From Erwinia sp. 198 (GTDB taxonomy: Bacteria; Pseudomonadota; Gammaproteobacteria; Enterobacterales; Enterobacteriaceae): DNA of 64,000 nucleotides. The notes under the pieces were generated by a model. It did not search any database. It had not been told where the DNA came from and was given only the letters and a program-made list of their open reading frames with translations. Of this stretch, positions 1-64,000 are shown in pieces. The DNA is taken from the NCBI RefSeq assembly GCF_003937915.1, contig NZ_RHUM01000002.1, forward strand, positions 248,001 through 312,000, read 5' to 3'. Numbering within the stretch: position 1 is the first letter of the stretch; each line of letters begins with the position of its first letter. A program made the position numbers and the translations under genes.

Positions 1-30
1 AGGGAGCTGAACAAAATAATAGCGAGGCAT

Positions 31-70
31 AAAAAAACCCGCTAACCCTGAAACAGAGGGATGCGGGTTT
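31..70. terminator. Putative intrinsic terminator, both directions
   Basis: An 8-bp stem (AAACCCGC at 35-42 with GCGGGTTT at 63-70) is flanked by an A-run on the left, so it ends in a U-run when read on the minus strand. It lies about 110 nt beyond the stop of the KGG-protein gene and could also end a plus-strand gene lying before the window. Confidence 0.55.
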
Positions 71-180
71 TAGCCGGTTACGAAACAGCCCTGCACTACT
101 TTCTTCGGCCTGCTTACAGCCGGATAAAGGTTTTAGCCGATTTAATCAACCGGGTGATACCTGTAGCTGTCCCGTGTTAC

Positions 181-345
181 TTAGCTGCGGTGACTGTTCT
201 GCCCACCTTTTTTACCGGCTTCGGAGGCCTTTTCGCGGTCATTTCTGAAATTACCGCTGCTGCTCTGGCCGCCTTTTTTACCTGCTTCTGAAGCTTTTTC
301 ACGATCCTCGGCGAAGTTGCCGGAGTTTCCACGATGCTGAGTCAT
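181..345 (-). CDS. KGG-repeat stress-induced protein (YciG/GsiB type)
   Basis: The gene encodes 54 residues and is very hydrophilic. Two near-identical blocks of the form GNF-x2-DREKASEAGKKGGQ-(N/S)S lie at about residues 9-29 and 31-50, the hallmark of the stress-induced KGG-motif family, which includes E. coli YciG and Bacillus GsiB. Members are small glycine/lysine-rich hydrophilins induced in stationary phase or by general stress; a biochemical function is not settled. The start is set by a GAGGAAG ribosome binding site 5-6 nt before ATG. A sigma-S-like -10 element lies about 40 nt upstream. In E. coli, yciG sits near ompW/trpA, so its location here differs. Confidence 0.85.
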   Translation of the reverse strand: MTQHRGNSGNFAEDREKASEAGKKGGQSSSGNFRNDREKASEAGKKGGQNSHRS

Positions 346-744
346 AATATCTTCCTCTTCGTGTATTCAATTTCTCACCGGATAATATAGCTCGGCTACT
401 ACTTTTTTACCGAAAGCCGGTGAACGTCGTGCATAAGTAACTATAGCAACCTCTCGTCAGGCTGCAAGTGAAAACCTTATTTGACGCCAGAACGCCCGTC
501 TACTTTTATATTTCACAGTTTCGCTAAAGACCTTTATGAAAAAAACAAATAAAATCAGCAAAATATATCACTGCGACGAATGTGATATAACTTTTCAGAA
601 TTATTTATAATATTTCCAAATAAAAACCAGTAAGAGCCTGCCTTTATTTCTGCCGTAAAATACACCTGCCACAATTGCAAGACGACAGAAGCGGTATCCA
701 TTCCTGTCTGATTACGGCTGGTCGCTGAACAGAGCGGTAAATAA
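346..744. other. Intergenic region, no gene seen
   Basis: This 400-nt stretch is AT-richer than its neighbours. It holds the promoter region of the KGG-protein gene at its left end and runs into a decayed gene at its right end. I see no open frame with a ribosome binding site, no RNA gene and no clear repeat. Confidence 0.5.
384..390 (-). promoter_or_regulatory. Candidate sigma-S -10 element for the KGG gene
   Basis: Read on the minus strand this is CTATATT, close to the sigma-S/sigma-70 -10 consensus CTATACT. It lies about 39 nt before the KGG-protein ATG. No strong -35 is visible, which is common for sigma-S promoters. This is inference from the motif and the gene family only. Confidence 0.35.
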
Positions 745-1032
745 TGCTCGCAGCCAGCGGTGTCACACGTCACGATGCGTGTGGTCGTGCCACCTCAGAA
801 TTTTGCTAAAGCCAGGGATGGGCATGGCTGGTCCGGCGAAGGCGAAACGCGGCTGGATGTGTATCATGCCTGGCTGCTGGAAGATTTGGCTGGCGGGCGC
901 GTATCCTGACCCAGGAAACCCGGGATGGGAACCCGGCTAAAGCGCTGGCGAAAAAACGCCAAACCCGATGATTAACGGCCATCAGGCACCGCTGGATGGC
1001 CTGGTCGCCGCCGCCCTCGCCCGGCAAGCCTG
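745..1032 (+). pseudogene. Decayed gene remnant, possible SRPBCC-domain protein C-terminus
   Basis: No intact frame exists, but three successive plus-strand frames join into one convincing protein tail. Frame A (about 745-903) reads through PPQNFAKARDGHGW and LDVYHAWLLEDLAGGR, then hits a stop. Frame B (about 902-966) gives ILTQETRDGNPAKALAKKR. Frame C (about 958-1032) gives PNPMINGHQAPLDGLVAAA and ends at TGA. Two small frameshifts near 900 and 960 and the lack of a 5' part show a broken, truncated gene. The tail resembles my recollection of SRPBCC/START-like proteins, but the family call is tentative. The minus-strand frame over the same bases (806-1027) is a shadow. Confidence 0.5.
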
Positions 1033-1078
1033 ACCAGGCGAACGTTCTGTAAACGCAGCCTGCCAGGGACGGCAGCCG

Positions 1079-2671
1079 TCAGGCGACGCCCAGGGCAGCT
1101 TTCACTTCGCTGGCGATTTTTTCAACCTGCGGCCCGTAAATGACCTGGATATCGTGGTCGCTGACGCGATTGATGCCGTTGGCGCCCGTGGTCATCAGTG
1201 TTTGATCGACGACCTCTTTCATCTCTTTCACCCGCACCCGCAGTCGGGTAAAGCAGCAATCGACGTCCTCTATATTGCCTTCGCCACCCAGCCCGCTAAT
1301 GATGACGCGAATACGCTGGTCGGCCGCGACCGTTTTGCTTTCCGGCTCCGTTTCTTCCGCTTCCCTGCCCGGCGTTTCTACCCGCATACGCAGGATAACA
1401 AAGCGAAAACCGTAGTAGTAAACCGGCACGTAGATGGCGCCAAGCGCCAGCGTCCACCACCATTGGGTTTTGCTGCCGCCAAGAATACCAAACACCACGA
1501 GATCGATAGCGCCGCCCTGAATGTTGCCGATCATCAGGTGCAGCATCGACATCAGCATAAAAGACAGGCCGCTAAGGAGCGCGTGCAGCAGATAAAGGAC
1601 AGGCGAAACAAAGATAAAGCAGAATTCCAGCGGCTCGGTGATGCCGGTCGTAAACGAAGTAAGCGCGCCCGCCAGCATCAGCGCTTTGACCCGCTGCTTG
1701 TGCTCCGGCCTCGCGCAGTGATAGATCGCCAGCGCGGCCGCCGGCAGGCCAAACATCATCACCGGGATTTTTCCCTGAGCCAGGAACTGCGTGGCGTTTC
1801 TGATAATGTCATCCGGCACCGAGCCGGGATGGGTCAGCGCGGTATTGAAGATATTCAGCGCGCCCACGATGGTCTGATTATCCACGGTAGCGACGCCGCC
1901 GATAGGCGTGAAGCGCACCGTTTCGTTAAGGATATGATGCAGGCCGGTAGGGATAAGCAGGCGTTCGCTGGTGCCATACAGGAAAGCCCCATACTGCCCG
2001 CTTTTGCCGATCAGCTCGCCGACCCAGGCGATACCGGCACCGATAGTGGGCCAGATTGCCGCCAGCAGTACGCCCACCAGCGGCAGCACCAGCACGGTCA
2101 CGATCGGCACAAAACGTCGTCCGCCGAAGAAGCTGATAGCGGTAGGCAGCTGCGTGGTATAGAAGCGGTTATGAATGGTCGCGGTCAGCAAACCGGCGAT
2201 AACGCCGCCCAATACGCTCATGTTATAGGTAAAGATACCCAGCATCGGGATGTACTCCGCCGAGGTCATCATGGCGGCCGTTTGCTCCATGCCTTTCGCC
2301 TGCAGCGCCTCCGGCGTGGTCGTAGCCGCCGTCAATCCCTGCGCGGCAAGCGTAGCGCTGACGCCGACATGCATGGCGATAAAGCCGATAACGGCAGCAA
2401 AGGCGGCGGTTGGCTTTTCCGCTTTCGCCAGGCCAATCGCGCTGGCAACGGCAAAAAAGAGCGGCAGATTGGCAAACAGCGCGCCCGCCACCTTGCGGAT
2501 AAAGCCAATAATCAGCTGCGGAACGTGCAGGCTGGCAAACGCATCGCCGGTTATCGCCGGGTTTTGCAGCGCGGCCGCCACGCCCAGAAAGATACCGGCG
2601 GCGGCGATAACGGAGATCGGCATCATCAGCGCTTTGCCGAAAGCATGAATTTTACTGGCAAATTCTTTCAC
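1079..2671 (-). CDS. PTS permease, fused EIIC-EIIB, glucose/maltose-type
   Basis: The 530-residue product is an inner-membrane sugar transporter of the phosphotransferase system. The N-terminal EIIC domain (about residues 1-410) has many hydrophobic segments and the family hallmarks IPTGLHH and GITEPLEF. The C-terminal EIIB domain (about 450-530) carries the phosphorylated cysteine in the motif CFTRLR, 58 residues from the end. There is no EIIA domain and none nearby, so it probably takes phosphate from the soluble glucose EIIA (Crr). The sugar cannot be read from the sequence. I chose the GTG at 2671, preceded by GAGG; an upstream ATG at 2740 would add 23 residues of poor family fit. It is divergent from the molybdopterin oxidoreductase. 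Confidence 0.82.
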   Translation of the reverse strand: MKEFASKIHAFGKALMMPISVIAAAGIFLGVAAALQNPAITGDAFASLHVPQLIIGFIRKVAGALFANLPLFFAVASAIGLAKAEKPTAAFAAVIGFIAMHVGVSATLAAQGLTAATTTPEALQAKGMEQTAAMMTSAEYIPMLGIFTYNMSVLGGVIAGLLTATIHNRFYTTQLPTAISFFGGRRFVPIVTVLVLPLVGVLLAAIWPTIGAGIAWVGELIGKSGQYGAFLYGTSERLLIPTGLHHILNETVRFTPIGGVATVDNQTIVGALNIFNTALTHPGSVPDDIIRNATQFLAQGKIPVMMFGLPAAALAIYHCARPEHKQRVKALMLAGALTSFTTGITEPLEFCFIFVSPVLYLLHALLSGLSFMLMSMLHLMIGNIQGGAIDLVVFGILGGSKTQWWWTLALGAIYVPVYYYGFRFVILRMRVETPGREAEETEPESKTVAADQRIRVIISGLGGEGNIEDVDCCFTRLRVRVKEMKEVVDQTLMTTGANGINRVSDHDIQVIYGPQVEKIASEVKAALGVA

Positions 2672-2826
2672 AGGCCCCTCGTCTTTCCGGCTGAAAGCCT
2701 GAGTATGATCCAGCGCAAGACCGGCCGCGGAGAAATGCATATGCTTCCGTATGATTCTTTGATATGTCTCACGCTTTAGCGATAAACCCCACCTATCGCA
2801 TGATTAAAGCAATCAATTAGACAATT

Positions 2827-2879
2827 TTGTTAAGAAGTCACAGACTGTGCCGATAAAAGAAGTAATAACTTCTTAACAA
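2827..2879. repeat. 12-bp perfect inverted repeat in divergent promoter region
   Basis: The left arm TTGTTAAGAAGT (2827-2838) and right arm ACTTCTTAACAA (2868-2879) are exact reverse complements separated by 29 nt. The right arm ends 31 nt before the ATG of the YdeP-like oxidoreductase. The arms lie about three helical turns apart (41 nt between starts), as expected of a pair of sites for a dimeric regulator. A hairpin with a large loop in the leader RNA is the alternative. Confidence 0.6.
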
Positions 2880-2910
2880 GACAAAAACATGTAACCACCT
2901 GCGAAGCACT

Positions 2911-5217
2911 ATGAAATTTAAAACTGCAATAAAACCCTACCAGGCGGCGGCGGGCGGCTGGGGATCACTGGAAGCGACAACCCGTTTCGTTTTTGACAGC
3001 AAACAAGTTCTGAAAAATATGCGCAACCTGATGCGCATGAACAAAGCCAAAGGCTTTGACTGTCCCGGCTGCGCCTGGGGCGACGATAACAAAAGCACCT
3101 TCAGCTTTTGCGAAAACGGCGCCAAGGCCGTGACCTGGGAAGCGACGCGCCGCTTTATCGACGCCAGCTTTTTCGCTCAGCACAGCGTGTCCGCCCTCTA
3201 TAAGCAGAGCGACTACTTCCTGGAATATCAGGGTCGCCTGACCGAGCCGCTACGCTACAATCGTGAAACCGACCATTACGAGCCCATCAGCTGGGACGAC
3301 GCGTTTGCCCTGATCGCCCGCCATATCAAGGCGATGGACAATCCTGACCAGATGGAGCTTTACACCTCTGGCCGCGCCAGCAACGAAGCCTCCTGGCTTT
3401 ATCAGCTGTTTGGCCGTATGAACGGCAGCAACAACTTCCCGGACTGCTCGAATATGTGCCACGAGGCCAGCGGCACCGGCCTGAAGCGCAGCATCGGCGT
3501 GGGCAAAGGCACCATTCGCCTGGATGATTTCGATCACGCGGACGCCATTTTTGTTTTCGGCCAGAACCCTGGTACCAACCACCCACGTATGCTGCACAGC
3601 CTGCGTCATGCCGCCGATCACGGTGCGAAAATCGTGACCTTCAACACGCTGCGCGAACGCGGCCTTGAGCGCTTTGCGGATCCGCAGAAACCGCTGGAAG
3701 TGGTAACCAGTAAAGCGGGCACCATCAGCTCTACCTATTATCAGCCCAACCTCGGCGGTGATATGGCAGCGGTGCGTGGCATGGTGAAAGCGCTGGCGGA
3801 AACGCATTATGCCCGGCTGGCGGCTGGCGAACCTGGCCTGTTTGATGAAGTCTTTATCAATGCCAAAACTGAAGGGATGGAAGCTTACCTGGCTGCCGTC
3901 GAGGCGACGACATGGTCGCATATCGTTCAGCAGTCCGGCCTGACCGAACAGCAGATCCGCGAAGCGGCCGCTATCTACCAGAGCGCCGAGCGCGTGATCT
4001 GTACCTGGGCGATGGGCATCACGCAGCACAAGCATTCTGTGGATACGGTGCGGGAGATCGTTAACCTGCAGCTGCTGTTTGGCCAGCTGGGCAAAAAAGG
4101 CGCAGGCCTTTGCCCGGTGCGCGGCCACAGCAACGTACAGGGCAACCGCACCATGGGCATTGACGAGAAGCCTTCTCAGGCCTTCCTCGACAGCCTGGGA
4201 AAACACTTTGGCTTTGAGCCACCGCGCGAAATCGGTCACAACACGGTTGAAGCGCTGGAAGCGATGCTGCGTGACGAAATCAAAGTGCTGATCGCGCTGG
4301 GCGGCAACCTGGCTGCCGCCGCGCCGGACAGCCCGCGCACCGAAGAGGCACTGCGTCGCTGCGGCCTGACCGTGCAGATCAGCACCAAGCTGAACCGCAG
4401 CCACCTGTGTCCTGGCGCCGTTGACGCGCTGATCCTGCCGACGCTGGGGCGTACCGAGCAGGATATCCAGGCGACCGGCCCGCAGTTTATCACCGTGGAA
4501 GACTCCTTCAGCATGGTTCACGCTTCGGAAGGCGTAGGCAAGCCTATTGCCGACACGCAGCGTTCCGAAACGGCCATCGTTGCCGGTATCGCGCACGCCG
4601 TGCTGGGTTCGGAAAAAGTAGACTGGCTGGGCCTGGCGGCCGATTACAATCTGATCCGCGACCATATCGCCGCGACCATTCCGGGCTTTACGGATTTCAA
4701 CGCTAAGTGCGATATCAAGGGCGGTTTCTATCTGGGTAATGCCGCGGCGGAGTTCCGTTTCAATACGCTGAACAATAAAGCACAGTTCAGCGCCGCCGGC
4801 CTGCCGGCGTCGCTGTTCCCGCAGCTGGATGTGGAAGTGCCGTTTACGCTGCAAACGCTACGTTCGCATGACCAGTACAACACCACGATTTACGGCCTTG
4901 ATGACCGCTACCGTGGCGTGTATGGCCAGCGCGAAGTGCTGTTTATCCATCCGGAAGATATGGCGCGCCTGGGCTTTGCGGCGGGCGACAAGGTGGATAT
5001 CGAAACGCTGTGGAACGACGGGATCGTGCGTAAAGTATCCGAGTTCAAGCTGGTGCCTTACAACATTCCAAAAGGCAACCTGGCGGCCTACTATCCGGAA
5101 ACCAACCCGCTGGTGCCGCTCTCCAGCTTTGGCGACGGCAGCGGTACGCCAACTTCTAAATCGGTGCCGGTGAAAATCACCCTCTCCGAAGAGAAACCAG
5201 GCCTGCGTATCGCCTGA
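2911..5217 (+). CDS. FdhF/YdeP-family molybdopterin oxidoreductase
   Basis: The 768-residue product belongs to the formate-dehydrogenase-alpha-like group typified by E. coli YdeP (759 aa), which is linked to acid resistance; the substrate is unknown. The N-terminal FDCPGCAW motif near residue 50 supplies cysteines typical of this subgroup. Residues about 180-480 hold molybdopterin-binding features, including PDCSNMCHE, GQNPGTNHPRM and the HSNVQGNRT region. The C-terminal molydopterin-dinucleotide-binding domain includes RSHDQYNTTIYG. No signal peptide is seen, so it should be cytoplasmic. It is a single gene between its own inverted-repeat promoter region and a strong terminator. The ribosome binding site is poor. 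Confidence 0.85.
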   Translation: MKFKTAIKPYQAAAGGWGSLEATTRFVFDSKQVLKNMRNLMRMNKAKGFDCPGCAWGDDNKSTFSFCENGAKAVTWEATRRFIDASFFAQHSVSALYKQSDYFLEYQGRLTEPLRYNRETDHYEPISWDDAFALIARHIKAMDNPDQMELYTSGRASNEASWLYQLFGRMNGSNNFPDCSNMCHEASGTGLKRSIGVGKGTIRLDDFDHADAIFVFGQNPGTNHPRMLHSLRHAADHGAKIVTFNTLRERGLERFADPQKPLEVVTSKAGTISSTYYQPNLGGDMAAVRGMVKALAETHYARLAAGEPGLFDEVFINAKTEGMEAYLAAVEATTWSHIVQQSGLTEQQIREAAAIYQSAERVICTWAMGITQHKHSVDTVREIVNLQLLFGQLGKKGAGLCPVRGHSNVQGNRTMGIDEKPSQAFLDSLGKHFGFEPPREIGHNTVEALEAMLRDEIKVLIALGGNLAAAAPDSPRTEEALRRCGLTVQISTKLNRSHLCPGAVDALILPTLGRTEQDIQATGPQFITVEDSFSMVHASEGVGKPIADTQRSETAIVAGIAHAVLGSEKVDWLGLAADYNLIRDHIAATIPGFTDFNAKCDIKGGFYLGNAAAEFRFNTLNNKAQFSAAGLPASLFPQLDVEVPFTLQTLRSHDQYNTTIYGLDDRYRGVYGQREVLFIHPEDMARLGFAAGDKVDIETLWNDGIVRKVSEFKLVPYNIPKGNLAAYYPETNPLVPLSSFGDGSGTPTSKSVPVKITLSEEKPGLRIA

Positions 5218-5237
5218 GCCGCAGTGCGCTAACACCA

Positions 5238-5261
5238 AGCCGGGATTTTCCCGGCTTTTTT
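5238..5261 (+). terminator. Intrinsic terminator after the YdeP-like gene
   Basis: A 7-bp GC-rich stem (AGCCGGG with CCCGGCT) with an ATTTT-rich loop is followed by six T. It lies 20 nt beyond the stop codon. Confidence 0.85.
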
Positions 5262-5370
5262 ACTTCCTACGGCTGGCGACAGGCATTGGCGATCGGGAAA
5301 TCCTTCCGCCCTTTTCGCTGCCGCCAGTCCGCCCCAAAAAAGCGCGACAATTCAGCGCACACCCTCGCAA

Positions 5371-5394
5371 AGCCCGCGATTTTCCGGGCTTTTT
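5371..5394 (+). terminator. Second terminator-like hairpin before rnb
   Basis: The stem AGCCCG with CGGGCT is followed by five T. Loop and flanks closely resemble the terminator at 5238-5261, as if the element had been duplicated. No gene lies between the two. Confidence 0.6.
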
Positions 5395-5461
5395 ACTTGC
5401 CGCGGGGCGGTTAATCGCGTAAAACTGTCTGCCGCTCTTAGGCCACGAAAACGTTGAGATT

Positions 5462-7396
5462 ATGTTCCAGGATAACCCGCTGCTCGCGCAGCTCAAAGAG
5501 AAACTCCACTCCCAGACGCCGCGTGTTGAAGGGGTGGTAAAAGGCACCGAAAAAGGCTTCGGCTTTCTGGAAGTTGATGCCCAGAAAAGCTATTTTATTC
5601 CGCCGCCGTTCATGAAAAAAGTGATGCACGGTGACCGCATTGTTGCCGTGCTGCAAACCGATAAGGATCGTGAAGTCGCCGATCCGGAAAAACTCGTTGA
5701 GCCTTTCCTGACGCGTTTTGTCGGCCGCGTGCAGAAGAAAGACGATCGTCTTTCTATCGTGCCCGATCATCCGCTGCTCAAAGACGCTATTCAGTGCCGC
5801 CCCGACCGCAACCTGAATCACGAGTTTCAGGCTGGCGACTGGGCCGTGGCCGAGATGAAGCGCCATCCGCTGAAAGGCGATCGCACTTTCTATGCCGAGC
5901 TGACCGCTTTTATCACCACCGCTGACGATCATCTGGCACCGTGGTGGGTGACGCTTTCCCGTCACAATCTGGAGCGCGAAGCGCCGGAAGCCGCGGCTGG
6001 CGAGATGCTCGACGAACAGCTTGAGCGCGAAGATCTGACCGCGCTGGATTTTGTTACCATCGACAGCGCCAGCACGGAAGATATGGACGATGCGCTGTAC
6101 GTAGAAGAATTACCGGAAGGGCAGCTGCGCCTGACTATTGCTATCGCCGATCCGACCGCTTACGTGGCGGCAAACAGCGAGCTGGATGCTATTGCCGCCG
6201 AGCGCGCGTTCACCAACTACCTGCCGGGCTTTAACATTCCGATGCTGCCGCGCCAGCTTTCCGATGACGTCTGCTCGCTGCGCCCCAACGAGCGTCGCCC
6301 GGTGCTTGCCTGCCGCGTAACGGTAGCGGCCGACGGCACGCTGGGCGAAGATATTCACTTCTTCGCGGCCTGGATTGAATCCAAAGCCAGGCTGGTATAC
6401 GACCAGGTCTCCGACTGGCTGGAAAACAGCGGCGACTGGCAGCCGGAAAGCGACGCGATCGCTAGCCAGATCCGCCTGCTGCACAAGCTGTGCCTTGCGC
6501 GCGGCGAGTGGCGTAAAACCCACGCGCTGGTGTTTAAAGATCGCCCTGACTTCCGCTTCCTGCTGGGCGAAAAAGGCGAAGTGCTGGATATCGTTGCCGA
6601 ACACCGCCGCATCGCCAACCGCATTGTGGAAGAAGCGATGATCACCGCCAACATCTGCGCCGCCACCGTGCTGCGCGAGAAGCTGGGCTTTGGTATCTAC
6701 AATATTCACCACGGTTTTGACCTGGTGAACGCCGAGCAGGCCGCCAGCGTGCTGGAAAACCACGGCGTGAAGGTCGATCCGCAGGCTATCGCCACGCTGG
6801 AGGGTTTCCGCGTGCTGCGTCGCGAACTGGACGCGCAGCCGACCCAGTTCCTGGACAGCCGCATTCGTCGTTTCCAGTCGTTCGCCGAAATCGGCACCGA
6901 GCCTGGCCCGCACTTCGGTCTGGGACTGGAAGCCTATGCAACCTGGACGTCACCTATTCGTAAGTACGGCGATATGATCAACCATCGCCTGCTGAAAGCG
7001 ATGATTAAAGGCGAAGCGGCTTCCCGACCGCAGGATGAGATCACCGTGAAGATGAGCGAGCGCCGCCGCCTGAACCGTATGGCAGAGCGTGACGTGGGCG
7101 ACTGGCTCTACTCTCGTTTCCTGCAGAAAGCGGCGGGCACCGACGAGCGCTTTGCGGCAGAGATAATCGACGTGTCTCGCGGCGGTATGCGCGTACGCCT
7201 GACCGCCAACGGCGCCGTGGCTTTTATCCCTGCGCCGTTTATTCACGCGGTACGTGATGAGATGGTATGCAGCCAGGAAAGCGGCACGGTGCAGATCAAA
7301 GGCGAAGTGGTTTATCGCGTGACCGATCTGATCGAAGTGACCATCGCAGAAGTGCGCATGGAAACCCGCAGCATCGTGGCTCGTCCGGCGGCCTGA
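5462..7396 (+). CDS. rnb: Exoribonuclease II (RNase II)
   Basis: The product degrades single-stranded RNA 3' to 5', hydrolytically and processively, and is a major cytoplasmic mRNA-decay enzyme. It has exactly the E. coli length of 644 residues. Two cold-shock domains occupy about residues 1-180 (starting near [17 protein letters not shown]), the RNB catalytic domain about 190-535, and an S1 domain the last 90 residues. The metal-binding aspartates are all present at D201, D207, D209 and D210 in [11 protein letters not shown]. It is a single gene with its own terminator. Confidence 0.97.
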
Positions 7397-7403
7397 TGCT
7401 TTA

Positions 7404-7430
7404 ACAGGCGGGACGCCCTGTCCCGCCTGT
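7404..7430 (+). terminator. Intrinsic terminator of rnb
   Basis: A 10-bp stem (ACAGGCGGGA with TCCCGCCTGT) around a 7-nt loop starts 8 nt after the rnb stop and is followed by GCTGTTTTCC. Confidence 0.8.
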
Positions 7431-7449
7431 GCTGTTTTCCCGTCCGGTT

Positions 7450-7752
7450 TCAGTGTTTAATCTCTACCTGCGACCACCCACGATGATACATACAATCTTT
7501 CACCAGAATGTTACGGTTGCTTTGGTTGGCATCGGTGGTTGAGTAGCTGGTATCCGTTGTTTGATGCTTTTTATCTTTCGAGGTATAACGGGCGCTGACC
7601 ATATTATCCGGCGGCAAGGTTTTTAGGGCCTGGGCTTTACATGCCGTTTCCGCCACGTTTTCATCCTGAGCTGACGCCCCTTCCTTTACCCAGCGGTACT
7701 CCACACATCCCGTTAAGAATAATGCTAATATCACGGTTATGACGCTTTTCAT
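7450..7752 (-). CDS. Small putative lipoprotein of unknown function
   Basis: The product has 100 residues. It begins with a short signal peptide ending in the lipobox LTGC (cysteine 16), so it should be lipid-anchored, probably in the outer membrane. The mature part is hydrophilic, rich in serine, threonine and lysine, with two further cysteines (near C38 and C87) that could pair. A distant likeness to the YecR-type lipoproteins is possible but I cannot confirm it. It faces rnb tail to tail and stands alone. Confidence 0.7.
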   Translation of the reverse strand: MKSVITVILALFLTGCVEYRWVKEGASAQDENVAETACKAQALKTLPPDNMVSARYTSKDKKHQTTDTSYSTTDANQSNRNILVKDCMYHRGWSQVEIKH

Positions 7753-7961
7753 GCTTACTTAACTTACCCCTGTGTTTAATATTTTTTCTATAATAGAACC
7801 CAAAAAGTAAATAAACGGTATATCAGAAAGCGATGAGCAAACACCGTTCGCCATGCTAAAAAAACCTCCCGCCTCACACTTCTTATTCCCCCTGCTTTCG
7901 CTAACAAAATATCAACATTACTTTAGCGTTATCTCGCTGGGAGATAACAAGGAGTATTGTG

Positions 7962-10028
7962 ATGATCAAGGTAAAATCGGCTATTGTCTGGGGCGGCGTG
8001 GCGATAGTCGGCGCGATCGCCTTCGCTATGCTGGCGCTCAGCCGCGGTGAACAGGTTAACGCGCTCTGGCTGGTGGTGGCCGCCGTGGCCTGCTACAGCA
8101 TCGCATGGCGGTTCTACAGCCGCTTTATCGCCAAAAACGTGTTTGAACTGGACGACCGTCGGCTCACTCCCGCCGAAAGGCTCAACGACGGGCTGGACTA
8201 CGTGCCCACCAATAAATGGGTACTGTTTGGCCACCATTTTGCCGCTATCGCCGGCGCCGGCCCGCTGGTCGGCCCGATTCTGGCGGCGCAAATGGGCTTT
8301 TTGCCCGGCACGCTGTGGATCCTGATCGGCGTGATGCTTGCCGGTGCGGTACAGGATTTCCTGATCCTGTTTATCTCCACCCGCCGCGACGGCCGCTCGC
8401 TGGGCGAAATGGCGAAACAGGAGCTGGGCGCGTTCGCGGGCGTTGTAACCATGCTGGGCGCGCTGGGCGTGATGATCATTATTCTTTCCGCGCTGGCGCT
8501 GGTGGTGGTTAAAGCGCTGGCCAACAGCCCCTGGGGACTGTTTACTATCGCGGCCACCATCCCTATCGCCCTGTTTATGGGGATTTATATGCGCTTTCTG
8601 CGGCCGGGTAAAATCGCAGAAGTGTCGCTGATTGGTTTTGTACTGATGATGGCGGCGATTATCTACGGCGGCACCATCGCGCAGCACGAGTTTTGGGGGC
8701 CGTTTTTTACCCTGAAGGGCACCACGCTGACCTGGGTACTGGTGATTTACGGTTTTGTCGCCTCCGTGCTGCCGGTATGGCTGCTGCTGGCGCCGCGCGA
8801 CTACCTTTCCACCTTCCTGAAAATCGGGGTGATCGTCGGTCTGGCTATCGGCATTTTGTTTGCCATGCCGGAGATGAAAATGCCCGCCGTGACGCGTTTT
8901 ATTGACGGCAGCGGCCCGGTTTTCGCCGGCAGCCTGTTTCCTTTCCTGTTTATCACTATCGCCTGCGGTGCTATCTCTGGCTTTCACGCGCTGGTCTCCA
9001 GCGGCACCACGCCCAAGCTGATTGAGCGTGAGAGCCATATCCGTATGATTGGCTACGGCGCGATGCTGATGGAGTCGTTTGTCGCGATTATGGCGCTGAT
9101 TTGCGCTTCAGTCATTGAGCCTGGCGTCTACTTCGCCATGAACTCGCCTGCTGCGCTAATCGGCACTACGGTAGAATCCGCCTCGCAGGCTATTAACGGC
9201 TGGGGCTTTGTGGTGACGCCGGAAATGCTGAGCGGCATCGCCAGAGATGTTGGCGAAGGCACTATCCTCTCTCGTGCCGGCGGTGCGCCTACTTTTGCCG
9301 TAGGCATGGCGCATATCATTACTGAAGTGTTTAACAGCCGCGCCATGATGGCGTTCTGGTATCACTTTGCCATTCTGTTTGAGGCGCTGTTTATTCTGAC
9401 CGCCGTGGATGCGGGCACCCGCGCCTGCCGGTTTATGGTGCAGGATCTGGTGGGCACCGTGGTGCCGTCGCTGGCGAACAACCGTTCCTGGCTGGGCAAT
9501 ATGGCGGGCACCACCGTGGCGGTAGCGGGCTGGGGGTTCTTTGTCTATCAGGGCGTGGTCGATCCGCTTGGCGGCATTAACACGCTGTGGCCGCTGTTCG
9601 GCATCGGCAACCAGATGCTGGCCTCAATGGCGCTGATCCTCGGCACCGTTGTCCTGTTTAAGATGAAAAAACAGCGTTACGCCTGGGTAACCATCCTGCC
9701 GACGGCATGGCTTTTTATCACCTCAATGTATGCAGGCTGGCAGAAGATTTTCCACGAGAAACCAGCCATTGGCTTTCTTGCTCAGGCCAGAAAGTTCTCT
9801 AAAGGCATTGAGGAGGGCGTAATTATCGCACCAGCCAAAACTGTAGTGGATATGCAGACTATCGTTTTCAGCAATCAGATCAACGCCGCGCTCTGCGCCT
9901 TTTTTATGCTGGTTGCCGTTACCATGCTTATTGCGGCTTTTTTCGTCATTCGCCGCGCATTAAACAGTCAAACTCCAACGGTGCACGAAGCCGATATTTC
10001 CCTGCGAAGCGAGGCACGCCATGGCTAG
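7962..10028 (+). CDS. CstA/BtsT-family transporter (carbon starvation protein)
   Basis: The 688-residue inner-membrane protein has around 16-18 hydrophobic segments and matches CstA and BtsT along its whole length. Landmark blocks are LFGHHFAAIAGAGPLVGP near residue 70, AGAVQDFLILFISTRRDG near 130, FITIACGAISGFHALVSSG near 330, and VDPLGGINTLWPLFGIGNQ near 530. E. coli members import pyruvate (BtsT, CstA) and have been linked to peptide use in starvation. The ATG at 7962 is preferred to the GTG just before it because GGAG lies 7 nt upstream. The next gene encodes the usual small YbdD/YjiX partner and overlaps the stop codon by 8 nt. Confidence 0.9.
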   Translation: MIKVKSAIVWGGVAIVGAIAFAMLALSRGEQVNALWLVVAAVACYSIAWRFYSRFIAKNVFELDDRRLTPAERLNDGLDYVPTNKWVLFGHHFAAIAGAGPLVGPILAAQMGFLPGTLWILIGVMLAGAVQDFLILFISTRRDGRSLGEMAKQELGAFAGVVTMLGALGVMIIILSALALVVVKALANSPWGLFTIAATIPIALFMGIYMRFLRPGKIAEVSLIGFVLMMAAIIYGGTIAQHEFWGPFFTLKGTTLTWVLVIYGFVASVLPVWLLLAPRDYLSTFLKIGVIVGLAIGILFAMPEMKMPAVTRFIDGSGPVFAGSLFPFLFITIACGAISGFHALVSSGTTPKLIERESHIRMIGYGAMLMESFVAIMALICASVIEPGVYFAMNSPAALIGTTVESASQAINGWGFVVTPEMLSGIARDVGEGTILSRAGGAPTFAVGMAHIITEVFNSRAMMAFWYHFAILFEALFILTAVDAGTRACRFMVQDLVGTVVPSLANNRSWLGNMAGTTVAVAGWGFFVYQGVVDPLGGINTLWPLFGIGNQMLASMALILGTVVLFKMKKQRYAWVTILPTAWLFITSMYAGWQKIFHEKPAIGFLAQARKFSKGIEEGVIIAPAKTVVDMQTIVFSNQINAALCAFFMLVAVTMLIAAFFVIRRALNSQTPTVHEADISLRSEARHG

Positions 10029-10311
10029 AGCTATTTTTTCCCGGCCCGTAAGAAACCGGCTGCAGGTGATCCGCTGTCGACCTTTAGCCACAACGGTATT
10101 AAAAGGATCACTAACGTTACGGTTGTTAATGTCGCGGCTGGCGCAGTGTTTTCGCCTGATGGTTGGCGTTCAGGACTATCAAACCTACCTGCGGCATATG
10201 CAGCAGCATCATCCCGCTAATAAAGCTATGACGGAAAAAGAGTTTCACCGCTACTGTCTGGAAGCCCGCTTTCCTTCCGTGGCGGGAAAAGTCGGAAAAT
10301 GTCCCTGCTGA
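10021..10311 (+). CDS. YbdD/YjiX-family small protein (CstA partner)
   Basis: The C-terminal 60 residues match the short YbdD/YjiX (DUF466) family that normally follows cstA or btsT, with the core MVGVQDYQTYLRHMQ and a terminal cysteine pair (KCPC). The start is uncertain. The ATG at 10021 has GAGG 6 nt upstream and overlaps the transporter gene by 8 nt, giving 96 residues, about 30 more than usual. An in-frame ATG at 10129 gives a family-length 60-residue protein but has no good ribosome binding site. The function of the family is not settled. Confidence 0.75.
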   Translation: MARAIFSRPVRNRLQVIRCRPLATTVLKGSLTLRLLMSRLAQCFRLMVGVQDYQTYLRHMQQHHPANKAMTEKEFHRYCLEARFPSVAGKVGKCPC

Positions 10312-10316
10312 TCCCG

Positions 10317-10344
10317 GCCCCGATCGTGCGATCGGGGCTTTTTT
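10317..10344 (+). terminator. Intrinsic terminator after the cstA-like operon
   Basis: A 9-bp stem GCCCCGATC / GATCGGGGC with loop GTGC is followed by six T, just after the YbdD-like stop. Confidence 0.9.
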
Positions 10345-10469
10345 CGCCATAGTTAATTTCCGACATAAAAAATATCTTAAACATTGCGCTTGTGATTATC
10401 CTGTTTGCCGAATACTGTTGCTAAAATAATAAGATACAGCCTGTATTGCATCCTCCAGGGAGAAATCTG

Positions 10470-12455
10470 ATGACCGATGAGCAAGGGCAATCACTACTTT
10501 ATACCTGGTTTGGTACTAACAGCCCTCATTGGCGTTTAAAGTCCGACAGCGATGCGCTTTTATTTGCAGAGGATGAATCGGCCGATACGCACGTCGTTAT
10601 CCCCTTAACGCCTACGCAGGCAAGCCTGCTGCGCGCGATGACCGTGATCACCTCCAGCGTGAACCTGACGGTGTCGCTGTATGGCGAACCGCTTTCCATG
10701 CATCTGGTTGGCCGCCGCGTTAACCAGACTGAATGGGCGGGCAGCGCTTCCGCCTGGGGCGATACCGCAAGCGTGGCGCGCGATCTGGCGCTGGGCCTTT
10801 CGTTCGCCGAACAGGTGGTGTCGGAGGCCAACTCGGTGATCGTCATCCTTGACCAGCGCGGCAATATTCAGCGCTTTAACCGCAAAAGCGAAGAGTATAC
10901 CGGGCTGAAAGAACAGGAAGTTATCGGCCGCAACGTCTTTCAGCTGTTTATGACTCGCCAGGAGGCCGCCTCGTCACGCCGCAACATCAGCGGTTTTTTC
11001 CGCGACGGCAACTCTTACGAAGTGGAAAGATGGGTGAAAACCCGTCAGGGACAACGTTTATTTCTTTTCCGAAACAAGTTTGTCCACAGCGGCAGCGGAA
11101 AAAATGAAATCTTCCTGATCTGCTCCGGCACCGATATTACCGAAGAGCGTCGGGCGCAGGAGCGCCTGCGGGTACTGGCGAACACCGACGGCATTACCGG
11201 CCTGCCTAATCGTAATGCGATCAATAACGCTATCACGGAAGCGCTGGCGGAAGAGGTGCAGCAGCAGATCGGTATCGTCTATCTCGACCTGGATAATTTT
11301 AAGAAGGTGAACGACGCCTACGGCCATATGTTCGGCGACCAGCTGTTAAAAGCGGTGTCGCTGGCTATTTTAAGCTGCCTGGCAAAAAACCAGACGCTGG
11401 CGCGCCTGGGCGGCGACGAATTCCTGGTGCTGGCGGTCGGCGCGACGCAGCAAGAGCTGGAAGCGATGGCTACGCGCATTCTTGACAGGCTCAAACAGCC
11501 CTTCCGCATCGGGCTGATTGAAGTTTATTCCGGCTGCTCTATCGGCATCGCGCTGAGTCCGCAGCATGGCGAGGATCGCGAGAGCCTGATCCGCAACGCG
11601 GATACGGCTATGTATACGGCAAAAGAGAACGGGCGCGGCAAGTCCTGCATTTTTGCAGCTGAAATGAATCAGCGCGTATTTGAATACCTCTGGCTGGATA
11701 CCAATCTTCGCAAGGCTCTGGAGCAGGATCAGCTGATTATTCATTATCAGCCCAAGCTGGATCGGGCCGGTGAAGTGCACAGCGTAGAGGCGCTGGTGCG
11801 CTGGGTGTCGCCGGAACGCGGGCTGGTTTCGCCGGCGGACTTTATCTCCTATGCCGAAGAGTCGGGGCTAATCGTGCCGCTGGGCCGCTGGGTTATGCTG
11901 ACCGCGCTTGAACAGATCCTCACCTGGCGCAAAAAAGGCATTAATCTGCGCGTGGCCGTTAACGTCTCGCCGCGCCAGCTGCTTGATGAAAGCATCTATA
12001 TCGATCTGAAGCGTGCGCTGGGCAAGGCGAACCTGGCGAGCTGCCCGCTGGATATTGAGCTGACCGAAAGCTGCCTGATTGAAAACGAGCAGCAGGCGTT
12101 GACGCTGATGAATCAATTCCAGGCGCTGGGAGCAGAAGTGCATCTGGACGATTTCGGGACCGGTTACTCTTCCCTTTCGCAGCTGGCGCGCGTGCCGATT
12201 AACGCCATCAAGCTGGATCAGAGCTTTATTCGCGGCGTTAACAGTCAGCCGGTATCACAATCGCTGGTGCGAGCGATTGTCGCGGTCGCTAAGGCGTTAA
12301 ATTTGCAGGTTATCGCGGAAGGCATCGAAACGACAGAGGAAGAGACATTTATAATGGCGAGCGGTGTGGACGCTCGCCAGGGATTTTTATACGCCAGGCC
12401 TATGCCCGCAGACGCGCTGGAGCAATGGCTGGCGAAACGTTACGCCGGTGCTTAA
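10470..12455 (+). CDS. pdeR: RpfR/PdeR: FI-PAS-GGDEF-EAL c-di-GMP enzyme and DSF receptor
   Basis: The product has 661 residues, the length of E. coli PdeR (YciR/Gmr). The N-terminal ~95 residues correspond to the RpfF-interaction domain of RpfR proteins. A PAS domain follows (about 105-220), then a GGDEF domain with an intact GGDEF motif at 314-318, then an EAL domain with EAL at 440-442 and DDFGTGYSS further on. In Cronobacter and Burkholderia, RpfR binds the fatty-acid signal through PAS and changes cyclic-di-GMP turnover. The ATG at 10470 has GGGAG 6 nt upstream. The convergent partner is rpfF, and the two stop codons share TTAA. In E. coli the orphan PdeR acts on the curli regulator cascade. 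Confidence 0.9.
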   Translation: MTDEQGQSLLYTWFGTNSPHWRLKSDSDALLFAEDESADTHVVIPLTPTQASLLRAMTVITSSVNLTVSLYGEPLSMHLVGRRVNQTEWAGSASAWGDTASVARDLALGLSFAEQVVSEANSVIVILDQRGNIQRFNRKSEEYTGLKEQEVIGRNVFQLFMTRQEAASSRRNISGFFRDGNSYEVERWVKTRQGQRLFLFRNKFVHSGSGKNEIFLICSGTDITEERRAQERLRVLANTDGITGLPNRNAINNAITEALAEEVQQQIGIVYLDLDNFKKVNDAYGHMFGDQLLKAVSLAILSCLAKNQTLARLGGDEFLVLAVGATQQELEAMATRILDRLKQPFRIGLIEVYSGCSIGIALSPQHGEDRESLIRNADTAMYTAKENGRGKSCIFAAEMNQRVFEYLWLDTNLRKALEQDQLIIHYQPKLDRAGEVHSVEALVRWVSPERGLVSPADFISYAEESGLIVPLGRWVMLTALEQILTWRKKGINLRVAVNVSPRQLLDESIYIDLKRALGKANLASCPLDIELTESCLIENEQQALTLMNQFQALGAEVHLDDFGTGYSSLSQLARVPINAIKLDQSFIRGVNSQPVSQSLVRAIVAVAKALNLQVIAEGIETTEEETFIMASGVDARQGFLYARPMPADALEQWLAKRYAGA

Positions 12456-13321
12456 CCCGCCTTACGCATAACCTGCGCGCTGTGGCGGTTTTGCAGCTGT
12501 ACCAGCCTTTCCATATAGGCTATATCCTTGGGTTCGATAGAGAAGGCAAATTCCACCCAATCTTCGGTGATATCCATCAGCTCTGCCCGCGTCAGCTGCA
12601 ATACTCGCTGACGCGCCCTTAACATCGCTCTGACGCCGTTGAGTTTCGGTTTCATCGTGTCGATAAAGGTGCGGGTAGTCTGGTAGCCTTCGCCCGGCTG
12701 GAACAGGCGATCAACCAACCCTCGCGTTTCAAACCATTCCGCTGAATGCGACTCTCCTTCGCAGATCAGCTCTTCCGCCAGCTTCATGCCCGAACGCCGG
12801 GCCACCAGCGAATAGCCGCCCATGCCCGGAAACAGGTTGAACGCAATTTCCGGGAAGCCCATGCGCGCCGTGTCCTGCGCCAGGATAAAGTGGTGCGCCA
12901 GCGCGGCCTCAAAGCCGCCGCCCAGCGCGCTGCCCTCGATCATGGCGATGGTCACCGCACCGGTATCAAATCCGCGCGCCGCCGCGTGAATGCAGTCCAC
13001 GCAGGCGCGCGCGTAGGCCCGCAGCGCTTCTCGACGCCCGTTTTTAATGCATTCAACAAAAAATCCAAGGTCGCCTCCCGCGTTAAACATCGTCGGCACC
13101 AGCGAGCCGGTTACCCAAAAGTCGATGGGCAAACCGGAACGCTGCGCGGCATAGCTGAGGTTCATTATCTCTTCGATAAGCTCATGGTTAAAGCTGGGGC
13201 GCGGCTGCGCGCGTAGCATCATCCATAACGTGCGTCGTCCTTCTTCGTAGTAGGCGGAAAGCTGAGTGGTTTGTCCAGCTTCGCTAAACAGCCGGCAGGT
13301 GGTCTGATTAATTACGGTCAT
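12452..13321 (-). CDS. rpfF: RpfF, diffusible signal factor (DSF) synthase
   Basis: The 289-residue crotonase-fold enzyme matches RpfF of Cronobacter and Burkholderia (BDSF synthase). RpfF enzymes take 3-hydroxyacyl-ACP, dehydrate it to a cis-2 acyl-ACP and release the free fatty-acid signal. The two catalytic glutamates are visible, E138 in GGGFEAAL and E158 in GFPEIAFNLFPGMGG, with the same 20-residue spacing as E141/E161 of Xanthomonas RpfF. It points toward the receptor gene pdeR/rpfR and overlaps its end by 4 nt, the arrangement expected of an Rpf signal/receptor pair. E. coli K-12 has no rpfF here. Confidence 0.92.
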   Translation of the reverse strand: MTVINQTTCRLFSEAGQTTQLSAYYEEGRRTLWMMLRAQPRPSFNHELIEEIMNLSYAAQRSGLPIDFWVTGSLVPTMFNAGGDLGFFVECIKNGRREALRAYARACVDCIHAAARGFDTGAVTIAMIEGSALGGGFEAALAHHFILAQDTARMGFPEIAFNLFPGMGGYSLVARRSGMKLAEELICEGESHSAEWFETRGLVDRLFQPGEGYQTTRTFIDTMKPKLNGVRAMLRARQRVLQLTRAELMDITEDWVEFAFSIEPKDIAYMERLVQLQNRHSAQVMRKAG

Positions 13322-13518
13322 ATTCTCATCCTCTGTTTATGGGTGCGCTTAAGCGCGCTCCAAGCGTAATGCAGAGTACGAGACGGCTGTACTTTCGTTT
13401 GATTTTAAAGGTAAATTATTTTTACCCCGCTGGCCTGAAAGCCAGCGAGGCGTTAATAACAGACAGTTTTTTCGACAATAACCGATGGAGGGAAATAACG
13501 TTATGTTTTCTGATTAAT

Positions 13519-14220
13519 TTATTTTATCTGACCATACCAGGCATTGCTGCCGTGCTTGCGTAAATAATGGCAGTCCAGCAGCGGCTGCTGAATGGCGGGC
13601 AGCGAAGGCGTTAACAGCTGGCTGTAAATACCCATATAGGCGACTTCTTCCAGCACTACCGCCGAATGTACGGCTTTTTCCGGCGTTTTTCCCCAGCAAA
13701 ACGGGCCGTGGGAATTGACCAGAACGGCCGGCACCGCCAGCGGATCCAGATCTTTTTCACGGAAAGTTTCGACGATCACCTGCCCCGTTTCCCACTCATA
13801 GCGGGAGCCGATTTCTTCCGGCGTCATCTGGCGACTACAGGGGATAGCACCGTAAAAATCATCGGCGTGGGTGGTGCCCCAGGCGGGGATCTCTCTGCCC
13901 GCCTGCGCCCAAATGGTGGCGTGGCGGGAATGCGTATGGACAATGCTGCCTACCTCAGGCCAGGCCAGATAGAGTGCGCGATGCGTGTCGGTATCGGAAG
14001 AAGGCCGCATACTGCCTTCGCGCACCTCGCCGCTGTGCAGATCGACCACGACCATATCTTCGCGCTTCATCGCCTCATAGCTGACCCCGGAAGGTTTAAT
14101 CACTATCAGGCCCTGCTCACGATCGACCGCGCTTACGTTACCCCAGGTGAACACCACCAGACCGTGGCGAGGCAGCGCCAGATTAGCTTCCAGCACCTGT
14201 TGTTTCAGTTCTTCCAGCAT
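13519..14220 (-). CDS. araD: L-ribulose-5-phosphate 4-epimerase
   Basis: The 233-residue product is a class-II-aldolase-fold, metal-dependent enzyme that converts L-ribulose 5-phosphate to D-xylulose 5-phosphate. It matches E. coli AraD (231 aa) closely. [11 protein letters not shown] lies near residue 25, the zinc-site motif HTHSRH near 95, and the third zinc histidine in NSHGPF near 170. The paralogues SgbE and UlaF are alternatives, but AraD is the best match. It stands alone without araA or araB, which is unusual; an AraC-type half-site lies 52 nt upstream. Confidence 0.88.
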
Positions 14221-14271
14221 TTGGTTTCTCCCGCTTTTTTCTACATTGTCCTCGCTGGCCTGCCATCAGGG

Positions 14272-14287
14272 TATGGAGGCAATCGCT
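14272..14287 (-). promoter_or_regulatory. Candidate AraC half-site upstream of araD
   Basis: Read on the minus strand the site is AGC-N7-TCCATA, matching the E. coli AraC half-site TAGC-N7-TCCATA except for its first base. It lies 52-67 nt before the araD ATG, where an activator would sit. No clear second half-site follows. Confidence 0.35.
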
Positions 14288-14544
14288 GGATGCGTGGCAG
14301 AAATTAGCTGGGTGACGCTAAAAACCGTGGGAAATTAAGATTTTTTACCTGTAAAGACGATCGTCTATGCTTAGAATACGTGCCAGCAATACCTTTACAG
14401 AAATAAGTCTGAAACTTAACAAATGTGTAAGTGTTGCTTCACGAGTAAGGTAAGAACAACGTGATATATGATGGCAATGTTTTATTTACGTGAGATAAAT
14501 CGCTAAGAAACGGGGGTGTCCGGGCCAAAAGGCAAGGTAAACCT

Positions 14545-14551
14545 CTATACT
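14545..14551 (+). promoter_or_regulatory. Candidate sigma-S -10 element of osmB
   Basis: CTATACT matches the sigma-S -10 consensus and lies 42 nt before the osmB ATG. In E. coli osmB is osmotically and stationary-phase induced through sigma-S and the Rcs system. A precise start site cannot be read here. Confidence 0.5.
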
Positions 14552-14592
14552 TATAGCGTTATTCCTGCAGCAGCAATGATGGAGAAGTGACT

Positions 14593-14811
14593 ATGTCAGT
14601 AACAATTAAACGTATTACCGCTGGCCTGCTGGCCGCCACTCTGGTGCTTTCCTTAAGCGGATGCTCAAACTGGTCGAAACGCGATCGCAATACCGCTATC
14701 GGCGCGGGCGCGGGCGCTATCGGCGGGTCTATTCTTTCTAACGGTAGCGGTCTGGGCACCGTTGGCGGTGCCGCTGTAGGCGGGATCATCGGTCATCAGA
14801 TCAGCCGCTAA
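14593..14811 (+). CDS. osmB: Osmotically inducible lipoprotein OsmB
   Basis: The 72-residue product equals E. coli OsmB in length. A signal peptide ends in the lipobox LSGC. The mature part opens with SNWSKRDRNT and continues as a glycine/alanine-rich glycine-zipper segment, probably membrane-embedded. The ATG at 14593 is chosen because GGAG is 8 nt upstream; a GTG at 14587 lies too close to it. It is a single-gene unit with its own promoter and terminator. Confidence 0.95.
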   Translation: MSVTIKRITAGLLAATLVLSLSGCSNWSKRDRNTAIGAGAGAIGGSILSNGSGLGTVGGAAVGGIIGHQISR

Positions 14812-14840
14812 CGGCTGGCCGTTAAGTAAAAAAAGCTCAA

Positions 14841-14865
14841 GGCCGCGACAAAACGCGGCCTTTTT
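14841..14865. terminator. Terminator between osmB and yciH
   Basis: The stem GGCCGCG / CGCGGCC with a 6-nt loop is followed by five T on the plus strand and by an A/G-rich flank on the left. It ends osmB and may also end pyrF-yciH. Confidence 0.85.
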
Positions 14866-14868
14866 GTT

Positions 14869-15194
14869 TCAGCCGCCCGCCAGCTTCACTTTCAGCCCTT
14901 TAGCTTCCAGCAGCGTTTTCAGCAGATCGCGCTTGTCGCCCTGAATTTCAATCACGCCCTCTTTCACCGATCCGCCGCAGCCGCATTTTTTCTTCAGCTC
15001 GGCCGCCAGCTTTTCCAGTTCGGGATCCGCCAGATCGACGCCCGCGATCAGACATACGCCCTTGCCTTTACGGCCGCTGGTTTGCCGCTGTATGCGCACG
15101 ATGCCGTCGCCTTTTGGCCGCTGCACCGCCGTTTTGGGTTCATCGATGCGTCCGGTTGCGGTGGAATAGACCAGACGGCTGTTGTTATCGGCCA

Positions 15195-15195
<1 letters not shown>
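14869..15195 (-). CDS. yciH: SUI1/eIF1-family protein YciH
   Basis: The 108-residue protein has the E. coli length and the SUI1 fold. The core is seen as [13 protein letters not shown] followed by [13 protein letters not shown]. It resembles eukaryotic initiation factor eIF1 and is thought to influence start-site fidelity, but it is dispensable. Its ATG overlaps the pyrF stop by one base (TAATG), so it is translationally coupled as the second gene of the pyrF operon. Confidence 0.95.
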
Positions 15196-15905
<710 letters not shown>

Positions 15906-16100
15906 GTTGAAACCCTCTGAAATAGCGCACCGCAGGGTGCAGGAGATAAACGGCAAGCATTCTACCTGCGACGTCGTTAAATTCACAGTTTAGCGCTAAG
16001 TTTTCCCTTTTCTCCTGCCTGACCATGCGGCTTTCACTGCTGCTGAAACCCTGATGTGCAGTTTATCTTTAGTATGTTGTAACTACTTGCGGCCGATTAA

Positions 16101-16133
16101 AATAGCCAGCGCTCCACAACAGGAGCCGCTGGC
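16101..16133 (-). terminator. Probable terminator of lapAB
   Basis: On the minus strand GCCAGCG-GCTCC pairs with GGAGC-GCTGGC around a short loop, followed by TATTTT, directly after the lapB stop. Confidence 0.6.
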
Positions 16134-16137
16134 CGGT

Positions 16138-17307
16138 TTATTGCCCGTCCAGACCGCGGATCGGTTTCACCGAGGACCAGGCTCGACAGGAAGGACAGTG
16201 CCAGTAAAGCGCATGCGCGGTAAAGCCGCACTTGTGGCAGCGATAGCGCGGCTTGGTGCGGATCTGTTCGCCGACCATATCCCGCAGCACCATCAGGCTC
16301 TCTTTTGCCCTGCCGTCTTCCGCCTCGTGCAGATGGTAATCCATCAGGCGATGGAAAACACGCATGGTTGGATGGCGCTGCAGCTGGCGATTAATATAGA
16401 TCTGCGCCACTTCGCCGCCCTCGTCTTTTTCAATGACGTCAGAGAGGTAAAGCTCGGCAGCCGCGCCGGTATTTTCCTCGACGCAGCGTTTCAGGTACTC
16501 TGCCCAGGCGTTGGGCTGTTGCAGCTGCTGATAGCAGGTTTCCAGCATCGCCAGCGTTTCGCTGACCAGCTCTTTATCCTGTTCTATCACGCGCTGTAAA
16601 AACTCAACCGCTTTTGCATGGTCGCCTTTTGCCATGTGGATACGGCCCATCATGATCGAGACGCGGGCGCTTTGCCTGTCGGCGGATTCGCCTTTTTTCA
16701 GCAGCGCCATGGCGCGATCCAGATCGTCGCTACCCATCGCCTGAAGCGCCAGCTCGCAATAGAAATGCGCAATTTCCAGACGCTGCTTTTCTTTGCCCAG
16801 CTTTACCAGCCGTTCGGCCACCTCAATGGCTTTTGGCCAGTCGCTGGTTGCCTGATGGATAAGCAGGAGCTGCTGCAGCGCGCCGACGCGGAAATCCGTC
16901 TCATCGGTCAGCTGGCTGAACATTTCTTCCGCCCGATCGTAAAAACCCGCGGCCATATAGTCGCGGCCCAGCTGCTGCACGGCCAGCAGCCGCTGATCGT
17001 AGGTGAGCGAAGCGCTTTCCATCAGGGCCTGATGAATGCGGATGGCCCGGTCGACCTCGCCACGCGAGCGAAACAGGTTGCCCAACGTAAGATGCGCCTC
17101 TACCGTGCCGCTGTCTTCCTTCAGCATATCCAGAAAGAGATCGACCGCTTTATCCTGCTGATTGGACAGCAGGAAATTAACGCCGGCGACGTAATCGCGC
17201 GACAGGCGGCTCGCTTCCTGTTGCTTATCCTGCTGCGCACTCCTGCGCCCCATATACCAACCATAGGCAGCGGCAACAGGCAGCAACAGAAACAGCAGTT
17301 CCAACAT
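16138..17307 (-). CDS. lapB: LPS assembly protein LapB (YciM)
   Basis: The 389-residue protein equals E. coli LapB. One N-terminal membrane segment (about residues 2-17) is followed by a long array of TPR helices (about 35-330). A C-terminal rubredoxin-like metal site consists of CHKCG and CPSC. LapB balances lipopolysaccharide and phospholipid synthesis by presenting LpxC to the FtsH protease, and responds to PbgA/YejM. It lies 6 nt after lapA and forms one operon with it. Confidence 0.97.
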   Translation of the reverse strand: MLELLFLLLPVAAAYGWYMGRRSAQQDKQQEASRLSRDYVAGVNFLLSNQQDKAVDLFLDMLKEDSGTVEAHLTLGNLFRSRGEVDRAIRIHQALMESASLTYDQRLLAVQQLGRDYMAAGFYDRAEEMFSQLTDETDFRVGALQQLLLIHQATSDWPKAIEVAERLVKLGKEKQRLEIAHFYCELALQAMGSDDLDRAMALLKKGESADRQSARVSIMMGRIHMAKGDHAKAVEFLQRVIEQDKELVSETLAMLETCYQQLQQPNAWAEYLKRCVEENTGAAAELYLSDVIEKDEGGEVAQIYINRQLQRHPTMRVFHRLMDYHLHEAEDGRAKESLMVLRDMVGEQIRTKPRYRCHKCGFTAHALYWHCPSCRAWSSVKPIRGLDGQ

Positions 17308-17313
17308 AGGAGA

Positions 17314-17622
17314 TTATTCCTTAACGGCAGGAACGGCTGGCTGAGCCGCCGCTTCTTCTGCCTGCCCCAGCTTCTGCTGGAGACGTTTCAGTTTACGCTG
17401 GGAATTAGCCAGCGCCACGCGCAGACGGAGCCAGAACAGACCGCAAATCGCCCAGCCGATTAAAAAACCCGCGGCGAACAGCGTAGCCAGCAGCGTTGAA
17501 ACGCGATATTCACCCTGCGCCAGCAGGTAGTTAAAGGTAACCACCTGATCGTTATGCGCGCCAAGCGTAACAGAGATAATGAAGATCACTAAAACCAGTA
17601 AAAAAATCAGCAAGTATTTCAC
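17314..17622 (-). CDS. lapA: LPS assembly protein LapA (YciS)
   Basis: The 102-residue inner-membrane protein has two transmembrane helices (about residues 2-22 and 42-65) and a C-terminal basic/coiled stretch with NSQRKLKRLQQKLG. Length matches E. coli when translation starts at the GTG at 17622, which is followed by KYLLIFLLV; an ATG four codons earlier is possible. It is the first gene of lapAB. In E. coli this unit is heat-shock inducible; no clear sigma-32 promoter was identified here. Confidence 0.93.
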   Translation of the reverse strand: MKYLLIFLLVLVIFIISVTLGAHNDQVVTFNYLLAQGEYRVSTLLATLFAAGFLIGWAICGLFWLRLRVALANSQRKLKRLQQKLGQAEEAAAQPAVPAVKE

Positions 17623-17756
17623 AGTCCGTCCCATAGTCTGGTGATAACCAGATGAATTATGCCAAAAAATTAGCCCTGTTGCTTGCCTGATGCGCGCAGG
17701 GCGCATGAAATGCCTGCCCAATCTTCAGGTTATGGGGGCAAACGGCGCTAACACAA

Positions 17757-18518
17757 TCACGCCTCGTCGCGTTCGCTTATTTCCTGCTCTTCCGCCGGCG
17801 GAACGGTGAGCGGCCCGCTGTAGCGCTGCACCAGCCAGGTCGCCAGCGTGACCAGCACCCAACTGATGAGCGTCGAGGTGATCAGGTCGCGCGGCCAGTG
17901 CATTCCCAGCACCAGACGACTGGCCATCACGCCAATCGCCCACGCCACCAGCACGCACAGCGTGACGATGCGGCGGCGAGGCCACAACAGCCCTATCGCC
18001 AGCAGCGCCCAGCTGGCTGCAAACATGGTATGACCAGAAGGGAAAGCATAGCCGGTTTCAAATTCCCAGTGCGCCTTCAGCCAGTCTGGCAGGCGAGGAT
18101 CTTCCGCAATGGCTTCCCGCACCATCACGCTGCGCTGCTTGCGGGTCTGCTCGTAAAAGTATTTTTCATCCAGCCCGTGGTTTTGTTCCAGCCACAGCAC
18201 ATAAGGACGCGGCTCGCGTACCTGATCCTTAATAAACGTCTTAGTGTACTGCCCGAGCAGGATTGCCGACACCACGATTAGCAACAGAATAATCGCTGAC
18301 TTAAGGCGATAGCGCAGGCACCACAGGAACCACGCGCAAAGGATCGCGCTGGTTAAGGTTCCCCAGGGACTGGTTACGGTTTCGGTCAGCCAGAACAGCA
18401 GCTGATGGCCCCACCCTGTTTCCACCGGCTGCCAGCGCCAGCCAGACAGCAGCACGCCGAACGGCATAATCAGCAGCAACAGAGCACCCAGCGTGGTGCG
18501 TTTGGCGATCTCAAACAT
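17757..18518 (-). CDS. pgpB: Phosphatidylglycerophosphatase B
   Basis: The 253-residue integral membrane phosphatase (E. coli 254) belongs to the PAP2 superfamily. It dephosphorylates phosphatidylglycerophosphate, undecaprenyl diphosphate and related lipids on the periplasmic face. The three active-site motifs are present in order: K-D-QVREPRP near residue 100, PSGH near 160, and SRLVLGMHWPRD near 205. Several hydrophobic helices surround them. The ATG at 18518 matches the family N-terminus; the longer frame adds unrelated residues. Confidence 0.95.
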   Translation of the reverse strand: MFEIAKRTTLGALLLLIMPFGVLLSGWRWQPVETGWGHQLLFWLTETVTSPWGTLTSAILCAWFLWCLRYRLKSAIILLLIVVSAILLGQYTKTFIKDQVREPRPYVLWLEQNHGLDEKYFYEQTRKQRSVMVREAIAEDPRLPDWLKAHWEFETGYAFPSGHTMFAASWALLAIGLLWPRRRIVTLCVLVAWAIGVMASRLVLGMHWPRDLITSTLISWVLVTLATWLVQRYSGPLTVPPAEEQEISERDEA

Positions 18519-18730
18519 GGTTTTCCCCGGCGATTCAGTAAGGCATTGATTTATTTCTGATGACAACGTGATAAAAAATAATAACATATTGATTGAGATG
18601 GCGATAATTGTGCGGTATTAAAACAATCGCTCTAAGAGGTTAACCGCCCGACGCCCGATTGTGGCAAAATAGCTATTATGAATGGTCGGCGCAAAGGTTA
18701 GCGCAGCCCCTGATGTATCTGGAGAGTCAC

Positions 18731-19324
18731 ATGCAGCTTAAACGGGTAGCAGAAGCCAAACTGCCCACGCCGTGGGGGGATTTCCTCATGGTTGGTTTTG
18801 AAGAACTGGCAACCGGCCACGATCATGTGGCGCTGGTTTATGGCGATATAACGAACAGCGAGGCGGTGCTGGCGCGCGTGCATTCCGAGTGCCTGACGGG
18901 CGATGCTCTGTTCAGCCTGCGCTGCGACTGCGGTTTCCAGCTGGAGGCGGCGCTGAACCACATTGCGGAAGAAGGCCGCGGCGTTCTGCTTTATCACCGT
19001 CAGGAAGGCCGTAATATCGGTCTGCTGAATAAAATTCGCGCTTATGCCTTGCAGGATAAAGGCTACGATACCGTTGAGGCTAACCACCAGCTTGGCTTTG
19101 CAGCCGACGAGCGCGATTTTACCCTTTGCGCGGACATGTTTAAGCTGCTGGGCGTTAATGAAGTGCGTCTGCTGACTAACAACCCGCGTAAGGTCGAGAT
19201 CCTTAGCGAGGCGGGGATTAATATCATCGAGCGCGTGCCGCTGATTGTCGGGCGTAACCCTGAAAACGCGCACTACCTTGATACCAAAGCCGAGAAGATG
19301 GGTCACCTCTTGCCGAAAGAGTAA
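18731..19324 (+). CDS. ribA: GTP cyclohydrolase II
   Basis: The 197-residue enzyme opens GTP to the first pyrimidine intermediate of riboflavin synthesis, releasing formate and pyrophosphate. The zinc ligands are the cysteines in [18 protein letters not shown]. The catalytic region [11 protein letters not shown] and the LLTNNPRK loop follow. The ATG at 18731 has GGAG 6 nt upstream. It is a single gene, convergent with acnA across a shared terminator. Confidence 0.97.
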
Positions 19325-19387
19325 CGGATCCGGAGCCGGCAGCGCACCATTTTATTTTCCGCGCGGCATTTTCCCTTTCCGCGCAAA

Positions 19388-19415
19388 AAAATGCCCCTTT
19401 TCAGGGGCATTTTTG
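19388..19415. terminator. Bidirectional terminator between ribA and acnA
   Basis: A hairpin with arms AATGCCCC / GGGGCATT and short loop is flanked by A-runs on the left and T-runs on the right, serving both convergent genes. Confidence 0.88.
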
Positions 19416-19417
19416 TT

Positions 19418-22105
<2,688 letters not shown>

Positions 22106-22211
22106 TACTCCTCCTTCGTTTGTCTTCGCATAACCTGAATAAAAGCAGGGTTTGATTTAAAGATAGTACAAAGTTGCCGTAACGTTTTGATAACATCAAC
22201 GAAGCATAAAA

Positions 22212-22243
22212 GAAAAACGCCCCGCTGATTGCTCAGCGAGGCG
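22212..22243 (-). terminator. Terminator of the 30-residue small gene
   Basis: On the minus strand a 10-bp stem GCCTCGCTGA / TCAGCGGGGC (one G-T pair) with loop GCAA is followed by GTTTTTCTTTT. It lies 28 nt after the stop of the small ORF at 22272-22364 and just upstream of acnA. Confidence 0.8.
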
Positions 22244-22271
22244 TCGTTAATATCTGTTTAAATATGCTTTA

Positions 22272-22364
22272 TTAGTGCATGACCATGCTCAGCCAGAGCA
22301 GGCTGGCCCAGAATAAGGCTGAAAACGTCCAGGCACTGAACCATGTCATTTGAGTTAAATTCAT
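22272..22364 (-). CDS. 30-residue small membrane protein
   Basis: The ORF encodes MNLTQMTWFSAWTFSALF followed by WASLLWLSMVMH, a single tryptophan-rich hydrophobic helix of about 22 residues. GAGGG lies 5 nt before the ATG and a strong terminator lies just after the stop, so it looks like an independent gene. It is too short for routine gene finders. Enterobacteria encode other tiny membrane proteins between acnA and cysB, and this may be one of them (possibly YmiC-like), but I cannot confirm the homology. Confidence 0.65.
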   Translation of the reverse strand: MNLTQMTWFSAWTFSALFWASLLWLSMVMH

Positions 22365-22577
22365 TTTTGCCCTCACTCAGGTCTTATAAGACCAAACGTA
22401 TTACTTCAAAACCTCACGCCTTTGCGAGCAGGTTTTACCGTTTATCAATGGGTTGCCATGGTGGTTTCCCATCGTTGGGCCGACAGCGTGCCCTGACCAG
22501 AAATAGCTGGTCCGTTAAATAATGTTAATATTTATATTTGTCATGTTTAAAACAAAGAGTGAATATAAGCGTAAGGC

Positions 22578-22742
22578 TTAATCTTTATTACTTTTATCCG
22601 ACATAAAATCAATAAAGTTGCGTTGCACTTCGCTCAGTCCCCAGCTTTCCGGGATGATGCTCTCTCTCGCTTTGCTTTTACACTCTACTTTTTTCGACTT
22701 AACAGCTTGCTGTGGTTTTTGATCCGAATACTGCAGGTGCAT
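22578..22742 (-). CDS. yciX: YciX-like small protein
   Basis: The 54-residue soluble, lysine- and glutamine-rich product starts MHLQYSDQKPQQ and contains ESWGLSEVQRNFIDFMS. It starts 2 nt after the ymiA stop codon and is evidently co-transcribed with it. Position and length fit E. coli yciX, which follows ymiA; I rely on synteny more than on sequence. The function is unknown. A longer frame upstream overlaps ymiA and is not favoured. Confidence 0.6.
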   Translation of the reverse strand: MHLQYSDQKPQQAVKSKKVECKSKARESIIPESWGLSEVQRNFIDFMSDKSNKD

Positions 22743-22744
22743 CG

Positions 22745-22903
22745 CTACCCCCATATCTGCCAAATCACGACTGCAACAGCTCCCCAAAACAGCGCCGATG
22801 CGGCGAATACCGCTAACCAGGCTTTGCGTCTCAGATTGCTGTTACGCTGAACCTTCAGAGCTTTGTGACCGAAGTCGGTTTCTACAGAAATTCTGCTAGC
22901 CAT
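22745..22903 (-). CDS. ymiA: Small membrane protein YmiA
   Basis: The 52-residue product has a hydrophilic N-terminal half and one C-terminal transmembrane helix. The block RRKAWLAVFAASALFW and terminal IWG match my recollection of E. coli YmiA (RKAWLAVFLGSALFW). The function is unknown. A Fur-like box overlaps its leader, 7-21 nt before the ATG, so iron repression is plausible. The ribosome binding site is weak. Confidence 0.75.
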   Translation of the reverse strand: MASRISVETDFGHKALKVQRNSNLRRKAWLAVFAASALFWGAVAVVIWQIWG

Positions 22904-22909
22904 AGTTTT

Positions 22910-22924
22910 TGATAATCACTCTCA
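22910..22924 (-). promoter_or_regulatory. Fur-like box before ymiA
   Basis: On the minus strand the 15 bases TGAGAGTGATTATCA match the 7-1-7 Fur consensus TGATAATNATTATCA at 12 of 14 defined positions. The site lies immediately before the ymiA start codon. This is motif evidence only. Confidence 0.5.
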
Positions 22925-23400
22925 TTGAAACGATTGTTTTGAGCAATCAGAAATTAGGAGGAATCCTAAACATTTTATGGCGTGAAATCCAGCTATTTTT
23001 ATTACGCCGAACGATTAATAGTATTCATTAAAGTTTATGAAATCTATTGATCGCACTTAACCAAACTCATGTTAACAAATTATCCTTTAAGCCAAATTTA
23101 GTAACAATAGCTGTTTTTTCGCGCCATTGATAAATCAGCATTTATTGAAACCTCCTTGCCGTTCGTACCCTGCTGTGCCTTGATAATCAGAGTATGAGAA
23201 TCATCCTGGAGGTGCGCAAAGATGCCCGCTGAAAAATGTGTACTGTTTCTCATTTAATGAATAACTTTGGAAAAACATGTGATGGGGACGGCATTTACGC
23301 AAAAAGAATAAAGAGATTTTATCAATTGCAGTAACAGGCAGGACCAATGATTATTGCAGAGCCGCGTCGCGACTCTGAACAGGAATGCGGGGGCGAAAAA
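22925..23400. other. AT-rich gap between ymiA and cysB
   Basis: This 475-nt region separates the cysB stop from the ymiA promoter. A hairpin at 23357-23377 (CAGAGCCGCG / CGCGACTCTG) may help end cysB but lacks a T-run. Fur-like half-sites occur at 23181-23204. I see no ORF with a ribosome binding site. Confidence 0.45.
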
Positions 23401-24486
<1,086 letters not shown>

Positions 24487-24529
24487 TCAAAGATGGGTGG
24501 AATGTATAGCAGGGCAGAAGCCGCTGGAG

Positions 24530-24557
24530 AAAAACGGGCCGGCTGAGACGCCGGCCC
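24530..24557 (-). terminator. Intrinsic terminator of topA
   Basis: On the minus strand GGGCCGGC / GCCGGCCC with a 6-nt loop is followed by GTTTTTC, a few bases after the topA stop. Confidence 0.85.
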
Positions 24558-24563
24558 GACAGG

Positions 24564-27182
24564 TTACTTCTTGCTGGCTTTCGCCGCTTTTTCGGTGACC
24601 GCCCATTTGCCGTCGACGTAGAACGCCGTCCAGCCTGTAGCCTTACCTTCTTTTTCCGTACTGACGTACTGCTGCTTCGTTTTGCGGCTGAATCGCACTA
24701 CCGTCTTGTTGCCTTCATCATCGGCAACCGGCGCATCGGCCAGATAACGCAGCTTTTCCGGCAGACGATCGCGGAAGCGTTGCAGCTCTTCCACCAGCGG
24801 CGCGCGCGTTTCCCTGGATTTAGGGAAGGTGTTAGCCGCCAGGAATACGCCTGCCGCGCCGTCGCGCAGTACAAAGTAAGCATCCGATTTTTCACACTGC
24901 AGCTCCGGCAGCGGAACCGGATCTTCTTTTGGCGGCGCAACGTCGCCGTTACGCAGGATCTTACGGGTATTTTTACAGTCGTCGTTGGTGCAGGCCATGT
25001 ACTTGCCGAAACGGCCCATTTTCAGGTGCATCTCCGAGCCACACTTTTCGCACTCTACGATCGGCCCGTCATAGCCTTTGATACGAAATTCGCCCTGCTC
25101 GATTTCATAACCGTCGCAGCTTGGGTTGTTGCCGCACACATGCAGTTTACGCTGATTATCAATCAGGTAGCTGTCCATCGCCGTGCCGCATTTACCACAG
25201 CGACGGCGCGCGCGCAGCGCGTTGGTTTCCGCATCTTCGCCTTCGAGAATATTCAGTACCTCATTCTCCGGGATCAGATTGATGGTTTGCTTGCAGCGCT
25301 CTTTCGGCGGCAGCGCATAGCCGGAGCAGCCGAGGAACACGCCGGTGCTGGCGGTACGGATCCCCATCTTACGCCCGCAGGTTGGGCAATCGATGGTGGT
25401 CAGCACCATCTGGTTCGGCTGCATGCCGCCCTCTTCCGGATCTTTATCCGCCTTTTCCAGCTGCTGGCTGAAGTCGGCGAAGAATTTATCCAGCACGCCT
25501 TTCCACTGCGCTTCGTTGTTGGCGACCTGATCCAGGCTGTTTTCCATATGCGCGGTGAAGTCGTAGTTCATCAGCTCGCGGAAGTTTTCTTCCAGCCGGT
25601 CGGTAACGATTTCGCCCATCTTTTCCGCATAGAATCGACGGCTTTCCACGCGCACGTAGCCGCGATCCTGAATGGTCGAGATAATCGAGGCGTAGGTGGA
25701 AGGACGACCGATACCGCGTTTTTCCAGCTCGCGTACCAGCGAGGCTTCACTGAAGCGTGCCGGCGGTTTGGTAAAGTGCTGGCTTGGCTTCAGCTGCTGC
25801 AGCGCCAGATCTTTCCCCACTTCAACCGGCGGCAGCGTACGGTCTTCATCGCCTTTGCGCAGCGCAGGCATCACGCGGGTCCAGCCGTCAAAGCGCAGCG
25901 TACGCCCTTTCGCCTTGAGTTTGAACTCGCCGGCGCTAACGGTCAGCGTCGTGGAATCATACTGCGCCGGCATCATCTGACAGGCAACGAACTGACGCCA
26001 GATTAGCTGATAAAGCTTCTGCGCGTCGGCTTCCATATCCTTCAGCTGTTCGGCCAGGACGGCGACGTCAGAAGGACGGATCGCTTCGTGCGCTTCCTGT
26101 GAGTTATCTTTGCTGGCATAGGCATTGGCGGTCTTCGGCAAATATTTTTCGCCAAATTCGTTTTCGATATAGCCGCGCGCCATGCTGACCGCATCCTGAC
26201 TCAGATTGGTCGAGTCGGTACGCATATAGGTAATGTGGCCCGCTTCATAGAGGCGCTGCGCCATCATCATGGTTTTTTTCACGCCGTAGCCCAGACGGGT
26301 ACTGGCCGCCTGTTGCAGCGTTGAGGTAATAAACGGCGCGCCGGGCTTGCTGCTGGTCGGCTTATCTTCACGGTCGGTAACCTGATAGCGCGCTTTCTCC
26401 AGCAGGCTGACGGCGGCCTGGGTCTGCTCGCCGTTAACCGGACGGAAAGGCTTGTCGTGCTGATGAGTCACTTCCATAGGCAGCAGCGTGCCTTCCGGCG
26501 TATTCAGATCGGCATGCAGCTCCCAATACTCTTCCGGCACGAACGCTTTGATTTCGCGCTCGCGCTCTACCACCAGCCGCACGGCAACTGACTGCACGCG
26601 CCCTGCGGACAGTCCGCGAGCGATTTTCTTCCACAGCAGCGGCGAAACCATATAGCCCACCACGCGGTCCATAAAGCGGCGCGCCTGCTGAGCATTAACC
26701 CGATTGATATTCAGTTCGCCCGGCTTGTCGAAAGCCTGACGAATAGCATTTTTGGTGATTTCGTTGAACACCACGCGGCTGAAGCGCGAATCATCGCCGC
26801 CGATCACTTCCCGCAGGTGCCAGGCAATGGCTTCCCCTTCGCGGTCAAGGTCGGTTGCGAGATAGATGTGGTCGGCATTTTGCGCCAGCGCTTTCAGCTC
26901 GGAAACCACTTTCTCCTTGCCGGGAAGGATCTGATAGTTCGCTTCCCAGCCGTGATAGGGATCGACGCCCATCCGGCTGACCAGCGCGGCCTTCTCGTCC
27001 TTTTTCACCTTTTTGGTGGTCTTACTGGTTGTAGAGTCAGCGCTCTTTTTAACTGTTGATCCACTGGTCGGCAAATCGCGGATATGACCGACGCTGGATT
27101 TCACCACGTAGTCGTTTCCGAGATATTTATTGATTGTTTTGGCTTTTGCCGGGGACTCAACTATTACGAGAGCTTTGCCCAT
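24564..27182 (-). CDS. topA: DNA topoisomerase I
   Basis: The 872-residue type IA topoisomerase (E. coli 865) relaxes negative supercoils. The TOPRIM domain begins [12 protein letters not shown] and contains the metal motif [12 protein letters not shown]. The nucleophilic tyrosine is Y319 in [10 protein letters not shown], the same number as in E. coli. The C-terminal region has three tetracysteine zinc ribbons (CPTC, CGKCG, CEKCG) and a final basic domain. The ATG at 27182 follows AAAGG; the longer frame to 27263 is unsupported. Confidence 0.98.
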
Positions 27183-27580
27183 ATTTACCTTTACCTGATT
27201 AAAACATCCGAGAGTAAATTGTGCCGAAAGCCTGCGGGCAATCCAGCGCGTTAAAACCTTCATGGCCGACGGCAGAATCCGGCACTTTCCCTGTTAACGC
27301 TTCCCGCTCAGGAAGCCAACTCACTGATTAACGACACCTTTTACAAACTGTTAAGCGCATCACTAACAAAGCGTAAAGCCAGTTTTACGCCCGGAACCCG
27401 AAACGCCCACACTCTACCTGATAAAATCTGTTACGCAACTTAATTAGCATCCACAGCGGATTTACGCCAGAAAGTCATAAAAAAGCGTGTGGGCAGGCAA
27501 GCGCCCATCGGCATTGAGTTTTTGCGGCGGCGCGGCGTACTATACTGCTCACCTGCCGTCTCTATAAAGGAGAGAATTCT
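27183..27580. other. Divergent topA-yciN intergenic region
   Basis: This roughly 400-nt region should hold the topA promoters (E. coli uses several, tuned by supercoiling) and the yciN promoter. I cannot assign individual elements with confidence and see no additional gene. Confidence 0.45.
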
Positions 27581-27829
27581 GTGAAGCATACCCAGGCTAT
27601 TGATAAATCTGCCCTCCTGCAAAAGGCAAACGAGCTCATCGCGGAGCACAAAGATTTTTTTCCCGGACTGAGCGCTACGGACGTGGAGCAGAAAGGCGAC
27701 GTGCTGGTTTTTCGCGGCGACTATTTTTTGGATGAGCAAGGCTTGCCCGGCAGTAAAAGCACGGTCGTGTTTAACGTTTTTAAGTTTCTGGCCACGGAGC
27801 TGTCGCCACTTTATCACCTGCAGGAATAG
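27581..27829 (+). CDS. yciN: Conserved small protein YciN
   Basis: The 82-residue soluble protein matches E. coli YciN (83 aa), with the conserved block [20 protein letters not shown]. Its function is unknown. It starts with GTG at 27581, with GGAG 9 nt upstream. It is convergent with sohB. Confidence 0.92.
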
Positions 27830-27855
27830 CGCCCGCCAGGCAGGCGCTAACAGAA

Positions 27856-28905
27856 CTACAGCAGCGGCTTCTCGCCACGCTGCCACAGGCGCAGCAGCAG
27901 GCGTTCGACGCTGACGCTGGCGCTTTGCGTAAAGCGATCCATCATTTTTTTGCGCTTCACGTAGTGCACCGCAACCACTTCCCGCGCCTGCATTTGGTCG
28001 ATAATCAGATCGTCGCTGGTACCGATAGCGTCGACCAGGCCTTTTTCCAGTGCCTGGGTGCCGAACCAGTGTTCGCCCGTCGCCACGCTATCGATGTCCA
28101 GCGTCGGGCGCATCTGATGCACAAACTCTTTAAACAGCTGATGCGTCTCGTTGAGATCTTCGCGGAATTTTTCGCGGCCCTGTTCGGTATTTTCACCAAA
28201 CAGCGTTAGCGTGCGCTTGTACTCTCCGGCCGTATGCAGCTCCACGTCGATTTCATTACGCTTCAGCAGGCGGTTGAAGTTAGGGATTTGGGCAACCACG
28301 CCGATCGAGCCGATGATAGAAAACGGCGCGGCCACGATGCGATCGGCCACGCAGGCCATCATATAGCCGCCGCTCGCCGCCACCTTATCCACCGCCACGG
28401 TCAAACGAATGTTCTTATCGCGCAGCCGCTGAAGCTGGGAAGAAGCCAGCCCATAGCCGTGCACCACGCCACCCGGGCTTTCCAGACGCAGCAGTACTTC
28501 ATCCTGCGGTCTGGCGACGGCCATAACCGCCGAGATCTCTTCACGCAGCGAGGCGACCTCGTGCGCGTCCATGCTGCCTTTAAAATCCATCACATACAGC
28601 GTGGGCTTGCTTTCGGCTGGCTTAATACCCTGTTTTGCCTCGGCTTTGGCGGTTTTTGCCTCCAGTTTGTCCTTTTTTTTCTGCTCTTTATACCAGCGCT
28701 TTTTGTCATGCGGCTTCATGCTCGCCAGGCGCATTTCATCCTTTATCTCCTGATACGCCTCATTCAGCCGAGTCAGGCGCAGCTGGCCGCCCTGAGCGCG
28801 TTTACGCATGGCCAGATGCGTAATCAGAATAGCAATGGCCGCGATCGCCACGACCACCGTGACCGTCTTGGCCAGAAAAAGTCCGTAGTAAGAGAGTAGT
28901 TCCAC
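27856..28905 (-). CDS. sohB: Inner-membrane peptidase SohB (S49 family)
   Basis: The 349-residue product equals E. coli SohB when translation starts from the GTG at 28905 (ELLSYYGLFLAKT). A transmembrane helix occupies about residues 8-30, followed by a lysine-rich linker. The S49 domain has the serine nucleophile in SIIGSIGVVAQ and the upstream DKVAASGGYMMA segment that holds the second catalytic region. In E. coli extra copies of sohB suppress the temperature sensitivity of degP mutants. Confidence 0.95.
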   Translation of the reverse strand: MELLSYYGLFLAKTVTVVVAIAAIAILITHLAMRKRAQGGQLRLTRLNEAYQEIKDEMRLASMKPHDKKRWYKEQKKKDKLEAKTAKAEAKQGIKPAESKPTLYVMDFKGSMDAHEVASLREEISAVMAVARPQDEVLLRLESPGGVVHGYGLASSQLQRLRDKNIRLTVAVDKVAASGGYMMACVADRIVAAPFSIIGSIGVVAQIPNFNRLLKRNEIDVELHTAGEYKRTLTLFGENTEQGREKFREDLNETHQLFKEFVHQMRPTLDIDSVATGEHWFGTQALEKGLVDAIGTSDDLIIDQMQAREVVAVHYVKRKKMMDRFTQSASVSVERLLLRLWQRGEKPLL

Positions 28906-29104
28906 GCATTCCGCCTTATTTAACATCCAATTAGATCAGTGGCTAGTGTAGCCGAGTCGGTGCCCGGCGTCGCCCGGATCCGTCACGGGCGCAAAGATAG
29001 CGCTGCGCAGAGACCAGGCATTCGGGCGGTTTACTGTTGCGGTCAATGGATTAGCAGCGTTACCCTGTTTTCCTTCCGCACCAAGAACCGCCAGAGGCGC
29101 ATCA

Positions 29105-29860
29105 ATGAATTATCAACCCACCAGTCAATTGCTCAACGATCGTATTATTCTTGTCACCGGCGCCAGCGACGGCATTGGCCGCGAGGCTGCCGTCACCTAC
29201 GCTCGCTACGGTGCGCAGGTTATTTTGCTGGGACGCAACGCGCAGAAGCTGCAAAGCGTGGCGGATGAAATCACCGCTGTCGGCAAGCCTTCACCGCTTT
29301 TCTTTATACTGGATTTGGACAGCGCCACGCCGGAAACCTGCCGCCAGCTGGCCGATGAGCTTTCCCGTCATGTTTCAAGACTGGACGGCGTGCTGCACAA
29401 CGCAGGCCTGCTGGGCGACGTGGTGCCAATGACCGAGCAGGATCCCGCCGTCTGGCAGCAGGTGATGCGCGTAAACGTTAACGCCACTTTCTTTCTGACC
29501 CAGGCGCTGCTGCCGCTACTGCTGAAGTCGCAGGCCGGCTCGCTGGTGTTCACCTCTTCCAGCGTCGGCCGTCAGGGACGCGCGGGCTGGGGCGCCTACT
29601 CCGTCTCTAAATTCGCTACCGAAGGCATGATGCAGGTGCTGGCCGAGGAGTATCGCGACCAGCTGCGCGTCAACTGTATTAACCCCGGCGGCACCCGCAC
29701 CAAAATGCGCGCCAGCGCCTTTCCTCAGGAGAATGCAGGCAAGCTGAAAACCCCGGCGGATATTATGCCCACTTACCTTTACGTCATGGGCGATGACTGC
29801 ACGGAAAGCGGCGTCAGCTTTGATGCGCAGCCGGGACGCAAACCGGGAGCGGCAGAATAA
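29105..29860 (+). CDS. yciK: Short-chain dehydrogenase YciK
   Basis: The 251-residue Rossmann-fold oxidoreductase matches E. coli YciK (252 aa). The NAD(P)-binding TGASDGIG lies near residue 20, NAG near 100, the catalytic serine in FTSSSVGRQG, and the YSVSK tyrosine/lysine pair near 165. The physiological substrate is not known. Its stop overlaps the btuR start by one base, so the two are coupled. Confidence 0.95.
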   Translation: MNYQPTSQLLNDRIILVTGASDGIGREAAVTYARYGAQVILLGRNAQKLQSVADEITAVGKPSPLFFILDLDSATPETCRQLADELSRHVSRLDGVLHNAGLLGDVVPMTEQDPAVWQQVMRVNVNATFFLTQALLPLLLKSQAGSLVFTSSSVGRQGRAGWGAYSVSKFATEGMMQVLAEEYRDQLRVNCINPGGTRTKMRASAFPQENAGKLKTPADIMPTYLYVMGDDCTESGVSFDAQPGRKPGAAE

Positions 29861-30450
29861 TGGCCGACGATCGCCACCAGCAGCGTCAGCAAAAGCTGAA
29901 GGAGAAAGTTGACGCGCGGATTGCCGCCGCGACGGAAACGCGCGGCATTCTGATGGTGTTTACCGGTAACGGCAAAGGCAAGACCACGGCCGCTTTCGGC
30001 ACTGTCGCCCGTGCGGTGGGCCATCAAAAACGCGCAGGCGTCATTCAGTTTATCAAGGGCGAATGGCCTAACGGCGAACGCAATTTGCTGGAGCCGCACG
30101 GCGTGGAGTTTCAGGTGATGGCGACCGGCTTCACCTGGGATACGCAGAACCGCGAAACCGATACCGCCGCCTGTCTTGAGGTCTGGCAGCACGGCAAACG
30201 GATGTTGCAGGATGCGTCGCTGGATCTGGTGGTGATGGATGAGCTGACTTATATGGTGAGCTTTGACTATCTGCCGCTGGAAGAGGTCATGGCGGCGCTG
30301 CGCGCCCGTCCGCCTCAGCAGAGCGTTATCATTACCGGCCGGGGCTGTCATCGCGATTTGCTGGCGCTGGCGGACACCGTGACCGAAATGCGTCCGGTTA
30401 AGCACGCTTTTGATGCAGGGATCCAGGCGCAGCAAGGTATCGACTGGTAA
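29860..30450 (+). CDS. btuR: Cob(I)yrinic acid a,c-diamide adenosyltransferase
   Basis: The 196-residue enzyme (BtuR/CobO) adds the 5'-deoxyadenosyl group of ATP to cobalamin or precursors. The P-loop GNGKGKTTAAFG lies near residue 36, and MDELTYMVS holds a conserved Asp/Glu. It serves cobalamin salvage and assimilation. It is translationally coupled to yciK (TAATGG) and followed by a bidirectional terminator. Confidence 0.96.
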   Translation: MADDRHQQRQQKLKEKVDARIAAATETRGILMVFTGNGKGKTTAAFGTVARAVGHQKRAGVIQFIKGEWPNGERNLLEPHGVEFQVMATGFTWDTQNRETDTAACLEVWQHGKRMLQDASLDLVVMDELTYMVSFDYLPLEEVMAALRARPPQQSVIITGRGCHRDLLALADTVTEMRPVKHAFDAGIQAQQGIDW

Positions 30451-30456
30451 AAAGTA

Positions 30457-30484
30457 AAAAAGGGCGAATCGCTTCGCCCTTTTC
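30457..30484. terminator. Bidirectional terminator between btuR and rluB
   Basis: An 11-bp stem AAAAGGGCGAA / TTCGCCCTTTT with loop TCGC serves both convergent genes. Confidence 0.88.
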
Positions 30485-30486
30485 TG

Positions 30487-31353
30487 TTAACGCTTGCTGG
30501 TCGTACGGCGGTTGCCGCTGACCTGAGTATGGCGCTTAACGGCGCGACGGATCTGATTGGCCTTGGTACGACGGCGATCCTTTTCCAGCGCTACTTTGCT
30601 GGTGGTTTCCGGCGGCAGCCCAACCAGCTCACGCAGATAGTTGGTCGGCGGCAGATCCAGCTCCGTCCAGCCGCCGCGCGGCAGCCCTTTCGGCAGCGTG
30701 ATGTCGCCGTAGCGGGTACGGATCAGACGACTGACCTGCACGCCTACCGATTCCCACAGGCGACGCACTTCGCGGTTACGGCCTTCGGTCAGCGTAACGC
30801 TATACCACTGGTTGATGCCTTCGCCGCCGGTAAACTTCAGCGTTTTAAACGAGGCCGGGCCATCTTCCAGCTGTACGCCACGGCTCAGCTGTTTCAGCTT
30901 ATCGTCATCGACCTGTCCAAACACGCGTACGGCGTATTCCCTTTCCACTTCCCGGCTTGGGTGCATCAAACGGTTAGCCAGCTCGCCATCCGTCGTGAAC
31001 AGCAGCAGGCCGCAGGTATTGACGTCCAGACGCCCTACGGCGATCCAGCGTGCGCCACGCAGCTTGGGTAAACGGTCGAATACGGTAGGACGGCCTTCAG
31101 GATCGTTACGCGTGCAGAGTTCACCTTCTGGTTTGTAATAGGCCAGCACACGGCAAACTTCATTAGTGGATTCCGCTACCGAGACCAGATGGCCGTCGAT
31201 ACGGATTTTTAATGCTTTACCTGGCTCTACGCGGTCGCCCAGCGTGGCCATTTTGCCGTCCACGCTAACGCGTCCGGCAGAAATCATGGTTTCAATTTCG
31301 CGGCGGGAACCATGCCCGGCGCGCGCTAAGACTTTCTGTAATTTTTCGCTCAT
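30487..31353 (-). CDS. rluB: 23S rRNA pseudouridine(2605) synthase RluB
   Basis: The 288-residue enzyme makes pseudouridine 2605 of 23S rRNA. An N-terminal S4 RNA-binding domain (about 1-60, [18 protein letters not shown]) is followed by the RsuA-type catalytic domain with the aspartate in [15 protein letters not shown] and NREVRRLWE near 200. The C-terminal tail is basic, as in E. coli. A good match over the whole length. Confidence 0.95.
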
Positions 31354-32222
31354 GGCGCTGCCTCTTTGTCGCCTTCCCAGGCGTCATAAAATGAATGGGC
31401 CGTTACTCAGGAGGCGGGGCTTTTTGCGGCTGAATGCACACGACGCCCGCCCCATTTTCAGGGGAAGCGCATTCTACACTAAGTCATCGGCTATTGATAA
31501 CGCTACCGGGCCGTTTGCCAGGGAAAAGATGCGGCATCCTGAAAAGCGGCGGCATCGTTCGATATCGACAGACATGCTTACCAGTCACTCATTCCCTGCG
31601 CTTACCAAAGCGGCTGACCTAAGCCAATTTAACGCAAGGCCTCAACGCGTTATTTAAGGCAAATGTTATCGCATTGTTGATATATATTTGGCTATTTTAA
31701 AGTAAATTAAAGTTAATGCGCGTTCTGCCGATACTGCGCCGTTTTTGAGTCCCGTCCGAATTAAACACAAATATTCAACGCGGTAGAGGGTGAATCCATT
31801 AAGCAAAATGTTTCCTGGATGTTAAAACCACTTTTCTACGCTGAGCCAGTGATTAAAGCTAACTTAACGCAAATGAAAGACACAAAAACTAAATCTATCT
31901 CTATAAATATAGCTCATTGCCATTTTAGATTGAGTTAATTCATCGTAATTACGGTTTTAATTATTTTCAGCTCTTTATTTATTTGCTCCGCTAATAAGTT
32001 TGTGTAGAATTCATTCAGGCCAAACAGAGCCTGCATAGTGAACTGTTAAACAGTCACAATAAAAATTTTAGTTAAGTTGTAAATTATTTTTGCAGTAACC
32101 ATCAGTTAAAAACAGAGGGGAGCACGACTCCCTGTATAACGCCGGTTTCAATCGGCATCGGCCTTGCACGTCGTCAATCTTCACCAGGGATTTACTGACG
32201 TGTCCGACAAAGTGTGACTATT
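31354..32222. other. 870-bp AT-rich region without genes
   Basis: Most of this region, especially 31620-32100, is far more AT-rich than the flanking core genes. No ORF with a plausible start is seen. E. coli has yciQ near here. A 13-bp palindrome lies at 32042-32054. The composition suggests horizontal origin or H-NS binding; it ends at the serine-protease-like lipoprotein gene. Confidence 0.55.
32042..32054. promoter_or_regulatory. 13-bp palindrome, possible operator
   Basis: ACTGTT-A-AACAGT is a perfect palindrome with a one-base centre, about 170 nt before the protease-like lipoprotein gene. It could be an operator; the regulator is unknown. It does not fit the LexA spacing. Confidence 0.3.
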
Positions 32223-32849
32223 ATGAAAAGAATAATGCCCCTCGCGGCGTTGGCTTTGCTGACGCTGACCGGCTGCTCTGTAGGTAAATATGAGTACAGC
32301 AGAGAAGCGCTTAAACGAGTCGATATGAACTTTACCGGCATACCTACCGTGCTGGGCGTCGGTTCACTGGGTACCAGCATCCCGATTACGCCCGAGTACA
32401 GCCTGACTGCCGCTCACGTGGCTAAACTATCCGTACAGCGCGTTAAGGCTTATCATCCTTACTGCGACCTGGCGATTATCTATCATAAAAACGACCTGAA
32501 AACCCTGCCGAAATTCCGCGAAGGTGAAATTGGCGCGCCGGTGAAAATGTACGGCTACAGCTTTATTACCGCCATGCCGGTGGAATCTTCCGGCGTGAAC
32601 CTGGCGTTGACCGGTATTCGCAATGAATGGAATAAACGCCCCTGCGTAGCGATGGCTTCCAATGCGGGCGTGGTGAAAGGCATGTCGGGCGGCGCGGTCT
32701 ATAACGGCGATGATACAATTGGCGGCGTGATAGTTGGTTTTACCAATCAAATTAAAAGGCATAAGGCCGGTAGCGGACCGTTGAAAGATGTGTCACTTTA
32801 TATTCCTTATGCAGACTTTAAAGACTGGCTACAAAAAACGACGTCTTAA
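32223..32849 (+). CDS. Trypsin-like serine protease lipoprotein
   Basis: The 208-residue product starts with a signal peptide and lipobox LTGC (cysteine 18), so the mature protein should be lipid-anchored in the envelope. A chymotrypsin-fold triad is readable: H65 in TAAHV, D82 in CDLAII, and S155 in GMSGGAV. Spacing and the GxSGG motif fit a compact trypsin-like domain. I do not recognise a named homologue and the substrate is unknown. The gene is alone, behind a long AT-rich gap, and replaces the genes found here in E. coli. The ATG at 32223 is preferred to the GTG three codons earlier; the ribosome binding site is weak. Confidence 0.75.
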   Translation: MKRIMPLAALALLTLTGCSVGKYEYSREALKRVDMNFTGIPTVLGVGSLGTSIPITPEYSLTAAHVAKLSVQRVKAYHPYCDLAIIYHKNDLKTLPKFREGEIGAPVKMYGYSFITAMPVESSGVNLALTGIRNEWNKRPCVAMASNAGVVKGMSGGAVYNGDDTIGGVIVGFTNQIKRHKAGSGPLKDVSLYIPYADFKDWLQKTTS

Positions 32850-32924
32850 AATCCCTGAAAAGAAATAAGCGAATTAATCATGTTTATTTATTAAGGCTCG
32901 CCTTTTTGACGAGCCTGGTATTAT

Positions 32925-33545
32925 TCAGAGGAAAGGTTTAACATCGCCTGCGCCTTCGCGCACAACCTGCGGCGTATCTTCGGTTAAATCGATCACCGTA
33001 GTAGGCTGCTGCCCCAGATAGCCGCCGTGAATAATTAAATCAACCTGTTTGCCGATCGTCTCCTGAATCGCTTCCGGATCGGATTCGGTAAAATCGTTGC
33101 CCGGCAGCATCAGCGAAGTGGACATCAAGGGTTCGTTCAGCGCCTCCAGCAACGCCAGCGCCACCGGATTGGAAGGCACACGCAGCCCAATCGTCTTACG
33201 CTTATCGCTCATCAGGCGGCGCGGTACCTCTTTGGTTGCCTTCAAAATAAACGTGTAGTTGCCTGGCGTATTATTTTTAATCAGGCGAAACGCGGTATTG
33301 TCCACGTATGCATAGGTAGACAGCTCTGAAAGATCGCGACAGACCAGCGTAAAGTTATGGTCGCTGTCCAGCTGCCTGATGCGACAGATGCGCTCCATCG
33401 CGTTTTTATCTTCCAGCCTGCAGCCCAGCGCATAGCCCGAGTCCGTAGGATAAACCATGACCGATCCTTTATGCAGCAGCTCTACGGCCTGTTTGATCAG
33501 CCGGGGCTGGGGGTTTTCCGGGTGTATATAAAAGAACTGACTCAT
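32925..33545 (-). CDS. yciO: YciO, Sua5/YrdC-family protein
   Basis: The 206-residue product equals E. coli YciO. It belongs to the Sua5/YrdC/TsaC family, with YPTDSGYALGC near residue 30 and KRKTIGLRVPSN near 140 for nucleotide and threonine binding. YciO resembles TsaC, which makes threonylcarbamoyl-AMP for tRNA, but its own role is not established. It starts MSQFFYIHP at 33545. It follows trpH at 38 nt and is probably co-transcribed. Confidence 0.95.
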   Translation of the reverse strand: MSQFFYIHPENPQPRLIKQAVELLHKGSVMVYPTDSGYALGCRLEDKNAMERICRIRQLDSDHNFTLVCRDLSELSTYAYVDNTAFRLIKNNTPGNYTFILKATKEVPRRLMSDKRKTIGLRVPSNPVALALLEALNEPLMSTSLMLPGNDFTESDPEAIQETIGKQVDLIIHGGYLGQQPTTVIDLTEDTPQVVREGAGDVKPFL

Positions 33546-33583
33546 AATCGACCTCATGCCTGTCGCGCGACGGGCGAACAGGA

Positions 33584-34447
33584 TCAAATTTCAGGAAAGC
33601 GCAGCCAGACGGCTTCCACGCCGGCCGGAAGCCATAATTTTTTTCCCAACTCTATCCACGGACAGGGCTGATGGAAATCAGAGCCCTGTGACGCGGCCAG
33701 CTGGTAGTCCTGCGCGTAACGCGCCAGCTGCGTGCGCTCGTTGGGCGCCTGCTGGCACTGTGCAACCTCCATTGCATCTCCCCCTTCTTCTTTAAAGTGG
33801 GCGATTAAACGCTTCAACCATTTTGCGGAAAGGCCGTAGCGGCCCGGATGAGCCAACACGGCGCGCCCGCCAGAATGATGAATGGCATCAATGGCTTGTT
33901 TAATTGTACACCACTGTGGCGGCACGTAGCCGGTTTTGCCGCGCGCCAGATAATTTTTAAAGACCTGCGCCATATTATCGGCCTTGCCCTGCGCAATTAA
34001 GAAGCGGGCAAAATGGCCTCGGGTAATCGCGCCGCCTTCGGCCAGCGCCAGCGCGCCTTCCAGCGCACCGGGAATGCGCGCTTTCTCCAGCCGTTCAGCA
34101 ATCAGCTGCGCGCGAACCATTCGACGATCGCTCTGCGCCTGCAGAAACTGCTTCAGCACGGGATGCTCTTCTTCCACGCCCAGTCCGACAATATGAATTT
34201 CATGGTTTTCCCATAGCGAAGAAACTTCGACGCCTGCTACCAGCCGCAGCGGCAGCTGGTGTCTGGCGATGGCTTCGCGTGCAGGCTGCACGCCATCAAC
34301 CGAATCGTGATCGGTGACAGCAAGGACGCCGACCCGTTGTTCCACCGCTCTGAGTACCAGTTCTTCAGGCGTTAACAGGCCGTCAGAGGCACGGGTATGG
34401 CTGTGTAAATCGTAGATGGGCCAGGGATTAAGCGGGGTTTCAGACAA
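33584..34447 (-). CDS. rnm: 5'-3' exoribonuclease Rnm (TrpH/YciV), PHP family
   Basis: The 287-residue PHP-domain phosphoesterase matches E. coli TrpH/YciV, now called RNase AM, which trims 5' ends of rRNA and acts on 3',5'-bisphosphonucleotides. Metal-site motifs are YDLHSHTRASDG at the N-terminus, TDHDS near 45, ENHEIHIVG, VLAHPGRYGLSAKW, and SQGSDFHQPCPW near the end. The start is taken as TTG at 34447, because GGAG lies about 8 nt upstream and the N-terminus then matches the family; the frame reaches an upstream GTG/ATG at 34501. It is divergent from the trp operon. Confidence 0.92.
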   Translation of the reverse strand: MSETPLNPWPIYDLHSHTRASDGLLTPEELVLRAVEQRVGVLAVTDHDSVDGVQPAREAIARHQLPLRLVAGVEVSSLWENHEIHIVGLGVEEEHPVLKQFLQAQSDRRMVRAQLIAERLEKARIPGALEGALALAEGGAITRGHFARFLIAQGKADNMAQVFKNYLARGKTGYVPPQWCTIKQAIDAIHHSGGRAVLAHPGRYGLSAKWLKRLIAHFKEEGGDAMEVAQCQQAPNERTQLARYAQDYQLAASQGSDFHQPCPWIELGKKLWLPAGVEAVWLRFPEI

Positions 34448-34516
34448 AACGACTCCGGAAAGCGCTAAAAAGGTCGCTGCATGATACCCGCAATTGCGCA
34501 CAAGAGAAAAAGAGTA

Positions 34517-34545
34517 TTGACATTTCCGCCGCGAACCAGTTAACT
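34517..34545 (+). promoter_or_regulatory. trp operon promoter
   Basis: TTGACA (34517-34522) and TTAACT (34540-34545) are separated by 17 nt, the same elements and spacing as the E. coli trp promoter. Confidence 0.92.
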
Positions 34546-34552
34546 AGTACGC
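34533..34552 (+). promoter_or_regulatory. TrpR operator
   Basis: GAACCAGTTAACTAGTACGC overlaps the -10 element and differs from the E. coli trp operator (GAACTAGTTAACTAGTACGC) by one base. TrpR with bound tryptophan should block polymerase here. Confidence 0.9.
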
Positions 34553-34577
34553 AAGTTCACACACAAGGTAGCGAAAA

Positions 34578-34625
34578 ATGAAAAACACAATGACAACGAA
34601 CGGCTGGTGGCGTACTTCTTCCTGA
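34578..34625 (+). CDS. trpL: trp leader peptide
   Basis: The 15-residue peptide MKNTMTTNGWWRTSS carries the tandem tryptophan codons (34605-34610) that sense charged tRNA-Trp. A ribosome stalled there favours the antiterminator formed by CGGGC (34627-34631) and GCCCG (34673-34677). It is too short for standard gene prediction. Confidence 0.93.
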   Translation: MKNTMTTNGWWRTSS

Positions 34626-34670
34626 ACGGGCGGAGAAGTCGTGCACGCAGCTGTCGCTGTAACGCTACTC

Positions 34671-34698
34671 AGGCCCGCCGCAAGCGGGCCTTTTTTTT
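34671..34698 (+). terminator. trp attenuator
   Basis: The 3:4 hairpin GGCCCGC / GCGGGCC with loop CGCAA is followed by eight T. It lies 23 nt before the trpE start and ends transcription when tryptophan is plentiful. Confidence 0.93.
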
Positions 34699-34721
34699 AG
34701 CCAAATTTGAGAACTGACCTT

Positions 34722-36281
34722 ATGCAAACGCAAACTACAGTGAAGTTGATTACCGGCGCCGCGCCCTACCGTGAGGATCCGGCCGCGCTCTTCCACCAGC
34801 TCTGCGGCGCGCGTCCCGCCACGCTGCTGCTGGAGTCGGCGGACATTGACAGCAAGCGCAACCTGAAAAGCCTGCTGATTATCGACAGCGCGCTGCGCAT
34901 TAAGGCACTGGACGATACCGTTACCGTCCAGGCGCTATCGGAAAACGGCCGCGCGCTGCTGCCGCTGCTGGATGCCGCGCTGCCCGAGTCGGTGATCAAT
35001 ACCGTACGTCCCGACGGCCGCGAGCTGCGTTTTCCGCAGGATAATGCGGTGCAGGATGAGGATTCCCGCCTGAAGACGCTGTCGGTATTCGATGCGCTGC
35101 GCCTGATCCCACACCTGCTGAAAAGCCCGGCGGACGAGCGCGAGGCGATGCTGCTTGGCGGCCTGTTCGCCTACGACCTGGTGGCGGGGTTTGAAGATCT
35201 GCCCGCGCTGGACAATAACCAGCGCTGTCCCGATTACTGCTTTTATCTGGCCGAAACGTTACTGGTGATCGATCACCAAAGCCAGAGCGCGCGCCTGCAG
35301 GCCAGCCTGTTTACGACGGCGCCCGGCGAATTTTTACGCCTGCAGCGCCGTATCGAACAGCTGCACGGCCAGATGCTCCAGCCCGCGCCCGCTATTCCGG
35401 TGCAGTCGCTGGAGACGATGTCGCTTGCCGTCAGTCAGGACGACGAGGAATATTGCGCCGTGGTGCGCAAGATGCAGGAAGCCATCCGCAGCGGTGAAAT
35501 TTTCCAGGTCGTGCCGTCGCGCCGCTTCTCGCTGCCCTGCCCGTCGCCGCTGGCCGCCTACGACACGCTGAAGCACAGCAACCCAAGCCCCTATATGTTT
35601 TTTATGCAGGATCAGGATTTCAGCCTGTTCGGCGCCTCGCCGGAAAGCTCGCTGAAGTATTCGGCCGACAGCCGCCAGATCGAAATTTATCCGATTGCCG
35701 GAACCCGCCCGCGCGGTCGTCATGCCGACGGCTCGCTGGATCGCGATCTCGACAGCCGTATTGAGCTGGAGATGCGTACTGACCATAAAGAGCTCGCCGA
35801 GCACCTGATGCTGGTAGACCTGGCGCGTAACGATCTGGCACGCATCTGCGAGCCGGGCAGCCGCTACGTAGCCGACTTAACCAAGGTTGACCGCTACTCT
35901 TTTGTGATGCACCTGGTTTCCCGCGTGGTAGGCAAACTGCGTGAGGATCTGGACGTGCTGCACGCCTACCGCGCCTGTATGAATATGGGCACGCTCAGCG
36001 GCGCGCCGAAAGTTCGCGCCATGCGCCTGATCGCCGAGGCGGAAGGCACGCGGCGCGGCAGCTACGGCGGTGCGGTCGGCTACTTTACCGCCAGCGGCGA
36101 TCTGGATACCTGCATCGTGATCCGCTCAGCCTATGTCGAGGATGGCATTGCTACCGTTCAGGCCGGCGCGGGCGTGGTGCTGGATTCCAACCCGCAGGCG
36201 GAAGCCGATGAGAGCCGCAATAAAGCCCGCGCGGTGCTGCGCGCCATCGCCACTGCCCATCATTGCAAGGAGATTTTCTGA
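34722..36281 (+). CDS. trpE: Anthranilate synthase component I
   Basis: The 519-residue chorismate-binding subunit (E. coli 520) turns chorismate and ammonia or glutamine-derived ammonia into anthranilate, with TrpG. The tryptophan feedback motif LLESADI lies at residues 36-42 (S39 equals E. coli S40). The catalytic half has [27 protein letters not shown] and GAPKVRAM. The ATG at 34722 is chosen by homology. The stop overlaps trpG by one base. Confidence 0.98.
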
Positions 36282-36862
36282 TGGCTGATATTCTGCTGCT
36301 CGACAATATTGACTCTTTTACCTGGAATCTCGTCGACCAGGTGCGTGCCTTCGGCCATAACGTGGTTATCTACCGCAATAACGTGCCTGCCGACACGCTG
36401 ATTGCCCGTTTGCAGGAGATGGACAATCCGGTGCTGCTGCTGTCGCCAGGCCCAGGCGCACCGGCCGATGCGGGCTGTATGCCGGAGCTGCTGCGGCGCC
36501 TGCGCGGACAGCTGCCGATTATCGGGATCTGCCTGGGCCATCAGGCGATTGTGGAAGCCTACGGCGGCCACGTTGGCCAGGCGGGCGAGATCCTGCACGG
36601 TAAAGCCTCAGCCATCGCCCATGACGAGTCGGCCATGTTCGCCGGGCTGAGCAATCCGCTGCCCGTCGCACGCTATCACTCGCTGGTCGGCAGCAACGTA
36701 CCGGCCGATCTGACGATTAACGCAACTTTTAACGGCATGGTGATGGCGGTGCGTCACGACGCCGACCGCGTCTGCGGTTTCCAGTTTCACCCGGAATCGA
36801 TTCTGACCAGTCAGGGCGCACGCCTGCTGGAGCAGACCCTGGCCTGGGCGCTGGCGAAATAA
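36281..36862 (+). CDS. trpG: Anthranilate synthase component II (glutamine amidotransferase)
   Basis: The 193-residue class-I amidotransferase supplies ammonia to TrpE. The catalytic triad is C84 in GICLGHQ, H170 and E172 in FQFHPES; the oxyanion region is LLSPGPG. It is a free-standing protein, unlike E. coli where TrpG is fused to TrpD. AAGGAG lies upstream, and the start overlaps the trpE stop (TGATG), giving coupled translation of the two subunits. Confidence 0.97.
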
Positions 36863-36872
36863 GGAGAGCATA

Positions 36873-37871
36873 ATGAACGCAATACTGGAAAAACTGTACC
36901 AGGCGCAGACCCTGACCCGGGAAGAGAGCCACCAGCTGTTCTCCGCCATTGTCACCGGACAGCTGGAGCCAACCCAGCTGGCCGGCGCGCTGATCGCCAT
37001 GAAGATCCGCGGCGAACGGCCTGAAGAGATCGCCGGGGCCGCCACGGCGCTGCTGGCGGACGCCAAACCCTTTCCCCGCCCGGAGTATGCCTTTGCCGAT
37101 ATCGTCGGCACCGGCGGCGACGGCAGCAACAGCATTAATATCTCTACCGCCAGCGCCTTTGTGGCGGCGGCCTGCGGGCTGAAGGTGGCAAAACACGGCA
37201 ACCGCAGCGTTTCCAGCAAATCCGGATCTTCCGATCTGCTGGCGGCATTCGGCATTGATCTGGCGATGCCTGCCGAACGGGCCCGCCAGGCGCTGGACGA
37301 TCTTAACGTCTGCTTCCTGTTTGCGCCGCAGTACCATACCGGGTTTCGCCACGCGATGCCGGTGCGCCAGCAGCTGAAGACCCGCACGCTGTTCAACGTG
37401 CTTGGCCCGCTAATCAACCCGGCGCGACCGCCGCTGGCGGTGATCGGCGTCTACAGCCCGGAGCTGGTGCTGCCGATTGCCCAGACGCTGAAAGTGCTGG
37501 GCTATCAGCGCGCGGCGGTGGTGCACGGCGGCGGCATGGATGAAGTGGCGCTGCACAGCGCAACGCAGGTGGCGGAGTTACGCGAAGGCGAAATCACCAG
37601 CTATCAGCTGACGCCTGAAGATTTTGGCCTGAGCTATCATCCACAGGAGGCGCTGGCGGGCGGCTCGCCGGAAGAAAACCGTGACATTCTGACGCGATTG
37701 CTCCAGGGTAAAGGCGAGCAGGCGCACGAAGAGGCCGTAGCCGTTAACGTCGCGCTGCTGCTGAAGATTTTCGGCCAGGAAGATTTACGGGAAAATGCGC
37801 AAAAGGCGCTGAAAGCGATCCGCAGCGGCCAGGCCTATGAGCGCGTGGTCGCGCTGGCAGCAAGAGGATAA
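36873..37871 (+). CDS. trpD: Anthranilate phosphoribosyltransferase
   Basis: The 332-residue enzyme joins anthranilate to PRPP. PRPP-binding [14 protein letters not shown] lies near residue 80, with [17 protein letters not shown] after it and HGGGMDEV near 220. It starts 10 nt after trpG with its own AAGGAG, and is separate from the amidotransferase, the ancestral arrangement. Confidence 0.97.
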
Positions 37872-37872
37872 T

Positions 37873-39231
37873 ATGGAAACCGTACTGAACAAAATTGTGC
37901 AGGATAAGGCGATTTGGCTGGCCGAGCGCCAGCAGCGCCAGCCGTTGGCCTCGTTTCAGAACGAGATCGAGCCGGCGACCCGCAGCTTTTATCATGCGCT
38001 GTCAGGCGCCAGAACCGTTTTTATTCTGGAATGCAAAAAGGCCTCGCCCTCAAAAGGCGTGATCCGGGAAGATTTCGATCCGGCCGCCATTGCGGGCGTT
38101 TATAAAGATCACGCTTCGGCCGTTTCGGTACTGACCGACGAAAAATATTTCCAGGGCAGCTTCGATTTTCTGCCGGTGGTCAGCGCCGCCATTACCCAGC
38201 CCGTGCTGTGCAAAGATTTTATTATCGATCCGTATCAAATTTATCTGGCGCGCTATTACCAGGCGGACGCGATCCTGCTGATGCTTTCCGTAGTGAATGA
38301 CGAGCAGTATCGCCAGTTGGCTGCGGTGGCGCACAGCCTGAATATGGGCGTGCTGACTGAAGTCATCAGTGACGAGGAGCTGGCGCGCGCCACCGCGCTG
38401 GGCGCCAAAGTGGTCGGCATCAATAACCGCGACCTGCGCGATCTCTCTATCGATCTCGACCGTACGCGTCGTCTTGCGCCTAAAGTCGCCCATGGCGTGA
38501 CGGTGATCAGCGAATCAGGCATCAACAGCTATGCTCAGGTTCGCGAGCTGAGCCACTTCGCCAACGGCTTTTTAATCGGCTCCGCCCTGATGTCGGAAGC
38601 GGATCTTTCCGCCGCCGTGCGTCGGGTCATTATTGGCGATAACAAAGTGTGCGGCCTGACCCGCGCCGAAGATGCGCGGAGCGCGCTGGAAGCCGGCGCG
38701 GTTTACGGCGGTCTGATTTTCGCAGAAGGCTCGCCACGCAAAGTAACGCCGGAGCAGGCGAAAAAGGTGATGGCGGGCGGCGCGCTGAAATATGTCGGCG
38801 TGTTCCGTAACAATGCGCTTAGTGACGTTGTCACTGTTAGCCGTGAGCTGGGCCTTTCTGTTGTGCAGCTGCATGGCGATGAAGACCGTGATTTTGTCGC
38901 CGAACTACGCCGCCAGCTGCCGGGTGAGGTAAAAATCTGGAAGGCGTTCAGCATTCGTTCTGCGCTGCCCGCCCGCGACTGGCCGCACGTCGACCGCTAT
39001 GTCTTTGACAACGGTAGCGGCGGCACCGGCAACCGTTTCGACTGGGCGCTGCTGGAAGGCGAACAGCTGGATAACGTGCTGCTGGCGGGCGGCCTGAGCG
39101 CCGACAACTGCGTCAGCGCCGCCCGCCTTGGCTGCGCCGGTCTGGATTTTAACTCCGGCGTCGAAAGCGCGCCCGGCCTGAAGGATGCGGACAAAATCGC
39201 CTCGGTGTTTCAAACGCTGAGAGCCTACTGA
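37873..39231 (+). CDS. trpC: Bifunctional indole-3-glycerol phosphate synthase / phosphoribosylanthranilate isomerase
   Basis: The 452-residue fusion (E. coli 453) has TrpC in residues about 1-255 (FILECKKASPSKG, LCKDFIIDPYQIYLARYYQADAI split by turns, ISESGI) and TrpF in about 256-452 (NKVCGLTRAEDA, LHGDED, LLAGGLSADN, LDFNSGVE). It performs two consecutive steps, isomerisation then ring closure. The ATG at 37873 is one base after the trpD stop codon; an in-frame earlier codon within trpD is not used. Confidence 0.97.
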   Translation: METVLNKIVQDKAIWLAERQQRQPLASFQNEIEPATRSFYHALSGARTVFILECKKASPSKGVIREDFDPAAIAGVYKDHASAVSVLTDEKYFQGSFDFLPVVSAAITQPVLCKDFIIDPYQIYLARYYQADAILLMLSVVNDEQYRQLAAVAHSLNMGVLTEVISDEELARATALGAKVVGINNRDLRDLSIDLDRTRRLAPKVAHGVTVISESGINSYAQVRELSHFANGFLIGSALMSEADLSAAVRRVIIGDNKVCGLTRAEDARSALEAGAVYGGLIFAEGSPRKVTPEQAKKVMAGGALKYVGVFRNNALSDVVTVSRELGLSVVQLHGDEDRDFVAELRRQLPGEVKIWKAFSIRSALPARDWPHVDRYVFDNGSGGTGNRFDWALLEGEQLDNVLLAGGLSADNCVSAARLGCAGLDFNSGVESAPGLKDADKIASVFQTLRAY

Positions 39232-39277
39232 CCGTCTGGCGTCGCTACGGCGGCGCAACTGCGAATAAGGAAGCGAA

Positions 39278-40468
39278 ATGACTTTATTAAATCCCTGGTT
39301 TGGCGAGTTCGGCGGTATGTACGTGCCGCAGATCCTGATGCCCGCGCTGCAGCAGCTGGAAGAGGCCTTTGTCAGCGCCCAGCGCGATCCTGAGTTTCAG
39401 GCGGAATTCGTCGGCCTGCTGAAAAATTACGCCGGTCGCCCTACCGCGCTGACGCTGTGTAAGAATCTGACCAAAGGCACCAAAACCCGTCTTTACCTGA
39501 AGCGTGAAGATCTGCTGCACGGCGGCGCGCACAAAACCAATCAGGTGCTGGGACAGGCGCTGCTGGCGAAACGCATGGGCAAAAACGAAATTATTGCGGA
39601 AACCGGCGCGGGCCAGCACGGCGTCGCTTCGGCGCTCGCCAGCGCCCTGCTGGGCCTGAAGTGCCGCATCTATATGGGCGCCAAGGATATCGAGCGCCAG
39701 TCGCCTAACGTGTTCCGCATGAAGCTGATGGGCGCAGAGGTGATCCCCGTGCACAGCGGCTCCGCTACGCTGAAAGATGCCTGTAACGAGGCGCTGCGCG
39801 ACTGGTCGGGCAGCTATGAAAACGCCCACTATATGTTAGGCACGGCGGCGGGCCCGCATCCCTTCCCGACCATAGTGCGCGAGTTCCAGCGCATGATCGG
39901 TGAAGAAACTAAAGTGCAGATCCAGGAGCAGGAAGGCCGCCTGCCGGATGCGATTATCGCCTGCGTGGGCGGCGGTTCCAACGCTATCGGCATGTTCGCG
40001 GACTTTATCGACGAGGCTTCCGTTGGGCTGATTGGCGTGGAGCCTGCCGGTCACGGCATTGAAACCGGCGAGCACGGCGCGCCGCTCAAGCATGGCCGCG
40101 TCGGCATCTATTTCGGCATGAAAGCGCCGATGATGCAGACGGAAGAGGGTCAGATTGAGGAGTCCTATTCAATTTCCGCCGGCCTGGATTTCCCTTCCGT
40201 GGGGCCGCAGCATGCGCATCTGAACAGCATCGGCCGCGCCGACTACGTTTCCATTACCGATGACGAAGCGCTGGACGCGTTCAAAACGCTTTGCCGCAGC
40301 GAAGGCATTATTCCCGCGCTGGAGTCTTCCCATGCGCTGGCTCACGCGCTGAAAATGATGCGTGAAGCGCCGGAAAAAGAGCAGCTGCTGGTGGTAAACC
40401 TGTCTGGCCGCGGCGATAAAGATATTTTCACCGTGCACGATATTCTGACAGCGAAGGGAGAGATCTGA
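39278..40468 (+). CDS. trpB: Tryptophan synthase beta chain
   Basis: The 396-residue PLP enzyme joins indole and serine to make tryptophan. The PLP lysine is K86 in GGAHKTNQ, the catalytic glutamate lies in AETGAGQHG, and the phosphate-binding loop is [11 protein letters not shown]. It follows trpC after 46 nt and shares its stop with the trpA start (TGATG), as expected of subunits of one complex. Confidence 0.98.
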
Positions 40469-41274
40469 TGGAACGTTATGACCAGCTTTTTCAGCGGCTG
40501 AACACACGTAAGGAAGGGGCCTTTGTGCCTTTCGTCACCCTGGGCGATCCTACGCCCGAGCTTTCGCTGCAAATTATCGATGCGCTGATCGCGGGCGGCG
40601 CCGACGCGCTGGAACTGGGGATCCCCTTTTCCGATCCGCTGGCCGACGGCCCGACCATCCAGAACGCCACGCTGCGCGCCTTTGCCGCCGGCGTGACGCC
40701 CAGCCACTGCTTTGAGCTGCTGGCTGCCGTCCGCCAGAAGCATCCGACCATCCCGATCGGGCTGCTGATGTACGCCAACCTGGTCTTCGCCAACGGCATC
40801 GACAACTTTTACGCGCGCTGCCAGCAGGCGGGCGTGGATTCCGTGCTGATTGCAGACGTGCCGGTCGAAGAGTCCGCGCCGTTCCGCCAGTCGGCAATGC
40901 GGCATAATATAGCGCCGATCTTTATTTGCCCACCGAACGCCAGTGACGATTTGCTACGCGAGATCGCTTCACACGGGCGCGGCTATACCTATCTGCTCTC
41001 ACGCGCGGGCGTGACCGGCACGGAAAGCCGTGGCGTCAGCCAGTCGTTGCATCATCTGGTGGCCAGACTGACCGAATACCACGCTGCGCCGCCGCTACAG
41101 GGCTTCGGGATTTCTGAACCGTCCCAGGTCAAGGAGGCGCTTGCCGCTGGCGCAGCGGGTGCGATTTCCGGCTCCGCTATCGTCAAAATTATCGAGCGTC
41201 ATCACCCTGAACCGGCCACGATGCTGGCCGAGCTGGAAGCTTTCGTCGCGGATCTGAAGGCCGCCACGCGCTAG
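40468..41274 (+). CDS. trpA: Tryptophan synthase alpha chain
   Basis: The 268-residue TIM-barrel subunit cleaves indole-3-glycerol phosphate to indole and glyceraldehyde 3-phosphate. Catalytic E49 and D60 are present in [17 protein letters not shown]. Loop 6 is seen as [14 protein letters not shown]. Length equals E. coli. It is the last gene of the operon. Confidence 0.98.
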
Positions 41275-41280
41275 CTGCTT

Positions 41281-41304
41281 GCCCTGTCGCTCTGGCAGGG
41301 CTTT
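41281..41304 (+). terminator. Possible trp operon terminator
   Basis: GCCCTG / CAGGGC with a 9-nt loop lies 6 nt after the trpA stop but is followed by only three T. Function is uncertain; E. coli also has a weak first trp terminator. Confidence 0.4.
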
Positions 41305-41334
41305 GCGCATCCTGTACTTTTATCATTCGTTGCT

Positions 41335-41355
41335 GCTCAGCAGTGATTGCTGAGC
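41335..41355. repeat. Hairpin downstream of trpA
   Basis: GCTCAGCA / TGCTGAGC is a perfect 8-bp inverted repeat with loop GTGAT and no T-run. It could be a transcript-stabilising hairpin or a binding site in the gap between trpA and the BON-domain gene. Confidence 0.35.
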
Positions 41356-41554
41356 CGTTACGCCCACCCTATAGAGAGCAGCGGCTTAAACGCAGCGACG
41401 TAGCTTTAGCCAGCGGCTTTACCGCCTCGTAAACAAGTAACACGCTCTTTTTGCGCTGCTTTGTGGAAAATTTGCCGCCCAGGTCTACGCTTCTTTTACA
41501 GAGCAAATCTGTAATCACGGCTCAGGCCATTCGGAAATAACAGGGAGATTTACC

Positions 41555-41869
41555 ATGAAGCTGTTTAAAATGTTGACGGGTATGGTTATCGCAGCCGTTG
41601 TGGCTGTTTCAGTTAGCGCCTGTGCGCCAACGGCAAAACAGGAAGGCACAGGCGGCTATATTGATGACACCGTCATCACCACCAAAGTTAAAACGCAGCT
41701 GCTGAACGATGAAGCACTGAAGTCCCGTGAAATTAACGTGGAAACCTTTAAGGGCCGCGTACAGCTCAGCGGTTTCGTCAGCTCGGCCCAGATGGCCAGT
41801 CGTGCCGTGCAGGTGACCCGCAGCGTGAAAGGCGTGAAGTCCGTAGTGAATAATATGCAGATTAAATAA
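41555..41869 (+). CDS. BON-domain lipoprotein
   Basis: The 104-residue product has a signal peptide ending in SACA, a lipobox with cysteine near residue 23. A single BON domain (about 36-104) follows, with DDTVITTKVKTQLL, GRVQLSGFV and VKGVKSVVNNM. BON domains occur in OsmY and DolP (YraP) and bind phospholipid. It has a good upstream GGGAG and its own terminator. It is an envelope stress-type protein by family; the specific role is unknown. Confidence 0.85.
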   Translation: MKLFKMLTGMVIAAVVAVSVSACAPTAKQEGTGGYIDDTVITTKVKTQLLNDEALKSREINVETFKGRVQLSGFVSSAQMASRAVQVTRSVKGVKSVVNNMQIK

Positions 41870-41895
41870 CGCTTTTCGGGCGTAACAGGATCGAC

Positions 41896-41921
41896 AAAAG
41901 GCGCAGCGTATGCGCCTTTTT
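41896..41921. terminator. Terminator between the BON gene and ompW
   Basis: AAAAGGCGCA / TGCGCCTTTT with a short loop is symmetrical and flanked by A on the left and T on the right, so it may serve both convergent genes. Confidence 0.8.
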
Positions 41922-41939
41922 GCTGTCTGACTGCTGCGC

Positions 41940-42575
41940 TCAGAAGCGGTAACCCGCGCCAAAGAAGAACACGAACGGGTTGATATGGGTGTCGATACTC
42001 TGGCGGCCTGCGCCCGCTGCGTCAAAGCGCACTTTGGTATTAATATCCATGTACCACAGCGAGGCGTTCAGCATCCACTGCGGCGTCAGCTGATAGTCCA
42101 GGCCGACCTGGCCCGCCACGCCCCAGCTGTTTTTTACGCTCAGGTTGCTCAGGCCCGCATCGCGGCCGGTCTGATTAAAATCGGTGTCATAAAACATGGT
42201 GTAGTTTACGCCGATACCGGCATAGGGCTGTAGCTTGCTGTTGTTATCCATAAAGTACCACTGCGCCATCAGCGTTGGCGGCAGCTGGTGCACCGTAGCC
42301 AGCGTGCCGGTAGAGGCCAGCCCGACCTTGTGACGGAAAGGCGTGGCGCCCAGCAGCTCAACGCCGACGTGATCGGTCAGCATATAGGTGAACGTCAGGC
42401 CCAGCTGGGTATTGTTGCTGATGTCGAATTCGCCCAGTCCCAGGACGTTATCCGAGCCGCCGGTTGGACGCACGGTCGCGGAACCCGCACGCATAAAGAA
42501 ATCGCCGGCCTGATGCGCCGAAGCAGCTACCGGCGCGCAGGCCGCGACCAACAAGGCCAATACTGAAATTTTCAT
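41940..42575 (-). CDS. ompW: Outer membrane protein OmpW
   Basis: The 211-residue protein (E. coli 212) is an eight-stranded beta barrel with a hydrophobic channel. It has a signal peptide (about 1-20, cleavage after ASA), repeated amphipathic strands, and the terminal aromatic signature GAGYRF. The PYAGIGVNYTMF and LTPQWMLNASLWYMDI blocks are typical. A perfect FNR box lies about 126 nt before the start, matching the known oxygen control of ompW in E. coli. Confidence 0.96.
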   Translation of the reverse strand: MKISVLALLVAACAPVAASAHQAGDFFMRAGSATVRPTGGSDNVLGLGEFDISNNTQLGLTFTYMLTDHVGVELLGATPFRHKVGLASTGTLATVHQLPPTLMAQWYFMDNNSKLQPYAGIGVNYTMFYDTDFNQTGRDAGLSNLSVKNSWGVAGQVGLDYQLTPQWMLNASLWYMDINTKVRFDAAGAGRQSIDTHINPFVFFFGAGYRF

Positions 42576-42924
42576 AATCACTCCTGTGTACATAGAAAAA
42601 AGCGCAAATTGTTACCCTTATTTTTAATGCGCTGATTTTATCTTTATTTTCAGAAAGATCACCCTAACGAAACCACAATAAACAGCAAATCCACTTAAAA
42701 TTGATCTGGATCAAAACCACCTTTATTTCATAAAGAAAAATTAAGTTAAAAAATGATCTACTGCGGTTTTATTACACAAGTTCTGTTATATAAGGCCAAC
42801 GACCATCGCTCGCCGCGCGGCATGAGAAATCGCCAAAGCGAAAGTTGTGTAAGCCAGGGTGCCAGGTTGGCTTAAGACCATGTACAATCGCCGGATCGCT
42901 AAATTCGGCTCTCAAGGAGTGTAC
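42576..42924. other. Divergent ompW-yciC intergenic region
   Basis: The gap is about 350 nt and AT-rich toward ompW. It contains the FNR box at 42701-42714 and the yciC ribosome binding site AAGGAG. No further gene is seen. Confidence 0.5.
42701..42714. promoter_or_regulatory. FNR box upstream of ompW
   Basis: TTGATCTGGATCAA is a perfect match to the FNR consensus TTGAT-N4-ATCAA. It lies in the divergent ompW-yciC region. E. coli ompW is activated by FNR. Confidence 0.75.
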
Positions 42925-43650
42925 ATGTCATTCACGGCGGCTTCGTTATACCGTGACACGGGAAATTTCTTTCGCCATCAGTTTGTTACCATCGTACTGA
43001 TCGCGCTGTTAACCTCTTTTATTACGGTACTGATCGGCCATGCGCTGACGCCTGATATTTCCGGACTGGCGGATGGCAACAGCGGCTCAATGAGCCTGAT
43101 GGAGTGGATCCGTACCATGACGCCAGAACAGCAGCAGCTGCTGCTGCACGCCTCCGCTGCGGGTACGCTTGCCTCGCTGGTCGGCAATACGCTGCTGCTG
43201 GGCGCAATGCTCTGCCTGATCCCTATGGTTACCGCTGGCGAGCGCGTCAGCGCCCTGCGTGCCATGGGTGTTTCCGCACCGATGCTGCTGCGACTGCTGC
43301 CGCTGGTGTTTTTTATGACGCTGATTATCCAGCTCGGCTTTATGGCGTTGATGGTGCCCGGCATTATTTTCGCCATCGTCCTGTCGCTGTCGCCGATGAT
43401 CATGACGGCGGAAAAAGTCGGTATTTTCGCCGCGATGCGCGCCAGTACGCGGCTGGTCTGGGGACACGTTAAGGTGGTAGCGCCCGCGATCCTGGGCTGG
43501 CTGCTGGCAAAGGTGCTGGTGCTGCTGATGGCCTCGTCGCTGACCGTCCTGCCAGCCAACGTCACCTCGGTGCTGCTGAACGCGCTAAGCAATCTCGTTT
43601 CGGCGCTGCTAATCATTTACCTCAGCCGCCTGTATATGCTGTTACGTTAA
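42925..43650 (+). CDS. yciC: Inner membrane protein YciC (UPF0259)
   Basis: The 241-residue protein (E. coli 247) has about six hydrophobic helices. It has the family N-terminus SFTAASLYRDTGNFFRHQ. Function is unsettled; YciB, YciC and TonB-related envelope roles have been proposed. AAGGAG lies 5 nt before ATG 42925. It is the first gene of yciC-yciB-yciA. Confidence 0.93.
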   Translation: MSFTAASLYRDTGNFFRHQFVTIVLIALLTSFITVLIGHALTPDISGLADGNSGSMSLMEWIRTMTPEQQQLLLHASAAGTLASLVGNTLLLGAMLCLIPMVTAGERVSALRAMGVSAPMLLRLLPLVFFMTLIIQLGFMALMVPGIIFAIVLSLSPMIMTAEKVGIFAAMRASTRLVWGHVKVVAPAILGWLLAKVLVLLMASSLTVLPANVTSVLLNALSNLVSALLIIYLSRLYMLLR

Positions 43651-43712
43651 TCAGCCGCTGCGCGCTTCACTGGCGCGCAGCCGATGTGTTGATTTGATAA
43701 CCGGAAGCCCTT

Positions 43713-44249
43713 ATGAAGCAGTTACTCGATTTTCTTCCTCTCGTGGTCTTTTTCGTTTTTTATAAGCTCTACGATATTTTCGTCGCCTCGGGCGCGCTGA
43801 TCGTTGCCACCGCGCTGGCGCTGGTCGCCAGCTGGCTGCTTTATCGCAAGCTGGAGAAGATGACCATCGTCACTTTTGTACTGGTTGCCGTTTTCGGCAC
43901 GCTGACGCTGGTTTTTCATAACGACGAATTTATTAAATGGAAAGTCACGGTCATCTATACGCTGTTCTCCGCCGCGCTGCTCTACAGCCAGTTCTGGATG
44001 AAACAAACGCTGATCCAGAGCATGTTGGGTAAAGAGCTGACGCTGCCGCAGGCCGCCTGGCGCAGGCTGAACGTGGCCTGGGCGATATTCTTTCTCGCCT
44101 GTGGCCTGGCCAATATCTACGTCGCCTTTTGGCTACCGCAAGATTTCTGGGTTAACTTTAAAGTGTTCGGCCTGACCGGCCTGACTCTGCTCTTCACCCT
44201 GCTCAGCGGCGTCTATATCTATCGCCTGATGCCGCAGGAAGAAAAATAA
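43713..44249 (+). CDS. yciB: Septation-associated inner membrane protein YciB (IspZ)
   Basis: The 178-residue protein (E. coli 179) has about five transmembrane helices and begins [19 protein letters not shown], a strongly conserved N-terminus. Related to Shigella IspZ, it is linked to cell elongation and division through contacts with envelope-synthesis proteins. It follows yciC by 62 nt in the same direction. Confidence 0.95.
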
Positions 44250-44289
44250 TTCAGCGCCGGATACGGCGTTTTTATGCGGAAGCAAGATA

Positions 44290-44709
44290 ATGAGCGACGA
44301 ACAACGACAGCCTCAGGGCGAAATGGTACTGCGCACGCTGGCTATGCCTGCGGATACTAACGCCAACGGCGATATCTTCGGCGGCTGGCTGATGTCGCAA
44401 ATGGATATGGGCGGCGCTATTCTGGCAAAAGAGATCGCAGGCGGCCGCGTGGTGACGGTTCGGGCTGACGGCATGACCTTTCTGAAGCCGGTTGCGGTGG
44501 GTGACGTGGTCAGCTGTTATGCGCGCTGCATTCGTACCGGCAGCAGCTCGATTACCATCAACGTAGAGGTCTGGATTAAGAAGGTATCTTCGGAGCCGAT
44601 TGGCCAGCGCTACTGCACCACCGAAGCGGTATTTATCTACGTTGCCGTTGACAGCGAAGGCAAATCGCGGCCGCTACCGCCGGAAAAAAGCCATTTTAGT
44701 GAAGCGTAA
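44290..44709 (+). CDS. yciA: Acyl-CoA thioesterase YciA
   Basis: The 139-residue hotdog-fold enzyme (E. coli 132) hydrolyses a wide range of acyl-CoAs. NANGDIFGGWLMSQMDMGGA near residue 20, split by the catalytic Asn/Asp region, and MTFLKPVAVGD near 60 are diagnostic. It is the last gene of the yciCBA cluster before a strong terminator. Confidence 0.96.
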   Translation: MSDEQRQPQGEMVLRTLAMPADTNANGDIFGGWLMSQMDMGGAILAKEIAGGRVVTVRADGMTFLKPVAVGDVVSCYARCIRTGSSSITINVEVWIKKVSSEPIGQRYCTTEAVFIYVAVDSEGKSRPLPPEKSHFSEA

Positions 44710-44716
44710 CGGCATA

Positions 44717-44749
44717 AAAAACGGGAGCAAAATTTGCTCCCGTTTTTTT
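44717..44749. terminator. Bidirectional terminator between yciA and tonB
   Basis: AAACGGGAGCAAA / TTTGCTCCCGTTT forms a 13-bp stem, with A-run and T-run flanks for both convergent genes. Confidence 0.9.
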
Positions 44750-44769
44750 ATTGCCGGCAGGACCGCCTG

Positions 44770-45513
44770 TTACTCAATGCTGCTACCGCCGTTGATTTTA
44801 AAGACGACGTTCATTTTCAAATCCTTGCCCGGCTTGCCCGCCTCATAGCGCCACTTGCGCATGGCATTTTTCACTTCACGCTCGAACATATTGCGCGGCT
44901 CGGCCTCGAGAATGCGGATATTTCCCACCTGTCCAGAGCTGTCCACGTCAAACTGCACGCGAACATGCCCTTCCAGACGCAGCGCAAAAGCGCGTGACGG
45001 ATAGGCTGGTTTGCCAATGCTCATCGCTTTCGGGCCGGAAGAGACGGTCGTTGAAGGCGCTGCCGACGTTTTCGGCGCGGTTGAAGGTTTAGTCGAGGTG
45101 GCCGTACGATCGTTATTCAACGGCGCGGCCTGGCGAGGCTCCTCGCGCGGCTTCACCTCTTTCTTCGGCTTCACCACTTCCTTTTTAGGCTTGGGTTTGG
45201 GCTTGGGTTTGGGAACAGGTTTTGGGATCGGCACCGGTTCCGCTTTCGGCGGCTCCGGCTCTGGCACCGGTTCGGGTTCGGGTTCGGGCTCCGCTACCGG
45301 CTGCGGCGCAGGCTGGGGCGCTGGCTGCGGCTCCGGCTGCACTTCCGGCGCGACCAGAGAGACGCTGATAGGCTGAGACGCTTTTGGCACTTCCACGGTC
45401 TGGTGAAAAGAAGCATAAAGTATCCCGCCAATCACCACGGCGTGCAGACCCACGGAAAGCAGGGTCGGTAGCGAAAGTCGGCGAGGAAATGAAGTTTCTG
45501 TCAGCGTCGTCAT
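44770..45513 (-). CDS. tonB: Energy transducer TonB
   Basis: The 247-residue protein (E. coli 239) couples the ExbBD proton motor to outer-membrane siderophore and cobalamin receptors. An N-terminal signal anchor ([18 protein letters not shown]) contains the conserved SxxxH. The periplasmic spacer has Glu-Pro repeats (about 60-95) then Lys-Pro repeats (about 95-120). The C-terminal domain has [20 protein letters not shown] split by turns and [12 protein letters not shown] Fur-like site lies upstream, as in E. coli. Confidence 0.97.
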
Positions 45514-45550
45514 AATCTTTCTGCTGTAAAAGTTGAGGCGTAAGTTTAAA

Positions 45551-45565
45551 TGCAAATAGCAATCA
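45551..45565 (-). promoter_or_regulatory. Fur-like site upstream of tonB
   Basis: On the minus strand TGATTGCTATTTGCA matches 9 of 14 Fur positions and lies 38 nt before the tonB ATG. The surrounding bases resemble the Fur-controlled tonB promoter region of E. coli as I recall it. Confidence 0.5.
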
Positions 45566-45714
45566 GTTTCAACAACTCGCCTCTTTTCAGGCGTGAATTT
45601 GTCACAAAATCGGGCGGCCCTACGCGCCGCGCCTGCAAGAGCATCTTTCATTTGCAGAATAGCGAACGATGCCTTAACGTGATCGCCAATCATTAGCGAT
45701 GGACAGGAGTTAAC

Positions 45715-46011
45715 GTGCTCTACGTAATTTATGCAGAAGATAATGCGGATTCACTGGCAAAGCGGCAGGCGGTTCGCCCCGCGCATGTAGCACGTTTGCA
45801 GCTGTTACAGGATGAGGGACGCCTGATTATCGCCGGCCCGATGCCGGCGGTGGACAGCAACGAACCTGGCGTGGCGGGCTTTACCGGCTCTACCGTGATC
45901 GCCGAGTTCTCGTCGCTGGAAGAGGCGCAATCCTGGGCGCAGGACGATCCTTATATCGCCGCGGGCGTTTATAAGCAGGTTGCCGTTAAACCCTTTAAGC
46001 GCACGTTTTAA
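45715..46011 (+). CDS. yciI: YciI-family protein
   Basis: The 98-residue ferredoxin-fold protein equals E. coli YciI. It has the His/Asp pair of the family in [17 protein letters not shown] and IAGP, and ends with a [12 protein letters not shown] segment. The reaction is unknown. It starts with GTG at 45715, with CAGGAG upstream. Confidence 0.94.
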
Positions 46012-46032
46012 CGCCTTTCGCCTGGAACCCTG

Positions 46033-46131
46033 ATGAAAATTGGCTATCTTTTCCCGGCCGCGGTCGGTATAGCGGGTGCGGCGCTGCTGATATGGTTTAT
46101 CGCCAGCGGCGCCTGGATGCCGGGCGCCTGA
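46033..46131 (+). CDS. Putative 32-residue small membrane protein
   Basis: The ORF encodes MKIGYLFPAAVGIAGAAL followed by LIWFIASGAWMPGA, one glycine/alanine-rich hydrophobic helix. It begins 21 nt after the yciI stop with GGA 7 nt before ATG and would be co-transcribed. No homologue is recognised. It could be chance, but length, helix and position resemble known enterobacterial small membrane proteins. Confidence 0.45.
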   Translation: MKIGYLFPAAVGIAGAALLIWFIASGAWMPGA

Positions 46132-46148
46132 GGCGCAGGCAGTAAAAG

Positions 46149-46169
46149 AAACCCGGCGCAACGCCGGGT
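46149..46169. terminator. Terminator between yciI unit and yciY
   Basis: ACCCGGCG / CGCCGGGT with loop CAA is followed by TTCTTTTAC on the minus strand, ending yciY, and by TATTTA on the plus strand. Confidence 0.7.
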
Positions 46170-46177
46170 ATTTACGC

Positions 46178-46351
46178 TCAGACCAGCTGGGTAATAAACA
46201 GAATAGAACGACGCTGCTGTTGGCTTAGCTGATGGCGAATGGCGTGCATCCGTCCGTAGCGTCTCGACTGCCCTTCCAGCCAGCGCGCCCGTCGGCGCTG
46301 AATTTGACGCGACATGCGCCAGCGTGCGACTTCATTTCTACTCCGTCTCAT
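46178..46351 (-). CDS. yciY: Small basic protein YciY
   Basis: The 57-residue, arginine-rich protein matches E. coli YciY (57 aa): MRRSRNEVARWRM and RRRARWLEGQSRR are conserved blocks. Function is unknown. The ATG at 46351 follows GAGGG. It is divergent from clsA. Confidence 0.88.
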   Translation of the reverse strand: MRRSRNEVARWRMSRQIQRRRARWLEGQSRRYGRMHAIRHQLSQQQRRSILFITQLV

Positions 46352-46497
46352 ATTACCCTCTTCGCTTGCAAAAACTCGCGCCGCATTATAAAGACTTCTG
46401 TCTCTACGCCAAGTCCGATGACTTGAGGAAAAGGTTTCGTCCGCTCCGATCTGCACGTAAACTCCTGTAATCAGAAGTGAACAGGACTTCCGCTTTT

Positions 46498-47958
46498 ATG
46501 ACGACTTTTTACACTTTAATGAGCTGGCTGCTGCTGTTTGGTTACTGGCTGCTGATTGCCGGGGTCACGCTGCGCATTTTGATGAAGCGCCGCGCGGTGC
46601 CTTCGGCGATGGCCTGGCTGCTGATTATTTATATTCTGCCTCTGGTAGGCATCGTCGCCTATCTCTCTTTTGGCGAGCTGCATCTGGGGAAACGTCGTGC
46701 CGAACGCGCCCGCACTATGTGGCCTTCCACCGCCAAATGGCTGAACGATTTGAAATCCTGTCACCATATTTTTGCCCGGGATAACAGCGACGTGGCGCGC
46801 TCGCTGTTTCAGCTTTGTGAAAATCGTCAGGGTATTGCCGGGGTTAAAGGTAACCAGCTACAGCTGCTCACCTCTACGGACGATACGATGCAGGCGCTGA
46901 TCCGCGATATCCAGCTGGCTCGCCATAATATTGAGATGGTGTTTTATATCTGGCAGCCCGGCGGCATGGCAGATGAAGTGGCTGAAGTGCTGATGGCGGC
47001 AGCGCGGCGCGGCGTTCACTGCCGGCTGATGCTGGACTCCGCCGGCAGCGTGCAGTTTTTCCGCAGCAGCTGGCCCGCGATGATGCGCAACGCGGGCATT
47101 GATGTCGTGGAGTCGTTGAAGGTTAGCCTGCTGCGCGTCTTTTTACGCCGTATGGATCTGCGCCAGCATCGCAAAGTGGTGCTGATCGATAACTATATTG
47201 CCTATACCGGCAGCATGAACCTGGTCGATCCGCGCTTTTTTAAACAGGATGCGGGCGTGGGCCAGTGGATTGACCTGATGGCGCGCATGGAAGGCCCGGT
47301 GGCGACCACCATGGGCATCATCTATTCCTGCGACTGGGAGATTGAAACCGGCAAGCGCATTTTGCCGCCGCCGCCGGACGGCACTATTATGCCGTTTGAG
47401 CAGGAAAGCGGCCACACCATTCAGGTTATCGCCTCCGGGCCGGGCTTTCCCGAAGATCTGATCCACCAGGCGCTGCTGACCGCCGTCTATTCGGCGCGCG
47501 AGCAGCTGATTATGACCACGCCCTATTTCGTGCCCAGCGACGATTTGTTGCACGCTATCTGTACCGCCGCGCAGCGCGGCGTCGAGGTGAGCATTATCGT
47601 GCCAAGACATAATGATTCACTGCTGGTAGGCTGGGCGAGCCGCGCTTTTTTTGCGGAACTGCTGGAAGCGGGCGTCAGAATTTATCAGTTTGAAGAAGGA
47701 CTGCTGCATACTAAAAGCGTGCTGGTAGACGGGCAGCTGAGCCTCATCGGCACGGTGAACCTGGATATGCGCAGCCTGTGGCTCAATTTCGAGATTACGC
47801 TGGTGATTGATGATGACGGTTTCGGCGGCGATCTGGCGCGCGTACAGGATGATTATATCGCCCGTTCGCGGCTGCTGGATGCAAAACAGTGGACGCGCCG
47901 CGCCTGGTGGCAGAGGATTGTCGAACGACTGTTTTATTTCTTCAGCCCGCTGTTGTAA
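46498..47958 (+). CDS. clsA: Cardiolipin synthase A
   Basis: The 486-residue enzyme equals E. coli ClsA. It condenses two phosphatidylglycerols to cardiolipin and glycerol. Two N-terminal membrane helices (about 5-25 and 38-58) precede two phospholipase-D domains with HKD motifs [18 protein letters not shown] and [21 protein letters not shown] 46498 gives the family N-terminus [10 protein letters not shown]. Confidence 0.97.
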
Positions 47959-48003
47959 AACGAGCGGCATTGCACAGCCCTGACGGGCATTATGGGAAAT
48001 TTT

Positions 48004-48327
48004 ATGGATTTAAATAACCGTCTTACCGAAGATGAAACCCTGGAACAGGCCTACGATATTTTCCTGGAGCTGGCGGGCGATAATCTCGATCCGGCCGATA
48101 TCCTGCTTTTTAATCTTCAGTTTGAAGAGCGCGGCGGCGCAGAGCTGCACGATCCCGCAGAGGACTGGGCCGAGCATGTGGATTTCGATCTGAACCCGGA
48201 CTTTTTTGCCGAGGTGGTGATTGGCCTGGGAGAAAACGATGGCGACCCGGTGACCGATATCTTTGCTCGCGTCCTGCTGTGCCGCGAAAAAGACCACAAG
48301 CTCTGCCATATTCTGTGGCGTGAATAA
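48004..48327 (+). CDS. yciU: Acidic DNA-mimic family protein YciU
   Basis: The 107-residue, strongly acidic protein matches E. coli YciU (DUF440), with [16 protein letters not shown] and [18 protein letters not shown]. The Haemophilus homologue was proposed to mimic double-stranded DNA. ATG 48004 fits the family; an ATG four codons upstream is possible. It is convergent with oppF. Confidence 0.93.
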
Positions 48328-48330
48328 ACC

Positions 48331-48361
48331 CTGACCGCATCCCGTCGCCGGGATGCGGTCA
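48331..48361. terminator. Bidirectional terminator between yciU and oppF
   Basis: A 14-bp perfect stem CTGACCGCATCCCG / CGGGATGCGGTCAG with a tiny loop lies between the convergent ends. Confidence 0.8.
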
Positions 48362-48366
48362 GGTGT

Positions 48367-49365
48367 TTATAAAGGATCGACCTTCAGGCAGGAGACCGCA
48401 TGACGGAAGCTGCCTTCCAGCAGCGGGCGCGTTTTGGCGCACTCTGGCCCGGCTATCGGACAGCGGGTGCGAAATACGCAGCCCGAAGGCGGATCGATCG
48501 GCGAAGGCAGTTCCCCTTCCAGCAGCTGAATAACTTTGTTTTTCTCCAGGTCGGGATCGGGGATCGGCACGGCGGACATTAAAGCCCTGGTGTAAGGATG
48601 CTGCGGGTTCTGATAAACCTCATCATAGGTGCCCAGCTCCACCGCATGGCCCAGATACATCACCAGCACGCGATCGGAGATATGTTTTACCACCGCCAGA
48701 TCGTGGGCGATAAAGATCAGCGACAGCCCCATCTCGCGCTGTAGCTGCTGGAGCAGGTTAACCACCTGAGCCTGGATAGACACATCCAGCGCGGAAACCG
48801 GCTCGTCGCAGATAATCAGTTTGGGCTCCAGGATTAGCGCTCGGGCAATGCCGATGCGCTGGCACTGGCCGCCTGAAAATTCGTGCGGATAGCGGTTAAT
48901 CAGGTTCGGCAGTAAACCTACCTTCATCATCATCGTTTTGACCCGCTCTTTGACTTCCTGACGCGCCATTTTGGGATGATAGGTACGCAGCGGTTCAGCA
49001 ATAATGTCGCCGATGGTCATACGCGGATTCAGCGAGGCCAGCGGATCCTGAAATATCATCTGGATATCGCTACGCGCTCTGCGCCACTCCTCTTCGCTTT
49101 GCCCCAGCAGGTCGCGGCCCAGCCAGGCGACGCGCCCTTCCGTGGCCTTGACCAGCCCGATGATGGCGCGGGCCAGCGTCGATTTTCCGCAGCCGGACTC
49201 GCCCACCACGCCCAGCGTTTCGCCTTCGTACAGGCGCAGGCTGACGCCGTCCACAGCCTTCAGCATTTTCGGCGGCTGCCAGAACCACTGCCCGCTGTCT
49301 TTGATCGCAAAATGCACTTTCAGATCGGCGATTTCCAGCAGAACGTTCTTTTCTGTCGTGCTCAT
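48367..49365 (-). CDS. oppF: Oligopeptide ABC transporter ATPase OppF
   Basis: The 332-residue ATPase (E. coli 334) powers peptide import with OppD. Walker A is GESGCGKST, the signature is [15 protein letters not shown], and Walker B is [12 protein letters not shown]. The C-terminal oligopeptide-transporter extension ([14 protein letters not shown]) holds the cysteines seen in this subfamily. Its start overlaps oppD by 4 nt. Confidence 0.97.
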
Positions 49366-50375
49366 ACCAGCTCCTCCGCAGGTTTAAAGCAGGCGCGCAG
49401 CCGCTCCTGTCCAAACGGTTCCAGCGGCGGCATCGTGGCGCAAATGTCCATCGCGTGTGGACAGCGAGGCTGAAACGGACAGCCTTTCGGCAGCCGCAGC
49501 AGGTTGGGCGGATTACCGGGAATGGTGGTCAGGGATTCGCCCTCCGCGTCCAGGCGCGGCACGGCATTGAGCAAACCAATCGAATAAGGGTGCGTTGGCT
49601 GATAGAAGATATCGCGGGCTTTGCCGTACTCCATCGTACGTCCGGCATACATCACCAGCACGCGATCGCAGATGCCCGCCACCACGCCCAAATCATGGGT
49701 GATCATAATAATTGCGGTGTTGAACTCTCTTTTCAGATCGTTGAGCAGCGTCATAATCTGCGCCTGCACGGTAACGTCCAGCGCCGTGGTCGGTTCATCG
49801 GCAATCAGCAGCTTAGGCCGACACAGCAGCGCCATCGCGATCATCACACGCTGCCGCATCCCGCCGGAGAACTCGTGCGGATACATCTTCATGCGCTTGC
49901 GCGCCTCGGGCATTTTCACCGCATCCAGCATCCGCACCGATTCTTCAAAAGCCTGTGCGCTGCTCATGCCTTTATGCAGCTGCAACACTTCCATCAGCTG
50001 CTCGCCAACCCGCATATAGGGATTTAACGAGGTCATGGGATCCTGAAAAATCATCGCGATCTGCTCGGCCCGCAGCCGGTTAAGCTGCTTTTCCGGTAGA
50101 TTAAGGATCTCATTACCGCGAAAACGAGCCGAACCGCCGATGTGCCCGTTGCCGGCCAGCAGCCCCATCAGCGCAAAAGCCGTCTGCGACTTGCCGGAGC
50201 CGGATTCGCCGACGATGCCCAGCGTTTCGCCCGCCCGCAGGTCAAAATTAAGGTCGTTGACGGCGGTTACGTCGCCGTCGGGCGTGGTGAAAGTCACGCG
50301 CAAATCTTTTACCGACAGCAGCAGTTCGCTTCCCGCTTGCGTGGCCATCGCTGGCTGTAGTTGTGTAACGGTCAT
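49362..50375 (-). CDS. oppD: Oligopeptide ABC transporter ATPase OppD
   Basis: The 337-residue ATPase equals E. coli OppD. Walker A is GESGSGKSQ, signature [15 protein letters not shown], Walker [13 protein letters not shown]. The C-terminal segment [14 protein letters not shown] carries the cysteines of the OppD/DppD extension that can bind an iron-sulfur cluster. It lies 11 nt after oppC. Confidence 0.97.
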
Positions 50376-50386
50376 CGGGAAACTCC

Positions 50387-51295
50387 TTAACGATCTTTCG
50401 GGTCGAGTGCGTCACGCAGACCATCGCCGATAAAGTTGAAACAGAACAGCGTCACCACCAGAAAACCGGCCGGAAACAGCAGCAGCCACGGCGAGACTTC
50501 CATCGAGTTGGCGCCGTCGCTGAGCAGCGCGCCCCAGCTGCTCAACGGCTCCTGCGTGCCCAGGCCTAAGAAGCTGAGGAAGGACTCAAACAGGATCATG
50601 CTCGGCACCAGCAGCGAGGCATAGACCACCACCACGCCCAGCACGTTGGGCACGATATGGCGCAGCACGATGCTGGCGGTAGAAACGCCGCCGACATGCG
50701 CCGCCTCGATAAACTCTTTGCGCTTCAGGCTGAGCGTCTGGCCGCGTACGATACGCGCCATATCCAGCCAGGAAACCAGCCCGATCGCGACAAATATCAG
50801 CAGGATATTACGGCCAAAAAAGGTCACCAGCAGGATCACGAAGAACATAAACGGAAAGGAATTGAGGATTTCCAGCAGGCGCATCATCACCGAATCAACT
50901 TTGCCACCCAGATAACCCGCCAGCGAGCCATAAAGCGTGCCGACCAGCACCGCCACCAGCGCGGAAGCAATGCCGACCATCAGCGAGATACGCCCACCGA
51001 TCGCCACGCGCACCAGCAGATCGCGTCCCGACGAATCCGTGCCGAAGTAGTGCTTAGACACCATATCCGGCGCGCTGGACATCATGCCCCAGTCGGTATC
51101 ATCGTAGGTGAACGAGGAGAGCATGGGCGCGAAGATCACAAAGAGCGCAATCAGCACCAGCACGCTCAGGCTGGCCAGCGCCGCCCGGTTATGAATAAAG
51201 CGACGGCGGGCATCCTGCCACAGGCTGCGGCCTTCGATCTCCAGCTTTTCGCTAAAGGCGTCGAGAGCTTCGCTGTTTTTCTTACTCAGTATCAT
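50387..51295 (-). CDS. oppC: Oligopeptide ABC transporter permease OppC
   Basis: The 302-residue inner-membrane protein has about six helices and a long N-terminal soluble region. The EAA-loop coupling motif is seen in [20 protein letters not shown] split by short turns. It forms the membrane channel with OppB. It lies 14 nt after oppB. Confidence 0.97.
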
Positions 51296-51309
51296 GGCGA
51301 ACTCCGCGA

Positions 51310-52230
51310 TTAATAACGAATTTTTGGATCGATAACCGCATAAAGCACGTCAACGATCGCGTTAAAAAGAATGGTCAATACGCCGACCAGAATGGTCAGG
51401 CTGAGCACCAGCGAGTAGTCGCGGTTCAGCGCGCCATTCACGAACAGCTGCCCAATGCCCGGCAGGCCGTAAATGGTTTCGATAACCATTGAACCGGTAA
51501 TAATGCCGACAAACGCGGGGCCAAGGTAGGAGAGCACCGGCAGCATCGCAGGCTTCAGCGCGTGGCGCAGAATAATGCGACGCATCGGCAGCCCTTTAGC
51601 GCGCGCCGTGCGAATAAAGTTAGCGTGAAGCACCTCAATCATTGAGCCACGCGTAATACGGGCGATGCTGGCGATATAGGCCAGCGACAGCGCCACCATC
51701 GGTAAAATCATGTACTGGATAGCCCCGCCGTTCCAGCCGCCCCCCGGCAGCCATTTAAGCACGATGGCGAACACCAGCACCAGCAGCGGCGCCACCACAA
51801 AGCTGGGGATCACCACGCCGGTCATCGCCACGCCCATCACCAGGAAATCCCATTTGCTGTTCTGCTTCAGCGCGGCTATTACGCCCGCCGTCACGCCCAG
51901 CACAATCGCCAGAATAAAAGCAGCCAAGCCCAGTTTGGCCGATACCGGAAAGGCGTGCCCGACCAGGTAGTTAACCGTATAGTCTTTGTATTTAAACGAC
52001 GGCCCAAAGTCGCCGCGCGCCAGCTGGATCAAATAGTCCAGATACTGTTTCCAGATGGGATCGTTTAAATGGTATTTGGCTTCGATGTTCGCCATCACTT
52101 CGGGCGACAGCGTACGCTCGCCGGTAAAAGGGCTGCCTGGTGCGAGGCGCATCATAAAGAAAGAGATAGTAATCAGGATCAGTAACGTCGGAATCGCTTC
52201 CAGAAAACGACGAAAAATAAATTTTAACAT
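51310..52230 (-). CDS. oppB: Oligopeptide ABC transporter permease OppB
   Basis: The 306-residue permease equals E. coli OppB, with six transmembrane helices. Its EAA loop is in NFIRTARAKGLPMRRIILRH. An intercistronic hairpin separates it from oppA, which usually lowers expression relative to the binding protein. Confidence 0.97.
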   Translation of the reverse strand: MLKFIFRRFLEAIPTLLILITISFFMMRLAPGSPFTGERTLSPEVMANIEAKYHLNDPIWKQYLDYLIQLARGDFGPSFKYKDYTVNYLVGHAFPVSAKLGLAAFILAIVLGVTAGVIAALKQNSKWDFLVMGVAMTGVVIPSFVVAPLLVLVFAIVLKWLPGGGWNGGAIQYMILPMVALSLAYIASIARITRGSMIEVLHANFIRTARAKGLPMRRIILRHALKPAMLPVLSYLGPAFVGIITGSMVIETIYGLPGIGQLFVNGALNRDYSLVLSLTILVGVLTILFNAIVDVLYAVIDPKIRY

Positions 52231-52279
52231 TGCCCGTACCTGCTGGCCTGTGCTTCAGCACTGCTCAAAAGAATTACAT

Positions 52280-52298
52280 GGGGGAAGCGTCTTCCCCC
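52280..52298 (-). terminator. oppA-oppB intercistronic hairpin (partial terminator)
   Basis: GGGGGAAG / CTTCCCCC with loop ACG lies 8 nt after the oppA stop and 50 nt before oppB. Only a weak T-rich flank follows on the minus strand, so it may attenuate or protect the oppA mRNA 3' end while allowing some readthrough. Confidence 0.65.
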
Positions 52299-52305
52299 GA
52301 TTTTT

Positions 52306-53934
52306 TTAGTGTTTGATGATGTAAAGATTTTTATCGTACAGATAGTTCAACGGATCTTTGCCGGTATAGCCGCCGACGTAAGGCTTAACCAGGCGCGTAT
52401 TGGCGTAGTAGAACACCGGCGCAATGGTCGAATCTTTATCCAGCTGCTGCTCCGCCTGGGTATATGCCTTACTGCGGACCGCTTCGTCGCTGGCCGCCGT
52501 GGCCGATGCCATAATTTTGTCGAAGGCTGGCGATTTATAGTGCGACGTATTGTTGCTGCTGTCGGACAACATGGTGTTCAGGAAAGAAGTCGGCTCGTTA
52601 TAGTCTGCACACCAGGCGGCGCGCGCCACGTCAAAATTGCCCTGATGACGGGTATCCAGGAAGGTTTTCCACTCCTGGTTATTAAGCTTGATATTGACGC
52701 CGAGGTTTTTCTTCCAGATCGACGAAACGGCGATAGCCAGCTTCTTATGCAGGTCGGAAGTGTTATAGAGCAGCTCAAAAGTCAGCGGCTTGTCGGCAGT
52801 GTAACCCGCTTCCGCCAGCAGTTTTTTCGCCTCTTCGTTACGCTTCTCCTGCGTCCAGCTCATCCATTCCGGCTTGACCAAATCGGCCCCGTCAATGGCC
52901 GGCGGCGTATAGCTCCAGGCGGGCTGCTGGCCCTGTGCCAGCACCTTGTTGACCATGATATCGCGGTCCAGCCCCAGCTTCAGCGCGGCGCGGACGCGGG
53001 GATCGTTAAATGGCGCTTTCTGGTTGTTGAGTTCGTAATAATAAGTGCAGAGATAAGGATCGACGCGCAGTTCCTTCGGATTCTCTTTTTTCAGCTTTTT
53101 AAACAGCTCAATCGGCAGGTTGGTATAGGTCATATCGCTGCCGTTGCTGCTGAAGTAGCGGTTAACGTCGTTAACCTCAGACGGGATCGGCAGAAAAGTG
53201 ACCTTATCCAGCACGGTATGCGCATTGTCCCAATACTGCGGGTTACGCACCACGACGATGCGCTCGTTAATAATGTGTTCCTGTAGCTTATAGGCGCCGT
53301 TGCCGACCCAGTTTTCCGGCTGCGTCCACTTTTCGCCAGCCTTGTCGATAGCGGGTTTATAAACCGGCGACATGGATGGGTGGATCAGCAGCTTATAAAA
53401 ATAAGGTACCGATTCGGTCAGCGTGACCTGAAGCGTATGGGCATCAAGCGCCTTTACGCCAAGCTGGTCGGGCTTCTGTTTGCCTGCAATAATATCGTCG
53501 ATATTGGCCAGATGCCCGTATTGCAGGTAGCTGGCGTAAGGCGATGCCGTTTTAGGATCGGCCAGGCGCTGCCAGCTATAGACGAAATCCTGGGCGGTAA
53601 CCGGCTCGCCGTTAGACCATTTGGCGTTATTGCGCAGATGGAAAGTCCAGACTTTGCCGTCCTTGTTTTCCCAGCTTTCCGCTACGCCCGGGATCGGATG
53701 GCCGTTGGCGTCATTGATCAGCAGCCCTTCCAGCAGATCGTAGCTGACGTTAGATTCCGGCACGCCTTCGATTTTATGAGGATCCAGCGACTGCACTTCG
53801 TCGCCGTTGCCTTTGATCAGCTCCTGTTTAGCGGCAAGCTGCACGCCAGCGGGCACCGTGGCGGCCGATGCCATGCCGGTCAGCGCGCTCAGAATACCCA
53901 GCGCCAGCAGGCGCTTTTTCGTGATGTTGGTCAT
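52306..53934 (-). CDS. oppA: Periplasmic oligopeptide-binding protein OppA
   Basis: The 542-residue protein (E. coli 543) has a signal peptide (about 1-25, cleavage near ASAAT) and the SBP family-5 fold. It delivers di- to pentapeptides to OppBC. SLDPHKIEGVPESN near residue 50 and AAWCADYNEPTSFLNTM near 430 are diagnostic. It is followed by oppBCDF. A second oppA-like gene lies upstream. Confidence 0.97.
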   Translation of the reverse strand: MTNITKKRLLALGILSALTGMASAATVPAGVQLAAKQELIKGNGDEVQSLDPHKIEGVPESNVSYDLLEGLLINDANGHPIPGVAESWENKDGKVWTFHLRNNAKWSNGEPVTAQDFVYSWQRLADPKTASPYASYLQYGHLANIDDIIAGKQKPDQLGVKALDAHTLQVTLTESVPYFYKLLIHPSMSPVYKPAIDKAGEKWTQPENWVGNGAYKLQEHIINERIVVVRNPQYWDNAHTVLDKVTFLPIPSEVNDVNRYFSSNGSDMTYTNLPIELFKKLKKENPKELRVDPYLCTYYYELNNQKAPFNDPRVRAALKLGLDRDIMVNKVLAQGQQPAWSYTPPAIDGADLVKPEWMSWTQEKRNEEAKKLLAEAGYTADKPLTFELLYNTSDLHKKLAIAVSSIWKKNLGVNIKLNNQEWKTFLDTRHQGNFDVARAAWCADYNEPTSFLNTMLSDSSNNTSHYKSPAFDKIMASATAASDEAVRSKAYTQAEQQLDKDSTIAPVFYYANTRLVKPYVGGYTGKDPLNYLYDKNLYIIKH

Positions 53935-54080
53935 TTTGCTACTCCAGTTTTTATTATTACCGGGACGCTTTAGCTGTCCCTCTTTGCCGGGCCACGGCTC
54001 ATGACGGGGAACGAATACGTCACGGCCGTTTTTTATTTGCCCTGGCTGCTGTCATCACTTGCTACTACCTTCCTTACAAA

Positions 54081-55700
54081 TCAATGCTTTATAATATATA
54101 AATATTTTATATCCGGCTGATCCTGCGGATCTTTACCGGTAAAACCGCCAACCCAGGGCTTGATCAACCTTGCGCTGACCCGGTAATAAACAGGGACGAT
54201 AGCGGAATCGCGATCGAGCTGCCGCTCGGCCTGCTGATAAAGCGAGGCGCGCTGCGCGGTATCGCCGGCCGACAGCGTTTTTGCCAGCAGCTCGTCGAAT
54301 TTATCGCTCTTATAGAACGCCGTGTTGTTGGAGGAGTGGCTCTGCATGGCGTTAAGAAAGGTGGAGGGCTCGTTGTAGTCGGCACACCAGGTAGCGCGAG
54401 CCACCTCAAAATCGCCCTGACGCCGGGTATCCAGCATGGTTTTCCACTCCTGATTATCCAGCGTGACCTGCGCGCCCAGGTTTTTCTGCCACATTGAAGC
54501 CGCAGCGATAGCCTGCTTCTTATTCAAATCGGACGTGTTATAAAGCAGCCGGAAGCGCAGCGGTTTTTCCGCGCTATAGCCTGCCTCGCTCAGCAAGGCC
54601 TTTGCCTGTTCGTTGCGCTGTTGCTGAGTCAGCTTCATCCAGGCGGGTGGAGGTAAATCCGCGCCGTCAATAAAAGGCGGGGTAAAACCACCCGCCGGGA
54701 TTTGCCCCTGCCCCATAATCTTGTTGGCGATAATATCGCGATCCAGGGTCAGCTTGACCGCCGTACGCACGCGCGGATCGTTAAACGGCGGTCGCTTATT
54801 ATTCAGTTCATAATAGAAGGTGCACAGCAGCGGGCTGACGCGCACCTGAGTGCCCAGCGTTTTCTTCAGCATGGGAAAAAGCTCGGGCGGCAACACGCTG
54901 TTGGTCATATCGATTTCGCCGCTGCGATAGCGGTTAACATCGGTCGCTTCAGAAGTTATGGGCAGGAAGGTGGCCGTTTCGATCGTCGTCTGCGAATTAT
55001 TCCAGTAGCGCGGATTGCGCTTCAGCACGATTTTCTCATTGATTACCCAGTCGCTGAGGGTATAGGCGCCGTTGCCGACATAGTGCGCAGGCTGCGTCCA
55101 CTTCTCGCCCCACTGCTCGACGGCTTTACGGTTTACCGGCTTCAGCGCCGCGTTAACCGCCAGCGCGATAAAGTAAGGCACCGGCTTGCTCAGCACTATC
55201 TGCAGATGCGTGTCGTCAATCGCGCGGACGCCAAGACTTGTCGGTGGTTTTTTTCCGGCCAGGATCTGATCAATGTTTTCAATATGCGCGTATTGCAGAT
55301 AGCTGGCATAGGGCGAAGCCGTTTGCGGATCGGCCAGGCGCTGCCAGCTGTAAACGAAATCCTGTGCGGTTACCGGCTCGCCGTTGCTCCACGTGGCCTT
55401 ACGCAGCGTAAAATTCCAGACTTTGCCCGCCTCGCTGTGCCAGCTCTCCGCCATACCCGGCACGATATGGCCATTGTTGTCGGTAGCCACCAGCCCTTCC
55501 AGCAGGTTAATGACCACGTTGCTTTCCGGCACGCCCTCAATTTTTTGCGGATCCAGCGTGGAAACTTCGCCGCCGTTATTAATCGTGATGCTTTGCTGCG
55601 GGGCCAGCGCAATGCCTGCGGGCGCAGCGCTCAGGGAGGAAGCGGTCAACGCGCTACAGACAGCGACGGCCAGCTTCAGAGGCTTTAGCAATAATCTCAT
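54081..55700 (-). CDS. Second OppA/MppA-like peptide-binding protein
   Basis: The 539-residue product is a clear paralogue of the OppA encoded next door, sharing TLDPQKIEGVPESN, DFVYSWQRLADPQTASPYASY split in pieces, and ATWCADYNEPSTFLNAMQS. A signal peptide spans about residues 1-26 (ending SLSAAPAG). It has no permease genes of its own and probably shares OppBCDF. It may be MppA-like, preferring murein tripeptide, but this cannot be decided from the sequence. ATG 55700 gives the signal peptide; the longer frame lacks one. Confidence 0.9.
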   Translation of the reverse strand: MRLLLKPLKLAVAVCSALTASSLSAAPAGIALAPQQSITINNGGEVSTLDPQKIEGVPESNVVINLLEGLVATDNNGHIVPGMAESWHSEAGKVWNFTLRKATWSNGEPVTAQDFVYSWQRLADPQTASPYASYLQYAHIENIDQILAGKKPPTSLGVRAIDDTHLQIVLSKPVPYFIALAVNAALKPVNRKAVEQWGEKWTQPAHYVGNGAYTLSDWVINEKIVLKRNPRYWNNSQTTIETATFLPITSEATDVNRYRSGEIDMTNSVLPPELFPMLKKTLGTQVRVSPLLCTFYYELNNKRPPFNDPRVRTAVKLTLDRDIIANKIMGQGQIPAGGFTPPFIDGADLPPPAWMKLTQQQRNEQAKALLSEAGYSAEKPLRFRLLYNTSDLNKKQAIAAASMWQKNLGAQVTLDNQEWKTMLDTRRQGDFEVARATWCADYNEPSTFLNAMQSHSSNNTAFYKSDKFDELLAKTLSAGDTAQRASLYQQAERQLDRDSAIVPVYYRVSARLIKPWVGGFTGKDPQDQPDIKYLYIIKH

Positions 55701-56295
55701 TAAACGATTTCTACCTCTGTACGAAAATTTCTGACGTAAACGTTGCCTGACAGGCTTTGCACATCTGATGCCAGTTTTGTCCGCTGAAGCAAAACCTATC
55801 AGATGCCGACTTTTCGCGCCAAGGTAAAATAACGAAAATGTTAACCAATTCTCTTTTATCACGAATAAATTAACGGGCGTGCAACTTATTTTGAACAGAG
55901 AAGTTAATTTAATATATTGATTTTTGATGGTTTTATTTATAAATTCGCTAATTCTCCCTGTTAATTGTCTGTCACAGCAGCGTTGAGGCTATAAGCTCTG
56001 TTTCGCAGCATAAAATAGCAGGTAAAAACCTTATCATGACGTTTAATGTGTGACATGCGCATAATAACAGCGATAAAATTTGTTATTGAAATAACATTTT
56101 CTGCTGAGCTTCTGAAAAAGAATTATTTTTCAGTAATTACATTAATAATCTGCGCCGCTGGTTAAGCCACAAGAATATTTGCACTAAAAAAGGGCATTGC
56201 GCCCTCGTTTTGCACAGTTTTGGGGCGCCATTTTATTGCATCAGTAAATTAAGCGCAGATTATGCCTCTACGGCCCCTTTTTATAGTGAGGAGTT
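55701..56295. other. AT-rich region between second oppA and ychE
   Basis: Nearly 600 nt, AT-rich, carrying the promoter region of the second oppA on its left and the ychE terminator near 56186-56205 on its right. No ORF with a convincing start is visible. Length would allow a regulatory leader or small RNA, but none is recognised. Confidence 0.45.
56186..56205 (-). terminator. Probable terminator of ychE
   Basis: On the minus strand AGGGC / GCCCT with loop GCAAT is followed by six T. It lies about 90 nt past the ychE stop. Confidence 0.65.
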
Positions 56296-56943
56296 TTATC
56301 CCACCAGTCCTGGAAACAGCGCTCTGACGCCGGTAACGATAAATTCGATACCCAACGCCATCAGCAACAGTCCCATAATACGGGTGATCACGTTAATTCC
56401 CGTCTGCCCCAGCGCCCTGACCATCAGCGGCGCTGCGCGAAACAGCAGCCAGCAGCAGACGGCAAAAAGCGCAATCGCCACGCTAAAGCCAAGCAGGTTC
56501 ACCCAGCTGTGATAACGGGTGCTCCAGACAATGGTCGAGCTGATGGCGCCAGGTCCTGCCATTAAAGGCAGCGCCAGCGGCACTACGCCCACACTTTCGC
56601 GAACCGCGGTTTCTGTCTTTTCCTGCTTGTTCTGTTTATCCTCGCCCAGCTTGCCGCTGATCATCGACATCGCGATAGTGACCACCAGTATTCCACCCGC
56701 GATACGGAAAGAATCAATCGAGATGCCGAACAGATGCAGAATGGCGTCACCTAAAAACAGCGAGGTCCAGAGGATAATGGCGACGGAAAGGCTGGCCGTC
56801 AGATTGGTTTTGTTCCGCGCGGCCGGTAGCTGATAGCTGGTCATACTGATAAAAACGGGAATAATGCCGACCGGGTTTACCAGCGCAAAAAGCCCGACGA
56901 AAAATTTTATATAGCCTGACAGGTCGAGGATGGTCGGGTTCAC
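56296..56943 (-). CDS. ychE: MarC/UPF0056-family inner membrane protein YchE
   Basis: The 215-residue protein equals E. coli YchE, with about six transmembrane helices and the family blocks LFALVNPVGIIPVFI and PLALPLMAGPGAIS. The substrate or role is unknown. It is divergent from adhE. Confidence 0.94.
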   Translation of the reverse strand: MNPTILDLSGYIKFFVGLFALVNPVGIIPVFISMTSYQLPAARNKTNLTASLSVAIILWTSLFLGDAILHLFGISIDSFRIAGGILVVTIAMSMISGKLGEDKQNKQEKTETAVRESVGVVPLALPLMAGPGAISSTIVWSTRYHSWVNLLGFSVAIALFAVCCWLLFRAAPLMVRALGQTGINVITRIMGLLLMALGIEFIVTGVRALFPGLVG

Positions 56944-57400
56944 ACTTTACTCCAGTAAGGGGGATGTCGCTTAACGCATCGGTCAAGCCCGGACTGCCGT
57001 GGGCATGCCTGCTCCGACAGCCTGTTAAGCAGTTAATTACTCTAATAATTCATATATTAGCAAACTATAGCGCTAATAATTTAGCCTGCCCGGCAAATGT
57101 AGCCTATTGAAAATTCAGGCAACAGGCCGTAAAGCCTCTGCTGAAAGGTGTCAGCATGGATAGTTCTTGATCTACATCAAAATCATCGGCCAGACCTGTG
57201 CGTACTATTGTACTCAGTAAACGGAATTACCCGCAGATTAACCGCCTGTAACGGTAATGATGCATAGACTCTTTTAGTAAACCTGTAGAACCTGAAAGCC
57301 AAAAAGCCAGCACGTTTGGTTAACAACCAGGCACCCTTGTCTATAATTTACAGTTCTGACTTGTTTACTAACAGAGTTTAACTTTCATCAGGAGAGCATT
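56944..57400. other. ychE-adhE regulatory region
   Basis: This 457-nt region holds a perfect FNR box at 57167-57180 and the adhE ribosome binding site (CAGGAG). Long adhE leaders are known in E. coli, where several regulators act. No further gene is seen. Confidence 0.55.
57167..57180. promoter_or_regulatory. FNR box upstream of adhE
   Basis: TTGATCTACATCAA matches the FNR consensus TTGAT-N4-ATCAA perfectly, 220 nt before the adhE start. AdhE is an anaerobic enzyme, so oxygen control fits. Confidence 0.7.
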
Positions 57401-60076
57401 ATGGCCGTTACTAATGTTGCTGAGCTTAACGCACTGGTCGAACGTGTAAAGAAAGCCCAGCGAGAGTACGCGAATTTCACTCAGGAACAGGTCGACAAGA
57501 TTTTCCGTGCTGCCGCTCTGGCCGCTGCCGACGCCCGCATTCCCCTGGCTAAAATGGCCGTAGCGGAATCCGGAATGGGGATTGTTGAAGATAAAGTTAT
57601 CAAAAACCATTTCGCCTCTGAATATATCTATAACGCCTATAAAGATGAGAAAACCTGCGGTATTCTCGAAACGGATGACACCTTCGGCACCATCACTATC
57701 GCCGAACCTACCGGCCTGATCTGCGGCATTGTACCTACCACTAACCCAACGTCCACCGCTATCTTTAAAGCGTTGATTAGCCTCAAAACCCGCAACGGTA
57801 TTATCTTTTCTCCGCACCCGCGCGCTAAAGACGCCACCAACAAAGCGGCGGACATCGTGCTGCAGGCGGCTATCGCCGCCGGCGCACCAAAAGATATTAT
57901 CGGCTGGATTGACGCACCTTCCGTGGAGCTTTCCAATCAGCTGATGCACCACCCGGATATTAACCTCATCCTCGCGACCGGCGGGCCTGGCATGGTGAAA
58001 GCGGCCTATAGCTCCGGTAAACCGGCTATCGGCGTCGGTGCCGGTAATACCCCGGTAGTGATTGACGAGACGGCGGATATTAAACGCGCCGTGGCTTCCA
58101 TTCTGATGTCCAAGACCTTTGATAACGGCGTAATCTGCGCATCTGAACAGTCTGTTATCGTGGTGGATTCCGCTTACGACGCCGTACGTGAACGCTTCGC
58201 CAGCCACGGCGGCTATCTGCTGCAGGGCAAAGAGCTGAAAGCGGTACAGGATATCATCCTGAAAAACGGCGGTCTGAACGCGGCGATTGTGGGCCAGCCA
58301 GCGGTGAAAATTGCCGAAATGGCAGGCATCAGCGTACCGTCCAGCACCAAAATCCTGATTGGCGAAGTCAAGCTGGTTGATGAGTCCGAACCTTTCGCGC
58401 ATGAAAAACTTTCCCCTACGCTTGCCATGTACCGTGCAAAAGATTTTGAAGATGCGGTCAGCAAAGCGGAGAAACTGGTGGCAATGGGCGGGATCGGTCA
58501 CACCTCTTGCCTGTACACCGATCAGGATAACGAGCGTGAGCGCGTTAACTACTTCGGCGACAGAATGAAAACCGCGCGTATTCTGATTAATACTCCGGCT
58601 TCGCAGGGGGGCATCGGCGACCTGTATAACTTTAAACTTGCTCCGTCACTGACGCTCGGCTGCGGCTCCTGGGGCGGCAACTCTATCTCCGAGAACGTAG
58701 GACCTAAACATCTGATCAACAAGAAAACCGTGGCCAAGCGAGCAGAAAATATGTTGTGGCATAAACTTCCTAAGTCTATCTACTTCCGCCGCGGTTCCCT
58801 GCCTATCGCCATGGAAGAAGTGGCGACCGACGGTGCTAAACGCGCCTTTATCGTTACTGACCGTTATCTGTTTAACAACGGCTATGCGGATAAGGTGGTA
58901 TCGGTATTGAAATCTCACGGCCTTGAAACCGAAGTGTTCTTTGAAGTCGAAGCGGATCCGACGCTGAGCATCGTGCGTAAGGGCGCGGAGCAGATGAACT
59001 CCTTCAAACCGGACGTGATTATTGCTCTCGGCGGCGGTTCGCCAATGGATGCGGCAAAAATTATGTGGGTGATGTACGAGCATCCCGAAACCCATTTCGA
59101 AGAGCTGGCCCTGCGCTTTATGGATATCCGTAAACGTATCTATAAATTCCCGAAAATGGGCGTGAAGGCGAAGATGATTGCCATTACCACCACTTCCGGC
59201 ACAGGTTCAGAAGTCACGCCTTTTGCGGTGGTGACCGATGACGCGACGGGCCAGAAATATCCGCTGGCTGACTATGCGCTGACGCCGGATATGGCTATCG
59301 TTGACGCCAACCTGGTAATGAACATGCCGAAGTCACTGTGCGCTTTTGGCGGTCTGGATGCCGTGACCCACGCGCTGGAAGCCTATGTCTCCGTACTGGC
59401 TAACGAATATTCCGACGGCCAGGCGCTACAGGCGCTGAAGCTGCTGCAGGAAAATTTACCGGCGAGCTATCGTGACGGCGCGAAAAATCCTGTTGCTCGC
59501 GAGCGCGTCCATAACGCCGCGACCATCGCCGGCATCGCTTTTGCCAACGCCTTCCTTGGCGTCTGTCACTCCATGGCGCACAAGTTAGGCTCTGAGTTCC
59601 ATATTCCACACGGTCTGGCTAACGCCCTGTTGATCGGCAACGTTATCCGCTACAACGCTAACGATAACCCAACCAAGCAGACGGCGTTCAGCCAGTACGA
59701 TCGCCCGCAGGCTCGCCGCCGCTATGCTGAAATAGCCGACCATCTGCGTCTTAGCGCGCCTGGTGACCGTACCGCCCAGAAAATTGAAAAACTGCTTGCA
59801 TGGCTCGAAGGGATGAAGGCGGAACTGGGTATCCCTAAATCGATTCGCGAGGCTGGCGTACAGGAAGCGGACTTCCTGGCAAAAGTGGATAAGCTGGCGG
59901 AAGATGCCTTTGACGACCAGTGTACCGGTGCTAACCCACGCTATCCGCTGATTGCCGAGCTGAAGCAAATTATGATGGATACCTTTTACGGTCGTGAATA
60001 CGTAGAGCCTTTCGATTCCGTAGCCGAAGCTCTGGTGGCGCAGCCGGTCGAAATGCGCAAGAAAGTGAAAAAATAA
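57401..60076 (+). CDS. adhE: Bifunctional acetaldehyde-CoA/alcohol dehydrogenase AdhE
   Basis: The 891-residue fusion equals E. coli AdhE and reduces acetyl-CoA to acetaldehyde and then ethanol, regenerating NAD+ in fermentation. The N-terminal aldehyde dehydrogenase domain (1-440) has catalytic C246 in NGVICASEQS. The C-terminal iron-dependent alcohol dehydrogenase (about 450-870) has GGGSPMDAAK, TTSGTGSEVT and metal histidines in CHSMAHKLG. AdhE forms long filaments called spirosomes. CAGGAG precedes the ATG. Confidence 0.98.
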   Translation: MAVTNVAELNALVERVKKAQREYANFTQEQVDKIFRAAALAAADARIPLAKMAVAESGMGIVEDKVIKNHFASEYIYNAYKDEKTCGILETDDTFGTITIAEPTGLICGIVPTTNPTSTAIFKALISLKTRNGIIFSPHPRAKDATNKAADIVLQAAIAAGAPKDIIGWIDAPSVELSNQLMHHPDINLILATGGPGMVKAAYSSGKPAIGVGAGNTPVVIDETADIKRAVASILMSKTFDNGVICASEQSVIVVDSAYDAVRERFASHGGYLLQGKELKAVQDIILKNGGLNAAIVGQPAVKIAEMAGISVPSSTKILIGEVKLVDESEPFAHEKLSPTLAMYRAKDFEDAVSKAEKLVAMGGIGHTSCLYTDQDNERERVNYFGDRMKTARILINTPASQGGIGDLYNFKLAPSLTLGCGSWGGNSISENVGPKHLINKKTVAKRAENMLWHKLPKSIYFRRGSLPIAMEEVATDGAKRAFIVTDRYLFNNGYADKVVSVLKSHGLETEVFFEVEADPTLSIVRKGAEQMNSFKPDVIIALGGGSPMDAAKIMWVMYEHPETHFEELALRFMDIRKRIYKFPKMGVKAKMIAITTTSGTGSEVTPFAVVTDDATGQKYPLADYALTPDMAIVDANLVMNMPKSLCAFGGLDAVTHALEAYVSVLANEYSDGQALQALKLLQENLPASYRDGAKNPVARERVHNAATIAGIAFANAFLGVCHSMAHKLGSEFHIPHGLANALLIGNVIRYNANDNPTKQTAFSQYDRPQARRRYAEIADHLRLSAPGDRTAQKIEKLLAWLEGMKAELGIPKSIREAGVQEADFLAKVDKLAEDAFDDQCTGANPRYPLIAELKQIMMDTFYGREYVEPFDSVAEALVAQPVEMRKKVKK

Positions 60077-60090
60077 TCTAACCTGACTGA

Positions 60091-60115
60091 AACCCGCCGC
60101 AAGGCGGGTTTTTTT
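60091..60115 (+). terminator. Intrinsic terminator of adhE
   Basis: AACCCGCC / GGCGGGTT with loop GCAA is followed by a run of T, 15 nt after the adhE stop. Confidence 0.9.
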
Positions 60116-60195
60116 ATCCTTAAGCCAGGCTAATCATCCTGCGCGCATTCAGCCTTAAAAATCGTTCTGGTTTCGTCGTGTCGCCTCTACTCCTT

Positions 60196-60819
60196 TCAGG
60201 CTGGCTTACGGCCTTTTTCCCCATAAACCGCCTCCAGCGAGTGCTGCTCAAGCGCCGCCTTATAATGCTTACGGCAGACGGAGACGTAACGCTCATTGCC
60301 GCCAATCACTACCTGCTCGCCTTCATCGTAAGGCTCGCCATTTTCATCGACTCTTAATACCATTCCCGCTTTTCTTCCGCAGTGGCAAACTGTTTTCAGC
60401 TCGACCAGCTTGTCGGCCCAGGCAAGAAGATAGTGGCTGCCGCTAAATAATTCCCCGCGAAAATCGGTTCGCAACCCATAACAGAGAACGGGAATATCCA
60501 GATTATCTACCACGTCCGATAACGCTTTTACCTGCTCCCTGGTCAGAAATTGCGATTCATCTATCAGCACGCAGTGAACCGGTTCCATTTGCTGCTCTGC
60601 TTTTATCTCATCAAAAAGTGCCGTGTCGTTATTATACAATTTTGCTGGAGAAGAAAGGCCAATTCGCGAACTCACTTTGCCCGATCCAAAACGATTATCA
60701 ATTTCTGCGGTATAGACAAGCGTGCGCATCCCGCGCTCATGATAGTTATATGAGGACTGCAATAGCGCAGTCGATTTACCTGCATTCATTACGGAATAAT
60801 AAAAATAAAGCTGAGCCAT
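60196..60819 (-). CDS. tdk: Thymidine kinase
   Basis: The 207-residue class-II thymidine kinase (E. coli 205) salvages thymidine to dTMP. The P-loop is VMNAGKST near residue 10, the Walker B region is CVLIDESQF near 85, and zinc cysteines occur in [11 protein letters not shown] 60819 gives the family N-terminus MAQLYFYYS. It is convergent with adhE. Confidence 0.96.
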
Positions 60820-61333
60820 CTGGCCTTGCTCCAAATTAAAGTTTAACGGGTTAAGTTTATTGTATCACACTCATCAAAGACCAGGATGACCCCAGGTCGC
60901 GCCTTTTTCGTCCGGTATTGCGTTGCCGCTGCCGTAAAGACTGTACTAATGGACAGGTGAAATCGCCGGCCTCTTTCGCATCGGATTTTACCGCCGCTAT
61001 TTTTATCGCATTTAACGATTAAAAAAAGGTTAGCGATCTTGCTATTATTCACTGCGTTTTCTGTGGGTTAGCTTTGACACCATTTAGCAAAACAAGCCTG
61101 CGGCTTTGATTATAATTTTATGCGTTGGGGTAAGCTGAAGTGGTTATCTGTTGCAATAATCAATCCGTTATTCACCTTATGCCTATTTTGTCGAAGGTTT
61201 AATAAGGGATTGTCAGCGTCAGAAGATAATCACATTTCTTTCCCTTACAAAATTAGCTATTGCAGTTCATTATGACGCACTCTATTATTATCAGGCAGAA
61301 CATTCCCCCATTATAATTTTTGAGATCAGAACA
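60820..61333. other. Divergent tdk-hns regulatory region
   Basis: This 514-nt AT-rich region should contain the hns and tdk promoters. H-NS represses its own gene by binding such AT-rich DNA. I see no ORF with a credible start; a 69-codon minus-strand frame at 60843-61052 lacks support. Confidence 0.5.
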
Positions 61334-61741
61334 ATGAGCGAAGCACTTAAAATTTTGAACAACATCCGTACTCTGCGTGCACAGGCCAGAGAATGCTCGC
61401 TGGAAACTTTAGAAGAGATGCTGGAGAAGCTGGAAGTTGTTGTGCACGAACGCCGTGATGAAGAGAGCCACGCTCAGGCTGAAATCGAAGAGCGCACCCG
61501 TAAACTGCAGCAATATCGTGAAATGCTGATTGCCGACGGCATCGATCCTAATGAACTGCTTGCTACGCAGAACGCTGCAAAAAGCGTAGGTAAAACCAAG
61601 CGCGCTGCCCGTCCTGCCAAGTATAAATATGTGGACGAAAATGGCGAAACGAAAACCTGGACCGGCCAGGGTCGTACGCCAGCCGTAATCAAAAAAGCTA
61701 TCGAAGAACAGGGTAAAAAACTCGAAGATTTCATGCTGTAA
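61334..61741 (+). CDS. hns: Nucleoid protein H-NS
   Basis: The 135-residue protein (E. coli 137) silences AT-rich and horizontally acquired DNA. An N-terminal helical oligomerisation region (about 1-80, beginning [16 protein letters not shown]) is followed by a linker and a C-terminal DNA-binding domain with the AT-hook-like QGR motif at residues 112-114. Own promoter and terminator. Confidence 0.98.
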
Positions 61742-61777
61742 ATTTCTTCAGCGGATGAACTTTCATCCGGGCGACAT

Positions 61778-61807
61778 AAAAAAAGGAAGCTTTGGCTTCC
61801 TTTTTTT
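61778..61807. terminator. Bidirectional terminator after hns
   Basis: AAAGGAAGC / GCTTCCTTT with loop TTTG is flanked by runs of A and T, ending hns and the convergent epimerase gene. Confidence 0.9.
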
Positions 61808-61814
61808 ATTACCG

Positions 61815-62822
61815 TTATACCTGATAGAAAGTGCGATACCAGTTAACAAATCGGCTTACGCCCTCTTCTACCCCAGTTTGTGGCTTAAATCCAATCGCCT
61901 TATAAAGCGCTGTTGTATCCGCGCTGGTCTCCAGCACGTCGCCTGGTTGCATAGGCAGCATGTTTTTCTCGGCGGTCATGCCTAACGCTTTCTCCAGCGC
62001 CTCGATATAGGCCATTAACGTAACCGGGCTGCTGTTGCCGATATTATAAACGCGATACGGCGCCGAACTGGTTGCCGGGCTGCCGCTTTCTACCGTCCAG
62101 CTGGCGTCTGGCTGAGGAATAACGTCTTGCAGGCGTACGATGGCCTCGGCGATATCGTCGATATAGGTAAAGTCGCGGCGCATCTGGCCATTGTTATATA
62201 CGTCAATTTTTTCACCCGCAAGCATGGCGCGGGTAAATTTAAACAAGGCCATATCAGGGCGTCCCCACGGACCATAGACGGTGAAAAACCGCAGGCCGGT
62301 AGTCGGGATACCATAAAGATGAGAATAGGTATGAGACATCAGCTCATTGGCTTTTTTGGTGGCCGCATACAGAGAAACCGGATGGTCTACCGTATCGTCG
62401 GTTGAGAACGGCATTTTGCGGTTCAGGCCATATACGGAGCTGGAAGAAGCATAAAGCAGATGGCCGACTTTATTGTGGCGGCATCCTTCCAGAATATTTA
62501 AATGGCCGATAAGGTTGGCATCGGCATAGGCCAGCGGGTTTTCCAGCGAATAACGAACGCCTGCCTGCGCGGCCAGGTGAATAACGCGGTCAAAACCTTC
62601 GGCGGCAAAAAGCGCGGCCATCCCTTCCCGGTCGGCAAGGTCAAGCTCAATAAAAGTGAAGTTTGAAAAAGGTTTAAGTAAATCCAGGCGGGCGAGTTTG
62701 AGTTTTACATCATAATAGTCATTCAGGTTGTCGAGACCGACAACCTGGTGACCGGCGCCTGACAGGCGTTGTGCGACATGAAAACCGATAAAGCCTGCTG
62801 CGCCGGTAACCAGATATTTCAT
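61815..62822 (-). CDS. UDP-glucuronate 4-epimerase (SDR family)
   Basis: The 335-residue extended SDR enzyme matches CapI/Uge-type epimerases that interconvert UDP-glucuronate and UDP-galacturonate. NAD-binding GAAGFIGFH lies at residues 7-15. The catalytic serine lies in YASSSSVYG near 128, with Y152 and K156 in LYAATKKANE. It lies 14 nt after ugd, which makes its substrate, so the pair forms an operon for uronic-acid surface polysaccharide. UDP-galactose epimerase is a less likely alternative. Confidence 0.9.
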   Translation of the reverse strand: MKYLVTGAAGFIGFHVAQRLSGAGHQVVGLDNLNDYYDVKLKLARLDLLKPFSNFTFIELDLADREGMAALFAAEGFDRVIHLAAQAGVRYSLENPLAYADANLIGHLNILEGCRHNKVGHLLYASSSSVYGLNRKMPFSTDDTVDHPVSLYAATKKANELMSHTYSHLYGIPTTGLRFFTVYGPWGRPDMALFKFTRAMLAGEKIDVYNNGQMRRDFTYIDDIAEAIVRLQDVIPQPDASWTVESGSPATSSAPYRVYNIGNSSPVTLMAYIEALEKALGMTAEKNMLPMQPGDVLETSADTTALYKAIGFKPQTGVEEGVSRFVNWYRTFYQV

Positions 62823-62836
62823 ACTTCCCTCGTTAA

Positions 62837-64000
62837 TTATGCAATTTGGATAGAAGCTCCGCGGCCGATTGCATAATAAACGAAACCGCGTTTGCTGACT
62901 CTTTCTGGATCATACAGGTTACGACCATCAAAAATCACGGGTTCTTTCAGCGCATTTTTAATGACATCAAAATCCGGCGCGCGGAAGTTTTGCCATTCGG
63001 TGCAGATAACCAGGCCATCTGCGCCCTGCAATGCTGCTTCTTTGGTACCCATCAGCTTAAGATCGCTGCGGTGACCATAGATGCGCTGCGCTTCGTCCAT
63101 CGCTTCCGGATCGAAAGCCTGAACGGAAGCCCCGGCCTGCCACAGTGCTTCCATCAGCACGCGGCTTGAAGCTTCACGCATATCGTCAGTGTTTGGCTTA
63201 AAGGAGAGTCCCCACAGCGCAAAGGTTTTGCCCTGAAGGTTGTCGCCAAAGTGACGCTTGATAAAGTCCGGCAGCTTGTGCTTCTGCGAGTCGTTAACGT
63301 CTTCCACAGCCTGCAGCAGGCGTGGCTTATAGCCAATCTGCTCGGCGGTGCGGATCAGCGCCTGAACGTCTTTCGGGAAGCAGGAGCCGCCGTAGCCGCA
63401 GCCAGGGTAAATAAAGGAGTAACCGATACGGGAATCGGAACCAATACCCTGACGCACTTTCTCGACGTCCGCACCCAGGCGTTCAGCCAGGTTGGAGATC
63501 TCGTTCATAAAGCTGATTTTTGTTGCCAGCATGCAGTTAGCCGCATACTTGGTCAGCTCGGCGCTGCGGATATCCATCAGGATCATACGATCGTGATTAC
63601 GGTTGAATGGCTCATACAGCTCGCGCAGCAGCTCTACAACCGCTTCGTTGTCGGTACCTACCACAATACGCTCAGGACGCATACAGTCGTTGACCGCCGC
63701 ACCTTCCTTCAGGAATTCCGGGTTAGATACCACATCGAAAGCGATCTCTTTGCCACGCGCCTTCAGCGTTTCTTCCATCACGCCACGCACGCGATCAGCC
63801 GTTCCTACCGGTACGGTTGACTTGTCGATAACCACTTTATGATCGTTCATATGTTGGGCAATCGTACGCGCTACCGCGGTGACATATTTCAGATCCGCAG
63901 AGCCATCCTCATCCGGAGGCGTGCCCACAGCGATAAACTGCATAATGCCGTGGTTAACACCCTCTTCCGCATTGGTGGAGAACTTAAGGCGACCGGCCTC
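62837..64000 (-). CDS. ugd: UDP-glucose 6-dehydrogenase, 5' end beyond window
   Basis: The last 388 residues of the enzyme are present; the open frame runs through the window edge at 64000, so the N-terminal Rossmann segment (roughly 60 residues) is missing from view. It oxidises UDP-glucose to UDP-glucuronate with two NAD+. The catalytic cysteine lies in [12 protein letters not shown], substrate-binding features in [11 protein letters not shown] and [18 protein letters not shown] split by turns. It precedes the epimerase gene in the same direction. Confidence 0.95.

Follow-up and report, generated by a model that had tools for sequence, protein, structure and literature searches.

Described systems

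The convergent layout of rpfF and rpfR, the inhibition of RpfF by the FI (RpfF-interaction) domain of RpfR and the binding of BDSF have already been published (PMC6361424), in line with the original prediction, which had called the pairing known. The systems of Cronobacter turicensis and Burkholderia cenocepacia comprise the same proteins as the pair studied here, with the same domain order and key residues, and are likewise convergent (PMC6361424, PMC4504480). In two Burkholderia loci, 42 and 48 nt separate the stop codons, compared with four bases in common here; both gaps contained an inverted repeat visible by eye and gave a match in the terminator scan. The orthologous receptor of E. coli, PdeR (YciR/Gmr), has the same domain order as the RpfR of the window (the entire 64,000-nt stretch that was analysed) but has no RpfF partner.

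In E. coli, 58 convergent overlaps were described, with a rho-independent terminator inside the coding sequence of the partner for one gene in 19 cases and for both in two (PMC2174442). These cases resemble the present one in that the terminator of one gene, here a candidate, sits in the other. Within the available text of that source, they apparently concern gene pairs other than rpfF/rpfR, and, unlike for that set, codon constraint across a clade and loss along with the partner were tested here. The arfA-mscL genes of E. coli are also tail-to-tail with overlapping 3' regions. Their antisense regulation was demonstrated by experiment (PMC10070815), whereas for rpfF/rpfR it is hypothetical.

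Gene pair and shared stop codons

10470..12455, + strand: rpfR (pdeR orthologue), 661 aa, FI-PAS-GGDEF-EAL; ATG at 10470, stop codon TAA at 12453-12455
12452..13321, - strand: rpfF, DSF-family synthase, 289 aa; ATG at 13321, stop codon as TTA at 12452-12454 on the - strand
12452..12455, no strand: TTAA common to both stop codons, a 4-nt convergent overlap read from the sequence
10316..10339, + strand: terminator-like hairpin between the upstream gene and rpfR, from the hairpin scan

Both reading frames are intact, and the genes are adjacent and tail-to-tail, so the predicted convergence on a shared TTAA was borne out by coordinates and open reading frames. Judged by genes, residues and layout, the locus is a canonical and complete RpfF/RpfR pair. 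An Rfam search of positions 9500-14500 returned no matches. Among 53 convergent pairs in 464 kb of the same genome, a baseline built on our own open-reading-frame calls, in which short genes were missed, three showed a 4-nt overlap (rpfR/rpfF included) and five were spaced by 20 nt or less. Such an overlap is therefore uncommon in this genome, though not unique. For the other two 4-nt overlaps, we inspected 30 of 43 and 30 of 51 matches, respectively; the partner was absent in 29/29 and 22/29 other loci, respectively, with the remaining loci of the second pair either on the same strand or cut (four) or more widely spaced (three), which made both pairs uninformative as a control for persistence.

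The reading we favour is that of a conventional RpfF/RpfR pair, in which the rpfF mRNA most likely terminates at a hairpin embedded in rpfR, running about 100 nt antisense to it. RpfF would produce a cis-2-unsaturated fatty acid of the BDSF type and would itself be bound and inhibited by the RpfR FI domain; the genes would have remained convergent neighbours because they function as a unit. Transcription of rpfF would pass its own stop codon, enter rpfR and end at an intrinsic-terminator-like hairpin in the last part of the rpfR coding sequence, while the 3' end of rpfR may depend on Rho or on polymerase collision.

Transcript ends and embedded hairpins

The absence of a terminator between the stop codons, as originally predicted, is trivially true because the genes overlap; the hairpins that resemble terminators sit within rpfR, on the rpfF strand. 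Because of these hairpins, the rpfF mRNA probably ends there, leaving roughly 100 nt of it antisense to rpfR. This strengthens the earlier claim that the two mRNAs must overlap, which holds given both full-length mRNAs, although the overlap itself is inferred.

Against this stands the view that the hairpins are by-products of coding and that Rho or head-on collision ends both mRNAs, which we regard as possible though unlikely. Termination by collision is reported to be widespread where E. coli genes converge (PMC13082048), and a strict scan (uninterrupted stems, loops up to 9) found a terminator within 250 nt in 0/47 close pairs, compared with 9/23 wide pairs and 1/21 partnerless rpfR genes. 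Among named loci (104, of which 99 had both genes; L080, L091, L093 and L097 end before rpfR, L107 is without rpfF, and L081-L084 were omitted), the same scan gave matches in 1/90 with gaps up to 40 nt and in 8/9 wider ones, within 400 nt. This outcome was a blind spot of the strict scan, as a permissive scan revealed a recurring match after rpfF, with matches in 39/47 close pairs, 22/23 wide pairs and 6/21 partnerless rpfR genes, and also in 43/138 stretches of rpfR interior used as a negative control. In the own genome, the permissive scan matched 1/5 convergent pairs at 20 nt or less, 27/28 at 21-100 nt and 17/20 above.

The embedded hairpins score near the classical threshold and mostly under it. 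Terminator scoring covered 64/70 pairs and gave values above 0 after rpfF in 2/26 overlapping pairs, 1/21 at 0-20 nt and 4/17 at 21-100 nt. For an rpfR terminator inside rpfF, the respective counts were 0/26, 0/21 and 2/17, and no matching element was found.

What argues against coding by-products is the codon constraint on stem and tail in one clade of 4-nt overlaps, where a hairpin with a T-rich tail, approximately 116 nt inside rpfR, reads as an rpfF terminator. The full 6-bp stem was present in 23/24 overlapping pairs of this clade and has mostly been lost where the pair is wide (retained in 2/12) or rpfF is missing (4/21), three of the four partnerless genes with the full stem belonging to genus groups that also hold rpfF. 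This count comprised 57 rows: 24 overlapping (window and L158 excluded), 12 wide pairs chosen by motif and 21 partnerless. Among the named loci, two of 99 of which were without the PMP motif, the full stem was found in 21/21 overlapping and 2/7 wide ones. In the stem survey of 90 rpfR genes, 17 gave no row as the anchor motif was missing, and rows L213, L219, L220 and L224 were anchored wrongly and are meaningless.

Within the overlapping clade, the stem codons for D, A, K and V are invariant and that for G is 96% conserved. Only five of 123 conserved D/A/G/V columns carry a third-position C in at least 95% of sequences, and four of these five belong to the stem. Codons 623-651 hold 11 of the 14 most codon-conserved columns listed, out of 438, among them stem codons D625, A626, K630, G632 and V633 and tail codons K623 and E624. 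Stem and T-rich tail were thus kept beyond coding need in this clade only (23/24 pairs), a test that is partly post hoc because the hairpin was first noticed by scanning the same loci. Taken singly, most clade loci did not outscore their codon shuffles (of 60 shuffles, 0 to 28 did equally well), and across independent tree pairs, overlap and stem agreed on average in 1.9 of five and were opposed in 0.3, too few for significance. Raw Fisher tests, which disregard shared ancestry, were set aside. When all clades were pooled (71/99 loci), the codon-conservation scan yielded no value under the 5% limit (-0.94 and -0.71 versus -1.11 and -0.88). That pooled scan mixed clades with different hairpins, as the Pantoea-like relatives carry one distinct from that of the overlapping clade.

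The window itself has a further candidate, at a comparable position in rpfR.

12355..12379, - strand: candidate rpfF terminator hairpin within the rpfR coding sequence, with a stem of 9 bp, some 72 nt beyond the rpfF stop codon

Scoring -7.0, it ranked first among the sites after rpfF, and none of 100 synonymous codon shuffles did as well. Its tail, TTATAAAT, is weak, which favours the by-product view, and the nearest named relative has the stem but not the tail; beyond that relative the stem was not conserved. The hairpin of the overlapping clade is absent from the window and its sister L158, that of the Pantoea-like relatives is also absent from the window, and no good substitute was found in L158, L001, L002, L005 or L048. 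Termination at an embedded hairpin is thus graded: codon constraint points to it clearly in the overlapping clade, where we infer a transcript end; it is probable, at the different hairpin, in the Pantoea-like relatives; and it is possible at 12379-12355 in the window.

Clade-wide, then, receptor codons seem to be constrained for the sake of the transcript end of a quorum-sensing synthase, and this constraint is mostly gone in relatives in which the genes are apart or the synthase is absent. Such relatives provide a natural comparison set on whether a tail-to-tail overlap of signalling partners matters.

A possible antisense coupling

A 3' overlap of about 100 nt could also make the rpfF and rpfR mRNA levels interdependent, through RNA duplexes (RNase III) or colliding polymerases, which we consider quite unlikely. 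The embedded hairpin points to an antisense tail of defined extent, codon constraint on rpfR extends past the hairpin (R636, F641, A648 and E651), and arfA-mscL provides a working precedent. However, a terminator restricts antisense transcription and creates no need for it, and the FI-RpfF contact, already known, couples the partners at the protein level. Moreover, rpfF/rpfR spacing varies from -4 to 6267 across the family pairs (a gap of 1064 in L203 was measured to an interrupted reading frame), and the 4-nt overlap, found in 26/70 family pairs, is a clade-inherited state: it required five changes on the tree versus 21.0 in shuffles (69/70 pairs, L203 left out), with gain and loss indistinguishable. 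A B. cenocepacia table (PMC3502180) lists rpfR at 1, 0.6, 0.8 and 0.5, the first column being 1, which we read as wild type versus rpfF mutant from a header that is incomplete in the available text; in two other Burkholderia loci, however, the genes are further apart (42 and 48 nt).

An extended version, which we regard as similarly doubtful, has rpfR as a dual-purpose gene whose last codons would encode the terminator of the convergent rpfF, fixing an antisense tail of about 100 nt over the receptor mRNA. This layout would have arisen differently in several lineages (three hairpins), would decay once rpfF moves off or is lost, and would tie expression at the RNA level on top of FI-RpfF inhibition.

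Receptor and distribution across the family

Returning to the conventional pair, the receptor is full-length, as had been predicted, with the PAS, GGDEF and EAL domains recognised by Pfam and an additional N-terminal FI domain.

10470..10754, + strand: FI (RpfF-interaction) domain, residues 1-95; phmmer to the RpfR chain of 6dga/6dgn, E 2.9e-27
10812..11144, + strand: PAS domain, residues 115-225, with R187 and N202; Pfam and residue reading
11178..11639, + strand: GGDEF domain, residues 237-390; Pfam E 2e-45
11703..12401, + strand: EAL domain, residues 412-644; Pfam E 1.1e-67

Residues 1-95 align with residues 1-95 of the crystallographic chain, and the signature motifs GGDEF (at 314), EALVRW (at 440) and DDFGTG (at 560) are present. 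R187 and N202, which have a role in BDSF binding (PMC6361424), are invariant among 43 aligned sequences. FI inhibition of RpfF and an effect on c-di-GMP would follow from the homologues, and homology of both proteins supports the proposed DSF/BDSF system acting on c-di-GMP.

Across 295 family genomes, RpfF was found in 70, always convergent with rpfR (70/70) and always together with FI (70/70; RpfF without FI, 0/70), and 32 of the 102 FI-bearing genomes had no RpfF. At the DNA level, pdeR was matched in 5372/5426 E. coli genomes and rpfF in 0/5426, consistent with the earlier statement that E. coli has PdeR without RpfF.

That RpfR acts here mainly like E. coli PdeR, with the RpfF link secondary, appears very unlikely. 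Among curated families, RpfR matches the PdeR-type NF007474 best (NCBIfam; 1194 bits, cut-off 782), and the FI-bearing rpfR persists in the 32 genomes mentioned, yet FI is retained here and RpfF never occurs without it. Once EAL identity is matched, partnerless genes show lower conservation of FI and PAS (0.44 and 0.79; 58 pairs) than rpfF-paired ones (0.65 and 0.90; 173 pairs), although without matching the ratios of FI to PAS divergence are nearly equal (2.79 partnerless, 2.63 paired) and no clear FI acceleration followed three apparent recent rpfF losses; the partnerless set comprised 20 of the 32 genomes with FI but not RpfF, plus E. coli. In E. coli pdeR, the hairpin stem is broken (4/6 matches) and the 3' end overlaps the annotated ymiD by 19 nt. 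The latter was considered as an rpfF relic and rejected, as no likeness was seen by eye and tblastn gave no trace of RpfF.

Synthase

RpfF matches the RpfF chains of 6dgn (E 4e-126) and 5fus (E 1.5e-125) in phmmer, contains ECH_1 (Pfam) and passes NCBIfam NF006452 (410.2 bits, cut-off 177). It is extremely improbable that it is a crotonase-family enzyme of another function lying beside rpfR by chance, as the score of 176.3 bits for the RpfF equivalog NF053515 (cut-off 550) might suggest, given the 6dgn match to an RpfF crystallised with RpfR-FI, the strict co-occurrence with FI and the presence of both catalytic glutamates.

12908..12910, - strand: codon of catalytic E138, from sequence and alignment
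12848..12850, - strand: codon of catalytic E158, from sequence and alignment

These residues, 20 positions apart and named in the original prediction of an intact enzyme, align with both glutamate positions of Xanthomonas RpfF (E141/E161). By homology, the product would be a BDSF-type cis-2-unsaturated fatty acid. The gating residues F44 and F88 are likewise present in the pair.

Gene identities at the rpfF/rpfR locus

The pair and its surroundings comprise the following features, as read from the sequence:
10470-12455, + strand, rpfR
12452-13321, - strand, rpfF
12452-12455, TTAA common to the ends of rpfR and rpfF
10316-10339, terminator-like hairpin between rpfR and the gene upstream

The closest named relatives of the window RpfF are those of Pantoea sp. 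BAV 3049 (95%) and Erwinia typographi (93%), which points to an Erwiniaceae-like host. The protein matched RpfF in the structures 6dgn (E 4e-126) and 5fus (E 1.5e-125), with Xanthomonas RpfF 3m6m as a more distant match (E 5.8e-45). E138, E158, F44 and F88 are all present, the two glutamates at the catalytic positions of Xanthomonas RpfF. The protein scored 410 bits against NF006452 (cut-off 177) and 176/550 bits against the equivalog NF053515, under the cut-off. Window RpfR passes the cut-off of the PdeR-type family (1194 vs 782), PdeR being the E. coli orthologue, and contains PAS, GGDEF and EAL domains with their signature motifs. Its residues 1-95 align over the full length of the crystallised RpfF-interaction (FI) domain 6dga (E 2.9e-27), a domain that binds and inhibits RpfF according to extracts of PMC6361424, which also attribute BDSF contacts to R187 and N202 of RpfR; both residues occur in the window protein and are invariant across 43 relatives.

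Occurrence and spacing of the pair

RpfF was found in 70 and the FI domain in 102 of 295 family genomes, with RpfF strictly nested inside the FI-bearing set: no RpfF genome lacked FI (0/70) and 32 genomes had FI without RpfF. This nesting suggests that the synthase was lost repeatedly while the receptor was retained. By DNA search, pdeR was present in 5372 and rpfF in none of 5426 E. coli genomes; PMC6361424 likewise gives RpfF as absent from E. coli.

Junctions were read in 70 pairs (69 fetched plus that of the window), all of them convergent, an orientation already described in extracts of PMC6361424 and, for Burkholderia, of PMC4504480. The spacing comprised 26 four-base overlaps, 21 gaps of 0-20, 8 of 21-40 and 15 of >40, the largest being 6267; one of these 15 (L203, genome G594) was measured to an interrupted reading frame. 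The rpfR frame of L203 is interrupted (308 aa), and the pair may be decaying or the assembly faulty. Four-base overlaps were also found in 25 of the 99 named loci with both genes, window counted, which agrees with the family survey, although the two sets probably have species in common. The overlap tracks the tree (5 changes vs 21.0 in shuffles). In the window's genome, a four-base overlap occurs in 3 of 53 convergent pairs called over 464 kb, this pair counted. Convergent overlaps of four bases are a recognised class, some of which in E. coli have a rho-independent terminator within the partner gene (PMC2174442, in part). In a search of mainly open-access literature, we found no report of an rpfF-rpfR overlap or of a terminator of either gene within the other.

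A hairpin embedded in rpfR of the overlapping clade

A strict scan (uninterrupted stems, loop up to 9) returned a terminator near none of 47 close pairs, and a permissive rescan returned a recurring match 3' of rpfF, within rpfR. This hairpin, ~116 nt beyond the rpfF stop, is encoded by the rpfR codons for D-A-F-L-T-K-N-G-V (GACGCC ... GGCGTC), is followed on the rpfF strand by TTCTTT or similar, and usually has an energy of -12.3 to -13.9 kcal/mol. The full stem occurred in 23/24 overlapping pairs of the clade having D-A-F-L-T-K-N-G-V, 2/12 wide pairs and 4/21 rpfR genes without rpfF, three of the last four belonging to genus groups that also hold rpfF. Among the named loci, it was found in 21/21 overlapping and 2/7 wide pairs.

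In the overlapping clade, third-position C was kept in at least 95% of rows at only 5 of 123 conserved D/A/G/V columns, four of which form the hairpin stem, in a test that followed the noticing of the hairpin in those very loci; the wide and partnerless groups had no such column. The comparison is not simply one of relatedness, because all columns share one tree. Codons 623-651 hold 11 of the 14 best-kept columns listed from 438 conserved degenerate columns of this clade, and the best-kept codons include those of the stem (D625, A626, K630, G632, V633) and tail (K623, E624). The codons of R636, F641, A648 and E651, beyond the hairpin, are also almost invariant in overlapping pairs. By a standard score, the clade hairpins lie near the threshold and mostly below it. 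Most single loci did not outscore their codon shuffles, of which 0 to 28 of 60 did as well, and independent-pair tests on the tree comprised five pairs, too few for significance.

Pantoea-like and window elements

Pantoea-like loci contain another possible element, CCAATGCCCG ... CGGGCATTGG with the tail TTTTGC, in codons for P-M-P-A ... G-H-W. Its arms matched at 9 or 10 of 10 bases in 34, and the tail TTTTG was present in 28, of 55 Erwiniaceae-like loci; 0/60 codon shuffles were as good in L159, L161, L167 and L168, and 1/60 in L165. The window has neither this element nor the clade hairpin, and its own candidate is:
12379-12355, hairpin with a 9-bp stem, ~72 nt past the rpfF stop, inside rpfR

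This is the best site after rpfF in the window (score -7.0; 0/100 codon shuffles as good). Its tail, TTATAAAT, is weak; in L001, the closest of the named relatives, the stem occurs but no tail of this kind follows it, and the sister locus L158, as well as L002, L005 and L048, has no good candidate, so that the hairpin is only a possible rpfF terminator.

Proposed mechanism

The signalling steps of the window pair would follow those of characterised homologues. The rpfF mRNA probably terminates within rpfR, whereby ~100 nt of it would be antisense to rpfR. Terminator scoring of the pairs did not turn up a counterpart for rpfR within rpfF; at the end of the rpfR transcript, Rho may act, or collision, a route described in part of PMC13082048. 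By analogy with arfA-mscL, a precedent in extracts of PMC10070815, the antisense overlap could possibly have a regulatory effect.

Possible losses, intervening ORFs and atypical loci

In E. coli K-12 (L107, 5800-5928), the annotated small ORF ymiD converges on pdeR with a 19-nt 3' overlap; it was rejected as an RpfF relative, its sequence bearing no resemblance to RpfF. The pdeR stop is followed after ~100 nt by a hairpin with a T-run. In genome G188 (L228, 2125-2253), remnants of RpfF residues 271-289 and 18-39 nearly adjoin 3' of rpfR, as if an internal deletion had taken out the remainder, and in G633 (L230) about the last 18 RpfF residues are weakly traceable (E 7e-3).

Two ORFs, presumably LysR-regulator-like and carboxymuconolactone-decarboxylase-like, intervene between rpfF and rpfR in Buttiauxella izardii (L067, 5927-7278), and 1494 nt separate the genes in B. 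agrestis (L079); the hairpin stem in rpfR is intact in both despite the intervening DNA. Two Pantoea rpfR genes appear broken, either by assembly error or by a real lesion: that of P. dispersa DSM 30073 (L015) lacks ~140 N-terminal residues and is preceded by another frame, which we take to be cstA-like, and that of P. conspicua LMG 24534 (L033) has its FI part in a different frame. Genome G629, which holds a normal overlapping pair, also has a second intact-looking rpfF (L221, 1865-2734) with no rpfR within the fetched 5 kb, near ORFs that we assume to encode LuxR-like and LacI-like regulators.
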